A stretch of DNA of 64,000 bases from Acidobacteriota bacterium (GCA_012103255.1 WLXD01000001.1:496001-560000); one strand, 5' to 3'; counted from the first letter of the stretch, positions 1 to 64,000 are shown. The notes: generated by a model from the letters alone, not told the origin. Made by a program: numbers and translations.

Positions 1-622
1 CAGCCGAACCGTGTTCGGCGCCGAAATCCGCGATCTGCCGCTGCAGACATCGCCATGCGGTAGCCATCGGGTGAGAACGGTGCGCCGCACCGACGAGAAC
101 GAGATGTCCTGCACGGTGTGGGTACTCGGCAGCAAAGGCGAGCGCGACCATTCCGCCGTAGGACGCACCAACAAAGTGCGCTACCTGTTCGACGCGCAGC
201 GCGTCCAGCACGTGAGCAAGCGCACGGGCCTGGTCGATGGTTGTGACCGACGCGCCTGGCCGGATCGGAGTCGAAGGGCTGCCCACGTAGTCGAGCCCGA
301 CGACGCGATATCGAGTCGTGTCGATGGCGCGGTCGTTACCGACCAGCGCCTCCCACCAACCTGGGCTGGGGTCGACATCGTTCGCCGTGAGGTGACGATG
401 TCCGGAGATTCCGCCGAGCACCACGACTACTGGCGCGTCAGCCGGGCCCACGCATTCATATTGGATTTGGGCGGCCGTGCTCTCGGCAGCCTGCGCGGGA
501 GGCTGCAGGGTGCAGCTTCCAGTGGATCCAGGTGGCAGCGGTGCGGCTGTGGGTGACGAGCCGCTCGCACAGAACGCGTCAGCGCACGAGTCTTCGGTTG
601 ATCGCAAGGTGATCTGGGCCAT
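1..622 (-). CDS. metX: MetX-like homoserine O-acyltransferase, partial (3' end outside window)
   Basis: The reading frame is open from an ATG at 622 to the window edge (207 codons), so the C-terminal part is missing. It encodes an alpha/beta hydrolase of the MetX family, which acylates homoserine with acetyl- or succinyl-CoA in cytoplasmic methionine synthesis. Visible features are the oxyanion segment VVVLGGISGHRH, a GWWEALVG segment, the strand RYRVVGLDYVG and the nucleophile elbow GASYGGMVALAFA with its Ser. The layout resembles the short MetX type of Xanthomonadales. The start is supported by a GGAGAG Shine-Dalgarno (629-634) six bases upstream and by a SAM riboswitch at 716-836, which fits methionine feedback. 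Residues 1 to about 50 are weakly conserved and Ser/Pro/Ala-rich. The acyl donor cannot be decided from the sequence. Confidence 0.85.
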   Translation of the reverse strand, partial: MAQITLRSTEDSCADAFCASGSSPTAAPLPPGSTGSCTLQPPAQAAESTAAQIQYECVGPADAPVVVVLGGISGHRHLTANDVDPSPGWWEALVGNDRAIDTTRYRVVGLDYVGSPSTPIRPGASVTTIDQARALAHVLDALRVEQVAHFVGASYGGMVALAFAAEYPHRAGHLVLVGAAHRSHPMATAWRCLQRQIADFGAEHGSA

Positions 623-628
623 CTCGTT

Positions 629-671
629 CTCTCCTCGCCGGAGCGGCCGCACGGGCCAACTCCTGGGAGAG
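629..671 (-). promoter_or_regulatory. Expression platform of the metX SAM riboswitch (anti-Shine-Dalgarno plus anti-aptamer)
   Basis: The metX Shine-Dalgarno GGAGAG (629-634) is complementary to CTCTCC at 666-671. Immediately next to that, CAGGAGTTGGC (655-665) is a perfect 11-nt complement of a segment inside the aptamer (746-756). No U-run is visible, so translational rather than transcriptional control is the more natural reading. The pairing is seen directly; the switching mechanism is inferred. Confidence 0.6.
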
Positions 672-715
672 TCGAGGCGCGCCAGGGTGCGTGAACACCG
701 GGCGTCGCTTTGACA

Positions 716-836
716 CCCTCATCTCTCGGCGGGTCATGCCCGCCGCAGGAGTTGGCACCACGCGAGCAACTCAGGCAGTTGCAGGCAGGTTGCCCCGGCG
801 TCAAAGGGCCTGTCCCTCAGCCGGTCTCGATGAGTG
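716..836 (-). promoter_or_regulatory. SAM-I (S-box) riboswitch aptamer
   Basis: On the minus strand the order of elements matches an S-box. P1 is CTCATC (834-829) with GATGAG (723-718). Then come the conserved GAGGGACAGGCCC, the segment TGACGCCGGGGCAACC, a P3 hairpin GCAACT/AGTTGC, the conserved GGTGCCAACTCC, a P4 hairpin CGGCGGG/CCCGCCG with a CATGA loop, and closing AGAGATGAG. It lies about 95 nt upstream of the metX start on the same strand, so it should repress MetX synthesis when S-adenosylmethionine is abundant. Confidence 0.93.
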
Positions 837-903
837 CCGCAGAAGGTAGCAGCGCGCTCGCGAGCCGGCAAGACGGTTTTGCGTTTCCGTCGTTTTCGAG
901 GAT

Positions 904-2127
904 CTATTCCGCGGGAACTCCGAACGCCGCCATGGCGACGGCGGCGAGTGTGAGGAGCGCCAGTCCAGCCACTCGCAGTGGGCGCTTCGCGTCGGCGTGC
1001 TGCGCCGCCAGAACTGTCGCCACGGCGCACTGCAGCGCGTAATACAGGGCAAAGGCCCTCGAGGCGTAGCTGATGATCTGGTAGATGTCTGCCGTCCATG
1101 TGAGCGCGAGCCCGCCGATCGCCACGAGCCCGTAGGCCACCTCCGGTCGCATTTTCCCGTTACTCAATTCCTCGGCCAAGCCACCGCACCCGCTGGTGTC
1201 CGCCACGGCTGCACTGAACTGCGCAGCGAGTGCTGCCACCACCAACAGTGCCGGCAGGATTGGCGCCACGACTGCTGTCATCTGAATCACCGCGGTCTCC
1301 CCGGTGCCGATGGAATCCGTGGGGATCGAGAGTCCGATCAGCCCGATGTACACGACGTAGATGGCAGAGGCCAACCACTGGGCGTAGCGCATGGAGCGGA
1401 TGCGCGTAGCAGCGTCATACTCCGCACCCAGGTAGCGCGATGTCTCGAAGCCCTGAACGGTGATCACCAGACCGAAAGCGACGAAAAGTGCCTCGAGACC
1501 CAGGTCCGGAATGATACGCGTGGGCGCCGTATTGCTGCCGACGATCTCGACCGCATAGAACGTGAGTCCGGCGATCAGCCCCGCAATGATCGAGAGCTTC
1601 ACACTCACGGCGCCCTGTTCGAGCTTCTCCAGCAAAGCCAGGCCGTGGCGCCCGCCGAAGTACGCGATGAAAACAAGAATCGCCGAGGTAACGATGCGCC
1701 CGGCGGTGACGTCACTACGCGGCGTGAGGGCCACGGCGAACGCGCCGAACAGGTTCAGGTAGTAGGTCACCGAGACCACGTAGGCGAAAGCCAGGGCCGC
1801 CGACGAGGCCGTGTTGAGCCGGGCCGCGAACGCAGGCAGCGAGTGCTCTCCGCCGAGGGCATCGATGCGAGCGATCGAATAGCGGATCGCACCGCCCAGT
1901 GCATACGCAGCGAGACAGAGCCCGGCCATCACCGCAACGGCGAGTTCGCCGTAGGCTCGGCCCAGGATCGGGCCGAGCACGAGGAATCCGCTGCCGATGA
2001 TCGACGCGAGCGGCGTCACCGTGGCGCGCCATGTCCTGGCGCCGGCAAGCCGCGGGTTCAGCAGGAGTGCGGCGGTGGCGCCCAGTGCCACCACCACAGC
2101 AATCGCGTTCAGCGTGTCGAAACTCAA
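904..2127 (-). CDS. APC-superfamily-like permease
   Basis: A 407-residue polytopic inner-membrane protein with about 11-12 hydrophobic segments. The motif ASIIGSGFLVLGP near residue 42 resembles the broken first helix (GSG) of amino acid-polyamine-organocation transporters. VQGFETSRYLGAEY near residue 225 resembles the substrate-site region of helix 6 in that family. I infer proton- or sodium-coupled uptake of an amino acid or similar compound; the substrate is unknown. The start is TTG, and it overlaps the TGA stop of the upstream secreted BNR-like gene by four bases (TTGA), so translation is probably coupled and the two proteins may work together. The stop at 904 is followed by the metX riboswitch region on the same strand. 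Confidence 0.6.
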   Translation of the reverse strand: MSFDTLNAIAVVVALGATAALLLNPRLAGARTWRATVTPLASIIGSGFLVLGPILGRAYGELAVAVMAGLCLAAYALGGAIRYSIARIDALGGEHSLPAFAARLNTASSAALAFAYVVSVTYYLNLFGAFAVALTPRSDVTAGRIVTSAILVFIAYFGGRHGLALLEKLEQGAVSVKLSIIAGLIAGLTFYAVEIVGSNTAPTRIIPDLGLEALFVAFGLVITVQGFETSRYLGAEYDAATRIRSMRYAQWLASAIYVVYIGLIGLSIPTDSIGTGETAVIQMTAVVAPILPALLVVAALAAQFSAAVADTSGCGGLAEELSNGKMRPEVAYGLVAIGGLALTWTADIYQIISYASRAFALYYALQCAVATVLAAQHADAKRPLRVAGLALLTLAAVAMAAFGVPAE

Positions 2128-5100
2128 CGTGCGATGACGATGCCGCCAGCGCCGGCTTCCGCGACTGCGGCGTTGAATGCTGGTACGTCCGACGCCAGTA
2201 CCGCCGCGAGGGCTTCTTCCTGCGACGCGACCTGCATCTCCAAGTCGTCGAAGCGCGCATACGCCGCCTGCGTCGGGGCGCCGTAGTTGCCCGCGACGTA
2301 GCGATAGAGGTAGCCCACCTGGGTATCGAGCATAGGCGTGAAGTTGATCGGGTCCTGGCCCGACTCGGCCTTCGTCTGGATCAGGACGTCCTCGATGGCG
2401 GTGAGCTTCTCGGCGAGCGCTTTGGCCATCTCGCCGAGCTCCTCCGCGGCTTCGAGTTCGGCTTCCTCAGCGCGCTCCGCGGCGCCGTTCGCCTGCTCGC
2501 GCACGGCACGTAAGGTGCTGATCGTGTCGTGCGCACGGCCGAGCATGGCAGCCAGGTCGACCGACATGTCGTAGGTCGCTTGCAGGTCCGTGGTGCTCAC
2601 CTCGGGACGCCGAGGATCGGGGCGGAGCGTGATCGGCTGTTCATGAGTTGTCTCGCCGACGATCAGTCGCGCGGTGTACTCACCTGGCACGGCCGCGGGG
2701 CCACCCGCGTAGCCGAGATAGATGTTGCCGTCGCTGAGGATGTCGGGCCGCGTGTGGCGGAGATCCCACATCTGTCGGTGCATTCCGGTGCCCGTGTCGA
2801 GGCGGTCGTAGTTGCTCGAGCCGTCGCTGATCCAGCTGCGCACGACGTTGCCGGCCGCATCGAGAACTTCGAGCTTGACCTCGACCTTGTCAGAGTTTTC
2901 CGCGTCGTCGGCGTCGCCTGCTTCCGTGGATTCCTCGTCGTCCTCGCCCGCCGGCATCTTGTAGATCAGCGCCGCATTGCGGGTGCCGCCGGTGCCGTAG
3001 GGATTGCGTGCTCCGAAGAATCCACCGCCGGGCGTGCGGATCGCATCACGAGGCGGCAACAGCCCGGAGTCCGCTGCGGCAAGAGCGTCGTCGACGTGAT
3101 GCAGCGGCGTTACGTCGTCGAGGATCCAGATGCTGCGACCCTGCGTGGCTACGACGAGATCCTGCTCGTGCACGAGCATCTCCACGACACTCGTGACCGG
3201 CAGGTTGAGCTGGAACTTCTGCCAGCGCGCCCCATCGTCGAACGAGATGAACATCCCGAACTCCGTGCCGGCATAGAGCAGGCCCGCGCGGTCGGGATCC
3301 TCGCGGACAACGCGCACCGGGTGATGGTCCGGGATGCCGTTGGTGCCGTCGGCGAGCTCGCTCCACGTCGCGCCGCCGTCCGCTGTCTGGAAGATGTACG
3401 GCGTCCAGTCGTCCATCCGGTAGCGATGCACCGCGATGGTCACCTTGCCCGGCTGATGGGACGAGACGTCGATCGTGTTGACGGTGCCGTCTTCCGGCAG
3501 ACCCGGAGGTGTGACGTTCTCCCACGTACCGCCGTCGTCGCGCGAAACATGAACGAGGCCATCGTCACTGCCTGCCCAGAGTTCTTTCGCATCGTGCGGC
3601 GACTCAGCCAGGGCAAAGACGGTGCCGTACACCTCGACCGAGGTGTGGTCGTGCTGCAGCGGACCACCCGGAATGTCCTGCTTCTCGCCGTCGTTGCGAG
3701 TGAGGTCCGGACTAATCACCTCCCAGCTGTGTCCCTCGTCGCTACTTCGATTGACCGTTTGCGACGTGTGGTAGAGGCGAGTTGGATCGTGCTGCGAGAT
3801 CAAGATCGGTGCGTTCCACTGGAAGCGGTGCTCCAGGTCGCGCGGCGCATAGCCGTCCACGAGCGCCGGGTAGACCGTCACCGGCCGTCTCTCTTGCGTA
3901 CTGTGGTCATAGCGACTGATTTCGCCGATGTAGCAGCCGGCGTAAACGATGTCGTTGTTGCGCGGGTCGACCGCGATGTGGCCGCTCTCGCACCCGCCCA
4001 CCGTGTACCAGTCTTGGGGGGCACCCCGGCCGTCGCTGCGGAGGCTCAGCGTCGAGTTGTCCTGCTGGGCGGCGTAGACCCGGTACGGCCACTGGTTGTC
4101 GACCGTGACTCGATAGAGCTCTGCGGTGGGTTGGTTGAGTACCGTCGACCAGCTGGCTCCGCCGTTGGTGGTCACTTCGCCGCCACCGTCATCGCCGAGG
4201 ATCATGTTGTCGGGATCGTCCGGGTTGATCCAAAGGTCGTGCGTGTCGCCATGGTTGGGGCGCAGCCGCGACACGGACTTGCCGCCGTCGATCGACTTCC
4301 ACATCGAGACGTTGAGAACGTACACCGTGTCTCGGTCGGTCGGATCGGCGTGGACATGCGAATAATACCAGTGGCGCTGGCGCAGGTTGCGGTCGCGGTT
4401 GATGCGTTGCCAGGTCTTGCCCGAGTCGTCTGAACGATAGAGGCCGCCCTCGGGGTCGAGCGCGGAAACGAGCGCGTAGACACGCGTCGGGTCGGCCGGC
4501 GAGACGCTCACTCCGATGCGCCCGGTGAGTCCGGTCGGGAGCCCACCGCCGAGCTTCTCCCAGGTGTCGCCGCCGTCCTTGGTCTTGTAGATGCCGCCAT
4601 CTTCGGAGCCGTCGTAGGCGGTCCACGGCTTGCGCTCGAAGCGCCAGAACGCGGCGTACATCTCACGCGGGTTGTCGGGATTCATCGACAGGTCCACAGC
4701 GCCGACCTCGTCGCTGACGAACTTCACCTGCTCCCAGGTGTCGCCGCCATCGCGCGATCGATACACACCGCGCTCCGGATTGGGGCCGAAGGGGTGGCCG
4801 AAGACCGCGGCGTAGATCAGGTTGTGATCTTTGGGGTGCACGATGAGGCGAGCGATCGTGCCCGAGTCGGGAAGACCAACATGCTTCCACGTGTCGCCAC
4901 CATCGAGCGATCGATACATGCCATCGCCGGTTGTGGCGTTCCCGCGGATGCATGCCGAACCCGTGCCCACGTAGATCACGTTTTGATCAGAGGGTGCGAC
5001 CGCGATGGCCCCGATGGACGCTGAGTGGAAGTGGCCGTCCGAGACATTGTCCCAACTGAGCCCCATATCCGATGACTTCCACACGCCGCCGCCGGTAGAG

Positions 5101-5333
5101 CCCATGAGGTACTCCTTCGGTCGACCCGGGAAGCCGGTGACTGCCGTTGAGCGCCCTCCGCGCAAGGGTCCTATCGAGCGGTAGCTCATCGTCGAGAACA
5201 ACTCAGGATCAACGGGCGGCGCGTCTTCCGTCGCCTCCGTTTCCTGCTCCTGGGCGATGGCGCCGGGCACGACGGGCGTAGCCGCGAGAAGAGCGACCAG
5301 GACAAGGGCGAACCAGCGACTCGAACGCGACAT
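2124..5333 (-). CDS. Secreted BNR/sortilin-like beta-propeller protein
   Basis: A 1069-residue exported protein. Residues 1-27 form a Sec signal ending GAIAQ. About 800 residues of repeated propeller blades follow, with Asp-box (BNR) type motifs such as SLDGGDTWKHV, SRDGGDTWEQV, TKDGGDTWEKL and SDDSGKTWQRI, as in VPS10/sortilin N-domains and GH74-like xyloglucanases. The C-terminal 250 residues hold an acidic linker, an Ig-like segment and an Ala/Glu-rich helical region (about 950-1010). It has the layout of the large glycosyl-hydrolase-like proteins common in marine and soil bacteria, but I cannot identify catalytic residues with certainty. A GGAGG Shine-Dalgarno supports the ATG start. The stop overlaps the downstream permease start. 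Confidence 0.85.
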   Translation of the reverse strand: MSRSSRWFALVLVALLAATPVVPGAIAQEQETEATEDAPPVDPELFSTMSYRSIGPLRGGRSTAVTGFPGRPKEYLMGSTGGGVWKSSDMGLSWDNVSDGHFHSASIGAIAVAPSDQNVIYVGTGSACIRGNATTGDGMYRSLDGGDTWKHVGLPDSGTIARLIVHPKDHNLIYAAVFGHPFGPNPERGVYRSRDGGDTWEQVKFVSDEVGAVDLSMNPDNPREMYAAFWRFERKPWTAYDGSEDGGIYKTKDGGDTWEKLGGGLPTGLTGRIGVSVSPADPTRVYALVSALDPEGGLYRSDDSGKTWQRINRDRNLRQRHWYYSHVHADPTDRDTVYVLNVSMWKSIDGGKSVSRLRPNHGDTHDLWINPDDPDNMILGDDGGGEVTTNGGASWSTVLNQPTAELYRVTVDNQWPYRVYAAQQDNSTLSLRSDGRGAPQDWYTVGGCESGHIAVDPRNNDIVYAGCYIGEISRYDHSTQERRPVTVYPALVDGYAPRDLEHRFQWNAPILISQHDPTRLYHTSQTVNRSSDEGHSWEVISPDLTRNDGEKQDIPGGPLQHDHTSVEVYGTVFALAESPHDAKELWAGSDDGLVHVSRDDGGTWENVTPPGLPEDGTVNTIDVSSHQPGKVTIAVHRYRMDDWTPYIFQTADGGATWSELADGTNGIPDHHPVRVVREDPDRAGLLYAGTEFGMFISFDDGARWQKFQLNLPVTSVVEMLVHEQDLVVATQGRSIWILDDVTPLHHVDDALAAADSGLLPPRDAIRTPGGGFFGARNPYGTGGTRNAALIYKMPAGEDDEESTEAGDADDAENSDKVEVKLEVLDAAGNVVRSWISDGSSNYDRLDTGTGMHRQMWDLRHTRPDILSDGNIYLGYAGGPAAVPGEYTARLIVGETTHEQPITLRPDPRRPEVSTTDLQATYDMSVDLAAMLGRAHDTISTLRAVREQANGAAERAEEAELEAAEELGEMAKALAEKLTAIEDVLIQTKAESGQDPINFTPMLDTQVGYLYRYVAGNYGAPTQAAYARFDDLEMQVASQEEALAAVLASDVPAFNAAVAEAGAGGIVIAR

Positions 5334-5391
5334 ACGGGGACCTCCAGGATCATCAAGAGCTCTTGGGCGGGGGCACGTTCCCGCGATCGCT

Positions 5392-5416
5392 CGTCCGGTG
5401 CAACCCAGTGCGGACG
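5392..5416 (-). terminator. Possible hairpin after ADOP1
   Basis: CGTCCG (5392-5397) and CGGACG (5411-5416) can form a stem with a 13-nt loop between the ADOP1 stop (5444) and the next gene. There is no U-run, so a role as terminator is weak. The same 110-base gap also holds the palindrome CAAGAGCTCTTG (5354-5365) and the GGAGG of the BNR gene; I see nothing else in it. Confidence 0.3.
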
Positions 5417-5443
5417 GTCCTGGGTATCAGGCGCTGCTGCGGC

Positions 5444-8107
5444 CTAGTCGGTGCGTAGCACTAGTGCCGGATCTCGTCGCGCTGCCTGGAGCGCTGATGG
5501 AACGCAGGCGATGAGCGCGACCACGAACATCACTGCGGTGGCCGCTACCAGAGTAGCCGGGTCGGTCGGACTGAGGCCTGGCAGGAATCCCGCCACCAGG
5601 CGACTCACCAGGAAGGCAAGAAACCAACCGAGAGGCAGACCCACCAGCACCGGCAGCAGGCCGCGCCTGAGCACGAGGAGGCCCACATCTCGGCCGTGCG
5701 CGCCGACCGCGCGTCGGATTCCGATCTCGCGCACACGGCTGGCCATCGCTGCCGCGATAACGCCGTACACGCCGACCGCGGCGAGCAGAAGAGCCATGCC
5801 CGCGAACGTCCCCAGGAGCACCGCCCCAACCCGCTGCGGCATGGCCTGATCGAATATCTGTGCGTCCAGACTGCGTATCCCGGGCACGGGGAGTGCCGGG
5901 TCGAGTTCGGCGAGGCGTTCGCGCACCGTGTCCACCGAGGCCACGGAATCCGGTGCCTCGCGCCACGCGAGCCGCAGCTGGTCTGCTCCGATGAGCCAGC
6001 CCCACTGATCCACCGGCACGTACATGTACGGAGCCGCCTCTTCGCGGAGACCGCGCGTCTTTGTGTCGGCCGACACACCGACGATCTCGAGCTCGACTAT
6101 CCCCCCTCGACCTGGGAACAACACGCGCTCGCCCACGGCCGTGCCACCAGGCCAGAAGTGATCGGCGAAGGTCTCGTTCACCACCACGACCAACTGCGTT
6201 CCATCACGATCCCCAGCCGCGAAGCTGCGACCCGACCGCAGCCGGATCCCGAGGGTTTCGAAGAAGCCGGGGGAGACGTAGTTGAGGGCGACACTGCCCG
6301 GATCTGCGTCCGTGAATTCGTGGCCGACGACGCGAAAGTCGTCCATCCGCATCCCGTTCTGCACGGGCACGAAGAGGGCCCATGCGGCCCGCTCGATGCT
6401 CGGAATCGACTCGAGCTGTGCCACGGCTTCGCCGCGGAAAACACCAGCGGCCTCGGCGTCGTAGCCCAGCACACCTACGTCGAGTGACGATACGTAGACG
6501 CCCGTCGGATCCAGACCGAGATCCACGTCGAGAACCGTGGTGAGGGAGCGGACGAACAGACCACCTCCAAACACCAGCGCGAGAGTGAGCCCGACCTGGA
6601 TGGTCGCCAGAACCGATGGGGCTGACCAGCGTCGTCCGATTCGCGTGGACCCGCCGGACAATCGTGCCACCGCAGGCCGCGTTCCGGCGAGAGCGGGTCC
6701 GACGCCGAACAGAAGAGCGCAGCCAAGCGCGATGAGCATTGTGACGACTAGCGTAGTGGTATTCAGGGTTGGGGCGACTTCACCGAGAACGATCCGGCCA
6801 GGTATTTGCAGTCCCGCGACGGCACCTAACGTCCAGCGCGCAAACAACAGGGCGGCGACTCCGCCCATGAGCGACAACAGCAAACTCTCCGTCACCAGTT
6901 GCCGGATGAGACGCGTGCGCGGCGCACCCAGAGCCATCCTGAGGCTGAGCTCCTGATGCCGTTCGGTCGTGCGCGTCAGCAGTACGTTGGCGACGTTCGT
7001 GCACGCGACCAGCAGTGCGATACCTACCATCGCGAGCAGCAAATTCATGAACTGATGTACCTCGTCGGCGCGCGGTAGCGCAGCGTCGGCAGCGGACCCC
7101 ACTTCGACGAAGTCGTCCAGATAGGGGCTCGGCTCGAGGGCCAGCATGCGCTGGGCCGACGCCAGCATGGTTGCCTCCGTACGCTCCACCGACACGCCGG
7201 GTCGCGTGCGGCCCATGATCCGAAGCCATTGCGAGTTGCGGTCGTCGAAACGGATCCGCGCCCTCGATCCCGGTGCGAGCTGTTCGTGGAGCGTAAGGGG
7301 CACCCAGAGGTCGACCGAGCGGTTGAGGCGAGTGCCGCGGAAACCGGCGGGCCCCACGCCGACGACTGTGATCGGCACGCCGTTGACCCTGACGTCCGTT
7401 CCGATGATGGCCGGGTCGCTGTCGAACGCGACTTCCCAGAGACGATGGCTGATCACGCCCACGGGGACATTGCGCGCATCATCGTCTTCGCGAAGGAGTC
7501 GCCCCGCGCCGGGTCGAAGTTCGAGCACGTCGAAAAAGTTGCCCGTAGCGAGCTCCGTGAGCACCGGCCAGGCGCCGTCCGCCGAAGCCAGGCTGTAGGG
7601 CCGTGACGAGGCCGACCACGCGGCAAGTCCGGTGAGTTCATCTGTGCTCGCCGCGGCGAGATCTTCGTAGTCCGGGAACGAGAACACCGTGCGTGAGGTG
7701 ACGAGCTCGGCCGGGCGTGGAGCTGGGAGGGGGCGCAGCACGATCGCATCCAGAAGACTGAAGATCGCAGTGTTCGCGCCAATACCGAGGGCGAGCGACA
7801 GCACCGCAACGCCTGTCGTTACCGGGTGGCTCCGGAAAACGCGAAAGGCGAACCGCACGTCCCCCAGGAGCGCGCCACCGACGGACGATGGTTTCTTGCG
7901 AGGCGGCCGATTGCCTGCCGAAGCGCCGGAAGGCCGTTCAAAGCGTTGGCCGCGTACGCGCTCCGTCCCGAGGCGCAGAACAATGCCCCAGGTTTCGGCC
8001 CAGAGCTTCCACTGGTCGGCGGGACCGCTCTCGGCAAGGTCACCGGCAATCGCACTCGCGGCCGGAGTGCCGACGAGACGGGCGAGACACCAGGTTGCGA
8101 CTCTCAT
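5444..8107 (-). CDS. ADOP-family ABC transporter permease 1
   Basis: An 887-residue MacB/FtsX-type double permease of the acidobacterial duplicated orphan permease (ADOP) kind. A short soluble N-terminal segment (about 1-70, with AIAGDLAES) precedes the first MacB core helix and periplasmic domain (FRVFRSHPVTTGVAVLSLAL, then GIGANTAIFSLLDAIVLRPL). Three FtsX helices follow near 370-480, then a second periplasmic domain and a second FtsX bundle, ending DPALVLRTD. ADOPs are encoded without an ATPase next to them, as here, and probably export small molecules or act on envelope lipids; the substrate is unknown. The start at 8107 is chosen because its ATG overlaps the PadR stop (ATGA). An upstream in-frame start at 8140 would overlap the regulator by 37 bases. 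Confidence 0.88.
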   Translation of the reverse strand: MRVATWCLARLVGTPAASAIAGDLAESGPADQWKLWAETWGIVLRLGTERVRGQRFERPSGASAGNRPPRKKPSSVGGALLGDVRFAFRVFRSHPVTTGVAVLSLALGIGANTAIFSLLDAIVLRPLPAPRPAELVTSRTVFSFPDYEDLAAASTDELTGLAAWSASSRPYSLASADGAWPVLTELATGNFFDVLELRPGAGRLLREDDDARNVPVGVISHRLWEVAFDSDPAIIGTDVRVNGVPITVVGVGPAGFRGTRLNRSVDLWVPLTLHEQLAPGSRARIRFDDRNSQWLRIMGRTRPGVSVERTEATMLASAQRMLALEPSPYLDDFVEVGSAADAALPRADEVHQFMNLLLAMVGIALLVACTNVANVLLTRTTERHQELSLRMALGAPRTRLIRQLVTESLLLSLMGGVAALLFARWTLGAVAGLQIPGRIVLGEVAPTLNTTTLVVTMLIALGCALLFGVGPALAGTRPAVARLSGGSTRIGRRWSAPSVLATIQVGLTLALVFGGGLFVRSLTTVLDVDLGLDPTGVYVSSLDVGVLGYDAEAAGVFRGEAVAQLESIPSIERAAWALFVPVQNGMRMDDFRVVGHEFTDADPGSVALNYVSPGFFETLGIRLRSGRSFAAGDRDGTQLVVVVNETFADHFWPGGTAVGERVLFPGRGGIVELEIVGVSADTKTRGLREEAAPYMYVPVDQWGWLIGADQLRLAWREAPDSVASVDTVRERLAELDPALPVPGIRSLDAQIFDQAMPQRVGAVLLGTFAGMALLLAAVGVYGVIAAAMASRVREIGIRRAVGAHGRDVGLLVLRRGLLPVLVGLPLGWFLAFLVSRLVAGFLPGLSPTDPATLVAATAVMFVVALIACVPSALQAARRDPALVLRTD

Positions 8108-8436
8108 CGATCTTCGAGCTCCGGCTCGATGCCACTCCACAGGTGCATGAGCGCCTGGCGCGAAGCTCGAAGTGCCGTTCGCCCGGCCGGCTCCACGGCG
8201 TAGTACCGCTTGGCGCGACCGCCACGTTCAGCGGTAGGGTCACCGAAGCGAGACGACACGTAGCCTTTGGCCGCAAGACGCTCCAGTGCTACGTACACGG
8301 CGCCGCGCTTGGTCTCGCGACCCGTCGTTCGGCCGAGTTCTTCGTGGACGCTCACGCCGTAGGCGTCGCTGCCAAGACGCAGCACGCTGAGCAGCACCAT
8401 CTGCTCGAACTCTCCGAGGTATTCGCTCCGCCCCAC
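8104..8436 (-). CDS. PadR-family transcriptional regulator 1
   Basis: A 110-residue PadR winged-helix repressor: LGEFEQMVLLSVLRLGSDAY (helix 1), GVSVHEELGRTTG, then the recognition region RGAVYVALERLAAKGYVSSR and the wing GGRAKRYYAVEPAGRTAL. Such regulators control the coupled transporter in response to a ligand. I chose the GTG at 8436 because GGAGG lies five bases upstream; an in-frame TTG at 8463 would fall inside the operator dyad. It overlaps ADOP1 by four bases. A long inverted repeat just upstream (8450-8499) is the likely autoregulatory operator. Confidence 0.88.
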   Translation of the reverse strand: MGRSEYLGEFEQMVLLSVLRLGSDAYGVSVHEELGRTTGRETKRGAVYVALERLAAKGYVSSRFGDPTAERGGRAKRYYAVEPAGRTALRASRQALMHLWSGIEPELEDR

Positions 8437-8449
8437 GGTCGCCTCCGTG

Positions 8450-8499
8450 CATATGAACAACAATGTTGGAGAAGTCTAGACAACATTGTTGGTCATATG
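8450..8499. promoter_or_regulatory. Dyad operator upstream of padR1-ADOP1
   Basis: Two 19-bp arms (8450-8468 and 8481-8499) form an inverted repeat with one mismatch around a 12-bp spacer. Each arm contains its own perfect small palindrome (CAACAATGTTG and CAACATTGTTG) and ends in CATATG. The position 14 bases upstream of the PadR start fits a PadR autoregulatory site. The dyad is seen directly; the regulator assignment is inferred. Confidence 0.7.
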
Positions 8500-8559
8500 C
8501 AAGGCGCGGATCGGTTTCGACCAACGAGGAGTGCGCCGAACGCGTCGTGAGGAGAGCTT

Positions 8560-8946
8560 CTATGTGTCCGTGGCGATCGACATGAAGCGCGCAGGATCTT
8601 CCGGGTCAAGGGCGAAGCTGACGCTCTTGTTGTCGGGGTACATCATCGTCGCGCCGAGAGGACCAGTTGGCCGCGCACCGCGCGACTCCTGTCCTGCAAA
8701 GGTCTCGCGCAGTGTGGCGAGATGATTCAGAAGTTCATCGCCGAGCTCGTCGCGCATGGTCGTTGCGACGTGATCATCGACAAAAGTCTGCAGCGCTTCA
8801 TCCCCCTCGGACCCAAAGAATGTCTGGAGCGCTACGACGCCCTTGAACCGGGGCGATTCAGGGTCGGGCCGTTGCTGGGCTGAGACGACGCTGGTGTGCG
8901 CCGCGAAGAGTACAAGTAGTCCACCAAGAAGCATGCGGCTTCGCAT
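8560..8946 (-). CDS. Small secreted protein of unknown function
   Basis: A 128-residue exported protein that I do not recognise. Residues 1-23 are a signal peptide (core LLGGLLVLFAAH, cleavage near VSAQQ). The mature part is acidic, with a helical stretch (FFGSEGDEALQTFVDDHVA) followed by a short beta-like tail. The helical part resembles the short N-terminal region seen before catalytic domains in some secreted serine hydrolases, but no catalytic domain is present here. The start at 8946 has GAGGAG six bases upstream; a longer frame to 9033 lacks a ribosome site and has no signal peptide at its start. It is divergent from the sulfotransferase gene. The 210-base gap between the two shows no clear promoter to me. 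Confidence 0.65.
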   Translation of the reverse strand: MRSRMLLGGLLVLFAAHTSVVSAQQRPDPESPRFKGVVALQTFFGSEGDEALQTFVDDHVATTMRDELGDELLNHLATLRETFAGQESRGARPTGPLGATMMYPDNKSVSFALDPEDPARFMSIATDT

Positions 8947-9155
8947 AGGCATCTCCTCTGATGCAGGGAAAACGACGGGGCATAGAGGTTCAGACGCGTG
9001 GGGTTCTCGCGCAGACGAACCTTTCCTCTGCAAAGGCGAATATTCTTCGAAACAACAACCTTGTGGGCGTGGCGGTGGTCAGCGCGCACCGTGCACCCTT
9101 ATGCTCACGCGCGACTTGCCGATGGCGCCTCTCAGACCCCTGGAGCCAAGACCCA

Positions 9156-10052
9156 ATGAACGACCCCATCCATTGGCCCGAGAAGCAGCGCGAGCTGCAT
9201 AACCACCATTTCGATTCGACTATCTGGAACGACTTCGAGTTCCGCGATGACGACATCGTGATCTCGACTTACGCGAAGTCGGGCACGACCTGGATGCAGC
9301 AGATCATTGCCCAGATGACGTTCGGGGGAGATCCGGAACTCGAAGTCGCCGAGATGTCGCCATGGATAGACCTCCGCGTGCCGCCGAAAGAAGTGAAGCT
9401 ACCGGTCGTTGAAGCTCAATCGCACCGCCGGTTCGTGAAGACGCACCTACCCGTCGACGCGCTCGTGTTCTCGCCGAAGGCCAAGTACATCTACATCGGG
9501 CGGGACGGCCGCGACGTCGTGTGGAGCATGTTCAACCACCACGTCAACGCCAATGACCTCTGGTACGACGCCCTGAACAACACCCCGGGGCGCGTCGGGC
9601 CGCCGATCGAGGCGCCACCGGCCGACGTGCGCCAATACTGGCGCGACTGGCTCGATCAGGACGGCCACCCGTTCTGGCCGTTCTGGGACAACGTCCGGAC
9701 ATGGTGGGCGGTACGCGATCTGCCGAATGTCATGATGGTGCACTTCTCGGAGCTCAAGGCCGACATGCCGGGCGAGATGCGCAAGATCGCCGCCTTCCTC
9801 GATATCGAAATCGATGAATCGCGCTGGGATCAGATCGTCGAGTACTGCTCGTTTGACTGGATGAAGGCCAATGCGACGAAGTCAGTGCCGCTGGGCGGCG
9901 CGTTCTGGGATGCGGGCGCACAGGTGTTCATCAACAAGGGCGTCAATGGCAGATGGGGCGACGTGCTCAGCGCGGACGAATGCGCGGAGTACGAACGCCG
10001 CGCGGCGCGGGAACTCGGCGATGATTGCGCCGCCTGGCTCGAGAAGCGCTAG
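9156..10052 (+). CDS. PAPS-dependent sulfotransferase
   Basis: A 298-residue cytosolic-type sulfotransferase that moves a sulfuryl group from PAPS to a hydroxyl or amine. The 5'-phosphosulfate loop is YAKSGTTWMQQI (Lys41-Ser42). The 3'-phosphate region is YIGRDGRDVVWSMFNHH (about 110-126). The C-terminal PAPS-gating element is FINKGVNGRWGDVLS, equivalent to the RKGxxGDWK motif. The start at 9156 is chosen from GGAG upstream and from where similarity begins; earlier in-frame codons add an unlikely basic leader. The acceptor is unknown. It is convergent with guaA, with only seven bases between the stops. Its presence in a window with three sulfatases suggests that sulfate esters are both made and removed. 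Confidence 0.9.
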   Translation: MNDPIHWPEKQRELHNHHFDSTIWNDFEFRDDDIVISTYAKSGTTWMQQIIAQMTFGGDPELEVAEMSPWIDLRVPPKEVKLPVVEAQSHRRFVKTHLPVDALVFSPKAKYIYIGRDGRDVVWSMFNHHVNANDLWYDALNNTPGRVGPPIEAPPADVRQYWRDWLDQDGHPFWPFWDNVRTWWAVRDLPNVMMVHFSELKADMPGEMRKIAAFLDIEIDESRWDQIVEYCSFDWMKANATKSVPLGGAFWDAGAQVFINKGVNGRWGDVLSADECAEYERRAARELGDDCAAWLEKR

Positions 10053-10059
10053 ACTGGGA

Positions 10060-11895
10060 CTATTCCCACTCGATGGTGCCGGGCGGTTTCGACGTGACGT
10101 CGACCGCTAGCCCGGAGACGCCGTCGAGCTTGAGAATCTGCCGGCGGAGATCTGCCAGTACCGCGCCGGGAAGGTCGACTGGCGTCGCCGTCATGGCTCG
10201 TGCGGAGTGCACGGGTCGCACAACGATGAGTTCACCGCCTGGCTGACCGCCGCCGCCGACAAACTCGATCGGGACCAACACGGTGGGGCACTGCCAGACC
10301 TTGGCGTAAAGGCCGTGGCGTCGCAGCGCGTCCATCACGATGGCATCTGCCTCGCGCAGTACATCGAGTCGCCGTCGATTCATCGTGGCCTTCACCGGTC
10401 GGACCTCTGAAGGCATCTCGGGGCCAAGATTCCAGATGCACCGATTGAGGCCGGGGATGTCGGCCGTGATCACCGAGGTGGCTTCGATCAGGGTGTTCCA
10501 GTCGGCGTCGCCATGAAGGAGCACAGGGTGTTCGTAGGCTCGAAGATCGGCTTTCACGCCAACGGATCTGATCGGGAGCACCTGGGCGCCGATGCCGAAG
10601 TGCTCGGCCGTCTGGGCGAGCTGGTCGGCTACGGCATCGAGTCCTTCGTCGTCTCGCTTGCCGTCGGAGCACAGGCAACGCACGCCGAGCCCGGGACCGG
10701 GGAATGGGTGCCGCCAGACGAGATCGTGCGGCACGCCGAGCTTCTCGCCCAGCTCACGAACCTCCACCTTGTACAGGTCTGCCAGCGGTTCGACGACCTT
10801 GCCGGCTGCGATCATCTCGTCGATGAGCGGGACCCGGTTGTGGTGCGTCTTGATCGTGTCGGCGCGCTTCGATCCGCCCGTCTCGATCGTGTCGGGGTAG
10901 ATTGTTCCCTGCCCGAGCAGGTGGTCTTCGATACCGAGGCGCTTGGCTTCCGCTTCGAACACGGCGATGAACGTGTTGCCGATGATGGCGCGTTTGCGCT
11001 CCGGCTCGATCACGCCTTTCAGGGCCTCCAGGAAAACCTCGCTGGCGTCGACGAAGTGCAGCTGCTTTCCCAGGCCGACCTCTTCGAATGCCTCAACGAC
11101 TTCCGCGCTCTCGTTCTTGCGCATCAGCCCGTTATCGATGTGCAGCATCAGGAGGCGCTCCGGACCGAGCGCCTTACCCAGGATGGCGGCAGCCACGGTG
11201 GAGTCGACACCGCCGGAGGCCAGCAGGAATACTGAGCCGTCGGCGCCGACCTGTTGCTGGATCCGGGCGATTTCTTCGTCCAGGAAACCCTCCATGTTCC
11301 AGTCCTGCGAGCAGCCGCAGATATCGATCACGAAGTTCCGGAACATCGTCTCGCCGTTGAGCGTGTCGTCGACCTCGGGGTGGTACTGGAAGCCATAGCG
11401 CTTCAACTCTTCGTTGGCGATCGCCGCGAAGCGATGACCGTCCTGGCCGTCGGCCTTCTTCGAGAAGCCGATCTCCTCGAAGCCAGGTCCCACCGAGACC
11501 ACCGAGTCGTAGTGGCTCATGAAGACCTGTTCGACCTCGCCCAGGCCCTTGAAGATCGGCGAGTCGCCCACGATATGGAGCATTGCCTTGCCCCATTCCC
11601 GGCCGCCGTGCACCAGGCTCCCGCCGTAGTGTTCGGCGATCTGCTGATGACCAAAGCAGAAGCCGACGATCGGGATGTCCAGGTCGAAGATCGCGCGTGT
11701 GTAGTCGGAGTCTTCGCCCTGTGAGGCAAAGCTCGGACTGCCCGACAGGATGATCCCCTTGTAGCGCTCAAAGACCTCTATCGGGTCTTCGGGCTGACGG
11801 ATCTCGGCGAGCACGCCGAGGCGGCGTACCTTGTTGGCGATGAGGTGCGCATATTGCCCACCAAAGTCGATGACGGCGACGGCGTCGTGTTGCAT
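10060..11895 (-). CDS. guaA: GMP synthase (glutamine-hydrolysing), long form
   Basis: Converts XMP, ATP and glutamine to GMP in purine synthesis. The class I glutamine amidotransferase domain (1-195) has the nucleophile Cys80 in GFCFGHQQ and His172/Glu174 in YHPEV. The ATP-pyrophosphatase domain has the P-loop ASGGVDST (226-233). The C-terminus is the canonical KPPGTIEWE. At 611 residues it is about 85 longer than the 525-residue E. coli enzyme. The extra length lies after FPGPGLGVR and contains a second dimerisation-like unit (LPIRSVGVKADLRAYE), like the D1 insertion of eukaryotic GMP synthases. It starts at an ATG with AAAAGG upstream. Confidence 0.97.
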   Translation of the reverse strand: MQHDAVAVIDFGGQYAHLIANKVRRLGVLAEIRQPEDPIEVFERYKGIILSGSPSFASQGEDSDYTRAIFDLDIPIVGFCFGHQQIAEHYGGSLVHGGREWGKAMLHIVGDSPIFKGLGEVEQVFMSHYDSVVSVGPGFEEIGFSKKADGQDGHRFAAIANEELKRYGFQYHPEVDDTLNGETMFRNFVIDICGCSQDWNMEGFLDEEIARIQQQVGADGSVFLLASGGVDSTVAAAILGKALGPERLLMLHIDNGLMRKNESAEVVEAFEEVGLGKQLHFVDASEVFLEALKGVIEPERKRAIIGNTFIAVFEAEAKRLGIEDHLLGQGTIYPDTIETGGSKRADTIKTHHNRVPLIDEMIAAGKVVEPLADLYKVEVRELGEKLGVPHDLVWRHPFPGPGLGVRCLCSDGKRDDEGLDAVADQLAQTAEHFGIGAQVLPIRSVGVKADLRAYEHPVLLHGDADWNTLIEATSVITADIPGLNRCIWNLGPEMPSEVRPVKATMNRRRLDVLREADAIVMDALRRHGLYAKVWQCPTVLVPIEFVGGGGQPGGELIVVRPVHSARAMTATPVDLPGAVLADLRRQILKLDGVSGLAVDVTSKPPGTIEWE

Positions 11896-11916
11896 GGCGG
11901 CGACCTTTTCCCGGTG

Positions 11917-11949
11917 GGCTCCGGTGTTCCGCGAAAGGTAACAGGAGCC
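11917..11949 (-). other. Hairpin in the guaA upstream gap
   Basis: GGCTCC and GGAGCC, extended by TGTT/AACA with a two-base bulge, form a stem in the 78-base gap between the end of the lectin-like gene and the guaA start. It could end transcription of the upstream gene or lie in the guaA leader. There is no U-run. Confidence 0.35.
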
Positions 11950-11973
11950 GCCGCTACATGTCGTCCAGTCGCG

Positions 11974-13110
11974 CTACTCCACGACGGTCACGCCCGGCGC
12001 GGCCTCGATCGCCGCGGTGATGCCCCACCCGCCGAACTGCTCGCTCACTGCGAACCAGAGCTCGTTGTCGCCTTCCTGCAACGCCAGGGCGACCTCGTCG
12101 TGGAAACCGATGGTCCCGAGAAAACGATAGTCGCGCGACGTCCACACATCGGATCCCGTGTACAGAAGCTGTCCGTTCAGAAACACGCGGACGCGATCGC
12201 TGAAACCGAACTGCGCACGAATGGTGCGAGCAGCATCGGCATTCAGGGTGACGGCCGCGACCGCCGTGTTGTCGGGTCGATGCGGCGCGAGTCGCGCCAG
12301 GTTGGCGATGCCACGATGGGTCGTGTCGAGTGAGCTCCACCCGGTGATGCCGAGCGCGATTTCGTCGACGTGGGTAGACGCCTCAATGGCGGTTTCCGCA
12401 AACGGATTCGACACACGCCAGGTCGAGATCGTGTTCGGGGTGGAGTCGTCGGTTGACTCTGCCTCAGGCGCGGCGGGGATGGTCGGGTTGCCCGAGCGCA
12501 GCACGATGTTCGCGAAGCGCGCGTTCCCGGCGTTGAACCCCACCCGGCCGCTGGCCGCGTCGCGTTGCAGGTCGTCGATGATCATCGAGGGTTCATTGCT
12601 ATCCACGTAAACGGCCGCACGGTCGCGATTCACCTCGAGCTTGATGTGCATCCAGGTGTTGTGGCTCAGGTCGATCGGACCGGCGAACCCCTGGCCGGTG
12701 TAGATCTGCCAGCCCGAGAGGCCGTTGTAGACCGGCGTGTACTGACTCGCGTCGGGCTTTCCGTCGAGGTGGTGCCGGATGTAGAAGTGCTCGGAATTGC
12801 CCTGGCTCACGGCGCGGAAGTGCACGCCGGAGAAGCCTCGCGCCTCGCCGATAGCGAGGTCGAACTCGATCGTTCCGTTCTCGAAGTCACTGCCTTCGAT
12901 CCATGCGGCGCCGGCTTCGATGAACAGCGCGTCGCGACCACGAAACGCCTCGAAACGATGCCCTTGTCCCGTGAACTCGAACGACGCCTCCTCGAGCGAA
13001 ACCGGCCAGGCGTCGTCGTCTGGAGCCGTCGCGTAGGCGGCGGACGAAGTTGCGGCCAGGAACAGAATGGCGAAGCGCGCCACGGAAGGGCGGCGAAAGA
13101 GGTTCAACAT
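11974..13110 (-). CDS. Secreted LamG/DUF1080-like protein
   Basis: A 378-residue exported protein. Signal peptide 1-26 (FAILFLAATSSAAYA). Residues about 35-215 look like a concanavalin A-type jelly roll of the 3-keto-disaccharide hydrolase (DUF1080)/LamG group: GTIEFDLAIGEARGFSGVHF, the block HFYIRHHLDGKPDA, WQIYTGQGF, TWMHIKLEVN and RVGFNAGNARFANIVL. A second beta domain (about 255-378, with VRVFLNGQLLYTGSD and GDNELWFAVSEQFGGWGI) resembles the sugar-binding jelly roll at the end of some glycosidases. I cannot assign a catalytic function, but carbohydrate binding is plausible. The start at 13110 is chosen because it begins the signal peptide; the frame continues upstream to 13251 without one. 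Confidence 0.75.
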   Translation of the reverse strand: MLNLFRRPSVARFAILFLAATSSAAYATAPDDDAWPVSLEEASFEFTGQGHRFEAFRGRDALFIEAGAAWIEGSDFENGTIEFDLAIGEARGFSGVHFRAVSQGNSEHFYIRHHLDGKPDASQYTPVYNGLSGWQIYTGQGFAGPIDLSHNTWMHIKLEVNRDRAAVYVDSNEPSMIIDDLQRDAASGRVGFNAGNARFANIVLRSGNPTIPAAPEAESTDDSTPNTISTWRVSNPFAETAIEASTHVDEIALGITGWSSLDTTHRGIANLARLAPHRPDNTAVAAVTLNADAARTIRAQFGFSDRVRVFLNGQLLYTGSDVWTSRDYRFLGTIGFHDEVALALQEGDNELWFAVSEQFGGWGITAAIEAAPGVTVVE

Positions 13111-13225
13111 CGGCGGCACCTGCGCTGCGGGGAGCGGCGAATCGCGTTCGAGTTGGCTTCCACAAACTACGGTGTGGCCGTTCATTCGTATAGAACGAAG
13201 CGGACATGCGGCCGCCGAGGCTCGT

Positions 13226-14038
13226 CTACACCTCGTTGCGACGCTCGGCATGCAGCACGGTCGGCGTCACGCCACTGAACGCGCGCGACTCGCGAATCAA
13301 GTGCGCCTGGTCGGCGTAGCCATGGCCGACGGCAAGATCCACCCAGCTTGGTTCAGCCAGCTCGTCAGCCTCGCGAACGAGTCGAAGAAAACGCTCGACC
13401 CGGCGGCACCGGCGTGGTGACGAACCCGCGGTTCTGCCTACCACGCGGCGCAGATGGCGCGATGACACTCCAAGGTCCGTCGCGAGATCACGCAATGGGC
13501 GACCGAAATCCTGCGAGCGAAGCGACCACAGGGCTTCGTGGGCCAGCCCTGCGCCGGTCTCGCGCCGTCGGGGAATATCGGAGGTCAACGCTCCGACGAG
13601 AGTATCCACGGCCTCCGTACTGGTGCGTGTGGCACGGAGTTGATCGAGAAGTCGCTCTCCAAAGAGCCGATTGATGTGTCGCATGTCGTCAATGCCATCG
13701 ACGTGATCGCGCAGATCCGCCCGGAGCAGAGTGCGCGACCACTCGGGCCTGATTCGAACAGCCTCCATGCGTGCGCCCGACGTTGGCCGATAGAACCTCG
13801 GCGTGCACACCGGGCCGATCAGCAGAAGGCGGGAAGCTCGTGGCACACCGGTAGCGTCGCGCGTCGATGCGAAGCACAGGGACGGTGCGACATCGGCAAC
13901 CACTCGGTGTTGCGTCGACGGCCCCGGCCCGCTGCGCGTCGGGGCGACGTGCACCCAGACAGCCTCGATCCACGTCCGTACCTCCGGCGGCGGCGCGTAC
14001 TCGACGTAGCTACCGACGCTTCCGAGAACCTCGTTCAC
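13226..14038 (-). CDS. AraC-family transcriptional regulator
   Basis: A 270-residue regulator. The N-terminal half (1-165) is a DUF6597-like sensor with YAPPPEVRTWIEAVWVH at its start. The C-terminal half holds the two AraC helix-turn-helix units: first LATDLGVSSRHLRRVVGRTA, then LAVGHGYADQAHLIREFR-type spacing (here HLIRESRAFSGVTP). The GTG start overlaps the stop of the upstream polysaccharide deacetylase gene (GTGA), so the two are translated from one message and the regulator may control, or sense the product of, that enzyme. The ligand is unknown. Confidence 0.88.
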   Translation of the reverse strand: MNEVLGSVGSYVEYAPPPEVRTWIEAVWVHVAPTRSGPGPSTQHRVVADVAPSLCFASTRDATGVPRASRLLLIGPVCTPRFYRPTSGARMEAVRIRPEWSRTLLRADLRDHVDGIDDMRHINRLFGERLLDQLRATRTSTEAVDTLVGALTSDIPRRRETGAGLAHEALWSLRSQDFGRPLRDLATDLGVSSRHLRRVVGRTAGSSPRRCRRVERFLRLVREADELAEPSWVDLAVGHGYADQAHLIRESRAFSGVTPTVLHAERRNEV

Positions 14039-15003
14039 CGGCGCCCCGGCGGGTCGGCGTAGACGTCGTGGACGAAGCGCGGCAGGTTGGGCTCGGTGCC
14101 GAAGAAGTCCCCACGCTTGCCGGCGGTGAGCGCCCAGCGATGCAACCAGGTGATGCCTGCGCGGCCGACGAACTCGTCTGGCGATTCGTAGGCGGGGTCT
14201 TCGAGCGCGATCTCGAGCGGAACAAACTCGTAGCCCCGTGCGCGCAAGTCATCGAGCAGTCGCCCGATCGTACGGGCGTTGAGACGGTTCGCATGCAGAA
14301 GCAGAGTATGGGCGATCGGGCGGCCCAGCAGCGCATCAGCCTGTTGCTCGTAGTACCCGGTCATCTCGTCCATGTATTCGACATAGGCGTCGGCAATACG
14401 AGCCGCAAGTTGCTCGTCGGTTCGGACCAGCGCGTGATCGTAGGCCCGTGCAGCGATGTACTCCATGTTGTCGATGGTCACCGGCGCCACGCGATAGCCG
14501 TGCTCGGCGAGAAACTCGTGGAGCCCGTCGCGGACCTCGAGGCTCATGCCCGTGTGCAGGAACGGGTGGCGAAAGAAGCGCGGTACCTGTCCCGCCGCCG
14601 CGAGCAGTTCGCGGGTCACCTCTTCGCCACGGAGCACGTCGATCTGGAACTCAGCGAGGGGCGTGTTGTGGAGATCCGGGTGCGAGTAGGAGTGATTGCC
14701 CAACTCGAGACCCGCATCCAGCCAAGCCTGAAGGAGCGCCACGCGGCGTTCGTCGCGAGCATCGCCTGGATACAGCTTGGTCTCGTTGACGAACCCGATA
14801 GCGGGAACCGCGCCGTCGACCAGACCGGCGAGGAGGTCGCGCGTCATCGCCTCCCAGTCGTCGTTGTCGCCGCCGTACATATTGGCGGGGAGGTCGTCGA
14901 TCGTGATGGCGATCTGCCGCGCGGTTTGCTGGGCGCTGGCCCAGGGTGTGGCGACACTAAACGCGCAGGCCACTGCCGCGACGGCCCAGCCCCATCGGTT
15001 CAT
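14035..15003 (-). CDS. Exported polysaccharide deacetylase-family protein
   Basis: A 322-residue NodB-homology enzyme, exported by a signal peptide (AVAAVACAFSVATPWASA). The NodB motifs are visible: motif 1 IAITIDDLPAN with the catalytic and metal Asp pair, motif 2 ELGNHSYSHPDLHN with the metal histidines, motif 3 FFRHPFLHTG, and a late LLLHANRLNA with the motif 5 histidine. It should remove N- or O-acyl groups from a polysaccharide or peptidoglycan-like substrate in the periplasm. The start is ambiguous between 15003 and 15018; neither has a good Shine-Dalgarno. A TACAAT hexamer about 60 bases upstream could be a -10 box. The following AraC gene overlaps by four bases. Confidence 0.85.
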   Translation of the reverse strand: MNRWGWAVAAVACAFSVATPWASAQQTARQIAITIDDLPANMYGGDNDDWEAMTRDLLAGLVDGAVPAIGFVNETKLYPGDARDERRVALLQAWLDAGLELGNHSYSHPDLHNTPLAEFQIDVLRGEEVTRELLAAAGQVPRFFRHPFLHTGMSLEVRDGLHEFLAEHGYRVAPVTIDNMEYIAARAYDHALVRTDEQLAARIADAYVEYMDEMTGYYEQQADALLGRPIAHTLLLHANRLNARTIGRLLDDLRARGYEFVPLEIALEDPAYESPDEFVGRAGITWLHRWALTAGKRGDFFGTEPNLPRFVHDVYADPPGRR

Positions 15004-15186
15004 CGACAGATCGATCATGGATTGGTTCACGTTGGGGGGGCGCGGCAGAACCTCGATTCGACGCATTGTACTGGGTCCGGTTGGCGTGGCGCCGACCCGG
15101 CCCAGCGTCGTCAGTGCCCCGCGACCTCGTGCCTCCATGCGTGGTAAACCCCTGAGGAACGGAACGCTCACTGACGGTGGAGCCCC

Positions 15187-15720
15187 ATGCGATCGATCAC
15201 AGCTTTCGGACTGTTGCTGCTGCTGATGTGCGTCGCGCTACCTGTTGCGGCGCAGGACATCGGTGCGTGGGAGATCGTCTACGCCTCGGACGACGAGTTG
15301 TTGCTGTTGGTCGCCGCCGCCGAGCTGCAGGCCAACTTCCGGCCATTGATGCATCTGCACTGCAAGAAGGGCGCGGAACCACGGGTCTTTTTCCGGCCGT
15401 TCGTCGAGGACGTGCGCATGCAGTTCGACGACAAGGAACTCTTCGTGAGTCGCTTTGGCGATATCAGCTATGGGTTCGCCATCGATGTCGACGGCTCGTT
15501 GGTAGAGGAGGGGCGCGATGCGGACCGCCGACCGATGCGCGCGTTCACCAATTCAGCCGAGCTGATCGCCGGCATGCTGCGACACGAACGTCTCCTCGTG
15601 CGTTTCCAGCGCGTCAACGCAGCCGAGATCCAGAGCCGCTCCTACGAACGAAATTGGTTCGTACTGCCCGGCCTGGGAACGATCTTCGACGCGCTCGGCA
15701 ACCCGTGCCTCGCTGAGTAG
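15187..15720 (+). CDS. Secreted protein of unknown function
   Basis: A 177-residue exported protein that I do not recognise. Signal peptide 1-22 (FGLLLLLMCVALPVAA). The mature part is alpha/beta with one early Cys (HLHCKKGAEP, near residue 60) and one near the C-terminus (GNPC), which could form a disulfide. The block RLLVRFQRVNAAEI followed by a terminal Cys is loosely reminiscent of VasI/TagO-like proteins, but I see no type VI genes here and do not claim it. GGTGGAG upstream supports the ATG. The stop is 11 bases from the convergent amidohydrolase gene. Confidence 0.75.
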   Translation: MRSITAFGLLLLLMCVALPVAAQDIGAWEIVYASDDELLLLVAAAELQANFRPLMHLHCKKGAEPRVFFRPFVEDVRMQFDDKELFVSRFGDISYGFAIDVDGSLVEEGRDADRRPMRAFTNSAELIAGMLRHERLLVRFQRVNAAEIQSRSYERNWFVLPGLGTIFDALGNPCLAE

Positions 15721-15731
15721 CCGCCGCTCGC

Positions 15732-18700
15732 CTAGCGGTCCCAGTGGAGCGGTTGTCGAGCCGCCGGATGGTTGCCCACCTCGTTCATCGTGACCGCGTC
15801 ATAGAGGCGGCCGTTGACCATCACCAGGCGCGTTGAGTCCGTAGCCCGGATGTCGTCGAGTGGGTTGTCGTCGAGCACGATCAGGTCCGCGAGCTTGCCC
15901 ACTTCGAGAGAGCCGATGTCCGACTGAAGTCCCAGGTACTCGGCGCCGGACAATGTCGCGCTGCGTAGCGCCTCGAGCGAAGTCATGCCGCCTTGCACGA
16001 GCATCCAGATCTCCCAGTGCGGAGCTAAACCCTGCAGTTGGCCGTGTGCGCCGATCTGTACCGTTCCGCCACGGCGCACGAGGTCGCGCGCACCCTCGGC
16101 GATGCCCACGTGATTGAAGTCGCCGTCGGGCGCCATGAGTCGGCGACGCGATCGGGCGTCGATCAGGTCCTGCGGCACGAATTCGAGCAGACGTTCGTGC
16201 TCCCAAACGTTGGTGTGCTGGTACCAGTAGTTCTCGCCGGAGAGACCGCCATACGAGACGACCAGTGTCGGCGTGTAGTAGGTGCCGCTTCCGGCCCACA
16301 GTTCCAGGGAGTCGTCGTAGAGCTTGGCGAGCGGCACGGAGTGCTCGATGCCGGTATGGCCGTCGACCACCATTGACATGTTGTGCTGGTAGAGCGCACC
16401 GCCCTCGGGGACGACCATCATCTCGAGTTCCCGGGCGGCTGCGATGACCTGCTGACGCTGGTCGCGGCGCGGCTGGTTGTAGGACTTCACACTGAACGCG
16501 CCGACGGCCTTCATCCGGCGCAGGTGCGACAGGGCGTCTTCGTAGCTATCGATCTCGGCGCGGAAGTCGCCCTGCGCGCCGTAGAGGATCGTTCCGGTCG
16601 AGTACAGCCGCGGCGCGACGATCCGGCCGGCCCGCGCCATTTCGGCCGCCGTGAAAATCGAGGCCGTGTCGTGCGACGGGTCGTGCGTCGTGGTGACGCC
16701 AAACGCGAGCGTCGCGAGGTGTTGCCAGTTCTGTTGCGGTGCCATCCCATTGGAGGACGAGCCACCGTGGTGATGCACGTCCACGAATCCCGGCACGATC
16801 GTGTCGCCCGCGGCGTCGACGACATGGGCACCACCCGGAACGGCAACGTCGCCTCGCGCGCCAACTGCCGCGATGCGGTTGCCTTCGACGACGAGCGTGC
16901 CGTCCTCGATCACCGTGTCGCCATCCATCGTGACGATGCGTGCGCCGACGAAAGCCACAGTCCCATCGGGAGCGTCCGTCGAGAGGGTGGGGCCGATGTG
17001 CATGCCGGTTGTGACCGGCTCTGGAAGCTCGTCAGGTGCGCCATCGATGAATGCGAAGGCGTCACTCAGCGACCGCGTGAACAGCTCCGGTCCGAGGGTC
17101 CAGTACACGGAATCGGAGTCGCTCGACCAGTTCAGGTAGTTGCCGGCGTCGCGCGAGACGCGCTTCACTGGAACCGGCGCGTTGCCGGGCCCCACATGGA
17201 TCGCTCGACCCGCTCGCGGCATCGCCACGATGTACGCGTTGAAGCGTTCGGCGTAGGCAACCCACTGACCGTCGGGCGAGACGGCCAGGTCGGTGGCGTT
17301 GTCGGACGTGACATGCACCCGGCGATCCTTGCCATCGAGTCCGATGCTGGCCAACACACGGTTGCCGGATTCGAAGTCGAAGACGTACACGCGGTCGTCG
17401 GCGGGCCCGAAGTGCGGACGCTGCCCGGACTCGCTGATCAGGCGTGGTGCGTCGTCTTCGATGCCGATCACGTAGAGGCCGCGGTCGCGTGACCACAACG
17501 GGCTGACCAGGCCGCCACCGCCGGATCGCCGGTAGACAACGCTGCTGCCATCCGGCGTGAACACGGGTTCGACGAAGTGCCCCGTACCAGTGGCGAGGAC
17601 GTACGGGTCAGCGCCGTTCACGTCGCTGATCCGCACCGACGCGAGATCGGTGTCGTCCCAGCCGATATACACGAAGTGCGAGCTGTCGGAATGCCACGAC
17701 GGGTAGTACGCGAACTCGTCTTCGGCCGTGAGGAGCCGCGGAGCACCTTCCGGCAGGTCGCGCACCCACACTCCGCCCGCGGCGCCGTAGAGAACCTTCG
17801 TGCCATCGGGCGAGACGCTTGCCCAGCGCAACATCTTCGCGTCGAATTCGTCCGGCGCGACCTCCTGGGTGAAGCGCAGAGCGGGTGCTTTCGTCAGTTC
17901 GACGTCGGCGGAGAAAGGAATCGTCACCGCGTCGCCGGTCGAGGCGTCGACGCGCTGGATGCCGCCGTCGGCCCACACGACGATCGAGTCGCCGTCCGGA
18001 GTCCAGGTGAACGCCGGGTACACGCCATGGATGGCCCACGTTTCCTGCATGTCGTGGTCGAGGCCGGCATATAGCGGCCATTCGCGCCCGCTCTCGACGT
18101 CGTGCAGATAGAGAATCGAGTCCAGGCGAACGCGCTTTACGAAGGCGATCGTCTTGCCATCAGGCGAAGGCGTCGGCCTGACCGCGCCGCCGGCGCCGCC
18201 GATGTAGTTCTCGAGTTCTCCGCTGTCGAGGTCGACGCGCCGGATCGTGTAGATGCCCGGGTTCGGATCCTTGTTGTACTGAAAGAACGGGCCCGGAGTC
18301 GTGTCCTGGCTGAAGTACACGTAGCGGCCGTCCGGACTGAAGATCGGCTCGCCGACGTCCTGCTGCTGGTTCGGCCGCTCGGTCACCTGCACGCCCGCGC
18401 CGCCGTCGCGGTGGTACATCCAGATCTCGCCGGCACCCAGCGACCGCGTGCTGGTGAAATGCTTGCGGCCGATCAGGTACTGGCCATCCGGACTCCAGTT
18501 CGGACTGTTGAGCAGACGGAACGACTCGTTGGATACCTGCTGCGCATCGGTGCCGTCCGTCCGGGCGATCCAGATGTTGTCACCACCGCTGCGGTCGGAT
18601 GTGAAGGCGATCCATTGGCCGTCCGGACTGAAGCGCGGCTGCATCTCCCAGGCGATACCTCCGAGGATACGTGTGGCCTGTCCGCCCGCGATCGGCATCG

Positions 18701-18935
18701 TGTAGATGTCGCCGAGCAAGTCGAACACGACGGTGCTGCCGTCGGGACTCACGTCGAGCGTCATCCACGTCCCTTCGTCCACACTGAAGCGCACGGTCTC
18801 GTCCCAGCCTGGTGGGCTCGAGACGTCCCACGCCTCTTGCTCCTGCGCAGCCGCTCCCGCGGAAGCGATGCCGCCTGTGATCAGCATGCCGATCAGTGCA
18901 AGGGAAAGAACACGACGCAGACGGTGGACGGGCAT
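15732..18935 (-). CDS. Exported TolB-propeller/amidohydrolase fusion protein
   Basis: A 1067-residue exported protein. After a signal peptide (LSLALIGMLITGGIASAGAA), residues about 35-690 form WD40/TolB-like PD40 propeller blades with repeated SPDG motifs (DVSPDGSTVVF, RFSPDGQWIAFTS, NWSPDGQYLIG, VSPDGTKVLY). Residues about 700-1067 are a metal-dependent amidohydrolase (imidazolonepropionase/prolidase-like). It has the HxH metal motif in GFVDVHHHGG, a later His in GIEHSVP and a C-terminal GSLEVGKLADLIVLD that completes the typical small beta domain. It probably hydrolyses a peptide or cyclic amide outside the cytoplasm. The start at 18935 has GGAG seven bases upstream and begins the signal peptide. 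It stands 85 bases downstream of the ADOP2 stop side, on the same strand. Confidence 0.88.
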   Translation of the reverse strand: MPVHRLRRVLSLALIGMLITGGIASAGAAAQEQEAWDVSSPPGWDETVRFSVDEGTWMTLDVSPDGSTVVFDLLGDIYTMPIAGGQATRILGGIAWEMQPRFSPDGQWIAFTSDRSGGDNIWIARTDGTDAQQVSNESFRLLNSPNWSPDGQYLIGRKHFTSTRSLGAGEIWMYHRDGGAGVQVTERPNQQQDVGEPIFSPDGRYVYFSQDTTPGPFFQYNKDPNPGIYTIRRVDLDSGELENYIGGAGGAVRPTPSPDGKTIAFVKRVRLDSILYLHDVESGREWPLYAGLDHDMQETWAIHGVYPAFTWTPDGDSIVVWADGGIQRVDASTGDAVTIPFSADVELTKAPALRFTQEVAPDEFDAKMLRWASVSPDGTKVLYGAAGGVWVRDLPEGAPRLLTAEDEFAYYPSWHSDSSHFVYIGWDDTDLASVRISDVNGADPYVLATGTGHFVEPVFTPDGSSVVYRRSGGGGLVSPLWSRDRGLYVIGIEDDAPRLISESGQRPHFGPADDRVYVFDFESGNRVLASIGLDGKDRRVHVTSDNATDLAVSPDGQWVAYAERFNAYIVAMPRAGRAIHVGPGNAPVPVKRVSRDAGNYLNWSSDSDSVYWTLGPELFTRSLSDAFAFIDGAPDELPEPVTTGMHIGPTLSTDAPDGTVAFVGARIVTMDGDTVIEDGTLVVEGNRIAAVGARGDVAVPGGAHVVDAAGDTIVPGFVDVHHHGGSSSNGMAPQQNWQHLATLAFGVTTTHDPSHDTASIFTAAEMARAGRIVAPRLYSTGTILYGAQGDFRAEIDSYEDALSHLRRMKAVGAFSVKSYNQPRRDQRQQVIAAARELEMMVVPEGGALYQHNMSMVVDGHTGIEHSVPLAKLYDDSLELWAGSGTYYTPTLVVSYGGLSGENYWYQHTNVWEHERLLEFVPQDLIDARSRRRLMAPDGDFNHVGIAEGARDLVRRGGTVQIGAHGQLQGLAPHWEIWMLVQGGMTSLEALRSATLSGAEYLGLQSDIGSLEVGKLADLIVLDDNPLDDIRATDSTRLVMVNGRLYDAVTMNEVGNHPAARQPLHWDR

Positions 18936-19020
18936 GGCTCGCTCCGGATCAAGTGGAGAATTCAGCCGCCAGTGTATGCAGTCCGACCGCTCCGTCGTAG
19001 GAGGTCCCGCCGGTCGGTGC

Positions 19021-21759
19021 TCAATCGGTGCGCAGGGCGGCCACCGGGTCGAGTCGGGACGCGCGGCGCGCCGGCACGTAGCAAGCCGCTCCAGCAACCA
19101 GCAACGTCAACAGGGCGACGCCCACAAAGGTCGGTGGGTCTGTGGGCTCCACTTGATAGAGCATCGCGGCCACCGTCCGTGACAACCAGAGTGCCCCTCC
19201 CAGTCCGAGGGTCACTCCCACGGCAGCGAGGCGCATCCCGTCGACAACAACCTGCCGGCGGACGGCAGATCCTTCCGCTCCGAGCGCCATACGGATGCCG
19301 ATGGAATGAGTCTGTCGATTCACGGTCAGCGCCATAACGGCGTAGATGCCGAGCATCGATAGCGCGCAGGCCACCAGTGCGAAGCCGCCGACGAGCAGCA
19401 CGCGGAAGCGTGGCTCAGCCACTGAAGCCTGGACGCCTTCCTCAAGCGACCGCACGGCCGACATCGGCACCATCGGATCGATGTCCGCAGCGGCCGCACG
19501 AATATCCTCGGCGAGATTGGGGTTGTTTCCTTCGGTTGCCAACACGACCGTCATTGACGGCCACGACATCTGCGCATGGGGCCGATAGAACTCGGCGATC
19601 GGCTCCTGATCGAGGCCACGGCGACGGACGTTGCCGGCCACACCGACCACTGTCATGTAGTCGCGAGGGAAGAACTCCCGCTCGAATGAATCCATAGAGC
19701 CGGACATACCGCGCGCCCAGCGGAAGCGCTTGCCCAGCGCGTCCTCACCAGGCCACATCTCCTCGGCCAGAACTTCATTCACGATGACCACGTGCGGGGT
19801 GGCGAGAGTGTCCTCCTCAGTGAACCCCCGGCCCCGCAGGAGCGACACGCCGCTGATCTCGAAATAGTTGGGGCTGACGATGACGTTGCCGGCCCAGAGG
19901 TTGTCGTCCTCCGGCATGGTCTCGTGCTGGATTGACTGGCGAAAGTTGCTGGTGCCCATGATCGGCGAGTAGGTCATCGCAGTTCCGGCGACCCCGGGTA
20001 CGGCATCGAGCCGCGGCAGCAGTCCGGCATAGAACCCGCGGATGGCGTCGGTGTTGTCCCCTTCGAGCGTGGGCGAGAAGGTCGCTAGCACAACCCCGGC
20101 CGATCGAGCCCCGGGATCCACCTGCAGCAGGCGCGAGTAGCTGTTGGCAAAAAGACCAGCGCCTGCGAGAAGAACTACCGCGATCGCGATCTGCCCAACC
20201 ACGAGCATACGCTGGGCGTTCGTGCTCGCCGCGGCCACGCTGCGGCTGCTCTCTCGCAGCACGTCCGAACGGTCGCGACCCGTTGCCCGGAGCGCTGGAG
20301 CTACGCCGAACGCCAGCGCGGCAAGCGTCGCGAGTGCGGCCGCGAAGAGCAGCACGCGGCCGTCGAGACCAGCGGCATCGACGCGCGGAATGCTTGTGGG
20401 AACGATCGCCAGGATGCCGCGTTGGAGCGCCATCGCCAGACCGATACCCGCCGCGCATCCCGCGCCGGCGAGCAGCAGGCTCTCGGTGAGCAGTTGCGTC
20501 ACGATGCGGCGGCGGCCCGCGCCCAGCGCAGTGCGCAACGCCATCTCTGCGCCGCGCCCGCTCACTCGGCTGAGCCAGAGCCCGGCCACGTTCGCGCACG
20601 CGATCACGAAGACGAGCGCGACAGCGCCGAGGAAGAGCAGGAGTCCGGTGCGCGACCCGCCCACGGTGGCCTCATGCATCGATTGCACCAGGCCACGCGG
20701 CACCATGTCGTTGACGGGCTCCTCGGCCTGGAGCCGTTCGAACAGAGCGTCGACTTCAGCCTGTGCCGAGGCCACGCTGGCCCCATCGCGGAGCCGCGCT
20801 ACCGAGCCGAAGAAGGTAAGTCCACGTTGGTCCGGGTTCAGGTCGAGGCGGCGGATCAGCGCCGCGTCCCGGAAGGTTGTCCAGAACTCCACACCGGCCT
20901 CAGGGAAGTCGAGGTCGTTCCGGACGACGCCGACCACCGTGTGCGACACGTTCTCGATCGACATGACGTCGCCGATGGCGTCGGGTGACGCGGCGAAGTG
21001 CTCGCGCCACAGACGCTCGGTGATCATGACCACCGGTGCCGCGCCGGGCAGATCCTCGTCGGGGGCGAATCCGCGACCGAGAATCGGCTCGATGCCCAGC
21101 ACGTCAGTGAACTGGTGCCCCACACTCGCGCCGTTCATCACTTCGGCGTATTCGGACCACTGGATGTCGGTGCCGTAGGAAACGGCCGGAGCTGTGCTGG
21201 CAAACACCTGGAGCTCAGCCAAGCCTTCCACTTCCGGCAGAGCCAGACCGTCGAGCTGATCGCCATCAGCTCGCCCGAGCAGAACGAGTTCGTCTGGCTG
21301 CGTGTAGGGGAGAGGGCGGTAGAGGACGGTGTCGACGATGCTGAAGACGGCCGTGGTGGCGCCGATTCCGACCGCGAGTGTGATGACAGCCACGGAGGTG
21401 AACAAGGGCTGCCGGAGCAGCGAGCGGCGGGCGAAGCGAACATCCTGGAGGAACAAGTCGAGAGCTCCGGGGAAGGAGAGTCGTTCGAGAGGTGCGGGGG
21501 ACAGGCCGCCGTCGAGAAGTTCGAGGCCGAGGGCCTGGGCGCGTCGCGGGTCCCGTCGGAGACGCAGCCCGTTACCCATCGCGTCGCGGGCAACATCGAA
21601 CCAGTAGCGTAGCGCGCCGATACCCGGTGTGCCGTACCGGGTCTCCAGGCGCTGCGTCGTCCAGAAGGCGAGAATCTGCTCGCCGACCTGGCGCCGGAAA
21701 TCGCGCGGGTAGAGTCGCAGCAACACGCGGTGCAGCAACGAAGGGGCGCCGTGACCCAT
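19021..21759 (-). CDS. ADOP-family ABC transporter permease 2
   Basis: A 912-residue duplicated MacB/FtsX permease. The N-terminal soluble part (1-110) begins HRVLLRLYPRDFRRQVG, a typical ADOP lead-in. The first transmembrane and periplasmic unit starts at about 125 (FTSVAVITLAVGIGATTAVF, then IVDTVLYRPLPY). FtsX helices lie near 370-500 (LLLFLGAVALVFVIACANVA), followed by a second periplasmic domain and a second FtsX bundle ending LDPVAALRTD. The start follows the PadR2 stop directly (TAGATG), so translation is coupled. No ATPase gene is adjacent, as is usual for this group. Substrate unknown. Confidence 0.88.
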   Translation of the reverse strand: MGHGAPSLLHRVLLRLYPRDFRRQVGEQILAFWTTQRLETRYGTPGIGALRYWFDVARDAMGNGLRLRRDPRRAQALGLELLDGGLSPAPLERLSFPGALDLFLQDVRFARRSLLRQPLFTSVAVITLAVGIGATTAVFSIVDTVLYRPLPYTQPDELVLLGRADGDQLDGLALPEVEGLAELQVFASTAPAVSYGTDIQWSEYAEVMNGASVGHQFTDVLGIEPILGRGFAPDEDLPGAAPVVMITERLWREHFAASPDAIGDVMSIENVSHTVVGVVRNDLDFPEAGVEFWTTFRDAALIRRLDLNPDQRGLTFFGSVARLRDGASVASAQAEVDALFERLQAEEPVNDMVPRGLVQSMHEATVGGSRTGLLLFLGAVALVFVIACANVAGLWLSRVSGRGAEMALRTALGAGRRRIVTQLLTESLLLAGAGCAAGIGLAMALQRGILAIVPTSIPRVDAAGLDGRVLLFAAALATLAALAFGVAPALRATGRDRSDVLRESSRSVAAASTNAQRMLVVGQIAIAVVLLAGAGLFANSYSRLLQVDPGARSAGVVLATFSPTLEGDNTDAIRGFYAGLLPRLDAVPGVAGTAMTYSPIMGTSNFRQSIQHETMPEDDNLWAGNVIVSPNYFEISGVSLLRGRGFTEEDTLATPHVVIVNEVLAEEMWPGEDALGKRFRWARGMSGSMDSFEREFFPRDYMTVVGVAGNVRRRGLDQEPIAEFYRPHAQMSWPSMTVVLATEGNNPNLAEDIRAAAADIDPMVPMSAVRSLEEGVQASVAEPRFRVLLVGGFALVACALSMLGIYAVMALTVNRQTHSIGIRMALGAEGSAVRRQVVVDGMRLAAVGVTLGLGGALWLSRTVAAMLYQVEPTDPPTFVGVALLTLLVAGAACYVPARRASRLDPVAALRTD

Positions 21760-22098
21760 CTATCGCTCCGCCGGAATCCGCGCCCGGGCGAAGGCGACAT
21801 CCTGCTCGAGTCGCGCCAATTCGGTGCGCAGTTCCGTAGCTCCCAGCTCCGTGATGCTGTAGAAGCGCACGCGGCCGGAGCCATCGAAGTCGTCAGGCGC
21901 CGGCGCGTCTTCCACCATGCCCTGGCGGGCCAGCCGCTGCATCGCCTCGTAGAGCGTCCCGGCGGCCAGCCGGATGCGGCCCTCGGTACGTTCCTCGACG
22001 ACGTGTTTGATGCCGTAGCCGTGTGCCGGCCCATCCATCAGGGCCAGGAGGATATGGAAACTGGTGGCCGGAAGCGGCAGCACGGTACGCGGTGACAT
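21760..22098 (-). CDS. PadR-family transcriptional regulator 2
   Basis: A 112-residue PadR winged helix: SFHILLALMDGPAHGYGI, then the recognition helix LAAGTLYEAMQRLARQGMVE, a DGSGRVRFYSITELG wing, and a C-terminal dimerisation helix (TELARLEQDVAFAR). It differs clearly in sequence from the two other PadR proteins in this window, so ligand and operator should differ as well. It is joined to ADOP2 without a gap. An inverted repeat at 22136-22154 lies in its promoter region. Confidence 0.88.
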   Translation of the reverse strand: MSPRTVLPLPATSFHILLALMDGPAHGYGIKHVVEERTEGRIRLAAGTLYEAMQRLARQGMVEDAPAPDDFDGSGRVRFYSITELGATELRTELARLEQDVAFARARIPAER

Positions 22099-22123
22099 GC
22101 AGGGCTCCGTCGTGGGGCGCTAG

Positions 22124-22154
22124 TATCGGAAAACGATTATCGGAAACCGATAAT
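22124..22154. promoter_or_regulatory. Operator upstream of padR2-ADOP2
   Basis: ATTATCGG AAA CCGATAAT (22136-22154) is a perfect 8-3-8 palindrome. A further half-site copy TATCGGAAAA begins at 22124, 14 bases from the TATCGGAAA at 22138. The site lies 26-56 bases upstream of the PadR2 start, and AT-rich hexamers in it could be promoter elements. PadR2 binding is inferred from position. Confidence 0.65.
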
Positions 22155-22192
22155 ACATCATGCAATCAGACATGTCTTGGCGCTCGTGGGAA

Positions 22193-24825
22193 TCAGTCGG
22201 CGCGGAGCGCGTCTACCGGGTCCAGCGACACGGCGCGGCGGGCAGGCAACCAGGCTGCGATCGCGCTGACAACGATCAGGGTGACGGCGACCGCGACGAA
22301 GGTCCAGGGGTCGCGCCCCGTGAATTCGTCGAACTGTGACTCGAGGGCTCGCGACGCCCATATCGCGAGCAGCACACCAGCAGTCGCCCCGATCGCTGCG
22401 ACACGCATTGCCTGGCCAATGACCATCGCAAGAATCTGGACCCGGTTGGCGCCGAGCGCGGCGCGCACGGCGATTTCCCGCGTGCGCCCCGCGACCGCGA
22501 ACGACACCAGCCCGTGCACGCCGATGGCAGCGAGTATCAGCGCGACCCCCGCAAAGCCGCTCAGCAGGGTCGCGACCAGTCGGTCGCGCGCGACGATCTC
22601 GCCGAGGTGGTGGCTCATCGGTGCGATCTCGGCGGCCAGGCCCCGATCGATCGCCGCGATACGTTCGCGCAGGCCAGCCGCAACCGGGCCAGCATCGGCG
22701 TTGCCAACGCGGACGTTGACGATCATCCGACGGCTCCGGAGGGGTGCCTGCGAGGCCGCGACGTACATGGCCGGGCGTTCTTCCACACCGCGGCCGACGT
22801 CCAGGTCGGGCACGACGCCAACCACCGTGATCCAGTCTTCTCGCATGGGCTCCATGCTGACCGCCCGCACTTCGCGCCCGAGCGGGTCCTGGCCTGGCCA
22901 ATAGGTGTCCGCGAAGCGTTGATTGATCACCGCAACGCGCGCCGTCCCCGCGGCGTCGCGGTCGTTCAGTTCGCGCCCCACCAGTACCCCGACGCCAAGC
23001 GTCTCGAAGTAGCCATCGCTCACTACCCGGTAAGTGGCTCCAACGTCTTGAACCTCTGGCTGGTCTGCGAGCGAGATCCAACCGGCCCCGTTCGGCCCGA
23101 GTCCCGGCACATCGCTACCAAGCGCGGCATCGGCGACGCCGGGAAGCGCCCGCACCTCGCGCAGGATCTCGTCCCAAACGGCCATTCGGGCGGTAGCGTC
23201 ACGGTACGCGGGCCCCACGAGTTCCAGCTCCGCAACGACGAACTGATCAGGTTCGAATCCCAGGTCCCGATTGTTGAACTCCAGGAAGCTGCGCGTGAGC
23301 AGGCCGCCACCGATGAGTAGTAACACCGTTAGGGCGAGCTCGGCCGAGACCAGAACGCTCGCCGCGCTCACGCGTGACCCGGCACTCGCTCCGCGCACGT
23401 TGCCCATCGCCGCTCCCGGGTCTGCCCGAGCGACTCGCCAGGCGGGGACCGCGCCCGCGAGAAGACCTGCGGCGGTCGAGAGCAGCAGTGCGAACAGCGC
23501 GACGCGATAGTCGACGTTGATGAGATCTGCGCGCGGCAGCGGCAGTCCGCTTGCGGCAATCCAACGGGCAGCAGCCATCGTGCCGACCAGTCCTACTGTG
23601 CCGCCGAGCAACGCGAGGATCAGATGCTCAACCAGCTGGTGTTGCCAGAGTCGCCACCGCGTGGAGACGAGAGCGAGGCGTACCGCCGCCGTGTCGAGAC
23701 GCGCTAGGGTCCGCGCGTATGCGTGCCCGGCCAGATTGGCGCAGGCGACGAGCAACACCGCGACGACGGCACCCATGAGGAGCCAGACAGTGTCATTCGA
23801 CGCGCCGACCACGGCCTCCTTCAAAGGCACGACGCCCACACCCCACGAGTAGACCGCCTCGGGCTCTGACGTGCGAATGTTCTCTGCGATCCGATCGAGA
23901 TCCTCGCGGGCGCCCACCGCGGTAACACCGTCTTGGAGGCGGGCGACAACCTGCCAGTTGATGTTGTTGCGGCCCCGGCCCGGCTGGCGTCGATACGAGG
24001 CTGGTTCCCAGAGCTCGACCCGGTCGGGGAACAGCGATGCATCGGCAACTACGCCCACGACGGTCCGGGGGCTCCCGTCTACCAGCAGCTCGCCGAGTGC
24101 CGGATCAGCGCCCATGGTCCGTCGCCAGAGCGCCTCGCTCACCACAACGACTGGTTCGCGATCCAGTGCCTCCGCTGCCGTGAAACCGCGGCCAGCAACA
24201 AAGGTCGGCTGCAGTGTCTCGAACCAGGCGCCGCCGACCTGCGCGGAGCTCACCCGGGCTGCTTCGGATTGCGTTGTGGCGACGCTGGCCCGGTCATTGA
24301 AGCTGTAGAGCGCGCTCGAACGGAGCGAGCGGTTGCCCGCGTCCCAGTCCATCCAGTTGGTCGAGGAAACCCAGGGGAACTCGTCGCCGTCCTCGTCTAC
24401 CGAGACCAGACGATCCGGCGAAGGGAAGGGAAGCTCGCGCAGGAGTGTCGCGTCCAAGATTGCGAACATGACGGTGGTGAGGCCGACACCGAGCGCAAAC
24501 GTGGCGACGGAGATCGCCGTGAAACCGGGGGCCGCTCGAAGTCGGCGCACCGCGGCGATGGCGTCCATCCGTAGCGAATCGAACCACCCCGACAACCGCA
24601 GCCGTTCGTCGCTTCGGAGTGTCGCGGAGTAGAGCGCACGCCGCGCGGCGTCGACGTCGCCAAAGCGACGCTCCGCTTCCTGCCGTGCCTCTGCGGCAGA
24701 CAAGCCGGTCGCTTCCAGGTCGTGTGTGCGGAGTTCGAGGTGGTGCTGTATCTCCTCGTCGACCGCCTCGCGGCGACGCGACGCGCGACGTAGCAGGCGC
24801 CTCAGGGAGTCACGTAGTCCGCCAT
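22193..24825 (-). CDS. ADOP-family ABC transporter permease 3, apparent frameshift near the start
   Basis: Duplicated MacB/FtsX permease. The frame that carries the family sequence runs from 24822 to 22193 and includes the usual ADOP lead-in (DSLRRLLRRASRRREAVDEE, then HHLELRTHDLEATGLSAAEA), two FtsX bundles and the end LDPVDALRAD. That frame has no ATG, GTG or TTG before a TTG at 24703, which would give only 836 residues and lose most of the lead-in. The ATG that directly follows the PadR3 stop (TAGATG at 24823-24828, the same junction as PadR2-ADOP2) is in another frame and ends after MADYVTP. One inserted base near 24815-24821 would join the two and give about 877 residues. It is either a real mutation or a sequence error. 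Confidence 0.8.
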
Positions 24826-25170
24826 CTAGACGACCTCGTCGGCGAGTACAGCGGCCACGGATGCGGCGTATTCGTGCCAGGTGGCGGCCTCGGCTTCAAG
24901 CTGGCGACGGCCGTCGCTCGTGAGCTCGTAGTAGCGGGCGCGCCGGTTGTTTTTCGACGTGCCCCAGCCGGCTTCGATCAGGCCGCGGCCGCGCAACCGT
25001 TGCAGCGCCTGATAGATCGCGCTGTCTTCCACGCCGAGTCGCCCACTCGAGACGCGCTCGAGCCAGAGGGAGATGCCATAGCCATGCATCTTGCCGTTGC
25101 TGAGCGCCTTGAGCACCAGCAGGTCGAGGGTTCCCTTCACGAGTCCGGCCGCGCGTGCGTTTCCAGTCAT
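24826..25170 (-). CDS. PadR-family transcriptional regulator 3
   Basis: A 114-residue PadR winged helix with the classic pattern KGTLDLLVLKALSNGKMHGY (helix 1 and turn), the recognition segment VEDSAIYQALQRLRGRGLIE, and the wing SKNNRRARYYELTSDGRRQL. A short acidic C-terminal helix follows (WHEYAASVAAVLADE). The GGGGAAGGA Shine-Dalgarno lies six bases before the ATG. The TAG stop touches the ATG of ADOP3. A perfect 6-4-6 palindrome at 25190-25205 is its likely operator. Confidence 0.9.
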   Translation of the reverse strand: MTGNARAAGLVKGTLDLLVLKALSNGKMHGYGISLWLERVSSGRLGVEDSAIYQALQRLRGRGLIEAGWGTSKNNRRARYYELTSDGRRQLEAEAATWHEYAASVAAVLADEVV

Positions 25171-25189
25171 TATAGATCCTTCCCCTTAG

Positions 25190-25205
25190 AGTCTTAGTAA
25201 AGACT
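25190..25205. promoter_or_regulatory. Operator upstream of padR3-ADOP3
   Basis: AGTCTT AGTA AAGACT is a perfect inverted repeat, extended by TTAG and TAAC flanks, 20-35 bases upstream of the PadR3 start and just before its Shine-Dalgarno. It differs from the operators of the other two PadR cassettes, which argues for separate control. Assignment by position only. Confidence 0.65.
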
Positions 25206-25258
25206 AACAGAAAGAACCCGAACGGATCAAAGAGAACGCTGGGGCGCTGAACCGGAGC

Positions 25259-26101
25259 CTAGAAGTTGGCGAAGGCGAAGATGCTCGGCCCGCTGAACTT
25301 GTACTCGTACTCGAACTCTGAGATCGCAGCCTCGGCCAGCTTGGCGGCCACGTCGATATCGGCGAGCAGGAAGGCGGCGCCGATGCCGAAATTCTTCGAC
25401 AGGTTGTATTCCACCGCCGCGCGCGCCTCGAGCCAGCTGCCATCGACCGTGTCGTCGATCGCAATCCCCAGATACTGGGCACCGCCTCGCACCAGCCAGC
25501 GATCACTCACCAGCCATTCGATGTCGCCACCAAGCATCGGCAGCGGAGCTGACTTACGAACGTCCTCGGCCGCGCCGGCTGCATCGCCGACCAGGTCCAG
25601 GCCGCTTGTTACGCGAAAGAGGAACAGGCCCAGCGAGAGTCCGAAGTCCACACGTGCGCGCTTGATCAGCGCGTACCGGTAGTCGAACTTGATTACGCGC
25701 GTGTCCCAGTTGCCGGTGATGTTGGCATCGATGGGAAACGTCTCGTCGCCCCAATCGATCTCACCTTGCAGTGTCGTATCAGTTGTCCGCTTCATGTCGA
25801 CCCAACCGAGTCGGATCTTATGGCGCCGGCCGAGCTTGTATGCCGCCTCAGCTCGGAAGTCGGTCGTGCTGTCAGCGAACCCGGTGTCTGTCTCGAGGTC
25901 GAATCCTGGTACGTCCGGCAGGTCGCGTGGCTGCAGTCGCGTGAATGTGTCGTGAGACGCGAAGTAGAAGCCCGCCCGCAAGACGAACTTGTCGCGGATA
26001 CCGTCGTCGCGCGTGTACTTGTCTTGCGCCAGTGCGGCCGGGGCAGCCAGAACACACGCCACTAGAACTGCCAAAACCGTAGCTCGCTTCAACATTTTCA
26101 T
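25259..26101 (-). CDS. Outer-membrane beta-barrel protein
   Basis: A 280-residue exported protein with a signal peptide (AVLVACVLAAPAALAQ) and alternating amphipathic strands ending in a C-terminal Phe (IFAFANF), the usual signal for BAM-mediated insertion. Strand-like blocks include FVLRAGFYFASHD, IRLGWVDMKR, VIKFDYRYALI and FGLSLGLFLFRV. The size suggests a 10-12-stranded barrel of the OmpA/OmpW-like group. I cannot assign a substrate. The ATG overlaps the stop of the upstream HAD lipoprotein gene (ATGA), so the two are co-translated. Confidence 0.78.
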   Translation of the reverse strand: MKMLKRATVLAVLVACVLAAPAALAQDKYTRDDGIRDKFVLRAGFYFASHDTFTRLQPRDLPDVPGFDLETDTGFADSTTDFRAEAAYKLGRRHKIRLGWVDMKRTTDTTLQGEIDWGDETFPIDANITGNWDTRVIKFDYRYALIKRARVDFGLSLGLFLFRVTSGLDLVGDAAGAAEDVRKSAPLPMLGGDIEWLVSDRWLVRGGAQYLGIAIDDTVDGSWLEARAAVEYNLSKNFGIGAAFLLADIDVAAKLAEAAISEFEYEYKFSGPSIFAFANF

Positions 26102-27135
26102 CGTTCTCCGAAGATCGTCGTCCAGTCGTCACGCATGCTCACCACGGTCCACCCACGAGCCGCGGCTTCATCAAGTCCAAGGTCGAACTTCCCGATGGCG
26201 GAATCTCGATCGTACGCCCACTCGCGCTCCGCGTCATCGTGATGCACGTAGATTGCCAGGGCCGGGCCGGTGCCGTCGTCCGCATACTGCAACATCTGCA
26301 AATCGCCGTCGGAGTTCCCTCCGGCGATGATCGGCCGTCGACCGATGATGTTGTTGATCGCTACCGGCTTGCCGGGGCCGTCATCGATGAACTCGATCTC
26401 CGCGAGGCGGTTGATCACAGGTCCCGACTCCGTCACCTCGAACGCCGTCGCCACCCGCGAGCCGATGACCTGCTGGGGCGGGATCCCGTAGGCGTCTTCG
26501 GAGATGACACGAATGAACTCGACGCCGCCGCCCGAAACGATCCAGGTCTCGAAGTCGTGGGCGCGCAGGTATTCGAGCAATTCGACCATCGGCGCGTAGG
26601 TGAGCTGGTTGTATGCGCGGTCGAGACTAGGGTGGCGAGCCGAGGCGATCCAGTTCGCGGCTGTCTCCCGAAACACCGCCGCGGTGGTGCCGCCATGAAC
26701 CTTCACCAACGGAGCCAGCAGGCTGTCAGGGTCGACAGCGCCCGCGCCGGCCAGGCCTTCAGCAAGGAGAGTTCGATAGGGCTCCTGCGCTGCAAGTTCG
26801 GGATCAGCTTCCGCGGCTTCGCGCATCAGGTCGATCGCGAAGATCACCTGGAAGTACATCGGCTGTTCGGCCCAGAGGGTGCCGTCGTTGTCGAAGACCG
26901 CGATCCGTTCGGCGGCGGGAACGAAATCGGAACCCGAAGGGTCGGTGACGGATGCCACGAACGCCTCGATCGAATCTCGGCTCTGTCCGTCGCGCCAGAG
27001 CCCGAGTTCCGGCTGGGGCGCCTCGCCGCTGCCTTCGTCCGCCGGTGACTCGGTTGTGCCGGCACCCGTGCAGGCGGTCGCGCACGCGAGCAGGAGTATC
27101 AGAACAGCGAGTGAACGACTTTGGAACCAGCACAT
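26098..27135 (-). CDS. HAD-superfamily phosphatase, predicted lipoprotein
   Basis: A 345-residue haloacid dehalogenase-type phosphohydrolase. The catalytic DxD motif is IAVFDNDGTLWAEQP (motif I). Motif II is WIVSGGG. The acidic motif III/IV is IAGGNSDGDLQML. These are as in phosphoserine phosphatase-like HAD enzymes with a C1 cap. The N-terminus (SLAVLILLLACATACTGAG) is a lipoprotein signal with a candidate acylated Cys, so it probably acts in the periplasm, anchored to a membrane. The start at 27135 begins that signal; the longer frame to 27228 adds an unrelated leader. It is coupled to the outer-membrane protein gene downstream and divergent from the DUF883 operon. I infer a role in dephosphorylating a nutrient. 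Confidence 0.82.
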   Translation of the reverse strand: MCWFQSRSLAVLILLLACATACTGAGTTESPADEGSGEAPQPELGLWRDGQSRDSIEAFVASVTDPSGSDFVPAAERIAVFDNDGTLWAEQPMYFQVIFAIDLMREAAEADPELAAQEPYRTLLAEGLAGAGAVDPDSLLAPLVKVHGGTTAAVFRETAANWIASARHPSLDRAYNQLTYAPMVELLEYLRAHDFETWIVSGGGVEFIRVISEDAYGIPPQQVIGSRVATAFEVTESGPVINRLAEIEFIDDGPGKPVAINNIIGRRPIIAGGNSDGDLQMLQYADDGTGPALAIYVHHDDAEREWAYDRDSAIGKFDLGLDEAAARGWTVVSMRDDWTTIFGER

Positions 27136-27241
27136 CTTCAAGGAAGCGCTCCCGGGGGTCTCGCGAACGGTGGTCGACAACGGGTTCGCGGTCGATAATA
27201 GAAGTGCGGGCACGCCTAATACAGCCACCGCGGAGGGTTAC

Positions 27242-27514
27242 GTGACGAGCAGAGAGACGGCCAGCGACGAAGTGAATCTCGCCGACGTCCTCACGGACCT
27301 GGGGAGCGCGGCGCAGGAGACTGCGGCGGCGCTCGCAGAAAATGTCGGTGAAGGAGAAGCGGTGGTTCGAGCCAAACTCGAGGAGGCCGAGGCGACGATT
27401 CGCGATCACCCCCTGCTCGCCGTCGGTGTCGCTGCAGGTGTGGGTTTCATGTTGGGGCTCATGCTCAGCGGAGCTGGCTCGCGCACCGAGGAGTCGTCAG
27501 ACGATGAAGAGTGA
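27242..27514 (+). CDS. DUF883 (ElaB/YqjD-like) membrane-anchored protein
   Basis: A 90-residue protein. The N-terminal 55 residues are acidic and helical (DLGSAAQETAAALAENV), followed by the family C-terminal membrane anchor IRDHPLLAVGVAAGVGFMLG. E. coli homologues ElaB/YqjD bind ribosomes in stationary phase and sit in the inner membrane. The start is GTG at 27242 with GGAGG five bases upstream; the frame stays open further upstream but without family similarity. It overlaps the next gene by 11 bases. A GATAAT hexamer about 50 bases upstream could be its -10 box. Confidence 0.82.
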   Translation: MTSRETASDEVNLADVLTDLGSAAQETAAALAENVGEGEAVVRAKLEEAEATIRDHPLLAVGVAAGVGFMLGLMLSGAGSRTEESSDDEE

Positions 27515-27872
27515 GAGCGCGGCCGGGAGGTTTGGCGCCCACGTGCTCGAGGCTCTCCAGACGCGGGTGGAGCTCCTTGGGTTCGAGCTCGGTGAAGAAC
27601 GGAACCGCGTGCTCGGCAGCATCGTGGCCATTCTCCTGGCGGGGGTGTTCTTCGCCGTGGGCCTGCTGCTGCTCAACTTCGTCCTGGTGATCGCCTTCTG
27701 GGAGAAGCGGCTTCTCGTGTCCGCGCTGATCGCCGGGACCTACCTGGTTCTCGCCGCGGCACTGGCCCTCATGGCGCGCAATCGCGTCGTCAATGCACCA
27801 CCACCCTTAGAGAGCACGGTGGCGGAGTTGAAGAAGGACGCCGAGGCGTTCCGCGGACGGAGCGAATCATGA
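27504..27872 (+). CDS. Phage-holin-3_6/YqjE-family membrane protein
   Basis: A 122-residue inner-membrane protein. An N-terminal amphipathic helix (AAGRFGAHVLEALQTRVELL, then GFELGEERNR) precedes two transmembrane helices (VAILLAGVFFAVGLLLLNFV and VSALIAGTYLVLAAALALMA) and a short cytoplasmic tail. This matches YqjE (PF07332), which follows the DUF883 gene yqjD in E. coli. The ATG at 27504 lies inside the end of the DUF883 gene, and the stop overlaps the third gene (ATGA). Function not known beyond membrane association. Confidence 0.85.
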   Translation: MKSESAAGRFGAHVLEALQTRVELLGFELGEERNRVLGSIVAILLAGVFFAVGLLLLNFVLVIAFWEKRLLVSALIAGTYLVLAAALALMARNRVVNAPPPLESTVAELKKDAEAFRGRSES

Positions 27873-28252
27873 GCGAACGCGACCTCCGGAAGCAGCTCCT
27901 GCTCGAACGAGTGCAGGCGAGTCGCGAAAAGGTCCAACTCGAAGTGGAATCGGTGCGCACTCGATTCGACGTTGCTTCCAACGCAATCAAGATCGCTGGC
28001 GATCTTCTGCCTCAGGTTGGCAGCGCTGTCGCGTCAGCGGCTGGCGCGGCCAAGCTCGGTAAAGCCGGTGCTGCCGGCGCGGGTGGCGCGCTGGGTCTCG
28101 CCGCTCTGGCGCCCGTGGTGATCACGGTCGCCAAACTCGTCGCCGAGCGTCGGCGTACGCGCAAGGAAAAGGTACCCGGGAAAGAAACCTCGGCGGCCCC
28201 CTCCGCCCCAGATGGCGCGGACGGGGCCGACTCGGGATCCGCTGACAGCTAG
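27869..28252 (+). CDS. YqjK-like third protein of the DUF883-YqjE operon
   Basis: A 127-residue protein. It has a basic helical N-terminus (LRKQLLLERVQASREKVQLE), a Gly/Ala-rich hydrophobic middle that could dip into the membrane (AGGALGLAALAPVVITVAKL), a basic stretch (ERRRTRKEK), and a low-complexity acidic tail. By order it corresponds to YqjK of the E. coli yqjDEK operon. Sequence similarity to YqjK is only general. Its TAG stop overlaps the stop of the convergent arylsulfatase gene through the palindrome CTAG. Confidence 0.65.
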   Translation: MSERDLRKQLLLERVQASREKVQLEVESVRTRFDVASNAIKIAGDLLPQVGSAVASAAGAAKLGKAGAAGAGGALGLAALAPVVITVAKLVAERRRTRKEKVPGKETSAAPSAPDGADGADSGSADS

Positions 28253-29843
28253 CGCTCGCCGGCGCTGCTCAGCTTGTCCATCACCTGATCGAGGCTGAAG
28301 CTAGCAGCCTCCTGGCGCGGCGGGTAATCGACGAACGTCTGCAAGAAGCGTCCCACATAGGTTTGGGCGGGAACGAGCAGATAGGCCCGGTCCAGCATCC
28401 AGTCGTAGTAGGTGTTCGAGGTGATCGGCGCACGCTCGTAGGGGTCGCGTCGCAGATTCAGAATCAGCGGCACGCGCAGAGGCACGAAGGGCTCCATCCA
28501 GACGCGGAACGTTCCCTCGGTCTTCTGTTCCATGAAGATGAGCTTCCACTGGTCGTATCGCAGCGCCGTGAGGTCGCCGTCGTCCGAGAAGTAGAAGATC
28601 TCGCGGCGGCCGCTGTCATCCGTCTCGCCCATCAAGTGGGGAAGGATGTTGTAGCCGTCAAGGTGGATCCGGTAGTCGCGCCCGAGCGCCGATGACGTGT
28701 AGCCATCAAGAAGGTCTTCCTTGATGTCGTCTTTGCCCGCTGCCGCTGCGAACGTAGGCAGCCAGTCCATGTGGTGCACGATCTGGTTGCTGATCGAGCC
28801 TGCCGGAATCTTGCCGGGCCACCGTGCCATCGCCGGCACGCGCCAGCCGCCTTCCCAGTTGGTGTTCTTCTCGCCGCGGAACGGCGTCGAGGCGGCATCG
28901 GGCCACGTGTTGTAGTGCGGCCCGTTGTCGGTGCTGTAGAAGACGAAGGTCTCGTCGGCAATATCTAGTTCATCGAGCAGGTCGAGGAACTGGCCGATGT
29001 GCATGTCGTGCTCGACCATGCCGCAGGTGTACTCATCTGCGTTCGGGTACGTCGACTTGCACTGCGCGGTCTTGTTGTCGCTTACATGCGTGCGGAAGTG
29101 CATCCGCGTGCCGCTCCACCAGACAAACCAGGGCGTGTCGGCCGCCTCGGCGTCGCGAATGAAGCGTAAGGCGTTCTCGACCGTATCGTCGTCGACGGTC
29201 TCCATCCGCTGCTTTGTCAACGGTCCGGTGTCCTCGACGCGCCCGTCGGCGTAGCTGTGAATCACTCCGCGCGGGCCATAGGCTTCGGCGAACGTCCGGC
29301 CATCTGCCAGCACCATGTCGGCCGGGTAGTCTTCGTTCTCGGGCTCTTCCTCGGCGTTGAGGTGGTAGAGGTTGCCGTAGAACTCATCGAACCCATGGTT
29401 CGTGGGCAGCATCTCGTCGCGATCGCCCAGGTGGTTCTTGCCAAACTGACCGGTGGCGTAGCCGAGGTCCTTGAGGACCACCGCGATCGTGGGGTCCTCG
29501 ACCTGCATGCCGAGCTCGGCGCCGGGCAGACCGACCTTCGAGAGGCCGGTACGAAACACGCTCTGTCCCATGATGAAGGACGAGCGGCCCGCCGTGCACG
29601 ACTGCTCACCGTAGTAGTCGGTGAAGATGACGCCCTCATCGGCATTCGATCGATGTTCGGCGTCTGGTAGCCCATCATGCCCATCGTGTAGGCGCTGATA
29701 TTGGAACGACCTACGTCGTCGCCCCAGATCACCAGGATGTTGGGCTGCTCGTCTTGCGGAGCCGGCGCCGCCGGGGCCGCCGACGAGATGGCGAACACGG
29801 CGGCAAGGGCCAGTGTTCCGAGAAGTAGCGGGCGCTTGGACAT
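28249..29843 (-). pseudogene. Arylsulfatase 1, interrupted by a one-base frameshift
   Basis: Sulfatase (PF00884) related to two other copies here. The start at 29843 (AGGAGG upstream) gives a signal peptide (LLLGTLALAAVFAISSAAPA) and the metal motif NILVIWGDDVG, then TPNIDR. At about 29643-29646 the frame breaks. The remainder continues in the next frame as DEGVIFTDYYGEQSCTAGRS, with the formylglycine Cys in CTAGR, and runs normally to 28249. Paralogues read NIDRIANEG at this point; one added base would restore NIDRIADEG and give 531 residues. It would hydrolyse sulfate esters in the periplasm after Cys-to-formylglycine conversion. It is dead if the shift is real, but a sequence error is quite possible. 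Confidence 0.85.
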
Positions 29844-29974
29844 CCGTCCTCCTGCGCTGGTCTCGGCATGGGGGCCGCGCCACCGCGCGGGACGTCGAGA
29901 CGTAGTCGATATGAGAGATGTTCGTCGAAACTCTCGCACCGGATTCGACCACGCATGGGGAGTCTCCACAAACG

Positions 29975-30000
29975 ACGAGCCGCGCTTTCGCGCGGCTCGT
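29975..30000 (-). terminator. Terminator-like hairpin after the DUF2780 gene
   Basis: ACGAGCCGCGC and GCGCGGCTCGT form a perfect 11-bp stem. On the minus strand the loop is GAAA, a stable GNRA tetraloop. It starts 38 bases after the DUF2780 stop, in the 195-base gap before arylsulfatase 1. The U-tract that follows is weak (CGTTTG). Confidence 0.6.
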
Positions 30001-30038
30001 GGTCACCCGTGGCGGGCGGTTGTGTTCTTGCGCCGGAG

Positions 30039-30545
30039 CTATCCGATACCAAGCCCCTTGGTGAGTAGCCCCAGGGTCTCCGGGCCGGCCTTGCTGGCCA
30101 CGTGCAGGAGCACCGGGGCGAACTTCGTGATCATCCCCGCGTCCAGGCCCAGATCGCCGAACTGGCTCACGAGGCCCGCGTTGTTCGCCAGGGCATCGAG
30201 GCTGCCAACACCAGCGGGCAGCGCGGGCATCTCTGCGCTGGCACTGGCGTCTGCGCCAGCCGAGGCGGAGGCCGAGGCGCCGCCCATCATGCTGCCGACC
30301 GAGCCGGCCATGTCCGTGAGGTCCATGACCTGCTTGAGTTCCGGCGCGGCGCCCATCAGGGCCGAGAATTCATCACCGCCGAGGTTGGACTGCGCCACGC
30401 CGAGCAGAGCCTGAGCTCCGCCGAGGGCTTGCGTTGGGCTGATCCCGAGCTTGCCGAGCGTTCCGAGGATTTCGGTCGCCTGGGCGGTTGCCGTGCCGGA
30501 CACGAACAGGGCGAGAACAAGAAGAAGGAGGGAGCGGTATCGCAT
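30039..30545 (-). CDS. DUF2780 (VcgC/VcgE-like) secreted protein
   Basis: A 168-residue exported protein. Signal peptide 1-21 (LLLLVLALFVSGTATAQ). The DUF2780 pattern follows: LGISPTQALGGAQALLGVAQ, then SNLGGDEFSALMGAAP. A low-complexity Ala/Ser/Gly segment lies in the middle (about 93-105), and a helical C-terminal half carries FGDLGLDAGMITKFAPVLL. The family is small, helical and of unknown function. The gene sits between two arylsulfatase genes, with hairpins on both sides, so it is probably its own transcription unit. Confidence 0.8.
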   Translation of the reverse strand: MRYRSLLLLVLALFVSGTATAQATEILGTLGKLGISPTQALGGAQALLGVAQSNLGGDEFSALMGAAPELKQVMDLTDMAGSVGSMMGGASASASAGADASASAEMPALPAGVGSLDALANNAGLVSQFGDLGLDAGMITKFAPVLLHVASKAGPETLGLLTKGLGIG

Positions 30546-30613
30546 GGGGAACTCCGTCGTGAAGAGACGGGGTCGAGCTTTTCAGGAGTTGATCGAACCC
30601 GCCAAAGAACAGA

Positions 30614-30648
30614 GCCGGTGCCGCGGGATTCGACCCCGTGGCACCGGC
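30614..30648 (-). terminator. Terminator-like hairpin after arylsulfatase 2
   Basis: A 9-bp stem GCCGGTGCC/GGCACCGGC is continued by a second five-pair stem (one G-U pair) around a 7-nt loop, 19 bases after the arylsulfatase 2 stop. The following bases (CTCTGTTCTTTG on the minus strand) are only moderately U-rich. Confidence 0.6.
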
Positions 30649-30666
30649 CCCTACTGACGCGTGTGT

Positions 30667-32241
30667 CTACTGCGTGCCCGCGCTCTGCAGGCGTTCCAGC
30701 ACCTGGTCGATGCTGAAGCTTGCCGGTGTCTGGCGCGGCGGGAATTCCTGGAACGTGGCGAGGAACTGCCCAACGAGCACCTGTGCGGGCACTAGCGCGT
30801 AAAGGCGTTCGAGTCGCCACTTCGGGTAACTCATGGCCTCATGGTCGGCGCGTTCGAACGGATCGGTTCGAAGGTTGAACAGCTTCGGTACGCGGAGGAA
30901 GACGAACGGCTCTTCCCACACGTCGAAGCCGTGCGCTCGCTGCTCCGCGAAAACGACTTTCCAGTTGTTGTGTCGCAATGCGACCAGGTTGCCGTCGTCG
31001 CTGAAGTAGAAGAAGTCAATGCGCGGCGGCGTGTCGGTCTCGCCTTTGAAGTACGGCAGGAAATTGTAGCCGTCCAGGTGCACCTTGAAGTCCGTGCCGC
31101 CAACGTTGTATCCGGCCTTGAGCTTCTCCTTGATGTCCGGCTCGCCGACCGCGGCCATGAGCGTCGGAATGACATCCATGTGCGAGAAGATCTGGTTGTT
31201 GACGGTGCCGGGCTCGATCACACCGGGCCAGCGCATCATCGCCGGCACACGGTACCCACCTTCCCAGTTGGTGTTCTTCTCGCCGCGGAACGGCGTCGTG
31301 CCGCCATCGGGCCAGGTAAACGTCTCAGCGCCGTTGTCAGTGGAGTAGTAGACGATCGTGTTCTCGTCCACGCCGAGTTCGTCGAGCAGGTCGAGGAGTT
31401 GGCCGATGTGGCCGTCGTGTTCCACCATGCCATCCGGGTAGACCCCGAGACCGGTCGCGCCCTGCGAGGCTTCCTTCAAGTGCGTGAAGATGTGCATCCG
31501 GGTCGTGTTGAACCACACGAAGAACGGGGTGTCGTCAGCCACCTGATCGCGGATGAAGCGCTGAGTGTGTTCCATGACCTCGTCGTCGATGGTCTCCATC
31601 CGCTTCTTGGTCAGCGGGCCGGTGTCCTCGACGCGCCCATCAGCGTAGCTGTGGATGACGCCGCGCGGACCGAACTGGTCCTTGAAGCCGGGCCACTGCT
31701 CGTCCGTAGGATAGTCCTGGTTCTCGGGCTCTTCCTCGGCGTTTAGGTGGTACAGGTTGCCGAAGAACTCGTCGAAACCATGGTTGGTCGGGAGCATGTC
31801 ATCCCGGTCGCCAAGGTGGTTCTTGCCAAATTGGCCCGTCGCGTAGCCGTGGGGCTTGAGTAGCTCAGCCAGCGTGACGTCCTCAGGCTGGAGGCCGAGG
31901 TCGGCGCCGGGAAGCCCGACCTTCAGGAGGCCGGTGCGGAATCCGGACTGCCCGGTGAGGAAGGCGGCGCGCCCGGCGGTGCAACTCTGCTCGCCGTACG
32001 CGTCCGTGAAGAGCATGCCTTCGTTGGCGATGCGGTCGATGTTGGGCGTGTGGTAGCCCATCATGCCGCGGTTGTAGGCGCTGATATTCCACAGACCCAC
32101 GTCGTCGCCCCAGAGGACGAGGATGTTGGGTTTGTCCATTTGGGGCGTCGCTACGGCGCTGTTCACCGAAGCGACTCCCGCCAGTGCTACGACCGCAAGA
32201 GCGATCAGTGCCTGGCGAGGGGAGCGGTTCCTCAAAGACAT
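30667..32241 (-). CDS. Arylsulfatase 2, exported
   Basis: A 524-residue intact sulfatase. Signal peptide 1-31 (LIALAVVALAGVASVNSAVA). The metal-binding motif is NILVLWGDDVG (Asp46-Asp47). The active-site element is EQSCTAGRAAFLTGQ, with Cys87 (to be converted to formylglycine) and Arg91. Next come KNHLGDRDDMLPTNHGFDEF, the block YYSTDNGAETFTWPDGGTTP (metal Asp-Asn) and a C-terminal domain ending QVLERLQSAGTQ. It acts in the periplasm on an organic sulfate ester; the exact substrate is unknown. The start at 32241 has GGAGG; a longer frame to 32274 would run into the STAS gene. No formylglycine-generating enzyme is encoded nearby. Confidence 0.92.
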   Translation of the reverse strand: MSLRNRSPRQALIALAVVALAGVASVNSAVATPQMDKPNILVLWGDDVGLWNISAYNRGMMGYHTPNIDRIANEGMLFTDAYGEQSCTAGRAAFLTGQSGFRTGLLKVGLPGADLGLQPEDVTLAELLKPHGYATGQFGKNHLGDRDDMLPTNHGFDEFFGNLYHLNAEEEPENQDYPTDEQWPGFKDQFGPRGVIHSYADGRVEDTGPLTKKRMETIDDEVMEHTQRFIRDQVADDTPFFVWFNTTRMHIFTHLKEASQGATGLGVYPDGMVEHDGHIGQLLDLLDELGVDENTIVYYSTDNGAETFTWPDGGTTPFRGEKNTNWEGGYRVPAMMRWPGVIEPGTVNNQIFSHMDVIPTLMAAVGEPDIKEKLKAGYNVGGTDFKVHLDGYNFLPYFKGETDTPPRIDFFYFSDDGNLVALRHNNWKVVFAEQRAHGFDVWEEPFVFLRVPKLFNLRTDPFERADHEAMSYPKWRLERLYALVPAQVLVGQFLATFQEFPPRQTPASFSIDQVLERLQSAGTQ

Positions 32242-32266
32242 TACGGACCTCCGCGACGGTCGACGG

Positions 32267-32590
32267 TTATTCATCGTCGATCGCGCTCGTTATCGGGGTG
32301 CCTTCCAGTTGCAATTCGTGCAGGGGTGAAAGATTAAGCAACTGGACCCCGCGTGCTGCAAAACGGCGGATCACCTGCGTCCCGGCCTCGTCCATCCACT
32401 GCAGATGACGCAGATCTAGGGCAGCTGGGCCGTCGACATGTTGCCAGGCCTCGATTAGGCTGGCGACCGCCTCGACATCAAGCCGACCATCGATCTGCAA
32501 GACCGTCACGGGGACGGCTGGCTGGGTGGTAATCCGAACACTCATGCCCCGTACCCAGAGCAAGGGCGGTGCCAGTTGATCGTCAGACAT
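32267..32590 (-). CDS. STAS-domain protein lacking the phosphorylatable serine
   Basis: A 107-residue single-domain STAS protein (anti-sigma antagonist or MlaB-like): VTVLQIDGRLDVEAVASLIE, GPAALDLRHLQWMDEAGTQV, then VQLLNLSPLHELQLEGTPI. In SpoIIAA-type members the loop reads DSSG with a phosphorylated Ser. Here it reads DEAG, so kinase control at that position is not possible. The start could be the ATG at 32590 or at 32545; neither has a strong Shine-Dalgarno. It ends 25 bases before arylsulfatase 2 on the same strand and is divergent from the sigma-54 activator. Confidence 0.75.
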   Translation of the reverse strand: MSDDQLAPPLLWVRGMSVRITTQPAVPVTVLQIDGRLDVEAVASLIEAWQHVDGPAALDLRHLQWMDEAGTQVIRRFAARGVQLLNLSPLHELQLEGTPITSAIDDE

Positions 32591-32672
32591 CCGTGTCGCA
32601 CTTAAGTTGTTCGAAAAAGGAAGTTAGGATGGGCCTTATGTCGCCGTACGACACTTGCTCTGGTCTCTGGAG

Positions 32673-32708
32673 CACCGTATGTGGTGGAATAGATCACCAT
32701 ATATGGTA
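32673..32708. promoter_or_regulatory. Paired palindromes between the STAS and sigma-54-activator genes
   Basis: CACCGTATGTGGTG (32673-32686) and CACCATATATGGTA (32695-32708) are two related palindromes whose centres are 22 bp apart, two helical turns, on the same face of the DNA. The inner part of the second (ACCATATATGGT) is perfect. They lie 43-78 bases upstream of the activator start in the divergent gap. The geometry suggests cooperative binding, perhaps by the activator itself. Confidence 0.6.
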
Positions 32709-32750
32709 ATTTCCTAGATCGTCCTGTTAGTAGACGAAAGCGGTGACGCC

Positions 32751-34727
32751 TTGAACCAGCCCGAAGCTCCCGCGTGGTCGATTCCGGCGCAACGCGACCC
32801 GAGCGACGTTCTCGACCCGCGACTGGCGAGTCTCGTGGCGCGATTCAACTCGGTGCCTTCCAACGAGATCCACCGCGTTGTGGAGGATGCTCTCGCCGAG
32901 ATGATCGGCGGAGTTGGCGCGGATCGCGCTACGCTCACGGTCGTACCGCCGGGCGCACGCTTGCTGCGCCTGGCCGGGTCCTGGTCGCGCGCGGGGGTGC
33001 CGCGGGCCGACACACTTTCGATCGACTTGGTGTTCCCATGGGCGATCGGTGAAGTCCTCGAGGGTCGCGGGTTTCTGTTCAGCGACCTCGACGAGCTGCC
33101 CGACCACGCCGTGAGCGAACGCCGTTGGTTCCAGCAGGACGGCGTCCGGGCGCACATCAGCATGCCGTTGCAAGTCGGCGGCGAAGTGATCGGAGGACTT
33201 CACGCTGCTTTCATGCGGCCGCACCGATGGACTGATGGAGAGCTCGCCCAGATACGGGTCGCGGCGGACGTGTTCGCGGCGGCCGTACTCAGAAGCCAGA
33301 CCGAAGAAGCTCTTCGCTCAAGCCAGGAAACGAATATCGCCGTGCTCACCTCGTTGCCGTTCGGCATCGTGATCGTGGACTCATCCGGCGAGGTGGTTTC
33401 GATCAACGAAAGCGTTCGAACCACCGCCGCACCGCTCGGGCTTCCCACAGCTGACCTTGCGGAAGGCGACAGCTACATTGCGGCCTGGAGCGAGGCTGCC
33501 GCGAACGACGTCTCGCACGCCGGGACACTCGTGAGCGCGATAACCGACGTGATGTCGGGACGCGAGGATCGGTTGAGTGTGGAGCACGCGGCTGCGGACG
33601 GAACCGAGAGCTGGTTCGTCACGCGCGTGGTCCGACTGCGAGCGCAGCGTGGCGGCGCCGTCGTCATGCACGTTGACGTGAGTGACGAGAGGTCGCGGCA
33701 GTCCGAACTCGAACAGGCGCTCACGGAAGTGGAGGATCTCAAAGACCGGTTCGAAGCCGACGCCGGCTACCTCCGCGCAGAGCTCGATCACGCAAAGGGG
33801 TCCGGCGAGATCGTCGGTGACAGCGCCCCCCTTCGCCAGGCGCTTGGTCACGTGCAACAGGTAGCAGCCCGCGACACAACCGTGCTGCTTCTCGGCGAAA
33901 CCGGCACCGCCAAAGAACTGATCGCCCGCACCCTGCATGCGCAGAGTGAGCGGGCCGAACGCCCCCTTGTGAGCTTGAACTGCGCCGCGCTGCCACCCTC
34001 TCTTGTGGAGAGCGAGCTGTTTGGCTACGAGCGGGGAGCGTTCACCGGCGCCGTGGATCGCCGACGCGGGTACTTCGAGCTTGCCGACGGTGGAACGATT
34101 TTTCTCGACGAGATCGGCGATCTGGAAACTGACATTCAGACCCGGCTCCTCAGGGTGCTCCAGGAAGGTGAGATTCAACGTCTCGGGGCGGAGGCCGCGA
34201 AGTATGTGGACGTGCGCGTCATCGCGGCAACCAATCGCGACCTCTCCCGAGCCGTGGTCGATGGCAGATTCAGGCAGGATCTCTTCTACCGTCTGAACGT
34301 CTTTCCGATTCGCGTGCCGGCTTTGCGCGACCGGCCGGAGGACGTGCCCGCGCTGACCTGGCACTTCGTGCAGCAATTGGAAGCAGCGAGCGGTCGCCAC
34401 ATCAAATCGATCAAGAGGTCGACAATGCGTCGGCTAGAGCGCTACCCGTGGCCGGGGAACGTCCGCGAATTGCGCAATGTGATCGAACGGTCGCTCGTTC
34501 TCGGAGACGGACCCAGTCTCGAGATCGAAGGTCTACTCGATCAGCCAGGCGAGCCCGAGACTGAAGTCAGCGACCGGCTCGACGATGTGGCGCGAGTGCA
34601 CATCCTGAAGGTCTTGCGCGAATGCGACGGCACCATCAGCGGCAGCGGGAACGCGGCAGATCGACTCGGGATCCACGCGAACACTCTCCGACACCGAATG
34701 AAGAAGCTAGGGATTACCGCTCGCTGA
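32751..34727 (+). CDS. Sigma-54-dependent transcriptional activator (GAF-PAS-AAA+-Fis)
   Basis: A 658-residue bacterial enhancer-binding protein. A GAF-like sensor spans about 25-185, a PAS-like domain about 195-315, then a coiled-coil linker (SELEQALTEVEDLKDRFEAD). The AAA+ domain spans 352-580, with the sigma-54 contact loop GAFTGA (429-434) and Walker B TIFLDEIG. A Fis-type HTH lies at the end (GNAADRLGIHANTLRHRMKK). The Walker A reads GETGTAKE, with Ala387 (codon 33909-33911) in place of the near-invariant Gly. The start is TTG. It may control the divergent STAS-sulfatase genes, which is inferred from position. Its 3' end overlaps the convergent SBF gene by 14 bases. Confidence 0.92.
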   Translation: MNQPEAPAWSIPAQRDPSDVLDPRLASLVARFNSVPSNEIHRVVEDALAEMIGGVGADRATLTVVPPGARLLRLAGSWSRAGVPRADTLSIDLVFPWAIGEVLEGRGFLFSDLDELPDHAVSERRWFQQDGVRAHISMPLQVGGEVIGGLHAAFMRPHRWTDGELAQIRVAADVFAAAVLRSQTEEALRSSQETNIAVLTSLPFGIVIVDSSGEVVSINESVRTTAAPLGLPTADLAEGDSYIAAWSEAAANDVSHAGTLVSAITDVMSGREDRLSVEHAAADGTESWFVTRVVRLRAQRGGAVVMHVDVSDERSRQSELEQALTEVEDLKDRFEADAGYLRAELDHAKGSGEIVGDSAPLRQALGHVQQVAARDTTVLLLGETGTAKELIARTLHAQSERAERPLVSLNCAALPPSLVESELFGYERGAFTGAVDRRRGYFELADGGTIFLDEIGDLETDIQTRLLRVLQEGEIQRLGAEAAKYVDVRVIAATNRDLSRAVVDGRFRQDLFYRLNVFPIRVPALRDRPEDVPALTWHFVQQLEAASGRHIKSIKRSTMRRLERYPWPGNVRELRNVIERSLVLGDGPSLEIEGLLDQPGEPETEVSDRLDDVARVHILKVLRECDGTISGSGNAADRLGIHANTLRHRMKKLGITAR

Positions 34728-35514
34728 GCCGCGTCGCGCGAGCCAACCCGAGCATCAGCGGCGTCTGGACGAGCAGGAACAGCGCGGCGACCGCGATAAC
34801 TGCGGGTTCCCCCACGGATGCACCAACGAGCGACGCCACCGCGAGGTTCCGGGTCGCGAGTTCGAAGATGAGGGCCCACCGATCGCGCGGCTCCTGTCCC
34901 AGCAACCAGCCGACAACTGCGGCGGCTCCCCCAGCGACGAACGTAAACATGAGCGTCGCGGCGATCACCGCGATGGCATTGGCGAACACTGCGGCACCAT
35001 TCTGTGCGAACACAGCGATCAGGATCAGGACGATGCCGCCGATCACTAGCATTCGCAGCACGCGTTTCGCCCCGGTGATGCGTGCCGGGTAGCGCGCGGC
35101 GATGATCATCCCGGCGACGACCGGGACGAGAACGGTTGCAAGCAGTTGGACTGCCAAGAGCGAGCCGTCGACCGGGGTTTCCAGATTCTGCAGCCACCAC
35201 GTTGCCAGCAGCGGCACGGAGCCCACTGCAAGGACGGTCGACAGGCTTGTCATCGCAACCGACAACTCGGTGTTGGCGCCGGCGAGGTAGGTGTAGGCGT
35301 TGGAAAGCGCACCGCCTGGTGAGATTGCGATGAGAAACAGCGCAGTGGTCACAAGCGGAGGAGGCTGCAGAACGCTATCGATCGCGGCGACCAGGAGAGG
35401 CAACAGCAACCACTGGAAAGCGAGCGCGGCGCCGACCGCGACGGGCCTCCGGGTTACTGCCCGAAGTCCGCCAAGAGTCATGCCGGTACCCACCGCGAAC
35501 ATCACGATGAACAC
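34714..35514 (-). CDS. Bile acid:sodium symporter (SBF/BASS) family transporter
   Basis: A 266-residue inner-membrane protein with about nine helices. The family signature is ISPGGALSNAYTYLAGANTE, then LSVAMTSLSTVLAV, which corresponds to the crossover and sodium-site region of BASS transporters. The second half carries FELATRNLAVASLVGASVG. It should import an organic anion with sodium. The GTG start at 35514 may be too late: the frame stays open back to the TAA of the HTH gene, and AEDISQALILATVF just before it reads like a proper family N-terminus. However, the only initiators there would be ATC, ATA or CTG. It lies 39 bases downstream of the HTH regulator and may be co-transcribed with it. 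Confidence 0.82.
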   Translation of the reverse strand: MFIVMFAVGTGMTLGGLRAVTRRPVAVGAALAFQWLLLPLLVAAIDSVLQPPPLVTTALFLIAISPGGALSNAYTYLAGANTELSVAMTSLSTVLAVGSVPLLATWWLQNLETPVDGSLLAVQLLATVLVPVVAGMIIAARYPARITGAKRVLRMLVIGGIVLILIAVFAQNGAAVFANAIAVIAATLMFTFVAGGAAAVVGWLLGQEPRDRWALIFELATRNLAVASLVGASVGEPAVIAVAALFLLVQTPLMLGLARATRLSER

Positions 35515-35553
35515 CGTAGCGAGTATCAGTGCCTGCGAGATGTCCTCCGCGAT

Positions 35554-36171
35554 TTACGGCGTGTGTTTCGGAGCCGGATACCAGGCCAGCACAAGGCGGT
35601 GTCGGCGTTCGTCCAGCGCGTCTTGCGTGTCGGTCGGCTCGGTGGCGGCGGCCAGTTCGCTCAGAAAGTCATCGATCCGCTGGCGCACTTCGGCCACCCG
35701 CTCCTCCGAGCCATGGACCTCCAGTGCTGCGACCACAGCCTCCTCGGGAGGCTCTCCCCCGTCAGGGGATTCCTGCGTTGCCGTATGCTGCGCGGCGAGC
35801 GTGCCAAGGTCGGCGGCGGCTCGCGCCACGAGTCGCTCCGCGGTTCCGGACAGCTTGTCCCCGCCGAGCAATCCCGGATCGACCCGGAACGTTCGGGCCA
35901 CGGCCCGGTAGTACTTCTCGATGGTGCCGCGCTTCGGTCGAGTTTCGGCGAGCTCGATCAAGCCGACCTTCTCGAGCCGGGCCACGTGGTGATAGAGCCG
36001 CGTGGGCTTCTCGCCAAGTGCGTCCGCCACCTGCTTGGTCGTGCGCGGCGGTCCGGCCGCGAGCATTTCCAGTATCTGCAGTCGCAGGGGATTGGCCAGC
36101 GCCTGCATCTGGACAAGGTCGCAGACCTGGTACGGCTCGTGGCCGGATTCGTTTGCGGTCATGCTGACCAT
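35554..36171 (-). CDS. ArsR-like winged-helix regulator
   Basis: A 205-residue regulator. The helix_turn_helix_20/ArsR-type DNA-binding part is ALANPLRLQILEMLAAGPPR, then TTKQVADALGEKPTRLYHHV and ARLEKVGLIELAETRPKRGT. A longer C-terminal domain (about 85-205) follows, with a YYRAVARTFRVD segment and a helical tail, as seen in the ligand-sensing half of such proteins. Start codons at 36171 and 36162 are both possible; a longer frame to 36255 would cross the operator. The perfect 11-bp inverted repeat at 36185-36212 is the likely operator for both this gene and the divergent CPBP gene. Confidence 0.82.
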   Translation of the reverse strand: MVSMTANESGHEPYQVCDLVQMQALANPLRLQILEMLAAGPPRTTKQVADALGEKPTRLYHHVARLEKVGLIELAETRPKRGTIEKYYRAVARTFRVDPGLLGGDKLSGTAERLVARAAADLGTLAAQHTATQESPDGGEPPEEAVVAALEVHGSEERVAEVRQRIDDFLSELAAATEPTDTQDALDERRHRLVLAWYPAPKHTP

Positions 36172-36184
36172 GCTAGACGAACAA

Positions 36185-36212
36185 TGATTATTCAACCAGT
36201 TTTGAATAATCA
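36185..36212. promoter_or_regulatory. Operator between the HTH regulator and CPBP genes
   Basis: TGATTATTCAA (36185-36195) and TTGAATAATCA (36202-36212) are perfect inverted 11-bp arms around the 6-bp spacer CCAGTT. The right arm ends on the A of the CPBP start codon, and the left arm is 13 bases from the HTH start. The repeat is AT-rich in a GC-rich genome. Confidence 0.75.
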
Positions 36213-36982
36213 TGAATAACCAAGCAATCGGTCTCTGGGACCATCTACTGGTCATTGCCGTCGTCGGAGGACTCCCCCTGTATGCGTGGTTCTCCTACCC
36301 CGGCGCCTGTCGCCGGGTCGCCCGCTTCGGCGAATCCGCCCGGCTGCGCGAGTATCGGGAAGCGGTGGGCTGGCAGATCGTTTGGACCGTGGCCGCGCTG
36401 ATCGCCTGGTGGCACGCGGGCCGGCCGTCGTCCGACCTGGGTTTCGGACCACCGTCCGGCGGGATGACCGAAGTCGTTGGCGTCGCGCTCGGCGCCGCCA
36501 TCCTGGTCTTCCTCGTTTGGCAGCGACGGCAGGTACGGAAGGGCTTGGTGTCGCTCGACGGCGTGGCGGAGCAGCTCGCCAATCTGGGGCCGTTGATCCC
36601 CGACACACTTCGTGAGCAAAGGTGGTTCCGGGCAGTGGCCGTCGGCGCCGGCGTGAGCGAGGAGATCGTTTGGCGCGGCTTCGTCTTCTGGTACCTGGGC
36701 GAACAGGTCGGCGTCTGGCCGGCCGCGATTGGCGTGACGGCGCTCTTCACCGTGGCTCATGCCTATCAGGGCCTCGGGCATCTGCCGGGCATCTTGGTTG
36801 CGTCGTCGCTCACCATGGCGTTGCGGCTACTCACGGGTGGGCTCTGGGTGCCGATCCTGCTACATGCCGCAACAGATTGGATTCAGGGAGACGTTGCCCG
36901 GCTCCTGCGGCGCCAGCTCGCGGCAACGTCGATTGAGTTTGCTCCCGATACGGTGCGCGACGACACGCCAGGCGGCGCCTAG
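36212..36982 (+). CDS. CPBP-family intramembrane metalloprotease
   Basis: A 256-residue polytopic membrane protein of the CAAX-protease/bacteriocin-processing (Abi, PF02517) family. The conserved motifs are SEEIVWRG (Glu150, Glu151, Arg155), FTVAH (His183) and LLHAATDW near the C-terminus. The ATG at 36212 touches an operator arm, leaving no room for a Shine-Dalgarno, so the message may be leaderless or strongly repressed. The stop overlaps that of the convergent SNF transporter gene (CTAG). The substrate is unknown. Confidence 0.88.
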   Translation: MNNQAIGLWDHLLVIAVVGGLPLYAWFSYPGACRRVARFGESARLREYREAVGWQIVWTVAALIAWWHAGRPSSDLGFGPPSGGMTEVVGVALGAAILVFLVWQRRQVRKGLVSLDGVAEQLANLGPLIPDTLREQRWFRAVAVGAGVSEEIVWRGFVFWYLGEQVGVWPAAIGVTALFTVAHAYQGLGHLPGILVASSLTMALRLLTGGLWVPILLHAATDWIQGDVARLLRRQLAATSIEFAPDTVRDDTPGGA

Positions 36983-38325
36983 CCCAGCAGCCCCCAGCCC
37001 CTCAACACCACCACAGCGACCGCTACCGGAATCAGCGCCACGACCAGGGGCTTCCACAGCGAGCTCACCCGGAAGCCGCCCGCGCCACGGTTGGTCTGCT
37101 CCCGGAAATCTGCGAATCCCCAGCCGTACGTCACGTAGAGAGCGATCATCAGTCCGGCAAGCGGCAGCATCACGCGTTCGGCGCCAAGGTCGAGGAAGTC
37201 GAAGAGGCTGAAACCGAACGCCCACGTACCTGCCAGGGGACCCTGCGCCAGGATCACCAGCGAGGTGAGCGCCGCCCACGCGATCGCGACCACGCGGACC
37301 CCAGTCCGGCGGTCCCATCCTGTGGCATCGGTGAGCGTCGACGTCATCACTTCGAACATGGCCACCAACGAAGTCATCGCCGCAAGGATCAGCAGGAAGA
37401 AGAAAGCAGACCCGAAGATTGTCCAGCCGGGCATCTCAGCGAACAGCCGGGTCATCGTGATGAACAGCAGACTCGGCCCAGCATCCGGCTCAAGCCCAAA
37501 GGCGAAGAGTGCCGGGAACATCACGAGGCCCGCGAGCACCGCAACGGCCGTATCGCAGGCCACGACAATGGCGGCATCCCCCGGAACATTCGAGTGCTCG
37601 CGATGGAGGAAGCTGCCGAGCGCGAAGGCCGCTGCCATACCGATACCGATCGAGAAGAACGCCTGCCCCAAGGCCGCCAGGGCGCTGGAGGCCGTGATCG
37701 CGCTGAAGTCCGGTGTCAGATACCAGGCCAGCCCCTCGGCCGCGCCCGGGAAGGTTGCGGACCAGATCGCCAGCACCACCATCATGCTCAGCAAGAGCGG
37801 CATGGCGATCTTCGACATGCGCTCGAGGCCACCCTGCAAACCGCGCGTCGCCACGATCACCATCACAGCCAGGATGATCGACGAATAGAGAAACAACGGC
37901 CCCATACTCGTCGTGAACACGGAGAAGGTCGCCGCGATCTGCTCCGCACCGGCGCCGGCGAATTGCCCGGTCGCGATCATCACGAAGTAGCCGACGATCC
38001 AGGCAGCGACCATGAGGTAGTACGCGTTGATCATCACTGCGCCGAGGAGGCCGAGCCACGAGACCAGATTCCATCCGCTCGTCCGACTTCCGGTGAGCTT
38101 CCACATGCCCGCGATCGGCGTGAGCTGAGCGCGACGGCCGAGGCTGATCTCCGCGGTGATCAGCGGAAGACCGATCAGCACCACCATGGTGAGGTAGAGG
38201 AGGAGGAACGCACCCCCGCCGTTCATCCCGGTCACGTAGGGGAAACGCCAGATGTTGCCCAGGCCCACCGCGAATCCGGCGGTGGCCATGATGAAGCCGA
38301 ATCGACTCGCCCAGGTTTCTCGCAT
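36979..38325 (-). CDS. Sodium:neurotransmitter symporter (SNF/NSS) family transporter
   Basis: A 448-residue transporter of the LeuT/NSS fold. The family signature of helix 1 is GFAVGLGNIWRFPYVTGMNG, followed by GGAFLLLYLTMVVLIGLPLI. Helix 6 region is AFFSIGIGMAAAFALGSFL. About 11-12 helices are visible, and the end is ALIPVAVAVVVLRGWGLLG. It should take up an amino acid or amine with sodium. The start at 38325 shares its A with the TGA of the BatD gene (TGATG); an upstream frame to 38577 is non-homologous and rejected. Its position as the last gene of the MoxR/Bat operon is unusual and may be only transcriptional read-through. Confidence 0.9.
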   Translation of the reverse strand: MRETWASRFGFIMATAGFAVGLGNIWRFPYVTGMNGGGAFLLLYLTMVVLIGLPLITAEISLGRRAQLTPIAGMWKLTGSRTSGWNLVSWLGLLGAVMINAYYLMVAAWIVGYFVMIATGQFAGAGAEQIAATFSVFTTSMGPLFLYSSIILAVMVIVATRGLQGGLERMSKIAMPLLLSMMVVLAIWSATFPGAAEGLAWYLTPDFSAITASSALAALGQAFFSIGIGMAAAFALGSFLHREHSNVPGDAAIVVACDTAVAVLAGLVMFPALFAFGLEPDAGPSLLFITMTRLFAEMPGWTIFGSAFFFLLILAAMTSLVAMFEVMTSTLTDATGWDRRTGVRVVAIAWAALTSLVILAQGPLAGTWAFGFSLFDFLDLGAERVMLPLAGLMIALYVTYGWGFADFREQTNRGAGGFRVSSLWKPLVVALIPVAVAVVVLRGWGLLG

Positions 38326-39689
38326 CACGCCTGCCGAGCCCGATTGGGCGGATTCAAGGGTGGAAGGTCGATGGTGGTCCGTCGCGTTGCATCGTGACGC
38401 CGTCGCGCGTTCTCCACGCCGCGCACTATAGCCTGGCGCGACCACGGCTTCTCGGCACCGCTGAACGCAGCGGCTGTTAGTGCCTCGACTGCCTCGCGCA
38501 GAGCAGCATCGCCGTATCGAGCGGCGAACTGGTCGGCGGCAAGCGTTTCCCCGCTGGGCGCCCAGCGGTCGAACCATCGGGTCAGGGCGCGGTACACGCT
38601 CGCTGCGTCTCCGCGCCGGGCGATGGTAACGAAGTCGCGGAAGTACCGACCCTCGGATTCCGCGTGGTCAGCGCGGCGGACTGCCAACCACGCGGCCACG
38701 TTGTGAAGTGTGGGCAGCCCGACTCGCAGCAGCAACATGAGGGCCAGCCCGGCTCCTACAGCCCAGCGCCAGTACGACCGGAGCCAATCGACCCACACGC
38801 GGCCTACCTCTTCGGGCGCGGACTCGGCCGCCAGGTCGGATTGCGTCATGGCGGCATCGAGATCGGGGTTCGGCTCGACCGTGATGGTCACGGCGTCAAC
38901 GGCGTCGGTGACGAGTCGCTGGTTCGCGCTGTCCCGCCAATTCACTGTCACCGCCGGCAGCTCGTAGTTGCCCTCTTCGGTGAACGTGTAGGTCACCGAC
39001 TCGACGCGTTCGGCTGTCCGCGCCGTACCGCGCTCTCCGCCACTTTCTTCCAGGGCCGGCTGGCCGGGATAGACACGGGCACCCTCGAGTTCCGGGAAAT
39101 CGAGCCGCGGGAGGAAGAGGCCCGGCGTGCTCTGAGCGCTCATCGTGAATGTTCGAGTCACGGTCTCGCCGACGCGCACGGTAGTCGCCGGTTCGAGCAC
39201 GGCGTCGAGTTCGAAGTTCTCCGATGCGAAGAACTGGGAAAGGCCCCGTGCCGCCTCAGGCAGATAGGCATCGAACGAAACGCCCGTCGTCTCAACGGTC
39301 GTCGGCTCGCTGCCGCTGCCGTTGTCGAGCGCGTACACAATCGTGATGGGAAGCGCCCCGATCTCGATGCGTCCCGGCCGTGTCGGGTAGACATGGTAGG
39401 TGCGCCGGATGCCGGCCCAAGACGCGCCATCGATGCGCTCGTTGAGGTTGGTCGAGGAACCGGGCGCGAGGCGCACGATGGCGTCCGGTAGTTCGATCTC
39501 ATCCGGAAACTGCACTGGGCCGCGGAAGAACGTTGGAACGAGAACCTCTATCGCCAGCCGAGCGCCAGAACTCACGAGGACCGGGGCCGGGTCCAGGAGT
39601 TCGGCGCGGGCGATCGGCGCTTGCGCAACGACGGGCGCAGCCCAGGTCAGTGAGAGCAGGAGGCCGAGCGTTGACGCCAGTCGCTTCAT
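38325..39689 (-). CDS. batD: BatD-like protein (DUF7939/BatD family)
   Basis: A 454-residue protein. Signal peptide 1-22, periplasmic beta-sandwich domains (about 25-285, with VRVGETVTRTFTMSAQSTPG and YTFTEEGNYELPAVTVNWRD typical of BatD), one transmembrane helix near 310-330 (WAVGAGLALMLLLRVGLP) and a cytoplasmic helical tail. BatD proteins accompany BatA/BatB VWA proteins and a MoxR ATPase in a complex linked to envelope stress or aerotolerance, with unclear chemistry. It overlaps BatB/C upstream (ATGA) and the SNF gene downstream (TGATG). Confidence 0.85.
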   Translation of the reverse strand: MKRLASTLGLLLSLTWAAPVVAQAPIARAELLDPAPVLVSSGARLAIEVLVPTFFRGPVQFPDEIELPDAIVRLAPGSSTNLNERIDGASWAGIRRTYHVYPTRPGRIEIGALPITIVYALDNGSGSEPTTVETTGVSFDAYLPEAARGLSQFFASENFELDAVLEPATTVRVGETVTRTFTMSAQSTPGLFLPRLDFPELEGARVYPGQPALEESGGERGTARTAERVESVTYTFTEEGNYELPAVTVNWRDSANQRLVTDAVDAVTITVEPNPDLDAAMTQSDLAAESAPEEVGRVWVDWLRSYWRWAVGAGLALMLLLRVGLPTLHNVAAWLAVRRADHAESEGRYFRDFVTIARRGDAASVYRALTRWFDRWAPSGETLAADQFAARYGDAALREAVEALTAAAFSGAEKPWSRQAIVRGVENARRRHDATRRTTIDLPPLNPPNRARQA

Positions 39690-41386
39690 CGCGACTCCTC
39701 AGTCGGCTCCAGGCGTGCGGCCTGGATCGCGAACTTGGTGCGCAGGAATCCGGCAGGTGACGTCTTCAGTTGCCGGAGCCACATGTCGGTCATCTGGTCG
39801 TCGGTGAACGCTGCCATCTCGACTTCGCCTTCCTCACCCTGGTCCTCGTCGAGGTCGAACTCGATCTGGTCGGCCGAGAAGGTGGGCTGCCCCTGGCCCT
39901 GCGGCGGCGCTTCCGGTTCAGGGGGAATCAGTGAGGCCACGAGTTCGCGATTCGCCTCAGCCTCGGCCCACCCAGGCCGCTGCTCGAGCGCCTGGTCGTA
40001 CGCTGCGATCGCGAGTTCGAGTTCGCCTTTCTGGGCGTAGGCGTTGCCCAGGTTGTAGGAGCCTCCAGCGGTGGTGATCGCGGCGAAAGCACTGATCGCC
40101 CCGTCCCAGTCGGCTGCCCGATACGCGGCCACGCCGCGCCAGTGTTGGTCCTCGAAGCGCTCTGCCGCCGCAGCGAAGTTGCCCTGCTCGAGCAGGCGGC
40201 GCCCCTGCTGGTCCGGTGTCCACCACAGATCGGTCCACCGCTCCTGCCAGGTCGGTTCCGCTTCGACGGGAGTTGCCGGCAGCTCCTCCTCGGACTCGTC
40301 CTGCGCGCCGAGCGGTATGGGCAGCGCCAGTCCGGCAAGGAGCGTCGCCGCGCCGAGCCCCGCGAGAACCTGCTCCCAGCGCACCGTCCAGCCTCGGCGG
40401 AACCAGAGCAGCCCAAGCAACGCGACGGGCCACGTGAGCCAGTAGCCAGCGTCATGCCAGCGCTGCGTGGCATCTTCTTCGATCGCGTTCTCGAGATGGC
40501 TTTGCGTTCGCGCTACCAGTCGGTTCACGTCGGTGTCGTCGATCGTTGCCCGTGTGACGTAGACGTCGGCAACCGACTCCAGGGCGTCGAACTCTTCCGG
40601 ATCCAGGCGGCTGATCACGCGCTGCCCGTTCTCGACCAGGAAGTCGCTTTCGCCGCGCCGGATCGGGCCGCCCTGTTCCGTGCCGATGGCGAGTACCAAC
40701 GCCTGGTGTGGTGACCCGGCGAGGGCTGTCGCGACCGCGTCGGCATCGGTATCGCCGCCGCCCGTCACGACCACCACGGTGCCGGCCACGTCCTGTCGGT
40801 CGAGAGTCGTCAACGACTGCTCGAGCGCCGCTGCCATGTCGGTGCCGGGCACGGGCATCAGGTTGGTTGCGAGTGCGTCCAGGAAGGTCGCGTAGATCTC
40901 GGGATCTTCAGTGGGCGGCAGCACGAGATGCGCGGTGCCTGCGTAGGCCAGCAGTCCGGTCTTGGCACCGGGGCGCGCTGCAACAAAGTCGCGGATTTTT
41001 TGTTTGGCGTGGTCGAGCCGCGTCGGCTGCAGGTCGATTGCGTCCATCGACCGCGACAGGTCGAGTGCGACCATCACGGGCGCCGTGTCGGTGGCGAAGG
41101 GCGACGGCTCCCGCCGCCAGCTCGGCCCGGCCGCCCCGACGATCGACATGACCAGCAGGAGCACGACGAGGTGTATCGGGCGGAAGCCACCGCGCGCCGC
41201 GCGCGGGTCGACGATTAGGTGTTCCAGCAGATGCGGTGCGATGAGTTGGCTGAAGCGGCGCACGGGGTCGTCCGAGCGGCGCTGCAACCACCAGAGGAGG
41301 GCTACCGGGAACAGGGCGATCAACCATGCCGGGCGCAAGAAGTGCAGCGACTCGAGCGCGGTCCAGAACGCGGCGGACTCAGGCAT
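39686..41386 (-). CDS. batB: BatB/BatC fusion: VWA domain plus TPR
   Basis: A 566-residue protein that combines two usual Bat genes. Two N-terminal helices precede the VWA domain (about 100-300) with an intact MIDAS start VMVALDLSRSMD (Asp109, Ser111, Ser113) and further ligands near VVVTGGGDTDAD. After a third helix (about 330-355), a TPR region follows: AAERFEDQHWRGVAAYRAAD, then YNLGNAYAQKGELELAIAAY. The tail is acidic (EFDLDEDQGEEGEVEM). In most species the TPR part is a separate BatC. The start at 41386 overlaps the BatA stop by eight bases and fits the family; an upstream in-frame start to 41413 adds only nine residues. Confidence 0.88.
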   Translation of the reverse strand: MPESAAFWTALESLHFLRPAWLIALFPVALLWWLQRRSDDPVRRFSQLIAPHLLEHLIVDPRAARGGFRPIHLVVLLLVMSIVGAAGPSWRREPSPFATDTAPVMVALDLSRSMDAIDLQPTRLDHAKQKIRDFVAARPGAKTGLLAYAGTAHLVLPPTEDPEIYATFLDALATNLMPVPGTDMAAALEQSLTTLDRQDVAGTVVVVTGGGDTDADAVATALAGSPHQALVLAIGTEQGGPIRRGESDFLVENGQRVISRLDPEEFDALESVADVYVTRATIDDTDVNRLVARTQSHLENAIEEDATQRWHDAGYWLTWPVALLGLLWFRRGWTVRWEQVLAGLGAATLLAGLALPIPLGAQDESEEELPATPVEAEPTWQERWTDLWWTPDQQGRRLLEQGNFAAAAERFEDQHWRGVAAYRAADWDGAISAFAAITTAGGSYNLGNAYAQKGELELAIAAYDQALEQRPGWAEAEANRELVASLIPPEPEAPPQGQGQPTFSADQIEFDLDEDQGEEGEVEMAAFTDDQMTDMWLRQLKTSPAGFLRTKFAIQAARLEPTEESR

Positions 41387-42368
41387 TGGCCGTCCCCCGT
41401 GTTGCGGCTCCACGCAGGAGCATGAGGAGCTGGTACAGGAGTGTCAGCACGGCGGCGGCGCCGAGCGGGAAGTGGAACAACTGACGGCGGGGCCTGTAGC
41501 TCAGCACGTCGAGCTGCTGCGGCTGCAGGCGATCGATCTCGGAGTAAACCGCTTCGAGTTCGTCACGATTGGCCGCGGCGAAGAACTGCCCGCCCGTCAC
41601 GGTGCTCATCGATGTGAGCGTGTCGATGTCCAGCGGCGCCTCGCCAGCCGACTCCGGGTCGCCAACGCCGATCGTGTAGATCTTGATGTCGTGGTCTGCT
41701 GCCAGTTCGGCCGCCTTGCGGGGCGTGACCCGGCTACCCGTGTCATTGCCATCGGTCAGCAGCACGAGTACGCGGTCGTCGGTTTCGGCGGCATCGAAGT
41801 GCTTGATGGCGAGCCCCACCGCGTCGCCGAGCATGGTCTGTGGGCCAGCCATGGCGACCTCTGTTTCGTCCAGCAGCATTCGAACCAGGTCGTGATCGAG
41901 TGTGAAGGGCGCCTGGATATAGGCCGCGTTGCCGAACACGATCATCCCGATGCGATCGCCCTGGCGTCGTTCGATGAATCCGTCGAGCACCGACTTCACC
42001 GCGGTAAGTCGGTCGGTACGCTCGTCGTCCGCCGTGAAGAAGTCGCGCTCCGCCATCGAACCGGAAAGATCGATGGCGAGCATCAGGTCACGCGCAGCCT
42101 GTTGCCGTTCGATGGGGTCCTCGACCCAGGCCGGTCGAGCAACCGCAAGGACGAGCAGTATCCAGACGACTGGCGCGACCAGCAACTGGAACCAGTTGCG
42201 CCGGGCGACCACTGCTCCCGGTTGTGGCTGCACGCCGAGCACGTTGGCGATCTGTCGGAAGAACGGAGCGCGCACACCCGCGCGGCGCTCCTTGTATGCA
42301 GGAAGCAAAAGCATCAAGAGAGGCGCAGGCAAGAGCCAGAGTGCGATGGGGAGCCCGAGCTCAAACAT
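41379..42368 (-). CDS. batA: BatA: membrane-anchored VWA-domain protein
   Basis: A 329-residue protein. Two N-terminal transmembrane helices, a VWA domain (about 92-285) with a complete MIDAS motif AIDLSGSMAE (Asp100, Ser102, Ser104), TMLGDAVG (the Thr ligand) and VLLTDGNDTGS (the Asp ligand), and one C-terminal helix (FPLGAAAVLTLLYQLLMLL). This is the standard BatA architecture; it should bind a metal and a partner protein under MoxR control. It overlaps DUF4381 upstream and BatB/C downstream by eight bases each. Confidence 0.92.
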   Translation of the reverse strand: MFELGLPIALWLLPAPLLMLLLPAYKERRAGVRAPFFRQIANVLGVQPQPGAVVARRNWFQLLVAPVVWILLVLAVARPAWVEDPIERQQAARDLMLAIDLSGSMAERDFFTADDERTDRLTAVKSVLDGFIERRQGDRIGMIVFGNAAYIQAPFTLDHDLVRMLLDETEVAMAGPQTMLGDAVGLAIKHFDAAETDDRVLVLLTDGNDTGSRVTPRKAAELAADHDIKIYTIGVGDPESAGEAPLDIDTLTSMSTVTGGQFFAAANRDELEAVYSEIDRLQPQQLDVLSYRPRRQLFHFPLGAAAVLTLLYQLLMLLRGAATRGTANA

Positions 42369-42816
42369 CGTCGATCACCCCGCTGCGCCTGTGATGAGTC
42401 GCCAGCCACTGACGTGCGTAGGGCAGCACCTGGTGGCCGTCACGCGTATCGCGTCCATAGCCATCGGCCAGGACCGCTGCGACCTGCTCGCTCGGCTCAG
42501 GAGCGCCTCTCGCTTTGCCGAGGAACGTGGCCCAGTTCGCGCCGGTCAACGTGGCGACCTCGTCGCGCGAGTACGCCACCATCGCGGCTCTCTTCAGGAT
42601 CGCGTTCACCTGGCCGGTTGTGGGCCGCGCGAGTTCGTCGAGTTCACGCAGCGCCTCTCGGCGGTACGCGTTGGCCACGCGATGCCGGTGAGCCCGCCAC
42701 GCGGCCGCGGCAATCGTGATCACAACGGCCGCGAGCAATAGCCACCACCCGATTGTCTGCGGCGTCCAGGGAATCTGAGCGGGCTCCACGATGTCGGCCA
42801 GTTGGTCGAGATTCAT
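42361..42816 (-). CDS. DUF4381 protein of the MoxR/Bat operon
   Basis: A 151-residue protein with the DUF4381 layout: a short periplasmic N-terminus (LADIVEPAQIPWTPQTIGWW), one transmembrane helix (LLLAAVVITIAAAAW) and a cytoplasmic helical part (YRREALRELDELARPTTGQV, then ILKRAAMVAYSRDEVATLTG). It is found between DUF58 and BatA in gammaproteobacterial operons of this kind and probably belongs to the same complex. The start at 42816 overlaps the DUF58 stop (ATGA). Confidence 0.88.
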   Translation of the reverse strand: MNLDQLADIVEPAQIPWTPQTIGWWLLLAAVVITIAAAAWRAHRHRVANAYRREALRELDELARPTTGQVNAILKRAAMVAYSRDEVATLTGANWATFLGKARGAPEPSEQVAAVLADGYGRDTRDGHQVLPYARQWLATHHRRSGVIDDV

Positions 42817-43732
42817 CGCGATACTCCGACGCCCAGCAGATGCCGGATCTGGTCGAGGGCCGGCTCCGCGGTCGACAGCGGCAACATCGTGGCGCCGGTT
42901 GCCTGCTGCCACCCGAGAACATCGGCAATGCGGTCGGCGCCGAAGTCAGCTACGCGCCGGCGCGCGCTACTTCCCTCGAGCTCGACCTGAAGCTCGCCGT
43001 CGCTGATCACGAACTCGCCGACGAGCGGAAGGTCGGTGGCCGACGGATCGTGCACGACTACGCCGACAACATCGTTGTTGCGGGCGAGCCGCAGCATCCG
43101 GCGCTGCGCCGCCTCGTGGTCGACGTCGAAGTCGCTGATGATCACAACCAAGAAGTCGTGGCTGGCGAGCCGTTCCGCGGCGGCGAGGGCCTGGTCGAGC
43201 ATTGCGGGGGCGGGCTCCACCACAGCATCGGCATGCATCGCCGTGTTGCGGTCGGTGACGGCGCTCAGCAGCTGCATCGCCGCAGTGCGACTTCGTTGCG
43301 GCCGGACCTCGGTCATCGACGTGTCGTCGAACACGATGCCGCCTACGCGATCGTCGCCAGCGAGGGCGGTCCAGGCGAGAACGGCCGCGGCTTCGGCGGC
43401 TGTTACGGACTTGAGGTCTCGCACGGTCCCCAGTACATGCTCATGCGCTGATCGACGAGCAACAGCACCGGCCGTTCGCGTTCCTCGGTGTAGACCCGCA
43501 CATGCGGTTCGCCGGTACGCGCCGTGACGCGCCAGTCGATGGTGCGGATATCGTCGCCCGGCAGATAGCCGCGGATCTCTTCGAAGTCCAGACCACGTCC
43601 GCGCATCCGGGATGCGTGGCGCCCGGCGAGCAGGCTGTGCACGGCTTGCTTTGGCTTCAGGGTGAGGCCGCGAACCTTGTGTTGCAGCCCGGCCAGGCCG
43701 GCCAGTTCGACGTGGGCTCCGGTGGACGCCAT
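42813..43732 (-). pseudogene. DUF58 protein of the MoxR/Bat operon, split by a one-base frameshift
   Basis: A DUF58 (VWA-like) protein in two frames. The 5' part (43732 to about 43430) carries the family core GRGLDFEEIRGYLPGDDIRT, then IDWRVTARTG and VLLLVDQRMSMYWG. It then runs into a stop at 43403. The 3' part continues from about 43425 as VRDLKSVTAAEAAAVLAW and ends normally at 42813. The break coincides with a run of four G (CCCC at 43428-43431 on the plus strand). One more G would give MYWGTVRDLKSVTA and an intact 306-residue protein. All neighbours are intact and overlapping, which makes a read or assembly error likely. Confidence 0.88.
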
Positions 43733-43736
43733 CAGA

Positions 43737-44732
43737 TCAGGCGACGGCGACCTGCTTCACGAGCGCGGCGATCACATCGTCAGCGCTGGCACCGGCCGCG
43801 TTGGCTTCGTAGCTCAGTTTCACTCGGTGTCGCAGGCAGTCGTGCGCGATCGCGCGGATGTCGTCCGGCGTCACGTGGTCGCGGCCCTCGAGCCAGGCAT
43901 GGGCTCGGGAAGCGCGATCGAGCGCGAGGCCGCCGCGCGGGCTAGCTCCCACCTCAATCTGGCGACCGAGGTCCTCGTCATACTTCGCTGGGAATCGCGT
44001 CGCGTCGATCAGATCGACGATGTACCGATCCACGGCGTCGCTCACGTGGATGGCGAAGATCTCGTTGCGGGCCTCGAAAACGACGTCCTGTGCCAGCGTC
44101 GATTCGTCGCCGGCTTCATCGGCACCTTCTTTCTTCGTCGCAGCGGCTTGGGCGGCCTCTTCGCTGCGCACCAGTTGGATCACGTTGACCTCGTCATCGG
44201 CGTCGGGGTACTCGATCTGTACGTGCATCAGGAACCGGTCGAGCTGGGCTTCAGGCAACGGATACGTGCCCTCTTGCTCGATCGGGTTCTGCGTGGCCAT
44301 GACAATGAACAGCGGCGGGAGCTTGTGCGTCGTGCCGGCAACGGTGATTTGCCGCTCCTCCATCGCCTCGAGCAGCGCTGCTTGAACTTTGGCAGGCGCC
44401 CGGTTGATCTCGTCGGCCAGCACAACGTTGGCGAACAGCGGACCGGGATCGAAACGGAACTCGCCGCCGCCGTCGCTCTGGTAGTAGACCTCGGTGCCGG
44501 TGATATCAGAGGGCAGCAGATCGGGCGTGAACTGGATGCGCGAGAAGTCGGCTTCCAGGTGCGTCGCCATCGACTTTACTGCTCGCGTTTTTGCCAGTCC
44601 GGGCAGCCCTTCGAGGAGCAGATTGCCGTTGGCCAGGAGACCGATGAGCAAACGGTCGAGGACGGTCTGCTGGCCGATAATCGCGCCACTCATGCGGTCG
44701 CGGAGCTTCTTGATCTCGGGGAGAGCTGACAC
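43737..44732 (-). CDS. MoxR-family AAA+ ATPase
   Basis: A 331-residue AAA+ chaperone-like ATPase. Walker A is EGLPGLAKTR (Lys48). Walker B is VVLADEINRAP. Sensor 1 is VMATQNPIEQEGTYPLPEAQ, followed by LDRFLM, and sensor 2 lies in GASPRGGLALDRASRA. A charged insert (about 195-220, with KKEGADEAGDES) is extra. MoxR ATPases act with DUF58 and VWA proteins to assemble or activate envelope targets. The GTG start at 44732 has AGGAG upstream; the frame continues further without similarity. It is the first gene of a seven-gene operon and is divergent from the DUF3604 gene. Confidence 0.93.
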   Translation of the reverse strand: MSALPEIKKLRDRMSGAIIGQQTVLDRLLIGLLANGNLLLEGLPGLAKTRAVKSMATHLEADFSRIQFTPDLLPSDITGTEVYYQSDGGGEFRFDPGPLFANVVLADEINRAPAKVQAALLEAMEERQITVAGTTHKLPPLFIVMATQNPIEQEGTYPLPEAQLDRFLMHVQIEYPDADDEVNVIQLVRSEEAAQAAATKKEGADEAGDESTLAQDVVFEARNEIFAIHVSDAVDRYIVDLIDATRFPAKYDEDLGRQIEVGASPRGGLALDRASRAHAWLEGRDHVTPDDIRAIAHDCLRHRVKLSYEANAAGASADDVIAALVKQVAVA

Positions 44733-44867
44733 CGGACTCCTCGTGCGTTGTAGAGCTTCGAGTTTCGATGGCCATCCTCGCGCGCGCAAAGAGACCAGAC
44801 CACGCCCGCAGCGGGATACAATCCCAACCCCCTGCTCAGACCCCTATGCCCAACCCCTGGAGGTTCC

Positions 44868-46796
44868 ATGCGTCTCCGCGCTCCCCTAGCGATGTTCGCG
44901 CTGGTGCTGTTCGCCGCCGCTTTCGCGACCGCTCAAGACATCAAGCCCGGTCAGGAAGAGGGTCAGGGACATTTCCCGGCTCAGGATCACTACTCGCCGT
45001 ACGCCGGCCGGAACTTCCCGACTCAGGTCTACTGGGGAGATACTCATCTGCACACGGGAATGTCCCTGGATGCCGGCGCGTTCGGCGCGCGACTCACTCC
45101 AGCAGAGGCGTATCGATTCGCGCGCGGCGAGGAGCTTGCTTCTTCGACCGGCCAACAGGTGAAGCTCGCGCGTCCACTCGACTTTCTCGTTGTCGCGGAT
45201 CATTCCGACAACATGGGTTTCTTCCCGGCGTTGATTGCCGGAGACCCCGATATGCTCGCCGACCCGACGGGTCGTGACTGGTACGACCGGATTCAGCAGG
45301 GTGGTCAGGTCGCGGTCGGCGTCGCAGCCGAGGTCATTCAGTCCATTACCGGGAATAGCTTCCCCGAGGCGCTGTACCTGGCGCCGGGCACGGACGGGTA
45401 CCGCGACGCGTGGGAACAGACGATCGACGCGGCCGAAGCAAGCAACGACCCGGGCCAGTTCACCGCGTTCATCGGCTATGAGTGGACCTCTACCGACAAG
45501 GGCCTGAACCTCCACCGCATCGTCGTGTATCGCGATGGCGGGGCCAAGGCCAGCCAGATGGAACCGGCCGCCACTCTGCCGCCGTGGGGCGCGCCGCATC
45601 CGCGTTTCCTGTGGAACTGGATGCAGCAGTACGAGGACAAGACCGGCGGCCGCCTGCTTGCGATTGCGCACAACGGCAACCTGAGTAACGGCTGGATGTT
45701 TCCGCAGGTCGAAACTGCTCACGACGGTGACGACGTCGACCAGGACTATGTGGAGACGCGGGCACGCTGGGAGCCGCTCTACGAGGTCGTTCAGATGAAG
45801 GGCGATGGTGAGACGCATCCGTTCCTGTCTCCGAACGACGAGTTCGCCGACTACGAGCGCTGGGATCAGGGGAATCTGGACCTGTCAGAGCTCAAGACCG
45901 ACGACATGTTGCAGCGCGAGTACGCACGCACAGCGCTTGCCATGGGCATGCAGATGGAGCAGCAGTACGGCACCAACCCTTACAAGTTCGGCATGATCGG
46001 CTCGACCGATGCTCACACCGGATTGGCCACAGCTGGGGAAGACAACTTCTTTGGCAAGCACTCCGGAACCGAGCCGAACGCACACCGCTGGGAGCATCCG
46101 ATCGCCAAGTTCGGCGACGCGGAGTATGTGGGTTGGGGTCAGATCGCCGCGGGCTACGCTGCGGTATGGGCTCAGGAGAACACCCGCGAGGCCCTGTTCG
46201 ATGCGATGAAACGCAAGGAGACCTACGCAACCACCGGTTCGCGCATGATCCTGCGCTTCTTCGGCGGTTGGGAGTTCGAGTCCGAGGATGCGATGTCGCG
46301 CTTGCCGGCAGACATCGGCTACTCCAAGGGCGTCCCGATGGGTGGCGACCTGGTTGGTGCCCCTGCGGGTCGCGCGCCGACTTTCCTGATGGCGGCGATG
46401 AAGGACCCGTACTCCGGCAACCTCGACCGAATCCAGATGGTCAAGGTGTGGCTGGATGCTGCCGGCGACCGCATGGAGAAGGTCTACAACGTCGCGTGGA
46501 GCGATGATCGCCAGCTCGACGCTGAAGGCAACCTACCCCCGGTGGGCAACACCGTGGATGTCGCAACAGCAACCTGGACCAACACGATCGGCTCTCCGGA
46601 ACTACTGGCCACCTGGTCCGATCCGGACTTCGATCCCGCGTTGCCGGCGGCGTACTACCTGCGAGTCCTCGAGATCCCGACGCCGCGCTGGACCGCGTAT
46701 GAGTCGTTGCGTTACGATATCTCGATGGATCCTGAGGTCCCGATGATCCACGAGGAACGCGGCTACACATCGCCTATCTGGTACACGCCGCAGTAG
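44868..46796 (+). CDS. Exported DUF3604 (PHP-like) protein
   Basis: A 642-residue exported protein of the DUF3604 family. Signal peptide 1-22 (ALVLFAAAFATA). The start of the fold, VYWGDTHLHTGMSLDAG, carries a PHP-type metal motif with His60 and His62. Further candidates are LDFLVVADHSDNMG and MIGSTDAHTGL. This suggests a metal-dependent hydrolase or phosphoesterase, but the reaction is not established. A GGAGG Shine-Dalgarno precedes the ATG, and a TACAAT hexamer (about 44817-44822) could be the -10 box. A strong terminator follows, so it is a single-gene unit. Confidence 0.88.
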   Translation: MRLRAPLAMFALVLFAAAFATAQDIKPGQEEGQGHFPAQDHYSPYAGRNFPTQVYWGDTHLHTGMSLDAGAFGARLTPAEAYRFARGEELASSTGQQVKLARPLDFLVVADHSDNMGFFPALIAGDPDMLADPTGRDWYDRIQQGGQVAVGVAAEVIQSITGNSFPEALYLAPGTDGYRDAWEQTIDAAEASNDPGQFTAFIGYEWTSTDKGLNLHRIVVYRDGGAKASQMEPAATLPPWGAPHPRFLWNWMQQYEDKTGGRLLAIAHNGNLSNGWMFPQVETAHDGDDVDQDYVETRARWEPLYEVVQMKGDGETHPFLSPNDEFADYERWDQGNLDLSELKTDDMLQREYARTALAMGMQMEQQYGTNPYKFGMIGSTDAHTGLATAGEDNFFGKHSGTEPNAHRWEHPIAKFGDAEYVGWGQIAAGYAAVWAQENTREALFDAMKRKETYATTGSRMILRFFGGWEFESEDAMSRLPADIGYSKGVPMGGDLVGAPAGRAPTFLMAAMKDPYSGNLDRIQMVKVWLDAAGDRMEKVYNVAWSDDRQLDAEGNLPPVGNTVDVATATWTNTIGSPELLATWSDPDFDPALPAAYYLRVLEIPTPRWTAYESLRYDISMDPEVPMIHEERGYTSPIWYTPQ

Positions 46797-46825
46797 TAGC
46801 TCGCGGCGTAACGAATTGACGGGGA

Positions 46826-46850
46826 ACGGGGGCTTCGGCCCCCGTTTTTC
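46826..46850 (+). terminator. Intrinsic terminator after the DUF3604 gene
   Basis: An eight-bp stem ACGGGGGC/GCCCCCGT closed by a TTCG tetraloop and followed by TTTTC, 30 bases after the stop. This is the clearest rho-independent terminator in the window. Confidence 0.92.
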
Positions 46851-46900
46851 TTGCGTGGAGGTGTAACTGCCTAGCCGCGCGCAGCAAACATCCAAGGACC

Positions 46901-46922
46901 GTGAAGGTTTCGTGATACCTGC
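46901..46922 (+). promoter_or_regulatory. Direct-repeat operator of the two-component system
   Basis: GTGAAGGTTTC and GTGATACCTGC begin at 46901 and 46912, an 11-bp period as for OmpR/PhoB-family response regulators. A degenerate third unit (GTCC) begins at 46923. The first unit is almost identical to the first unit of the four-repeat array at 49149. It ends 16 bases before the response-regulator start, which suggests autoregulation. Confidence 0.7.
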
Positions 46923-46938
46923 GTCCTAGGGTCTTGCC

Positions 46939-47667
46939 ATGCTTGCCGAACAACTCCCCCGTGAATCGATTCTCGTCGTCGAGGACGAGCCCGAGCTGGC
47001 CCAGTTGCTGCAGCTCAACTTCGACCCCATGGGATTCGATGTCGAGATCGCGCCGCGCCTGGACGCCGCGCGCCGCGCGCTGCGCCAGCGCGACCACGCT
47101 CTGGTGATTCTCGACCTCACGCTGCCCGACGGTGATGGCCTCGACCTGTGTCGCGAGCTTCGCCAGGCGGAGGACTACACCCCGATTCTCATTCTGACCG
47201 CGCGCTCGGATGAAACGGATCGGGTGGTGGGACTGGAGCTCGGCGCGGATGACTACCTCGTGAAGCCGTTCGCCGTTCGCGAGTTGACCGCGCGAGTTCG
47301 GGCGATCCGGCGCCGCGTTGCGCTCTCGACTCAGGTGCGCCAGGCGCCCGATAGTCGGCTCGTGTTCGATGGGCTCGAAGTCGACCCGTCGAGCCGCCGC
47401 GTCCTCGTTGCCGGTCAGCCCGCAGAGCTAACCGCTACGGAGTTCGACCTGCTGCTGCATCTGGCTTCGAACCCGGGTCGGGTCTACACCCGCGCGCAGT
47501 TGCTCGATCGGGTCTGGGGCGACGAGTACGGCACCCAGGAGCATGCGGTCAACGCCGGTGTGAACCGGCTGCGGGCGAAGATCGAGATCGATCCCGGTGA
47601 ACCGCGCTTCGTGCGCACCGTGTGGGGTGTTGGCTACCGATTCTTCGACCCGAAGGACGAATCATGA
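46939..47667 (+). CDS. OmpR/PhoB-family response regulator
   Basis: A 242-residue regulator. The receiver domain has acidic pocket Glu15-Asp16 (VVEDEP), phospho-acceptor Asp59 (ILDLTLPDGDG), Thr87 and Lys109 (DDYLVKPF). The winged-helix domain spans about 140-240 (ELTATEFDLLLHLASNPGRV, then RAQLLDRVWG and the recognition helix HAVNAGVNRLRAKIE). It should bind GTGA direct repeats found upstream of itself and of the spondin gene. The start codon lies very close to the presumed operator, so its leader must be short. It overlaps the kinase gene by four bases. Confidence 0.94.
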   Translation: MLAEQLPRESILVVEDEPELAQLLQLNFDPMGFDVEIAPRLDAARRALRQRDHALVILDLTLPDGDGLDLCRELRQAEDYTPILILTARSDETDRVVGLELGADDYLVKPFAVRELTARVRAIRRRVALSTQVRQAPDSRLVFDGLEVDPSSRRVLVAGQPAELTATEFDLLLHLASNPGRVYTRAQLLDRVWGDEYGTQEHAVNAGVNRLRAKIEIDPGEPRFVRTVWGVGYRFFDPKDES

Positions 47668-49124
47668 TGCCGCGATCGCTCTTCGCAAGATTGACGCTGG
47701 CGCTTGCCGGAATCCTGTTCATTCTTGGCGCCGGATTCCTGCTGCTCACGGTGCGAACGAGTCAGATGTACGAGCAGGAGATGCAGCAACGACTGCATCG
47801 CGAGCTCGCCGCGCACGTGGCCTCGGTGTACGAGCTGTTCGAGCCGGAGGGCGTCAATCAGCAGTCGCTGGAGACGCTGTTTACGGAGTTGATGCACGTG
47901 AACCCCGCCATAGAGGTCTACCTGCTCAACCCGAGCGGCGAGATCCTGTCCTACTCCGCGCCCGAGGGTCAGGTGGTGCGGAGTCGCGTGTCGCTGGCGC
48001 CGGTTCAGCGTTTCCTGGAGTCGGGCCCCGAAGGCCCGATCGTGGGCGACGATCCTCGCTCCGATGGCACCAAGGTGTTCTCCGCGGCGCCGGTTACGCG
48101 CGACGGCGTGCTACTTGGCTACATGTACGTTGTGCTCGCCAGTCAGATCTACGACGGCGTCGCAGGAACTCTCGCACAGAGCTACATGTTGCGGCTCGCC
48201 GCCTGGATCGCTCTCGCCGTCTTGCTCCTGAGTGCCCTGGCAGGGGCCGTGCTCTTCTACCGGATGACGCGACCACTGGCCGCGCTCGATGAGGCCATGC
48301 GGGCGTTCACCGGCTCGATGGCCGAGGACGACTCGGGTCCGGATCGGTCGCCCGAGCGCGACGAAATCGGTGGGCTACAGAGTTCATTCGACGAGATGGC
48401 AGCCACCATCCGCCGCCAGGTGGAAGCGCTCGGGGCAGCCGACCGTTCGCGGCGCGAGCTCGTGGCGAACGTTTCCCATGACCTGCGAACGCCGCTGGCG
48501 CACATGACCGGCTACCTCGAGACGCTGCGACTGCAGTGGGACGATTTGCCCGCGGACCGTCGCGCCGAGTATCTGGAGGTCGCGGTTCGACACGGCGAGC
48601 GTCTCTCGGGTCTTGTGGACGAGTTGTTCGAGATCTCCAGGCTCGACACGCTCGAGGACCTCGTTCGACTCGAACGCTTCTGCATAGACGAACTGGTGCG
48701 CGATGTGGCCCGCCGCTATCGGCTCGTGGCAGAGCGTCGTGGTATTGAGTTCGCGACGCGCGTTCCCGTCACCGAGCTCGAGATGGACGGAGACCCGCAA
48801 TTGATCGAGCGTTCCCTGTCGAACCTGCTCGACAACGCGATGCGTCACACGCCCGACGGCGGGACCATCGAAGTCGCTGCTCGGCGCGAGTCCGGCCGCG
48901 TGCTGCTTTCTATTCGCGACACGGGTGAAGGGATCCCGGTGGAAGAGCAGGGCCGCGTGTTCGAGCGCTTCTATCGCGGATCGACGCACACGAGCGTCGG
49001 CGGCGGTGGTCTCGGACTCGCGATCGCCAAACGAGCCATCGAACTGCATCGCGGCGAGATCGACTTCTCGAGCGCTCCAGGGCTCGGGACGACCTTCCAC
49101 GTCGAGCTGCCTGCTGCGGTGTAG
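47664..49124 (+). CDS. Sensor histidine kinase
   Basis: A 486-residue membrane kinase, partner of the preceding regulator. TM1 is at 9-30, a periplasmic sensor domain at about 31-175 and TM2 at about 178-200. HAMP starts at about 201, and the H-box NVSHDLRTPLAHMTGYLETL carries phospho-His272. The N-box is LSNLLDNAMRHTPDGG, with G1 DTGEGIP, F-box VFERFYRG and G2 GGGGLGLAIAKR. All catalytic motifs are complete. The start at 47664 overlaps the regulator stop (ATGA); a second ATG follows directly. The signal is unknown. A small CCGGC/GCCGG hairpin follows the stop (49126-49139). Confidence 0.94.
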   Translation: MMPRSLFARLTLALAGILFILGAGFLLLTVRTSQMYEQEMQQRLHRELAAHVASVYELFEPEGVNQQSLETLFTELMHVNPAIEVYLLNPSGEILSYSAPEGQVVRSRVSLAPVQRFLESGPEGPIVGDDPRSDGTKVFSAAPVTRDGVLLGYMYVVLASQIYDGVAGTLAQSYMLRLAAWIALAVLLLSALAGAVLFYRMTRPLAALDEAMRAFTGSMAEDDSGPDRSPERDEIGGLQSSFDEMAATIRRQVEALGAADRSRRELVANVSHDLRTPLAHMTGYLETLRLQWDDLPADRRAEYLEVAVRHGERLSGLVDELFEISRLDTLEDLVRLERFCIDELVRDVARRYRLVAERRGIEFATRVPVTELEMDGDPQLIERSLSNLLDNAMRHTPDGGTIEVAARRESGRVLLSIRDTGEGIPVEEQGRVFERFYRGSTHTSVGGGGLGLAIAKRAIELHRGEIDFSSAPGLGTTFHVELPAAV

Positions 49125-49148
49125 TCCGGCTCACGCCGGCCCGCGTCT

Positions 49149-49192
49149 GTGATGGTTTCGTGATGATCCGGTGAGGGCCCGGTGATTTCCGT
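49149..49192 (+). promoter_or_regulatory. Four-copy GTGA direct-repeat operator upstream of the spondin gene
   Basis: GTGA begins at 49149, 49160, 49171 and 49182, exactly 11 bases apart: GTGATGGTTTC, GTGATGATCCG, GTGAGGGCCCG, GTGATTTCCGT. This is the pattern expected for cooperative head-to-tail binding of an OmpR/PhoB-type regulator. It lies between the kinase gene and the spondin gene. The first unit matches that upstream of the regulator at 46901. Confidence 0.78.
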
Positions 49193-49251
49193 TTCGCACA
49201 GTGCACTCGTTCGACGGAATGACCCGTCGACACCACACGGAGTGCATAGAA

Positions 49252-49902
49252 ATGCGCAAGCTCATTGCCCTCGGGGTCGTCGGCGTCAGCCTTCTTCTGA
49301 CGGGAACCGTTTCAGCCCAGGAGACGTATCGGATTCGTCTCACCAATCTCACCCGCGGCCAGATCATGAGCCCGGCGGTGATCGCTGCTCATTCGAGTCA
49401 GATCCGCATGTTCCGGGTAGGGCGACAGGCGAGCCCGGCGCTCGCTGCGCTCGCGGAGGATGCGGACACCTCGGCGCTGACGGCGGCGCTCGATGCGGCC
49501 GGTGCTGACGTTACCGACTACGTCGTGGGCGACGGGGTTCTCATGCCTGGCGAGACCAAGACCTACGAGATCACCATCGCGGCTGGCGACTACCTGAGCC
49601 TCGCCTCGATGCTCGTCACCAGCAACGACGCCTTCGCCGGTGTCGATAGCTACGACCTCTCCGGACTCATGGGCCGCAAGAGCTTCACGGTGCCCGCCTA
49701 CGATTCCGGAAGCGAGAACAACAGCGAGAACTGCGCCTACATCCCGGGGCCGCCCTGCGGTAACGGCGGCGCGCGCGACACCAAGGGTCGCGAGGGCTTC
49801 GTGCACATCCACGCCGGCATCCGCGGCGATGGCGACATCTCGAAGACGAACTACGACTGGCGCAACCCGGTGATGCGGGTGGAGCTGCTCCCCGGCAAGT
49901 AG
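49252..49902 (+). CDS. Exported spondin-domain protein
   Basis: A 216-residue exported protein. Signal peptide 1-22 (LGVVGVSLLLTGTVSA). The spondin_N-like domain is ETYRIRLTNLTRGQIMSPAV near the N-terminus, VLMPGETKTYEITIAAGDYL, then LSLASMLVTSNDAFAG and the C-terminal FVHIHAGIRGDGDI. Bacterial spondin proteins are secreted or surface beta-sandwich proteins, probably metal-binding, with unknown roles. GGAG lies nine bases before the ATG. The four-repeat operator just upstream makes it the probable main target of the adjacent two-component system. Confidence 0.85.
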   Translation: MRKLIALGVVGVSLLLTGTVSAQETYRIRLTNLTRGQIMSPAVIAAHSSQIRMFRVGRQASPALAALAEDADTSALTAALDAAGADVTDYVVGDGVLMPGETKTYEITIAAGDYLSLASMLVTSNDAFAGVDSYDLSGLMGRKSFTVPAYDSGSENNSENCAYIPGPPCGNGGARDTKGREGFVHIHAGIRGDGDISKTNYDWRNPVMRVELLPGK

Positions 49903-49909
49903 GGCAGAG

Positions 49910-51211
49910 CTAGAAGCTCACGTCCCACTGCAGACGAAAGCGGGTGTCGGCCAACGTGTCGGCACCCGCTTGCTCCATGGTGAGCCGGGAGATGTCCGCG
50001 GTGAGCTTGTTGTCGTGGCCTGCGAAGAACCAGTTGGCCCCGAACGTGAGTTCTCGGCGATCGTCCGCGTCGACTTCGGTGTTCGGATCGACCCAGGCGT
50101 AGCGCACCGCTACTTCAAGCGGCGCTGGAATCGACGCTATCAACTCATGCAAGAAATAGCCGGCCTGGACATAGAGCCCACGTAGTCGGCGTGTGGTGCC
50201 GTTGACTCGGTCTTCGACCCGTTTCCAGTGGTACTCCTGCTGCAGCGACAGTCCGCGATGCATCAGAGCGAACTCCTGCAGGTACTGTCGAACTCGGTAT
50301 TGCCCCGGCGCGCCGGGAGCGTCGGCCTCGTCGTGCGGTGAGTCGGGGATCGGCACGATGCCGTCCAGCTGGCCACCTCCCGCGCTCGAGAACCGCGTGT
50401 ACGGACTCTGATTGGAGATCGTAGCGACAGATAGCGTCGCGGCGACCTCCTCGTAACGGCCGACGTCGCTCTGCGAGAAGCGCAGATCGCGACCGAACAT
50501 GTTCCAGGTCAGGCGACCGAGCACCATCGGTACGTTGTCATCGTTGCCTTCGCCAGCACCGTTGCCGGTAAACGCCCCGACGTAGTACCGAAAGTCGTAG
50601 ACCCTACCGGGCGCGACCCGGCCGCCCACCATGACGCCGTCCTGACGGTCGATCGTGAACTCCCGGTTGACGATCGATCGCTCGACGAATTGCTGCTTGC
50701 CCGAAGAGTCCACGCGCTCCCTGTTGTAGTTCACCTTCCATTGGCCGACCCGGAATTGAAGCCATTCGAAACGGCTGAAGGTGAACCGCAGGTCGAGCAA
50801 CCGGCCGTTCACGAAGTAGTAGTTGATCCAGGGCTCGTAAACGTTGCCGCCCATCTTGAGACGGGCGCGGTTGATGCGGAAGTCGTTGATCGGGTCGCGC
50901 TCGAAGTCTGACGCGGTGTGCGGATCGACGGCGAACGGATAGCTCGCGCGGAACTGACCACGCAGCCATAGCTGCATGCGGAAGCGCCCGTCGGCGCTCT
51001 CGACGGCCAACCCCGTGACTCCTTGCACCGTGACCAGAGGCGGCCCGTCGTTGTCCTCACCGCCGATCTGCTGCTCCGGCGCGCCTTCGGAAGCCTGCTC
51101 CACGGCGGCGGCGGTTCCGTCACCGCCCGCTTCCTGCGCCAGGATCGCGCGCGGCGCGGCGACGAGCAGAAGGAACACCAGCCCGCAGGTAGTAAGCCGG
51201 TGCGGTTTCAT
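49910..51211 (-). CDS. OprO/OprP-family porin
   Basis: A 433-residue outer-membrane porin (PF07396). Signal peptide 1-25 (LVFLLLVAAPRAILAQ), an acidic linker, then strands of a 16-stranded barrel: RFRMQLWLRGQFRASY, FRINRARLKMGGNVYEPW, YYFVNGRLLDLRFTF, FRVGQWKVNYNRERV. It ends with a terminal Phe (RLQWDVSF). Family members form anion (phosphate or pyrophosphate) channels; here an organic or inorganic anion such as sulfate is possible but not shown. It is the last gene of the 13-gene cluster, five bases after the third HupE-like gene, and is convergent with the spondin gene. Confidence 0.88.
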   Translation of the reverse strand: MKPHRLTTCGLVFLLLVAAPRAILAQEAGGDGTAAAVEQASEGAPEQQIGGEDNDGPPLVTVQGVTGLAVESADGRFRMQLWLRGQFRASYPFAVDPHTASDFERDPINDFRINRARLKMGGNVYEPWINYYFVNGRLLDLRFTFSRFEWLQFRVGQWKVNYNRERVDSSGKQQFVERSIVNREFTIDRQDGVMVGGRVAPGRVYDFRYYVGAFTGNGAGEGNDDNVPMVLGRLTWNMFGRDLRFSQSDVGRYEEVAATLSVATISNQSPYTRFSSAGGGQLDGIVPIPDSPHDEADAPGAPGQYRVRQYLQEFALMHRGLSLQQEYHWKRVEDRVNGTTRRLRGLYVQAGYFLHELIASIPAPLEVAVRYAWVDPNTEVDADDRRELTFGANWFFAGHDNKLTADISRLTMEQAGADTLADTRFRLQWDVSF

Positions 51212-51216
51212 CGGCG

Positions 51217-51822
51217 TCAGGCGCCGGGGCGGAAGAGCCAGCCGAGCATGAGGATGCCGATGGCCGTGATCCAGGATCCAGCAACGCGCACCACGATGCG
51301 AGTCCAGCCCTGGGCCCAGGTCACTGCGAGCGCGGTGATCAAAGTGGCCATCACCGCTAGCGCGCTCAGGCTACCGGCGAGTCCCACCAATCCGATGCCC
51401 GACGTAGCGGCCTCGGCTCCGTTCAGAAACCCGTGCAGTAGCCCTACGCCCAGACCCAGCGCGGCAACAACGCCGGTAGGAACCTCGCGATCAACGGCGA
51501 GCGCAGCACCGAGCGCGAGAAACGTGACAGTTGTGGCGGCAGCCCATACGACAGGAGGCGCGAGCGCCAGGCCGGTGAGGCCGCCGACTGTCCACGCGAC
51601 GATCACGACGGCGAGAGTCGTGCGCCCGGTCGTGGGGCCCCGCAGACCGGCGAGTAGGCCCAGAGCCACGACAACAAGAATGTCTGGCGCAGTTACGAAC
51701 AGGTGGGAGATCCCGTCGTAGAAAGGGCCAAACCCGGTGTTCACCAGGTGGGCGTCGGCGATGCCTGGGATCGCTCCCGCGCCCAACACCGCTGCGGTCA
51801 GCGTGCGTGTGCGATTCGTCAT
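51217..51822 (-). CDS. HupE/UreJ-like membrane protein, short type with GPFYDG motif
   Basis: A 201-residue polytopic protein. The N-terminus AHLVNTGFGPFYDGISHLFV, then TAPDILVVVALGLLAGLRG, matches a HupE/UreJ-like subgroup that begins with an exported His. GLLHGFLNGAEA in the middle is the family's second His segment. About six helices. The family is thought to carry nickel or cobalt, or to serve metalloenzymes; here there is no hydrogenase or urease, so the role is open. The start at 51822 overlaps the previous HupE gene stop (ATGA). Confidence 0.82.
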   Translation of the reverse strand: MTNRTRTLTAAVLGAGAIPGIADAHLVNTGFGPFYDGISHLFVTAPDILVVVALGLLAGLRGPTTGRTTLAVVIVAWTVGGLTGLALAPPVVWAAATTVTFLALGAALAVDREVPTGVVAALGLGVGLLHGFLNGAEAATSGIGLVGLAGSLSALAVMATLITALAVTWAQGWTRIVVRVAGSWITAIGILMLGWLFRPGA

Positions 51823-52421
51823 CCGATCGCTCGCCACAAGAAGTACAGACCTCCCACGAGCACGAGTCCGCCCGCGGCGCGGAGGATTACCGGACCGTTG
51901 GGGCGCTCGTGCACCATGCCGAATGCGATGCCCGCCGCGTGAAGGAGCCCCGTCGCGATGACGAAACCGATCGAGTAGTACAGACCGCTCGCCCCGTCCG
52001 GCAACTCGGTGCCGTGGGCGTGCCCATGGAAGATCGCGAAGAAGGCGACCAGCGCGGCGGCTATCGGTAGGCCGGGCTTTGCTTCGCCGACAACCATCGC
52101 GCCGAGAGCGACGGCGGACAGCGCTATGCCGATTTCCACGCCCGGCAGGGGAATGCCCATCAGGCCAAGCATGCCGCCCAGCGCCATGACGACCGGGAAG
52201 GCGACCGGCAGCGCCCACAGTGCCGGCGCGCCGAGCTGCGCGCCCCAGAAGCCGACGGCCACCATCGCGAGCACGTGATCAAGCCCCGAAATCGGGTGCG
52301 TGAGGCCCGAGACGAATCCGGCGGCTTGGCCGGTCTCTTCGTGTGCCCAGGCAAATAGCGGCCAGAGGAGTGCAAGAGTCGCGGTGGCCGCGAATGCGGA
52401 ATAGCGGAACCGGTTTGTCAC
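51819..52421 (-). CDS. HupE/UreJ-family protein, classical type
   Basis: A 200-residue polytopic protein with the classical HupE signature: an N-terminal exported AHEETGQAAGFVSGLTHPIS, then GLDHVLAMVAVGFWGAQLG (HPxxGxDH motif), and FFAIFHGHAHGTELPDGASG in the second half. The His-rich motifs are typical of nickel/cobalt transport proteins of hydrogenase and urease operons. The GTG start at 52421 lies two bases after the stop of the longer HupE-like gene. About six helices. Confidence 0.9.
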   Translation of the reverse strand: MTNRFRYSAFAATATLALLWPLFAWAHEETGQAAGFVSGLTHPISGLDHVLAMVAVGFWGAQLGAPALWALPVAFPVVMALGGMLGLMGIPLPGVEIGIALSAVALGAMVVGEAKPGLPIAAALVAFFAIFHGHAHGTELPDGASGLYYSIGFVIATGLLHAAGIAFGMVHERPNGPVILRAAGGLVLVGGLYFLWRAIG

Positions 52422-52423
52422 GA

Positions 52424-53449
52424 TCAGCCTCCGAGCAGCATCCAGGTTCTTTGAATCGTCCAGAACGCGCCCAGGGAACCTACCGCGTAACCGGGGAACA
52501 TCTCGGCCCATCGCGGCCAATAGATCTCCAGAACGCGGAAGGCGCGTTCGAGCGCGAGAATCACTACAACGAAGACGAGCTGGCCCAGCTCGACGCCAAC
52601 GTTGAATAGCAGCAAGGCCAGCGGAATTTCTCCGCTCGGCAAGCCGATCGTAGTCAGGCCGCTGGCAAAACCAAATCCGTGCAGCAAGCCGAAGGCGAAC
52701 GCGACCACCCATGGGTGCTGGATCGTCAGACTGGTTTCGCCGCGCCATACGCGAACGATCTCGGGGCCCAGAAACAGGATGCTGAGCGCAATTGCGGCGT
52801 TGAGTGGGGCCGCCGGCGCCGAGGCGAAACCCAGCGTGGCGATCGCCAGCGTGATGCTGTGCGCGACGGTGAACGAAGTCACCGTCTTCACCAACATCCA
52901 GCGGTTCTGAACGATGAGCAGCAAGCCGAGCACGAACAGGAGGTGGTCGATACCCAGGAGGATGTGTTCGAATCCGAGCCACGCGTACGCGAGGGCGCCC
53001 TGGCTGCCTTGACCCTCGCCGCCGACGATCACGGACGGATCGACCGACTGCACGATATAGCTGAGCGGCTCTTCCTCGGCCAACTCGACACGGATCATCA
53101 CGTCCGTGTAGGTGCGTTCGAGGCCGCCGATGCGAATGGTCTCGCCAAGCAGCGATCCGTCGCAGCTGATCTGCCAGCGCTCCAGGAATCCCGTGCCCGA
53201 GGGCCTGGAGGTCATCGGAGAGGTTTCCGAGCAGCCGACCGGGAACATAGGTTGGAGCGGCATGCGCCGGCCGCCGGCGGTGGGAACCTTGAATGTGATC
53301 GCGTAAACGCCGGGCTCCGACTCCGTGACCTGCAGGAACCCGGGATCGAGTTCGTGGCCCAGGGCGCTCGCTGGCAGTGCGAGCGCGGCGACGACCACGA
53401 CGCACGCGGCCGCAGCCCGGCAGGTCGTTGATAGGCCGCGCGAGATCAT
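52424..53449 (-). CDS. HupE/UreJ_2-family protein, long type with periplasmic domain
   Basis: A 341-residue protein. Signal-like helix (AAACVVVVAALALPASALG), a periplasmic beta domain (about 32-150) and a C-terminal HupE/UreJ_2 membrane domain with WLGFEHILLGIDHLLFVLGL, SFTVAHSITLAIATLGF and LLHGFGFASGLTTIGLP. The combination of a soluble domain and the His/Asp membrane motifs is usual for PF13795. It is the first of three HupE-type genes in a row and overlaps the parvulin gene stop (ATGA). Confidence 0.9.
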   Translation of the reverse strand: MISRGLSTTCRAAAACVVVVAALALPASALGHELDPGFLQVTESEPGVYAITFKVPTAGGRRMPLQPMFPVGCSETSPMTSRPSGTGFLERWQISCDGSLLGETIRIGGLERTYTDVMIRVELAEEEPLSYIVQSVDPSVIVGGEGQGSQGALAYAWLGFEHILLGIDHLLFVLGLLLIVQNRWMLVKTVTSFTVAHSITLAIATLGFASAPAAPLNAAIALSILFLGPEIVRVWRGETSLTIQHPWVVAFAFGLLHGFGFASGLTTIGLPSGEIPLALLLFNVGVELGQLVFVVVILALERAFRVLEIYWPRWAEMFPGYAVGSLGAFWTIQRTWMLLGG

Positions 53450-54288
53450 TCGGCGGCACCTTCGGCGTTCGGTAGCTCAGCGACCTCGATGCGGTATCGG
53501 CCGCGGAGGTCTTCGTACATCGCCACGTCGGCGTCTCGCCGCGCAGTTGCCAGGTACTCAACCCGTACCTTGTCACGCGTGGCGCCAAAGTCCGGCAAGA
53601 ACGCGTCGCGTCGCGCGGTAACCCGCACGACGTGGGCGCCGTACCCGGACTGTACGGGGCCGACCCAGTCGCCGATGGCGAGCGTCGCGAGAGTCTCGGC
53701 GAAGCCTGCACCGAACAGCCCGCCGAGTTCGCGCGTTGAGCGCTCCTGGAAGGTCCCGGGCAGGAGGAATCGATCGCCCACGCTCGCCGGGTCGGCGCCA
53801 GCGGTTAGCACTTCGACAGTCGTTTGGGCATCCGCCTCGATGGCGTCACCGCGATCGTCGGGATTCAGAAAAACGTGTTCGAACGAGACCTCGGCGGGCT
53901 CCATGAATCGTTCCGGGTTCGCTTCGAAGTACGCGCGGAGATCGCCCTCTGACGGATTCTCGTCCACGAGGTCCTGCGAGAGGAACTCGAGCTTCTGCAC
54001 GATGCGCCGTCGCACGATCGTGTCGTTCTGGTCGAGACGCATCGCGATGCCCTCTCGGTACAGCACCTCCTCGCGGATGTGCTGCTCGACCAGCCCATCG
54101 AGTTCTTCAAGCGTCGGCGGGCGTTGCCATTGGGAGGCGAACAGTTCGGCCAGCCGACTAACCTGCGCCTCGGAGACGACGATGCTGATGTCGGTGGCAC
54201 CACGGGGCCCGAAGAGCCCACCGATGGCGAAAAGGAGCGAGCCGAGAATCAGGAAGTGCACGAGCGGTTCGCGCAGCCAGGTCTTCAT
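53446..54288 (-). CDS. Membrane-anchored PpiC-type peptidylprolyl isomerase
   Basis: A 280-residue protein. N-terminal anchor (LVHFLILGSLLFAIGGLFG), a SurA-like helical region (about 45-120: ELDGLVEQHIREEVLYREGI) and a parvulin domain (about 125-240) with FEHVFLNPDDRG, GDRFLLPGTFQERS and the tail IGDWVGPVQSGYGAHVVRVT. Such anchored parvulins assist folding of exported or outer-membrane proteins. It overlaps the MscS gene upstream and the HupE_2 gene downstream by four bases each. A dedicated folding factor fits a cluster with many outer-membrane barrels. Confidence 0.9.
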   Translation of the reverse strand: MKTWLREPLVHFLILGSLLFAIGGLFGPRGATDISIVVSEAQVSRLAELFASQWQRPPTLEELDGLVEQHIREEVLYREGIAMRLDQNDTIVRRRIVQKLEFLSQDLVDENPSEGDLRAYFEANPERFMEPAEVSFEHVFLNPDDRGDAIEADAQTTVEVLTAGADPASVGDRFLLPGTFQERSTRELGGLFGAGFAETLATLAIGDWVGPVQSGYGAHVVRVTARRDAFLPDFGATRDKVRVEYLATARRDADVAMYEDLRGRYRIEVAELPNAEGAAE

Positions 54289-56699
54289 TCGGCGTGTCCT
54301 TGGTGCCGCTCGCGACGCACTGCGGGAACCTCCACGCCTACTGCGCGGAGGCGCTCGATGAGCGTGAGGTGCAGCTCGCTCGGCGTCGGAATAGCGTGCT
54401 CGATCCGGATCCAGACCTGCAGGCGGAAATTGATGCAGCTGTCGCCGTAGCCGAGCATCAGCGTTCGCGGTGCGGGCTCCTCCAGGACGTTCTCGTGTTC
54501 GTTTGCGGCGCCCGTCATGATGTCGATGACCACGCGCGGGTCACTGTCGAGACCCACCGAAAGATCCAGATTGATGCGCTTGACCGTGTTCGTGAGGGTC
54601 CAGTTCCGAACCTGTTTGGTGACGAGTTCCGAGTTCGGGATGATCACGTCGGAGCCGTCGAAGGTCTGCACGCGGCTGGCGCGGATTCCGATGTGCGTGA
54701 TTTTGCCCAGGAAGCCGCCGGCCTCGACCTGATCGCCGACTGCAACTGGACGCTCGAACATCAGTATCAGTCCCGAGACGAAGTTCCCGACCACGGCCTG
54801 AAGACCGAATCCGATACCAACACTCATCGCGCCGACCAGAACCGTGAGTTGGGTGGCATTGAAGCCGGCGGCGGTCGCCGCCATCACCACCCCGATCGCG
54901 ATGATCGTGTAGTTGATGAGGCTGACCACCGTCGACTTTGTACCGGGGCGCATGTCGAGGAGCGGGAAAACTTCTTCCGCGAGCACGTAGCGCACGATGC
55001 GCGCGATGAAGGTCGTGACCACGACGATCAAAGCGGCGCCGAGCACTCCGCCCACGGAGAGCTCGAGACTTCCGACCATGAGCGACGCGGCCGTCACATC
55101 GGCCGCGATCTCCGCGAACGGTTCGTCCGCACGGAAACCGCGCAGTAGCGCTGTAGACCAGCCGTAGCATGCGGCGAGAACCAGTGGGAGGCGCACTGCG
55201 CGGTTGAGTTCTGAACGACGACGCATCGCACGCGCCGACGTGGCGCCTGATGATCCAGCGTGCAGCAGGCCGAGTAGCGACGTGAGCGCGTTGATGAGCA
55301 ACATCCAGGCGAAGGCGGCGAAACCGCTTGAGATCACGCCGGTAACAAGCGTAGTGCCAAGATCTACCCAGCCGAGTGCGCTGGCGAGGCCACCTGCAGC
55401 CGCCGTACCCACGCCTGCGCCCACCAGGACTCGCGCAGCGCGCCAGATCGGGAGCTGGCCCGTCGGCCATCCACGGATTGCACCGATCCCAACGGCGACG
55501 GCCGCGGCGGCCATCACGAGGGCGAGGAGGCGTCCCAGCAGTGATCCGTCGGGCACGAAAGCAATCGCCACCATGCTCAAGTAGAGAGCAAGAGCTCGGT
55601 GATACGTGGCCTGTGGCAGCGGCGCTGAGAGCCCGCCGGCGAGACGAATCACGGCCGCAACCGCGATAAGGCGCAGGATGTCGTTGACGGGCCCAGTGAT
55701 CGGGGTGAGCAGAAAGACGCTGGCGCCCAACGCCGCGAGTCCGGCCGTAGCCGCCGGCCGGCCAAGGACGTACACCGCGGCGGTGAGCGAGGGGTCTTCT
55801 GCCCAACGGTGTCGCATTCGGCGCAGCGTCACGGTGCCGCACAGCAGAACGGCAAAGAGCGCGAACAGCAGAAGTACCTGTGAGTAGTGCGCGCCGAACC
55901 AATCGGTCGCGGTTTCCCACCAGTAGCTCAGCGCGTATGCGATTTCTCCGCGCACAACCGCGATACCGACGACAGGAGTGGCCCAGATCGGGGGCGAGTC
56001 GCGCACCCAGAGGCGGGCACGGATCTGCGTCTGCATCGCCGAGATCTCGCTGAGCGCGTCCGTAATCGCCTCGAGCCGCCGGACGGCGCGGACGTTCAAC
56101 TCGGTCGCGATCTCGATGCGCGGGGCCAGTCGGAGGAGCGACACATCGATACGATCGACGAGTTCGTCGAGACTCTCGAAGACTTCGATGCCGAGGCCCG
56201 AATCAGCCAGGTCGTCCAGCGTCAGCACCCAGGTGGCCCGCTCGGACTGTAGATCGTCGTTCAGCTCGATCAGCTCCTGCAGTCGAGCTTGCAGCGTTTC
56301 GCGCCACGCCAGTACACGAAGGTGGCTGCGCTGCCAGCGCTCGCGTTGATCGGTGAGCGTTCGTTCGGATACCGAGCGCTCCTCAATGCGATCCAGCTCT
56401 TCGCGCTTGCGCTGGAGCGTTGTGGTCTCGGCATGCAGCGCAGCGTCGATTTCCTGGATTGCGGCATTCGGCGTGGCGAGTTCGTCCACACGAGCTAGAA
56501 GCGCATCGGCCTCGGCGCTTCGCGCGATGAGAGCCGTTTGGGGAATCCCTCGCGGGGCCGCGAGCGTTTCGCCAGCTGGCTCCTGCGCCGGGGGCGCTTC
56601 CTCCTGAGCCACCAGCGGCGCTGCGACCAAGACGACGGTCACGAGGAGCGTGATGCAACGCGCCCAGCAGGGCAGGTTCCGTGCGATTTGTGCAGTCAT
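54285..56699 (-). CDS. Large MscS-family mechanosensitive channel (KefA/YbdG-like)
   Basis: An 804-residue protein. Signal peptide (CITLLVTVVLVAAPLVA), a periplasmic coiled-coil domain (about 45-215, with LHAETTTLQRKREELDRIEE), about ten transmembrane helices, and the MscS core. The pore-lining helix region is VGIGFGLQAVVGNFVSGLIL, and the beta domain is FERPVAVGDQVEAGGFLGKI, then DVIIPNSELVTKQVRNW. It should open under membrane tension and release osmolytes. The GGAGG Shine-Dalgarno supports the start at 56699. A 75-base gap separates it from the TMEM175-like gene, the second largest gap in the cluster; it might hold an internal promoter, but I see no clear one. Confidence 0.92.
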   Translation of the reverse strand: MTAQIARNLPCWARCITLLVTVVLVAAPLVAQEEAPPAQEPAGETLAAPRGIPQTALIARSAEADALLARVDELATPNAAIQEIDAALHAETTTLQRKREELDRIEERSVSERTLTDQRERWQRSHLRVLAWRETLQARLQELIELNDDLQSERATWVLTLDDLADSGLGIEVFESLDELVDRIDVSLLRLAPRIEIATELNVRAVRRLEAITDALSEISAMQTQIRARLWVRDSPPIWATPVVGIAVVRGEIAYALSYWWETATDWFGAHYSQVLLLFALFAVLLCGTVTLRRMRHRWAEDPSLTAAVYVLGRPAATAGLAALGASVFLLTPITGPVNDILRLIAVAAVIRLAGGLSAPLPQATYHRALALYLSMVAIAFVPDGSLLGRLLALVMAAAAVAVGIGAIRGWPTGQLPIWRAARVLVGAGVGTAAAGGLASALGWVDLGTTLVTGVISSGFAAFAWMLLINALTSLLGLLHAGSSGATSARAMRRRSELNRAVRLPLVLAACYGWSTALLRGFRADEPFAEIAADVTAASLMVGSLELSVGGVLGAALIVVVTTFIARIVRYVLAEEVFPLLDMRPGTKSTVVSLINYTIIAIGVVMAATAAGFNATQLTVLVGAMSVGIGFGLQAVVGNFVSGLILMFERPVAVGDQVEAGGFLGKITHIGIRASRVQTFDGSDVIIPNSELVTKQVRNWTLTNTVKRINLDLSVGLDSDPRVVIDIMTGAANEHENVLEEPAPRTLMLGYGDSCINFRLQVWIRIEHAIPTPSELHLTLIERLRAVGVEVPAVRRERHQGHAE

Positions 56700-56774
56700 A
56701 ACAGTCCTCCGGTGCGCACATGCTGTACGCCTCGGCAAGGGTATACGCCACGGCCGCGGGCGGGCGTCGCCGGG

Positions 56775-57509
56775 CTACTTCCCGGAGCGGCCGTCGTCCG
56801 CCGCCCGGTCCTCGGGCAGAGCATCGGCCAGTACCGGGAGCGACGCGGCGAACGCCTTGTAGCACCATCCGACCGCCGGCATCCCCAGGACAAAGGCGAG
56901 CGTGTAGGGCGTCGGCCCAACCCAGGCCAACGGGATCGTCAGCACGGCAACGGTCGGTTCGACGAAGTTCGTAATGCTCAATTCGCGCGCCTCGTTGCGG
57001 CCGAGCACCGGAGAGACCAGGTGTCCGTCCCGGACCGCATGGCGCCAGCCGAGAATCGCCATCGCGCCTGCGGCAACCAGGGCGAGGCTTTGGGCGGCGA
57101 GCACCTGCGGCATATCTCCGACCTCGAGTCCGATGCGGACGAAGTAGCCAAAGAGGAGCACGAACGCGACTTGCATCACGGCCGTCGAGGCGTGGTAGCC
57201 GTCGGTCCTCTGCAGGTTGCCGAACAGTCGGTTGTTCTGACCCCAGTAGATCACCACGAGTGCGATGCCGACGGCAACCAGAGCGAAGTTGTTGCCGTAC
57301 GGAAGGAAAGCGCGCCACAGGCTGCCAGCGGACTCGACCTCCTCCACGGTGGGGTGGGGCAGGAGCACCACGGAACGCCAGATCACGAGCGCGTAGAGCA
57401 CATCGATCACTCGTACCAGGCGCGCTAGCTGGCGATACTCACGCTCGACGATGGCCTCGGTACGTGCCTTCTTCGTGCCTTTCCGGTTCTCGGCAGTGTT
57501 CTTGAACAT
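56775..57509 (-). CDS. TMEM175-like membrane protein
   Basis: A 244-residue protein with about six helices. It resembles the bacterial TMEM175 (DUF1211) layout in the paired helices and in the block YWGQNNRLFGNLQRTDGYHA, then VMQVAFVLLFGYFV. However, the FSDG motif of canonical TMEM175 channels is not present (the first helix reads RVIDVLYALVIWRS). A basic cytoplasmic N-terminus (NRKGTKKARTEAIVEREYRQ) precedes helix 1. Cation conduction is therefore only a suggestion. It begins 13 bases after the Omp85-like gene, with GGAG upstream. Confidence 0.55.
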   Translation of the reverse strand: MFKNTAENRKGTKKARTEAIVEREYRQLARLVRVIDVLYALVIWRSVVLLPHPTVEEVESAGSLWRAFLPYGNNFALVAVGIALVVIYWGQNNRLFGNLQRTDGYHASTAVMQVAFVLLFGYFVRIGLEVGDMPQVLAAQSLALVAAGAMAILGWRHAVRDGHLVSPVLGRNEARELSITNFVEPTVAVLTIPLAWVGPTPYTLAFVLGMPAVGWCYKAFAASLPVLADALPEDRAADDGRSGK

Positions 57510-57522
57510 TCGAGTCTCCGAA

Positions 57523-58920
57523 TCAGAATGGGTGGCCGAGTTCCATGTAGAAAATCGTTTCTTCGCCGCTCCGCGCCAAATCGAACGCCACGATTGTGGC
57601 CACGTTCCACGCGAGACGCAGGCCGAGACCGTAGCTAGTGCGCCAGTCTTCGAAGGACAGGTTCAGGTCCTCGAAAACCCGACCCGTGTCGGCGAAACCG
57701 ACGAGCATCGGTCGCAGGTGCTGGCCGAAAAGAAGACGACCTTCGTTGAGACTCGATCGGAGTTCGACACTAGCATTGGCCGCCGATTGTCCAAGGAAGC
57801 GTTCTCGCCGGTGGCCGCGCAGCGTTTTGTGACCCCCAAGTCCGGCGAGAGGGAAACCGTTGACTGCGAGGGTGGAGCCTCCCAAAAAGGGCACGTCGTC
57901 CGACTGCGTGGAATACAGACCGCGGGCAGCAATAATCAGCCGTCGTCGATCGATGACTTCGTGGAAGCCTGCCGCCGACACGGTTGCGCGCATGTATTCG
58001 AAATCCGAGCCGAGGAGTCTCGTCGCCACGTTGCCGGCAAGCTGCACGTGCAGGCCCCGCGAGGGGTCAGGCTCGAAGTCGCGGGTGTCGTACGTAAGAC
58101 CCAACCGCACGAAATTGTCCCACCCGCCATCGCAGCCTCGGGCCTTCCGGGCAACGCAGTCAGTACGCAGACGGGTCGGATTCTGCAGCGCGCTGATCTC
58201 TTGCCCCGAGCTATCCGGCACTGTGACCTGTTGGCCGGAGAAGTCCTCAGTCCAGGTGTGTCCGAACTGAAATCCGAGAAATGGTCGCAGCACGCCGCCT
58301 GCCACGTCGCGCTCTATCGACGCGCCCATGACGAGGTCCTGCGAGTCCCACTTGTTGTACCGCGACCACGTTCGGCCGTTCGCGACCTGGTTCAGGGCCG
58401 CATCGTAGGAATTGAAGTCGGTGAAGGTGGCGCCGGGCTCACCCGGGTAGGAGAGCGGCGCCATCGCATCGTTGCCGAGGCCATGGTAGTTCCGAGTGGG
58501 GCTCGTGCCATACGCCACGCCGGTGCGTAACCTGTAGGGACCTCCGCCGACGTATGGACGGTCCCAACTCACCGACATCGTCGATGCGCCGACCGTCCAC
58601 CACTGCGCTGAGAACGCCCACTTGCTCCGGTACGGTGCGATCGCGAACAGCGGATCGCTTCGTTCACCGTTGTCGATCAGTTCGGCGATCGCGCCGATCC
58701 CGAAACCCTCTTCCTCGTCGTAGCCGATCGCCGGAATGGGTGCGAGGTAGCGCCCCTCCGGTTTGTCTCGCAAAAGTGTGTCCGGCATTGGCGGGCGCTT
58801 CGATGCGAAGTCCGGAGGGGCCGGAACGGGTGCGGTCGCCGGACGCTCGGAGACGGCCGCGCAACCGGTGATCGCGACAGTCAGGCTCAAGCACGCAACC
58901 AGCGGCGGAAGCTGCGCCAT
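57523..58920 (-). CDS. Omp85/surface-antigen-type outer-membrane barrel, predicted lipoprotein
   Basis: A 465-residue protein. The N-terminus LSLTVAITGCAAVSER is a lipoprotein signal with Cys20. A barrel of the bacterial surface antigen (Omp85-like) type follows. The conserved late segment contains NGFPLAGLGGHKTLRGHRRE (the RGxR-like loop), and the end is IFYMELGHPF with terminal Phe. No POTRA domain precedes it, unlike BamA/TamA. Comparable short Omp85-like proteins have no settled role; export or insertion of a partner is possible. The ATG shares its A with the TGA of the upstream gene (TGATG). Confidence 0.75.
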   Translation of the reverse strand: MAQLPPLVACLSLTVAITGCAAVSERPATAPVPAPPDFASKRPPMPDTLLRDKPEGRYLAPIPAIGYDEEEGFGIGAIAELIDNGERSDPLFAIAPYRSKWAFSAQWWTVGASTMSVSWDRPYVGGGPYRLRTGVAYGTSPTRNYHGLGNDAMAPLSYPGEPGATFTDFNSYDAALNQVANGRTWSRYNKWDSQDLVMGASIERDVAGGVLRPFLGFQFGHTWTEDFSGQQVTVPDSSGQEISALQNPTRLRTDCVARKARGCDGGWDNFVRLGLTYDTRDFEPDPSRGLHVQLAGNVATRLLGSDFEYMRATVSAAGFHEVIDRRRLIIAARGLYSTQSDDVPFLGGSTLAVNGFPLAGLGGHKTLRGHRRERFLGQSAANASVELRSSLNEGRLLFGQHLRPMLVGFADTGRVFEDLNLSFEDWRTSYGLGLRLAWNVATIVAFDLARSGEETIFYMELGHPF

Positions 58921-59837
58921 CAGAACCTCACGGTTGGCGAAAGCGTCACGCGATAGCCCGCGGTGCCGAACGCTGTGTCAGCCGTGAGATTGAAGCCTCT
59001 CGTGAAGCGGATCTGCGCGCCCAACACCAGGGAAACGGGCGATTTCGGGCTTTGTTCTGCACGGTAGTCGAGTGTGCCTAGCGCGCCCAGATCTTCGGTG
59101 CCCAGCACCGTGACCGTATTGTCCATCAGACTGATGCCGGTCCACGCAGCGAAAGGAGTTCGTCCAAGTGCCCCGGCGTAGCCGAAACGGGCGCCAGCAA
59201 CGAACGTCTGCGTATCGAGTGACAGGTCACCCTCGCGTTTCCCGAGCGGAATGGTGGTCACGTACGTCGCGTCCAGCGCGGTGAAGAAGTGACCGACGTT
59301 TATCGCCGCGCTCGCACCGCCGCCAATGTTCATAACGCGAAACCCGCTGTCGACATCGAGAAGGAAGGCGTTCTCGCCGGAGCCGATCCGGATCTGCATC
59401 TGGCTGTCGCCTTCGACGTACCCTCCAAGAACAAAGACGTTGAGAAACGGCAGCAGCCAGGCATCGAGCCGGCCACCGATGTTCCAGCCGCTGATGTGAA
59501 CGTCCCCGATCTGCACCCAGTTGCTTACGTCGCGGAAGTTCCCGCCATCCTCGCGGAACTTGACCGCAAGGTTCTCCACCTGCGTCACATCTGACAGGTA
59601 GGTCGTGTCGATCGAGAACCCGAATGGACGCCGCAGGTGGATGCCTTGCTCGCGGAGGGCCCTGCCGCCGAAAGGAAGGAAGGATGACCAGCGCTCCAAG
59701 GCGGGTGTTTCGCCGGCCCGCCCTCGGGCCTGGCCGTAGGCGGCGCTGGTGCAGAGCATCGCGGCGGCGAAAGTCGCCGCGATGGACAGGAACTTCGCAG
59801 CCCGAATGACAGCGAAGTGTTCGACAGGATTCTTCAT
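58920..59837 (-). CDS. Outer-membrane beta-barrel protein of unknown function
   Basis: A 305-residue exported protein. Signal peptide (FLSIAATFAAAMLCTSAAYG), then strands such as HISGWNIGGRLDAWLLPFLN, VFVLGGYVEGDSQMQIRIGS and AAINVGHFFTALDATYVTTI, and a last strand GYRVTLSPTVRF with terminal Phe. The order of Gly-rich turns suggests a 10-14-stranded barrel; I do not recognise a family. The start at 59837 begins the signal peptide. It lies seven bases after the preceding transporter gene and overlaps the Omp85-like gene by one base. Confidence 0.72.
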   Translation of the reverse strand: MKNPVEHFAVIRAAKFLSIAATFAAAMLCTSAAYGQARGRAGETPALERWSSFLPFGGRALREQGIHLRRPFGFSIDTTYLSDVTQVENLAVKFREDGGNFRDVSNWVQIGDVHISGWNIGGRLDAWLLPFLNVFVLGGYVEGDSQMQIRIGSGENAFLLDVDSGFRVMNIGGGASAAINVGHFFTALDATYVTTIPLGKREGDLSLDTQTFVAGARFGYAGALGRTPFAAWTGISLMDNTVTVLGTEDLGALGTLDYRAEQSPKSPVSLVLGAQIRFTRGFNLTADTAFGTAGYRVTLSPTVRF

Positions 59838-59844
59838 CGCGATC

Positions 59845-60747
59845 TCACCAGGCGTACTGATAGCCGAATCCGAAGGTCCGGAAATCGGCGCCGTTAGTTG
59901 TAGTGATGCTTGCGCCGAACGTCGCGCGCAGGCCGTGTTGTCGTGCGATCGGATAGGCCAGCACAAGGCCGAAGCGTGAGTTCCTCTGGAACGTGTCGCG
60001 TGCGGCGCCGTTGACCGACGTGCGCCCGCCGTTGGCCAGGCCGATGCCGCCAGCGATCCATAACCCAGGCCGAAACGTGTAGACGCTGTGAATCTGCGCC
60101 GCGAGGAGTGCGCGCTGCGTGAGTTCGTTGCCACCAAAGAAGTCGCGGATCTTCGTGAACAGCCAGGCTCGGGCCGTGAGCTCGAACGTCCAGCGCCCCG
60201 AGACGTGCGAGGCACCGATTTCCGGAATGAAGGTCCAGCGGTTTGACCCCAGGTTGAGCAGGCGGTCGGGGTCGTACTGACCCGTGGGCACGTTGACCTG
60301 AATGCTGGCGCCCACCACTGTGCGGGCCGTGAAGTCGGAGAACTCGACCTGCTGGAGCGCCGGCGCGCCGATGAAATTGATCGTTGCACCGACGCGCAGG
60401 TCGCCAAACCCGTCGATCCGCCGGGTTCTGAGATCTCGGTCGACGGCGCCGCTCCAATCGCCAGACGAAGCGGGAAGGGCTACCACGAACCTCCCATTCT
60501 TCCCAAACAGGCCGGCTGACCGCACGTACCGCAGCGCGACGACGTGCAACTCAGCATCGAGGCCCTCCACGGGAAAGCTCGGGTCGAGCAGCACGTTGCC
60601 CGTCGAGAGCCCGTAGACGACGGCGACGAAGTTGGCGCCGGTCGGCGTGTTGACGTAGCGCCGCGGCTCCAACTCCTGCCCGTGAGCGGCGCCGCACGCA
60701 GCGAGCACGACCAGGGCGGCGAATAGCAGGCGGTAGCGAGTCGTCAT
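59845..60747 (-). CDS. Outer-membrane transporter, phenol-degradation (PF13557)-like
   Basis: A 300-residue exported barrel. Signal peptide 1-23 (LLFAALVVLAACGAAHGQ). The pattern of the meta-pathway phenol-degradation/SphA-like family is seen in ALRYVRSAGLFGKNGRFVVA, RIDGFGDLRVGATINFIGAP, VVGASIQVNVPTGQYDPDRL and IPEIGASHVSGRWTFELTA. It ends TFGFGYQYAW. Members are proposed channels for hydrophobic compounds. The ATG overlaps the annotated stop of arylsulfatase 3, but it has no Shine-Dalgarno. If that sulfatase really ends at 60817, there is a 69-base gap with a hairpin instead. Confidence 0.8.
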   Translation of the reverse strand: MTTRYRLLFAALVVLAACGAAHGQELEPRRYVNTPTGANFVAVVYGLSTGNVLLDPSFPVEGLDAELHVVALRYVRSAGLFGKNGRFVVALPASSGDWSGAVDRDLRTRRIDGFGDLRVGATINFIGAPALQQVEFSDFTARTVVGASIQVNVPTGQYDPDRLLNLGSNRWTFIPEIGASHVSGRWTFELTARAWLFTKIRDFFGGNELTQRALLAAQIHSVYTFRPGLWIAGGIGLANGGRTSVNGAARDTFQRNSRFGLVLAYPIARQHGLRATFGASITTTNGADFRTFGFGYQYAW

Positions 60748-62411
60748 CGGGGTTTTGCCGCGGAAGAGCAGGGAGCGCCCGTTCTGGCGGGCGCTCCCTG
60801 CGAGAGCCGACGAGTTCTACTGCGTGCGTCCGCCTTGCTCGACTGGAGCTTCTCAAGCATCGCGTCGACGCTGAAGGAGCCCGGCTCCTGACGCGGCGGA
60901 TAGTCGACGAACGTGCTGAGGAAGTCCATCGTGACGCCCTGAGCGGCCGTGAGCGCGAACATGCGCGAAGTCGCCCACATGGCCCAACCGATCGACTCCT
61001 CGTGAGCCCGCTCGAACGGGTCCGCACGCAGGTTGAACAGATGGGGCCAGGCTAGCGGTGTCATCGGGTTTTTCCAGACGTCGAAGCCGTGCGCTTCCTG
61101 AACGCTGAACATGACCTTGTAGTTGTTGTGTCGCACTGCCGAGAGCTCGCCGGTGTCGGTGAAGTAGAAGACTTCACTGCGTGGGCTCGGCTCCATGCCG
61201 CCGCTGGCAAGGTGCTCGGTCAGGTCATAGCCATCCAGATGGACGTTGAAGTTCTTCTCGCCGGCTTGATGCCCGGCCAGCAGCTTCTCCTTGACCTCTG
61301 GCTCCCCGGCTGCCGCGACCATCGTCGGCAGCCAGTCCATGTGATGGACGATGCCGTTCGAGACCGATCCGGCAGGGATCTTGCCTGGCCAGCGGATCAT
61401 TGCCGGAACGCGGAAACCGCCTTCCCAGGTGGTTGCCTTCTCGCCCTTGAATGGCGTCGTGCCACCGTCGGGCCACGTGAAGACCTCGGCGCCGTTGTCC
61501 GTGGAATACAGCACGATGGTGTCTTCGCTGATTCCGAGCTCGTCGAGCAGGTCAAGCATCTGGCCTACATGACCGTCGTGCTCAACCATGCCGTCGGGGT
61601 AAATGCCCTGGCCCGTGACGCCCTGCGCCTCCGGTGCTAGGTGAGTAAACACGTGCATCCGCGTAGCCGACAGCCATACAAAGAACGGCTCATCGGCGTC
61701 GACAGCGTCGCGAATGAATCGCTGCGACGCGTCCACGAATTCCTGGTCGGCCGTTTCCATGCGTTTTTTGGTCAGCGGGCCTGTGTCCTCGAGACGTCCA
61801 TCCGCGTAGGAATGGATGACGCCACGGGGCGCATAGCGCTCGTCGAACGTCGAGCCGTCTTTGAACGTCAGCTCGCTCGGCCAGTCGGGAAGCTCTGGCT
61901 CCTCCTCCATGTTGAGGTGGTAGAGGTTGCCGAAGAACTCGTCGAACCCGTGCGCCGTCGGCAAGTGCTCGTCACGATCACCGAGGTGATTCTTGCCGAA
62001 CTGGCCCGTCCGGTAGCCGAGCGGCTTCAGCAGTTCGGCGATCGTCGGATCCTCTGCCTGCAGCCCCTGCTCGGCGCCCGGCATCCCGACCTTCGTCAGG
62101 CCGGTACGAACCGGGATCTGGCCGGTGATGAATGAGGCGCGACCCGCGGTGCAACTCTGCTCCGCGTAGTAGTCGGTGAAGTAGATGCCCTCGTTGGCGA
62201 TTCGATCGATGTTGGGCGTCCGGTAGCCCATCATCCCGTGGTTCATCTTGCTGATGTTCCAGAAGCCGACATCATCGCCAAAGATAACCAGGATGTTGGG
62301 GCGCTCGTCCTGCTGGGCGGTTGCGGTGCTGCCGGCTCCGCCGGAAGCGAGGATCAGCGCAACCAGCGCGAATACCATTGCTCCTGCGCGCCACGGTGTC
62401 TGATGACTCAT
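60744..62411 (-). CDS. Arylsulfatase 3, exported, with a suspicious C-terminal extension
   Basis: A 555-residue sulfatase as read. Signal peptide 1-32, metal motif NILVIFGDDVG, active site AEQSCTAGRASFITGQ with Cys87 and Arg91, then YSTDNGAEVFTWPDGGTTPF. It acts on sulfate esters in the periplasm. The last 24 or so residues (ADARSRTRRLSQGAPARTG and on) have no counterpart in the two paralogues, and a strong hairpin sits inside them. In the neighbouring frame the sequence ends GGRTQ at a TAG at 60817-60819, matching the AGTQ end of arylsulfatase 2 down to the bases GCACGCAGTAG. A single missing base near 60830 would explain this; the corrected length is 531 residues. Confidence 0.92.
   Translation of the reverse strand: MSHQTPWRAGAMVFALVALILASGGAGSTATAQQDERPNILVIFGDDVGFWNISKMNHGMMGYRTPNIDRIANEGIYFTDYYAEQSCTAGRASFITGQIPVRTGLTKVGMPGAEQGLQAEDPTIAELLKPLGYRTGQFGKNHLGDRDEHLPTAHGFDEFFGNLYHLNMEEEPELPDWPSELTFKDGSTFDERYAPRGVIHSYADGRLEDTGPLTKKRMETADQEFVDASQRFIRDAVDADEPFFVWLSATRMHVFTHLAPEAQGVTGQGIYPDGMVEHDGHVGQMLDLLDELGISEDTIVLYSTDNGAEVFTWPDGGTTPFKGEKATTWEGGFRVPAMIRWPGKIPAGSVSNGIVHHMDWLPTMVAAAGEPEVKEKLLAGHQAGEKNFNVHLDGYDLTEHLASGGMEPSPRSEVFYFTDTGELSAVRHNNYKVMFSVQEAHGFDVWKNPMTPLAWPHLFNLRADPFERAHEESIGWAMWATSRMFALTAAQGVTMDFLSTFVDYPPRQEPGSFSVDAMLEKLQSSKADARSRTRRLSQGAPARTGAPCSSAAKPR
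60768..60801 (-). terminator. Strong hairpin at the end of arylsulfatase 3
   Basis: GCAGGGAGCGCCCG (60768-60781) and CGGGCGCTCCCTGC (60788-60801) form a perfect 14-bp stem with a 6-nt loop. It falls inside the reading frame as given, but would be 16 bases after the corrected stop at 60817. There is no clear U-run, so it may be an attenuator or an mRNA-stabilising element between the sulfatase and the downstream barrel genes. Confidence 0.6.
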
Positions 62412-62504
62412 CGTGAAGCCTCCTGTCGTGTCTGGGCGGGGTTTTCGGGACGTGTCAGGCCGGATGGCCTAATCCCGTGCGGTTCGGGCAAGGTCCCCGG
62501 TCGT

Positions 62505-63422
62505 CTAGAACGCCGGGATGGCACGGGTGATGTTGAAACGAAAAGAGTTCTCTACGGCCGAGCCCGGGTAGTCGCTGTAGATCAGGCTTGTCTGGTACTC
62601 GGCGTAGATGTTCCACGTCGATCCATCCGGCTTGACGATGACCTTGCCCGTTCGGAGTCCGACCGGCATGTAGAACTTCTTGGAGTCCCAGTCGTACTTG
62701 GCGACCATGTCGCCGTTGCCCACATACCAGCCGTTGCCGAGCTTGTAGTTGAGGAACGGAGCGATGCCGAGCGGGTTGGTGTCAGAGCTTCCGGTCGGGA
62801 GCGTGTTCGGGTCGACGCCGCGCCAGGACTGGGTCAGGAGGACACCGTAGAACCAGTTGCCGCTTCCGTTGACCACCGCCGCGGCAAGCCCGTAGCCGAA
62901 TTCATCGCGGGCGACCTTGCTGCTTCCCGGCAGCGTCACCAGCGGGCCAATGCCCATGCGGCCCGAACCCCAGTCCCAGGACTTGGGAATGACCAGGGCG
63001 AACAACTCTGTGTTGCCAATGCCGCTTTCCTTGGTTCGGAGATTCTCGTAGTGCCTCAACGTGAGTCGCGGCAGGAGCGTGAACCCCTTCAGCGGCACAG
63101 GCGCCACCACGCGCATCTGCACGTAGTTGTCCAGTCCGGGCGCGCGCGTGGATCCGTCCGGCAGGGTGTCCGCGTGGTAGCTGGGCATGGATTGGTAGGC
63201 GAACTGGAATGACCACTGCGTGGCAGTGGAGTCCAGGGCGCGCGTCTCCGCGTCCTGGCCGTCATCGCTGGCTTCGGTCGCCTCGCCCTCTTCCTGATCT
63301 ATGGATTGCGCGACCAGGGTGCCGGCCGGCACCGCAACTAAGAATGCGGTGGCAAGCCACAAGGCCAGCGATCCGGGGAAGGGGACAATCGGTCTTTGAA
63401 TGCGCACGGATCTACTCCTCAT
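62505..63422 (-). CDS. Outer-membrane transporter-like barrel next to arylsulfatase 3
   Basis: A 305-residue exported protein. Signal segment (LALWLATAFLVAVPAGTLVA), an acidic linker (EEGEATEASDDGQDAE) and a barrel with WSFQFAYQSMPSYHADTLPD, LLPRLTLRHYENL, GIGPLVTLPGSSKVARDEFG and a last strand NSFRFNITRAIPAF ending in Phe. It resembles the PF13557-like outer-membrane channels often found beside arylsulfatases. The ATG overlaps the stop of the small upstream gene (ATGA); a GTG at 63407 is an alternative start. The following 93-base gap holds nested inverted repeats (AGGCC/GGCCT near 62459-62472), but no certain terminator. Confidence 0.78.
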   Translation of the reverse strand: MRSRSVRIQRPIVPFPGSLALWLATAFLVAVPAGTLVAQSIDQEEGEATEASDDGQDAETRALDSTATQWSFQFAYQSMPSYHADTLPDGSTRAPGLDNYVQMRVVAPVPLKGFTLLPRLTLRHYENLRTKESGIGNTELFALVIPKSWDWGSGRMGIGPLVTLPGSSKVARDEFGYGLAAAVVNGSGNWFYGVLLTQSWRGVDPNTLPTGSSDTNPLGIAPFLNYKLGNGWYVGNGDMVAKYDWDSKKFYMPVGLRTGKVIVKPDGSTWNIYAEYQTSLIYSDYPGSAVENSFRFNITRAIPAF

Positions 63423-63685
63423 CGGCGGGCGTCATTGCCGAGGCGTTCGGCAATCTCCGCCACCAGGTCGCGCCGCAGCGCGGTGTATTCGGTCCAGAGA
63501 CGGCTATTTGCGTCAGCTTCGAGCTCGTCGAGCCTTGCTTCGACACGTTCCAGGTCGCCGCAGATCTCCCGGAATTCCCGGTCCGAGGCGTAGAGCCTTT
63601 CCAGCGCAAGGGCCGACTCGGGAAAGCTCTTGAGCAGCCTGGCTGCAGGGCGGCCCTGGAAACGAAGGACATTGTCTGGGCTCAT
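63419..63685 (-). CDS. Small helical protein heading the sulfatase cluster
   Basis: An 88-residue cytoplasmic protein, all helical and probably coiled-coil: LLKSFPESALALERLYASDR, then FREICGDLERVEARLDELEA and the tail EYTALRRDLVAEIAERLGND. It resembles the widespread small proteins that combine FPES and a CxDL-type helix pair (DUF465-like in size), but the function is unknown. It contains no signal or membrane segment, unlike every other product of the cluster, so a regulatory or scaffold role is possible. It is the first gene of the cluster and overlaps the next by four bases. Confidence 0.7.
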   Translation of the reverse strand: MSPDNVLRFQGRPAARLLKSFPESALALERLYASDREFREICGDLERVEARLDELEADANSRLWTEYTALRRDLVAEIAERLGNDARR

Positions 63686-63754
63686 GAAGTCAGTGGATTG
63701 CTGGGGAACGGCCTAGGGTTGGAGCATCTTGCAAGTGCGCGAGGAGTCCGCGGA

Positions 63755-63770
63755 GTTACGTACCGGTAAC
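63755..63770. promoter_or_regulatory. Inverted repeat in the divergent control region of the sulfatase cluster
   Basis: GTTAC (63755-63759) and GTAAC (63766-63770) form an inverted repeat around GTACCG, and a further GTTACC occurs at 63780. The site lies between the cluster's first gene and the divergent gene at 63796, a natural place for a shared operator. The arms are short, so this is tentative. Confidence 0.35.
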
Positions 63771-63795
63771 AGGGGCGGGTGTTACCTTCCTGCCG

Positions 63796-64000
63796 ATGAA
63801 TGAACTCGATCACTACGCCTCCGATCAGGCGACCGGCGGGCCCACCGAGGCCGCGGTCAGGTCGGCTCTTGAACGCCTGCTCGACAGCGCCCGATTCCGG
63901 GGTGCGCCTCGCGTGCGCGAGTTCCTGGAGTTCGTCGTCACCGAGACGCTTGCGGGCAACCGGAGCGACCTGAAGGCCTATTCGATTGCAACGGGCGCGT
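63796..64000 (+). CDS. Signalling-type protein, partial (N-terminus only)
   Basis: An open frame from ATG 63796 to the window edge (68 codons). The sequence VRSALERLLDSARFRGAPRV, then REFLEFVVTETLAGN and LKAYSIATGA, matches the N-terminal module of a family of large proteins in which this segment precedes TPR or adenylate-cyclase-like parts (usual pattern LRRFLxYVVEETLAG...LKxYTI). The rest is outside the window, so only the module can be named. It is divergent from the sulfatase cluster and could be its regulator. No clear Shine-Dalgarno is visible. Confidence 0.7.
   Translation, partial: MNELDHYASDQATGGPTEAAVRSALERLLDSARFRGAPRVREFLEFVVTETLAGNRSDLKAYSIATGA

Follow-up and report, generated by a model that had tools for sequence, protein, structure and literature searches.

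Genes and features of the locus

The window (the whole stretch of 64,000 nucleotides that was analysed, from an Acidobacteriota genome of about 4.8 Mb) contained, in this order, a DUF3604 gene, a response regulator gene, a sensor histidine kinase gene, a spondin gene and a convergent Porin_O_P gene. The regulator gene (46939-47667, plus strand) encoded a receiver domain (Response_reg, PF00072; 94 bits, cut-off 30) followed by a winged-helix domain (Trans_reg_C, PF00486; 90 bits, cut-off 26), which placed its product in the OmpR/PhoB family, with EHAVNAGVNRLR as the recognition helix. The kinase gene (47664-49124, plus strand) overlapped the regulator gene and encoded HisKA and HATPase_c domains together with a periplasmic sensor domain, modelled as PDC/PAS-like (pLDDT 78); solved PAS/PDC sensors, among them 3cwf, DctB and CusS (5ku5), were matched weakly in fold.

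The product of the spondin gene (49252-49902, plus strand) scored 148.2 bits with NF038123 (cut-off 40) and 38 bits with PF06468 (cut-off 24), and a Sec-type signal peptide, MRKLIALGVVGVSLLLTGTVSA (49252-49317, plus strand), was predicted from its translation. Its structure model (pLDDT 90.8) had the Spondin_N / F-spondin fold and matched the solved domains 3d34 and 3q13; for the mindin domain 3d34 the E value was 5e-12 in the structural comparison and 4e-9 in the profile search. A second spondin-domain gene of the host genome (G000:C4:188172-188677; loci L001, L002 and L031) was a much better match to PF06468 (107 bits), and tblastn found no such two-component pair near it.

A GC-rich hairpin with a T tract, ACGGGGGCTTCGGCCCCCGTTTTT (46826-46849, plus strand), was read directly from the sequence and was missing from the output of a simple scan; it is probably the terminator of the upstream DUF3604 gene and would insulate the regulator promoter. 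Ahead of the DUF3604 gene, translations indicated a MoxR/DUF58/VWA-type (Bat-like) cluster on the minus strand (41379-44789).

Predicted GTGA operators and promoter geometry

The sequence-only reading had placed GTGA units 11 bp apart before the regulator and the spondin genes, and all six positions were exact. Predicted operator units 1 to 4 of the spondin promoter occupied 49149-49152, 49160-49163, 49171-49174 and 49182-49185, the last being promoter-proximal and in the -35 region, and the two predicted units of the regulator promoter occupied 46901-46904 and 46912-46915 (all plus strand). The genome scan for GTGA-N7-GTGA-N7-GTGA that the same reading had proposed matched only 49149 and 49160, which overlap inside the spondin array, and the reversed pattern had 0 matches genome-wide. 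With one mismatch at most, GTGANGGTTTCGTGA matched only 46901 and 49149 in the 4.8-Mb genome.

Two genomes of the same genus (G002, loci L025/L033; G001, loci L026/L034) retained the regulator-kinase-spondin order and both operators. Across the three species 16/16 GTGA bases of the spondin array were invariant, all four units included, against 12/28 linker bases; the regulator site, with both of its units kept in L033 and L034, read GTGAAGGTTTCGTGATA, GTGAACCTTTCGTGATA and GTGAACCTTTTGTGATA.

Pairs of the form GTGA-N7-GTGA were common by themselves, with five occurrences in the window on either strand (four of them the reported units) against 2.2 expected per window, which would suit two unrelated short repeats arising by chance in GC-rich intergenic DNA. 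Expected numbers per whole genome from dinucleotide composition were about 0.003 for exact four-unit chains and about 0.7 for three-unit chains. Chance has a negligible probability: against it stand the uniqueness of the sites in the genome and their conservation in the congeners, and the cross-phylum conservation described below refuted it.

A predicted -10 element lay 15 bp past the start of the last GTGA unit at both promoters: TAGGGT (46927-46932, plus strand) after unit 2 of the regulator site, and CACAGT (49197-49202, plus strand; CATAGT/GATAGT in the congeners) after unit 4 of the spondin site. The regulator -10 ended 6 nt before the ATG in the window and in both congeners, so that the regulator mRNA is probably leaderless. 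Neither promoter yielded a -35/-10 pair in a simple sigma-70 scan; an activator is therefore likely to be needed. At E. coli phoA, in the sequence located just upstream of the gene, the distance from GTCA to TATAGT was also 15, and by this analogy the spacing between GTGA and -10 is the one expected where an activator takes the place of the -35 element.

Some OmpR-family regulators repress from sites overlapping the -35 region, and the proximal unit here overlaps that region, so the bound regulator could instead block RNA polymerase. Repression was nevertheless judged improbable, given the lack of a -35/-10 pair at either promoter in the simple scan and a -10 spacing identical to PhoB's at phoA, where the promoter is activated. 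Activation is the preferred reading of both sites.

Arrays in distant relatives

The spondin alignment was scanned against one genome per species, which gave 375 relatives, and the best 80 of the 375 were kept. Among these 80, an adjoining regulator and kinase of the same type were present in 39 (regulator identity 48-76%). In a motif-free count of 256 tetramers at 36 periods (5 to 40) over the 300 bp upstream of spondin in the 80 loci, GTGA at period 11 ranked first of all tetramer/period pairs (46/80), followed by GTGA at periods 22 (37) and 33 (24). Shuffled sequences averaged 0.34 (best 4), and the count was 0 in a control region lying 1.5 kb upstream. The period of 11, with its harmonics at 22 and 33, corresponds to about one helical turn between half-sites, as in the head-to-tail operators of OmpR/PhoB regulators. 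The same test with a 320 bp window in a second sample, whole genomes of one class, found the array in 17/21 new loci and the reversed word in 0/30.

Spondin promoters usually had two to four GTGA units. A two-unit GTGA site with the consensus GTGATACTTTYGTGAtA stood at the own promoter of 31/39 linked regulators, TANNNT began 15 bp past the start of the last GTGA in 24/32 regulator sites, and xAnnnT occurred at the same 15-bp offset from the last GTGA at spondin promoters. Arrays, period, -10 distance and recognition helix were conserved as a set in Acidobacteriota, Pseudomonadota, Thermodesulfobacteriota and Planctomycetota, and this comparative evidence backs both of the originally proposed operators as predicted binding sites. 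Retention of the array across several phyla points to a dedicated, apparently undescribed regulon.

About one third of the 80 spondin relatives had neither an adjacent regulator of the GTGA type nor an array; spondin is thus not always tied to the GTGA system. At L048 / L027 a typical regulator and kinase were accompanied by another 11-bp repeat before spondin, standing where the GTGA units would be (GATCGAATCGG twice, then GGACACTC), possibly the product of an operator switch.

Other features of the surveyed loci were recorded separately. Tandem spondin gene pairs occurred in L145, L148, L201 and L205, the second gene sometimes with a lipoprotein-type leader, and in L201 and L205 the regulator came after the tandem pair. 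An ECF-type sigma factor gene lay downstream of spondin in L066 and L030 (L030 from translation only), both loci without the GTGA system; spondin may therefore have other dedicated regulators. A Y-family DNA polymerase (IMS) gene lay downstream of spondin in L060 and L075. In the genome of L082 (Endozoicomonas arenosclerae; loci L150 / L174), a GTGA array (L174:9363-9374, minus strand) stood upstream of a gene for an AMP-binding (acyl-activating) enzyme, called from translation only, with the two-component pair about 4 kb away.

Regulator type and unlinked regulators

Nearly all array-linked regulators had the recognition helix EHTVNSHINRLR. The array accompanied 34/39 regulators of the EHTVNSHINRLR type but none of the six regulators next to spondin that had other helices (0/6; Fisher p 6e-5). 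The window regulator, with EHAVNAGVNRLR, was four positions off the family form and the operator was nonetheless kept. In a regulator tree the rows with other helices fell in two places; CreB and L085 were long branches, and the tree carries no weight.

Where the spondin array had no linked regulator, 8/11 genomes searched encoded a EHTVNSHINRLR-type regulator elsewhere, four of these with a two-unit site before it; the remaining 3/11 were small, perhaps incomplete assemblies (1.9-2.7 Mb). The rule that absence of a linked kinase means absence of the system was rejected, as it was wrong for most array-bearing genomes, in which the regulator was encoded elsewhere.

Ownership of the GTGA arrays by another DNA-binding protein, with the two-component pair a bystander or one of several regulators, would agree with the minority of linked-regulator loci (5/39, L048 among them) that had no exact adjacent GTGA pair before spondin. 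Four observations make this account quite improbable: the array tracked regulator type, the same site recurred at the regulator's own promoter, most genomes with an unlinked spondin array encoded the regulator elsewhere, and the period of 11 and the -10 spacing of 15 suit the OmpR/PhoB family. The regulator beside the kinase is accordingly preferred as the protein that would bind the arrays.

Neighbouring genes and the possible signal

Genes for MsrAB, MsrA, MsrB or MsrP stood beside spondin in 7/80 loci, each within about 1 kb: MsrAB fusions that looked secreted in L037, L042 and L043, MsrB-MsrA in L092, and MsrP in L100, L102 and L106. Redoxin adjoined spondin in L104 and L102. When 52 neighbour proteins were scanned, MsrA, MsrB and MsrP-type domains topped the family list, and in the second sample redoxin or MsrA was next to spondin in 3/21 new loci. 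L092 and L106 had another type of two-component regulator and no GTGA array, yet MsrA/MsrB or MsrP was present, so the spondin-Msr link is independent of the GTGA system.

A blind search for the three-unit pattern over 24 genomes matched spondin arrays, further spondin genes (L145, L147 and L148) and some sites probably due to chance. It also found a four-unit array between a regulator-kinase pair and a redoxin-MsrP operon in G113 (L166), and in G124 an unlinked kinase pair was divergent from MsrAB. In the window's genome, no GTGA operator was found at msrA or at two msrP genes (G000:C5:25821-26774, G000:C1:1305007-1306020), which makes the link to oxidative stress indirect in this genome.

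The recurrence of Msr and redoxin genes beside spondin or the kinase gene suggests envelope oxidative stress as the signal. As these genes were repeatedly neighbours or operator carriers, oxidative damage in the envelope is most likely what the kinase senses, at roughly even odds. One Met of the sensor domain was invariant in 20 sequences, which is only suggestive as a hint on the signal.

The circuit could also be real and its signal non-oxidative (a metal, a small ligand or a cell-surface stress), the Msr neighbours reflecting a general envelope-stress theme. The sensor model is consistent with this, being generically PDC/PAS-like with weak matches to sensors as varied as DctB and CusS, as is the position of the Msr genes outside the regulon in the window's genome; elsewhere spondin adjoined other genes, for example those for NAD synthase or a DNA polymerase of the Y family. 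The rank of the Msr-type domains among the scanned neighbours, the two unlinked regulator-kinase pairs adjoining redoxin-MsrP and MsrAB, and, suggestively, the invariant Met argue in the other direction, and a non-oxidative signal was given a little under an even chance. A wider proposal is that one OmpR-type class and its GTGA 11-bp code jointly control secreted spondin and the periplasmic repair of methionine sulfoxide (MsrAB, MsrP and redoxin) across phyla, spondin thus being a hitherto unrecognised part of an extracytoplasmic defence against oxidative damage; this is put forward tentatively, at somewhat short of even odds.

Proposed circuit and its meaning

In the circuit favoured here, the partner kinase would phosphorylate the regulator (46939-47667), which would then bind head-to-tail to GTGA units one helical turn (11 bp) apart. 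The bound regulator would activate two promoters, at each of which the proximal unit, 15 bp ahead of the -10, would stand in for the -35 element in a PhoB-like manner. Two units at the regulator's own promoter would give positive autoregulation, and four units at the spondin promoter would make secreted spondin the main output. The kinase would most likely respond to envelope oxidative damage, with spondin acting outside the inner membrane to cope with it.

The sites were exact and conserved, the geometry was shared, the helix matched, and the genes were linked in the genome. Judged from these comparisons, the regulatory part of the circuit, that is, the two-component pair with GTGA operators at regulator and spondin as one regulon conserved across phyla, has a probability of about 0.9. 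This figure excludes the signal: the Msr neighbours, taken together with the exceptions in the window's genome, keep the oxidative signal at about evens.

Spondin domains are common among bacteria, with 375 relatives in one scan, and the conserved operator would name a regulator for them and supply a code, readable from the genome, by which the regulon could be found in every bacterium whose genome is sequenced. Through the Msr neighbours, a first testable function is offered for spondin, in oxidative stress of the envelope. With helix and operator changing in step, the system would also serve as a clean, naturally occurring data set on the protein-DNA code of the OmpR family.

Comparison with known systems

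Animal mindin (spondin-2) and F-spondin have the fold in common with the bacterial protein, which differs in being a stand-alone secreted domain without thrombospondin repeats. No described function for bacterial spondin domains was found in the literature. No report on the regulation of a bacterial spondin gene was found in the literature covered, which was mainly open-access, so that the absence is no proof. A published map of the L-amino-acid oxidase cluster of Pseudoalteromonas luteoviolacea has two Spondin_N genes beside an OmpR regulator and a histidine kinase (PMC6316408); it is a gene map only, with no operator or regulation described (PMC6316408). The claim that a two-component pair controlling spondin had not been described thus held for the regulation, for which no report was found, but not for the gene neighbourhood, which had already been mapped (PMC6316408).

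HprSR (YedVW) of E. coli controls hiuH-msrPQ and responds to reactive chlorine (PMC9302797). It resembles the present system as an OmpR-type two-component system tied to periplasmic MsrP, and the CusS sensor was among the weak fold matches here. HprSR differs in its HprR/CusR box, CATTACAAAATTGTAATG, and in having no spondin. Identity with HprR was rejected, as the window regulator scored 135.8 bits against a cut-off of 353 and no copy of the box with three or fewer mismatches was present in the window.

The cre/blr-tag of CreB/BlrA, TTCAC-N6-TTCAC, has the same period, and its reverse complement is GTGAA-N6-GTGAA. In E. coli creD, however, TTCAC is on the sense strand, the last unit (TTCAA) 15 bp before a -10-like CATAGT, whereas GTGA was on the sense strand at both window promoters, neither of which had TTCAC-N6-TTCAC on that strand ahead of the -10. 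The CreB helix, VDTHIKTLR, also differs, and the window regulator scored 194.2 bits with the CreB model PRK11083 (cut-off 273). Tag orientation relative to the -10 and model scores thus rule out CreB/BlrA membership.

PhoB binds direct repeats with a period of 11 (PMC3978041). The likeness to PhoB and the pho box extends to a receiver plus winged-helix regulator and a proximal half-site that starts 15 bp ahead of the -10, the distance found at phoA. The half-site here is GTGA, not TGTCA, with arrays of up to four units, the helix of the GTGA system is NSHINRLR, and the target is spondin, not phosphate genes; with the PhoB model TIGR02154 the window regulator scored 208.3 bits, below the cut-off of 296.2. 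As read from the sequence, the mechanism is that of an ordinary OmpR/PhoB-type circuit whose regulator is by model scores not PhoB, CreB or HprR, the operator setting it apart from CreB and HprR, and the helix from CreB only.
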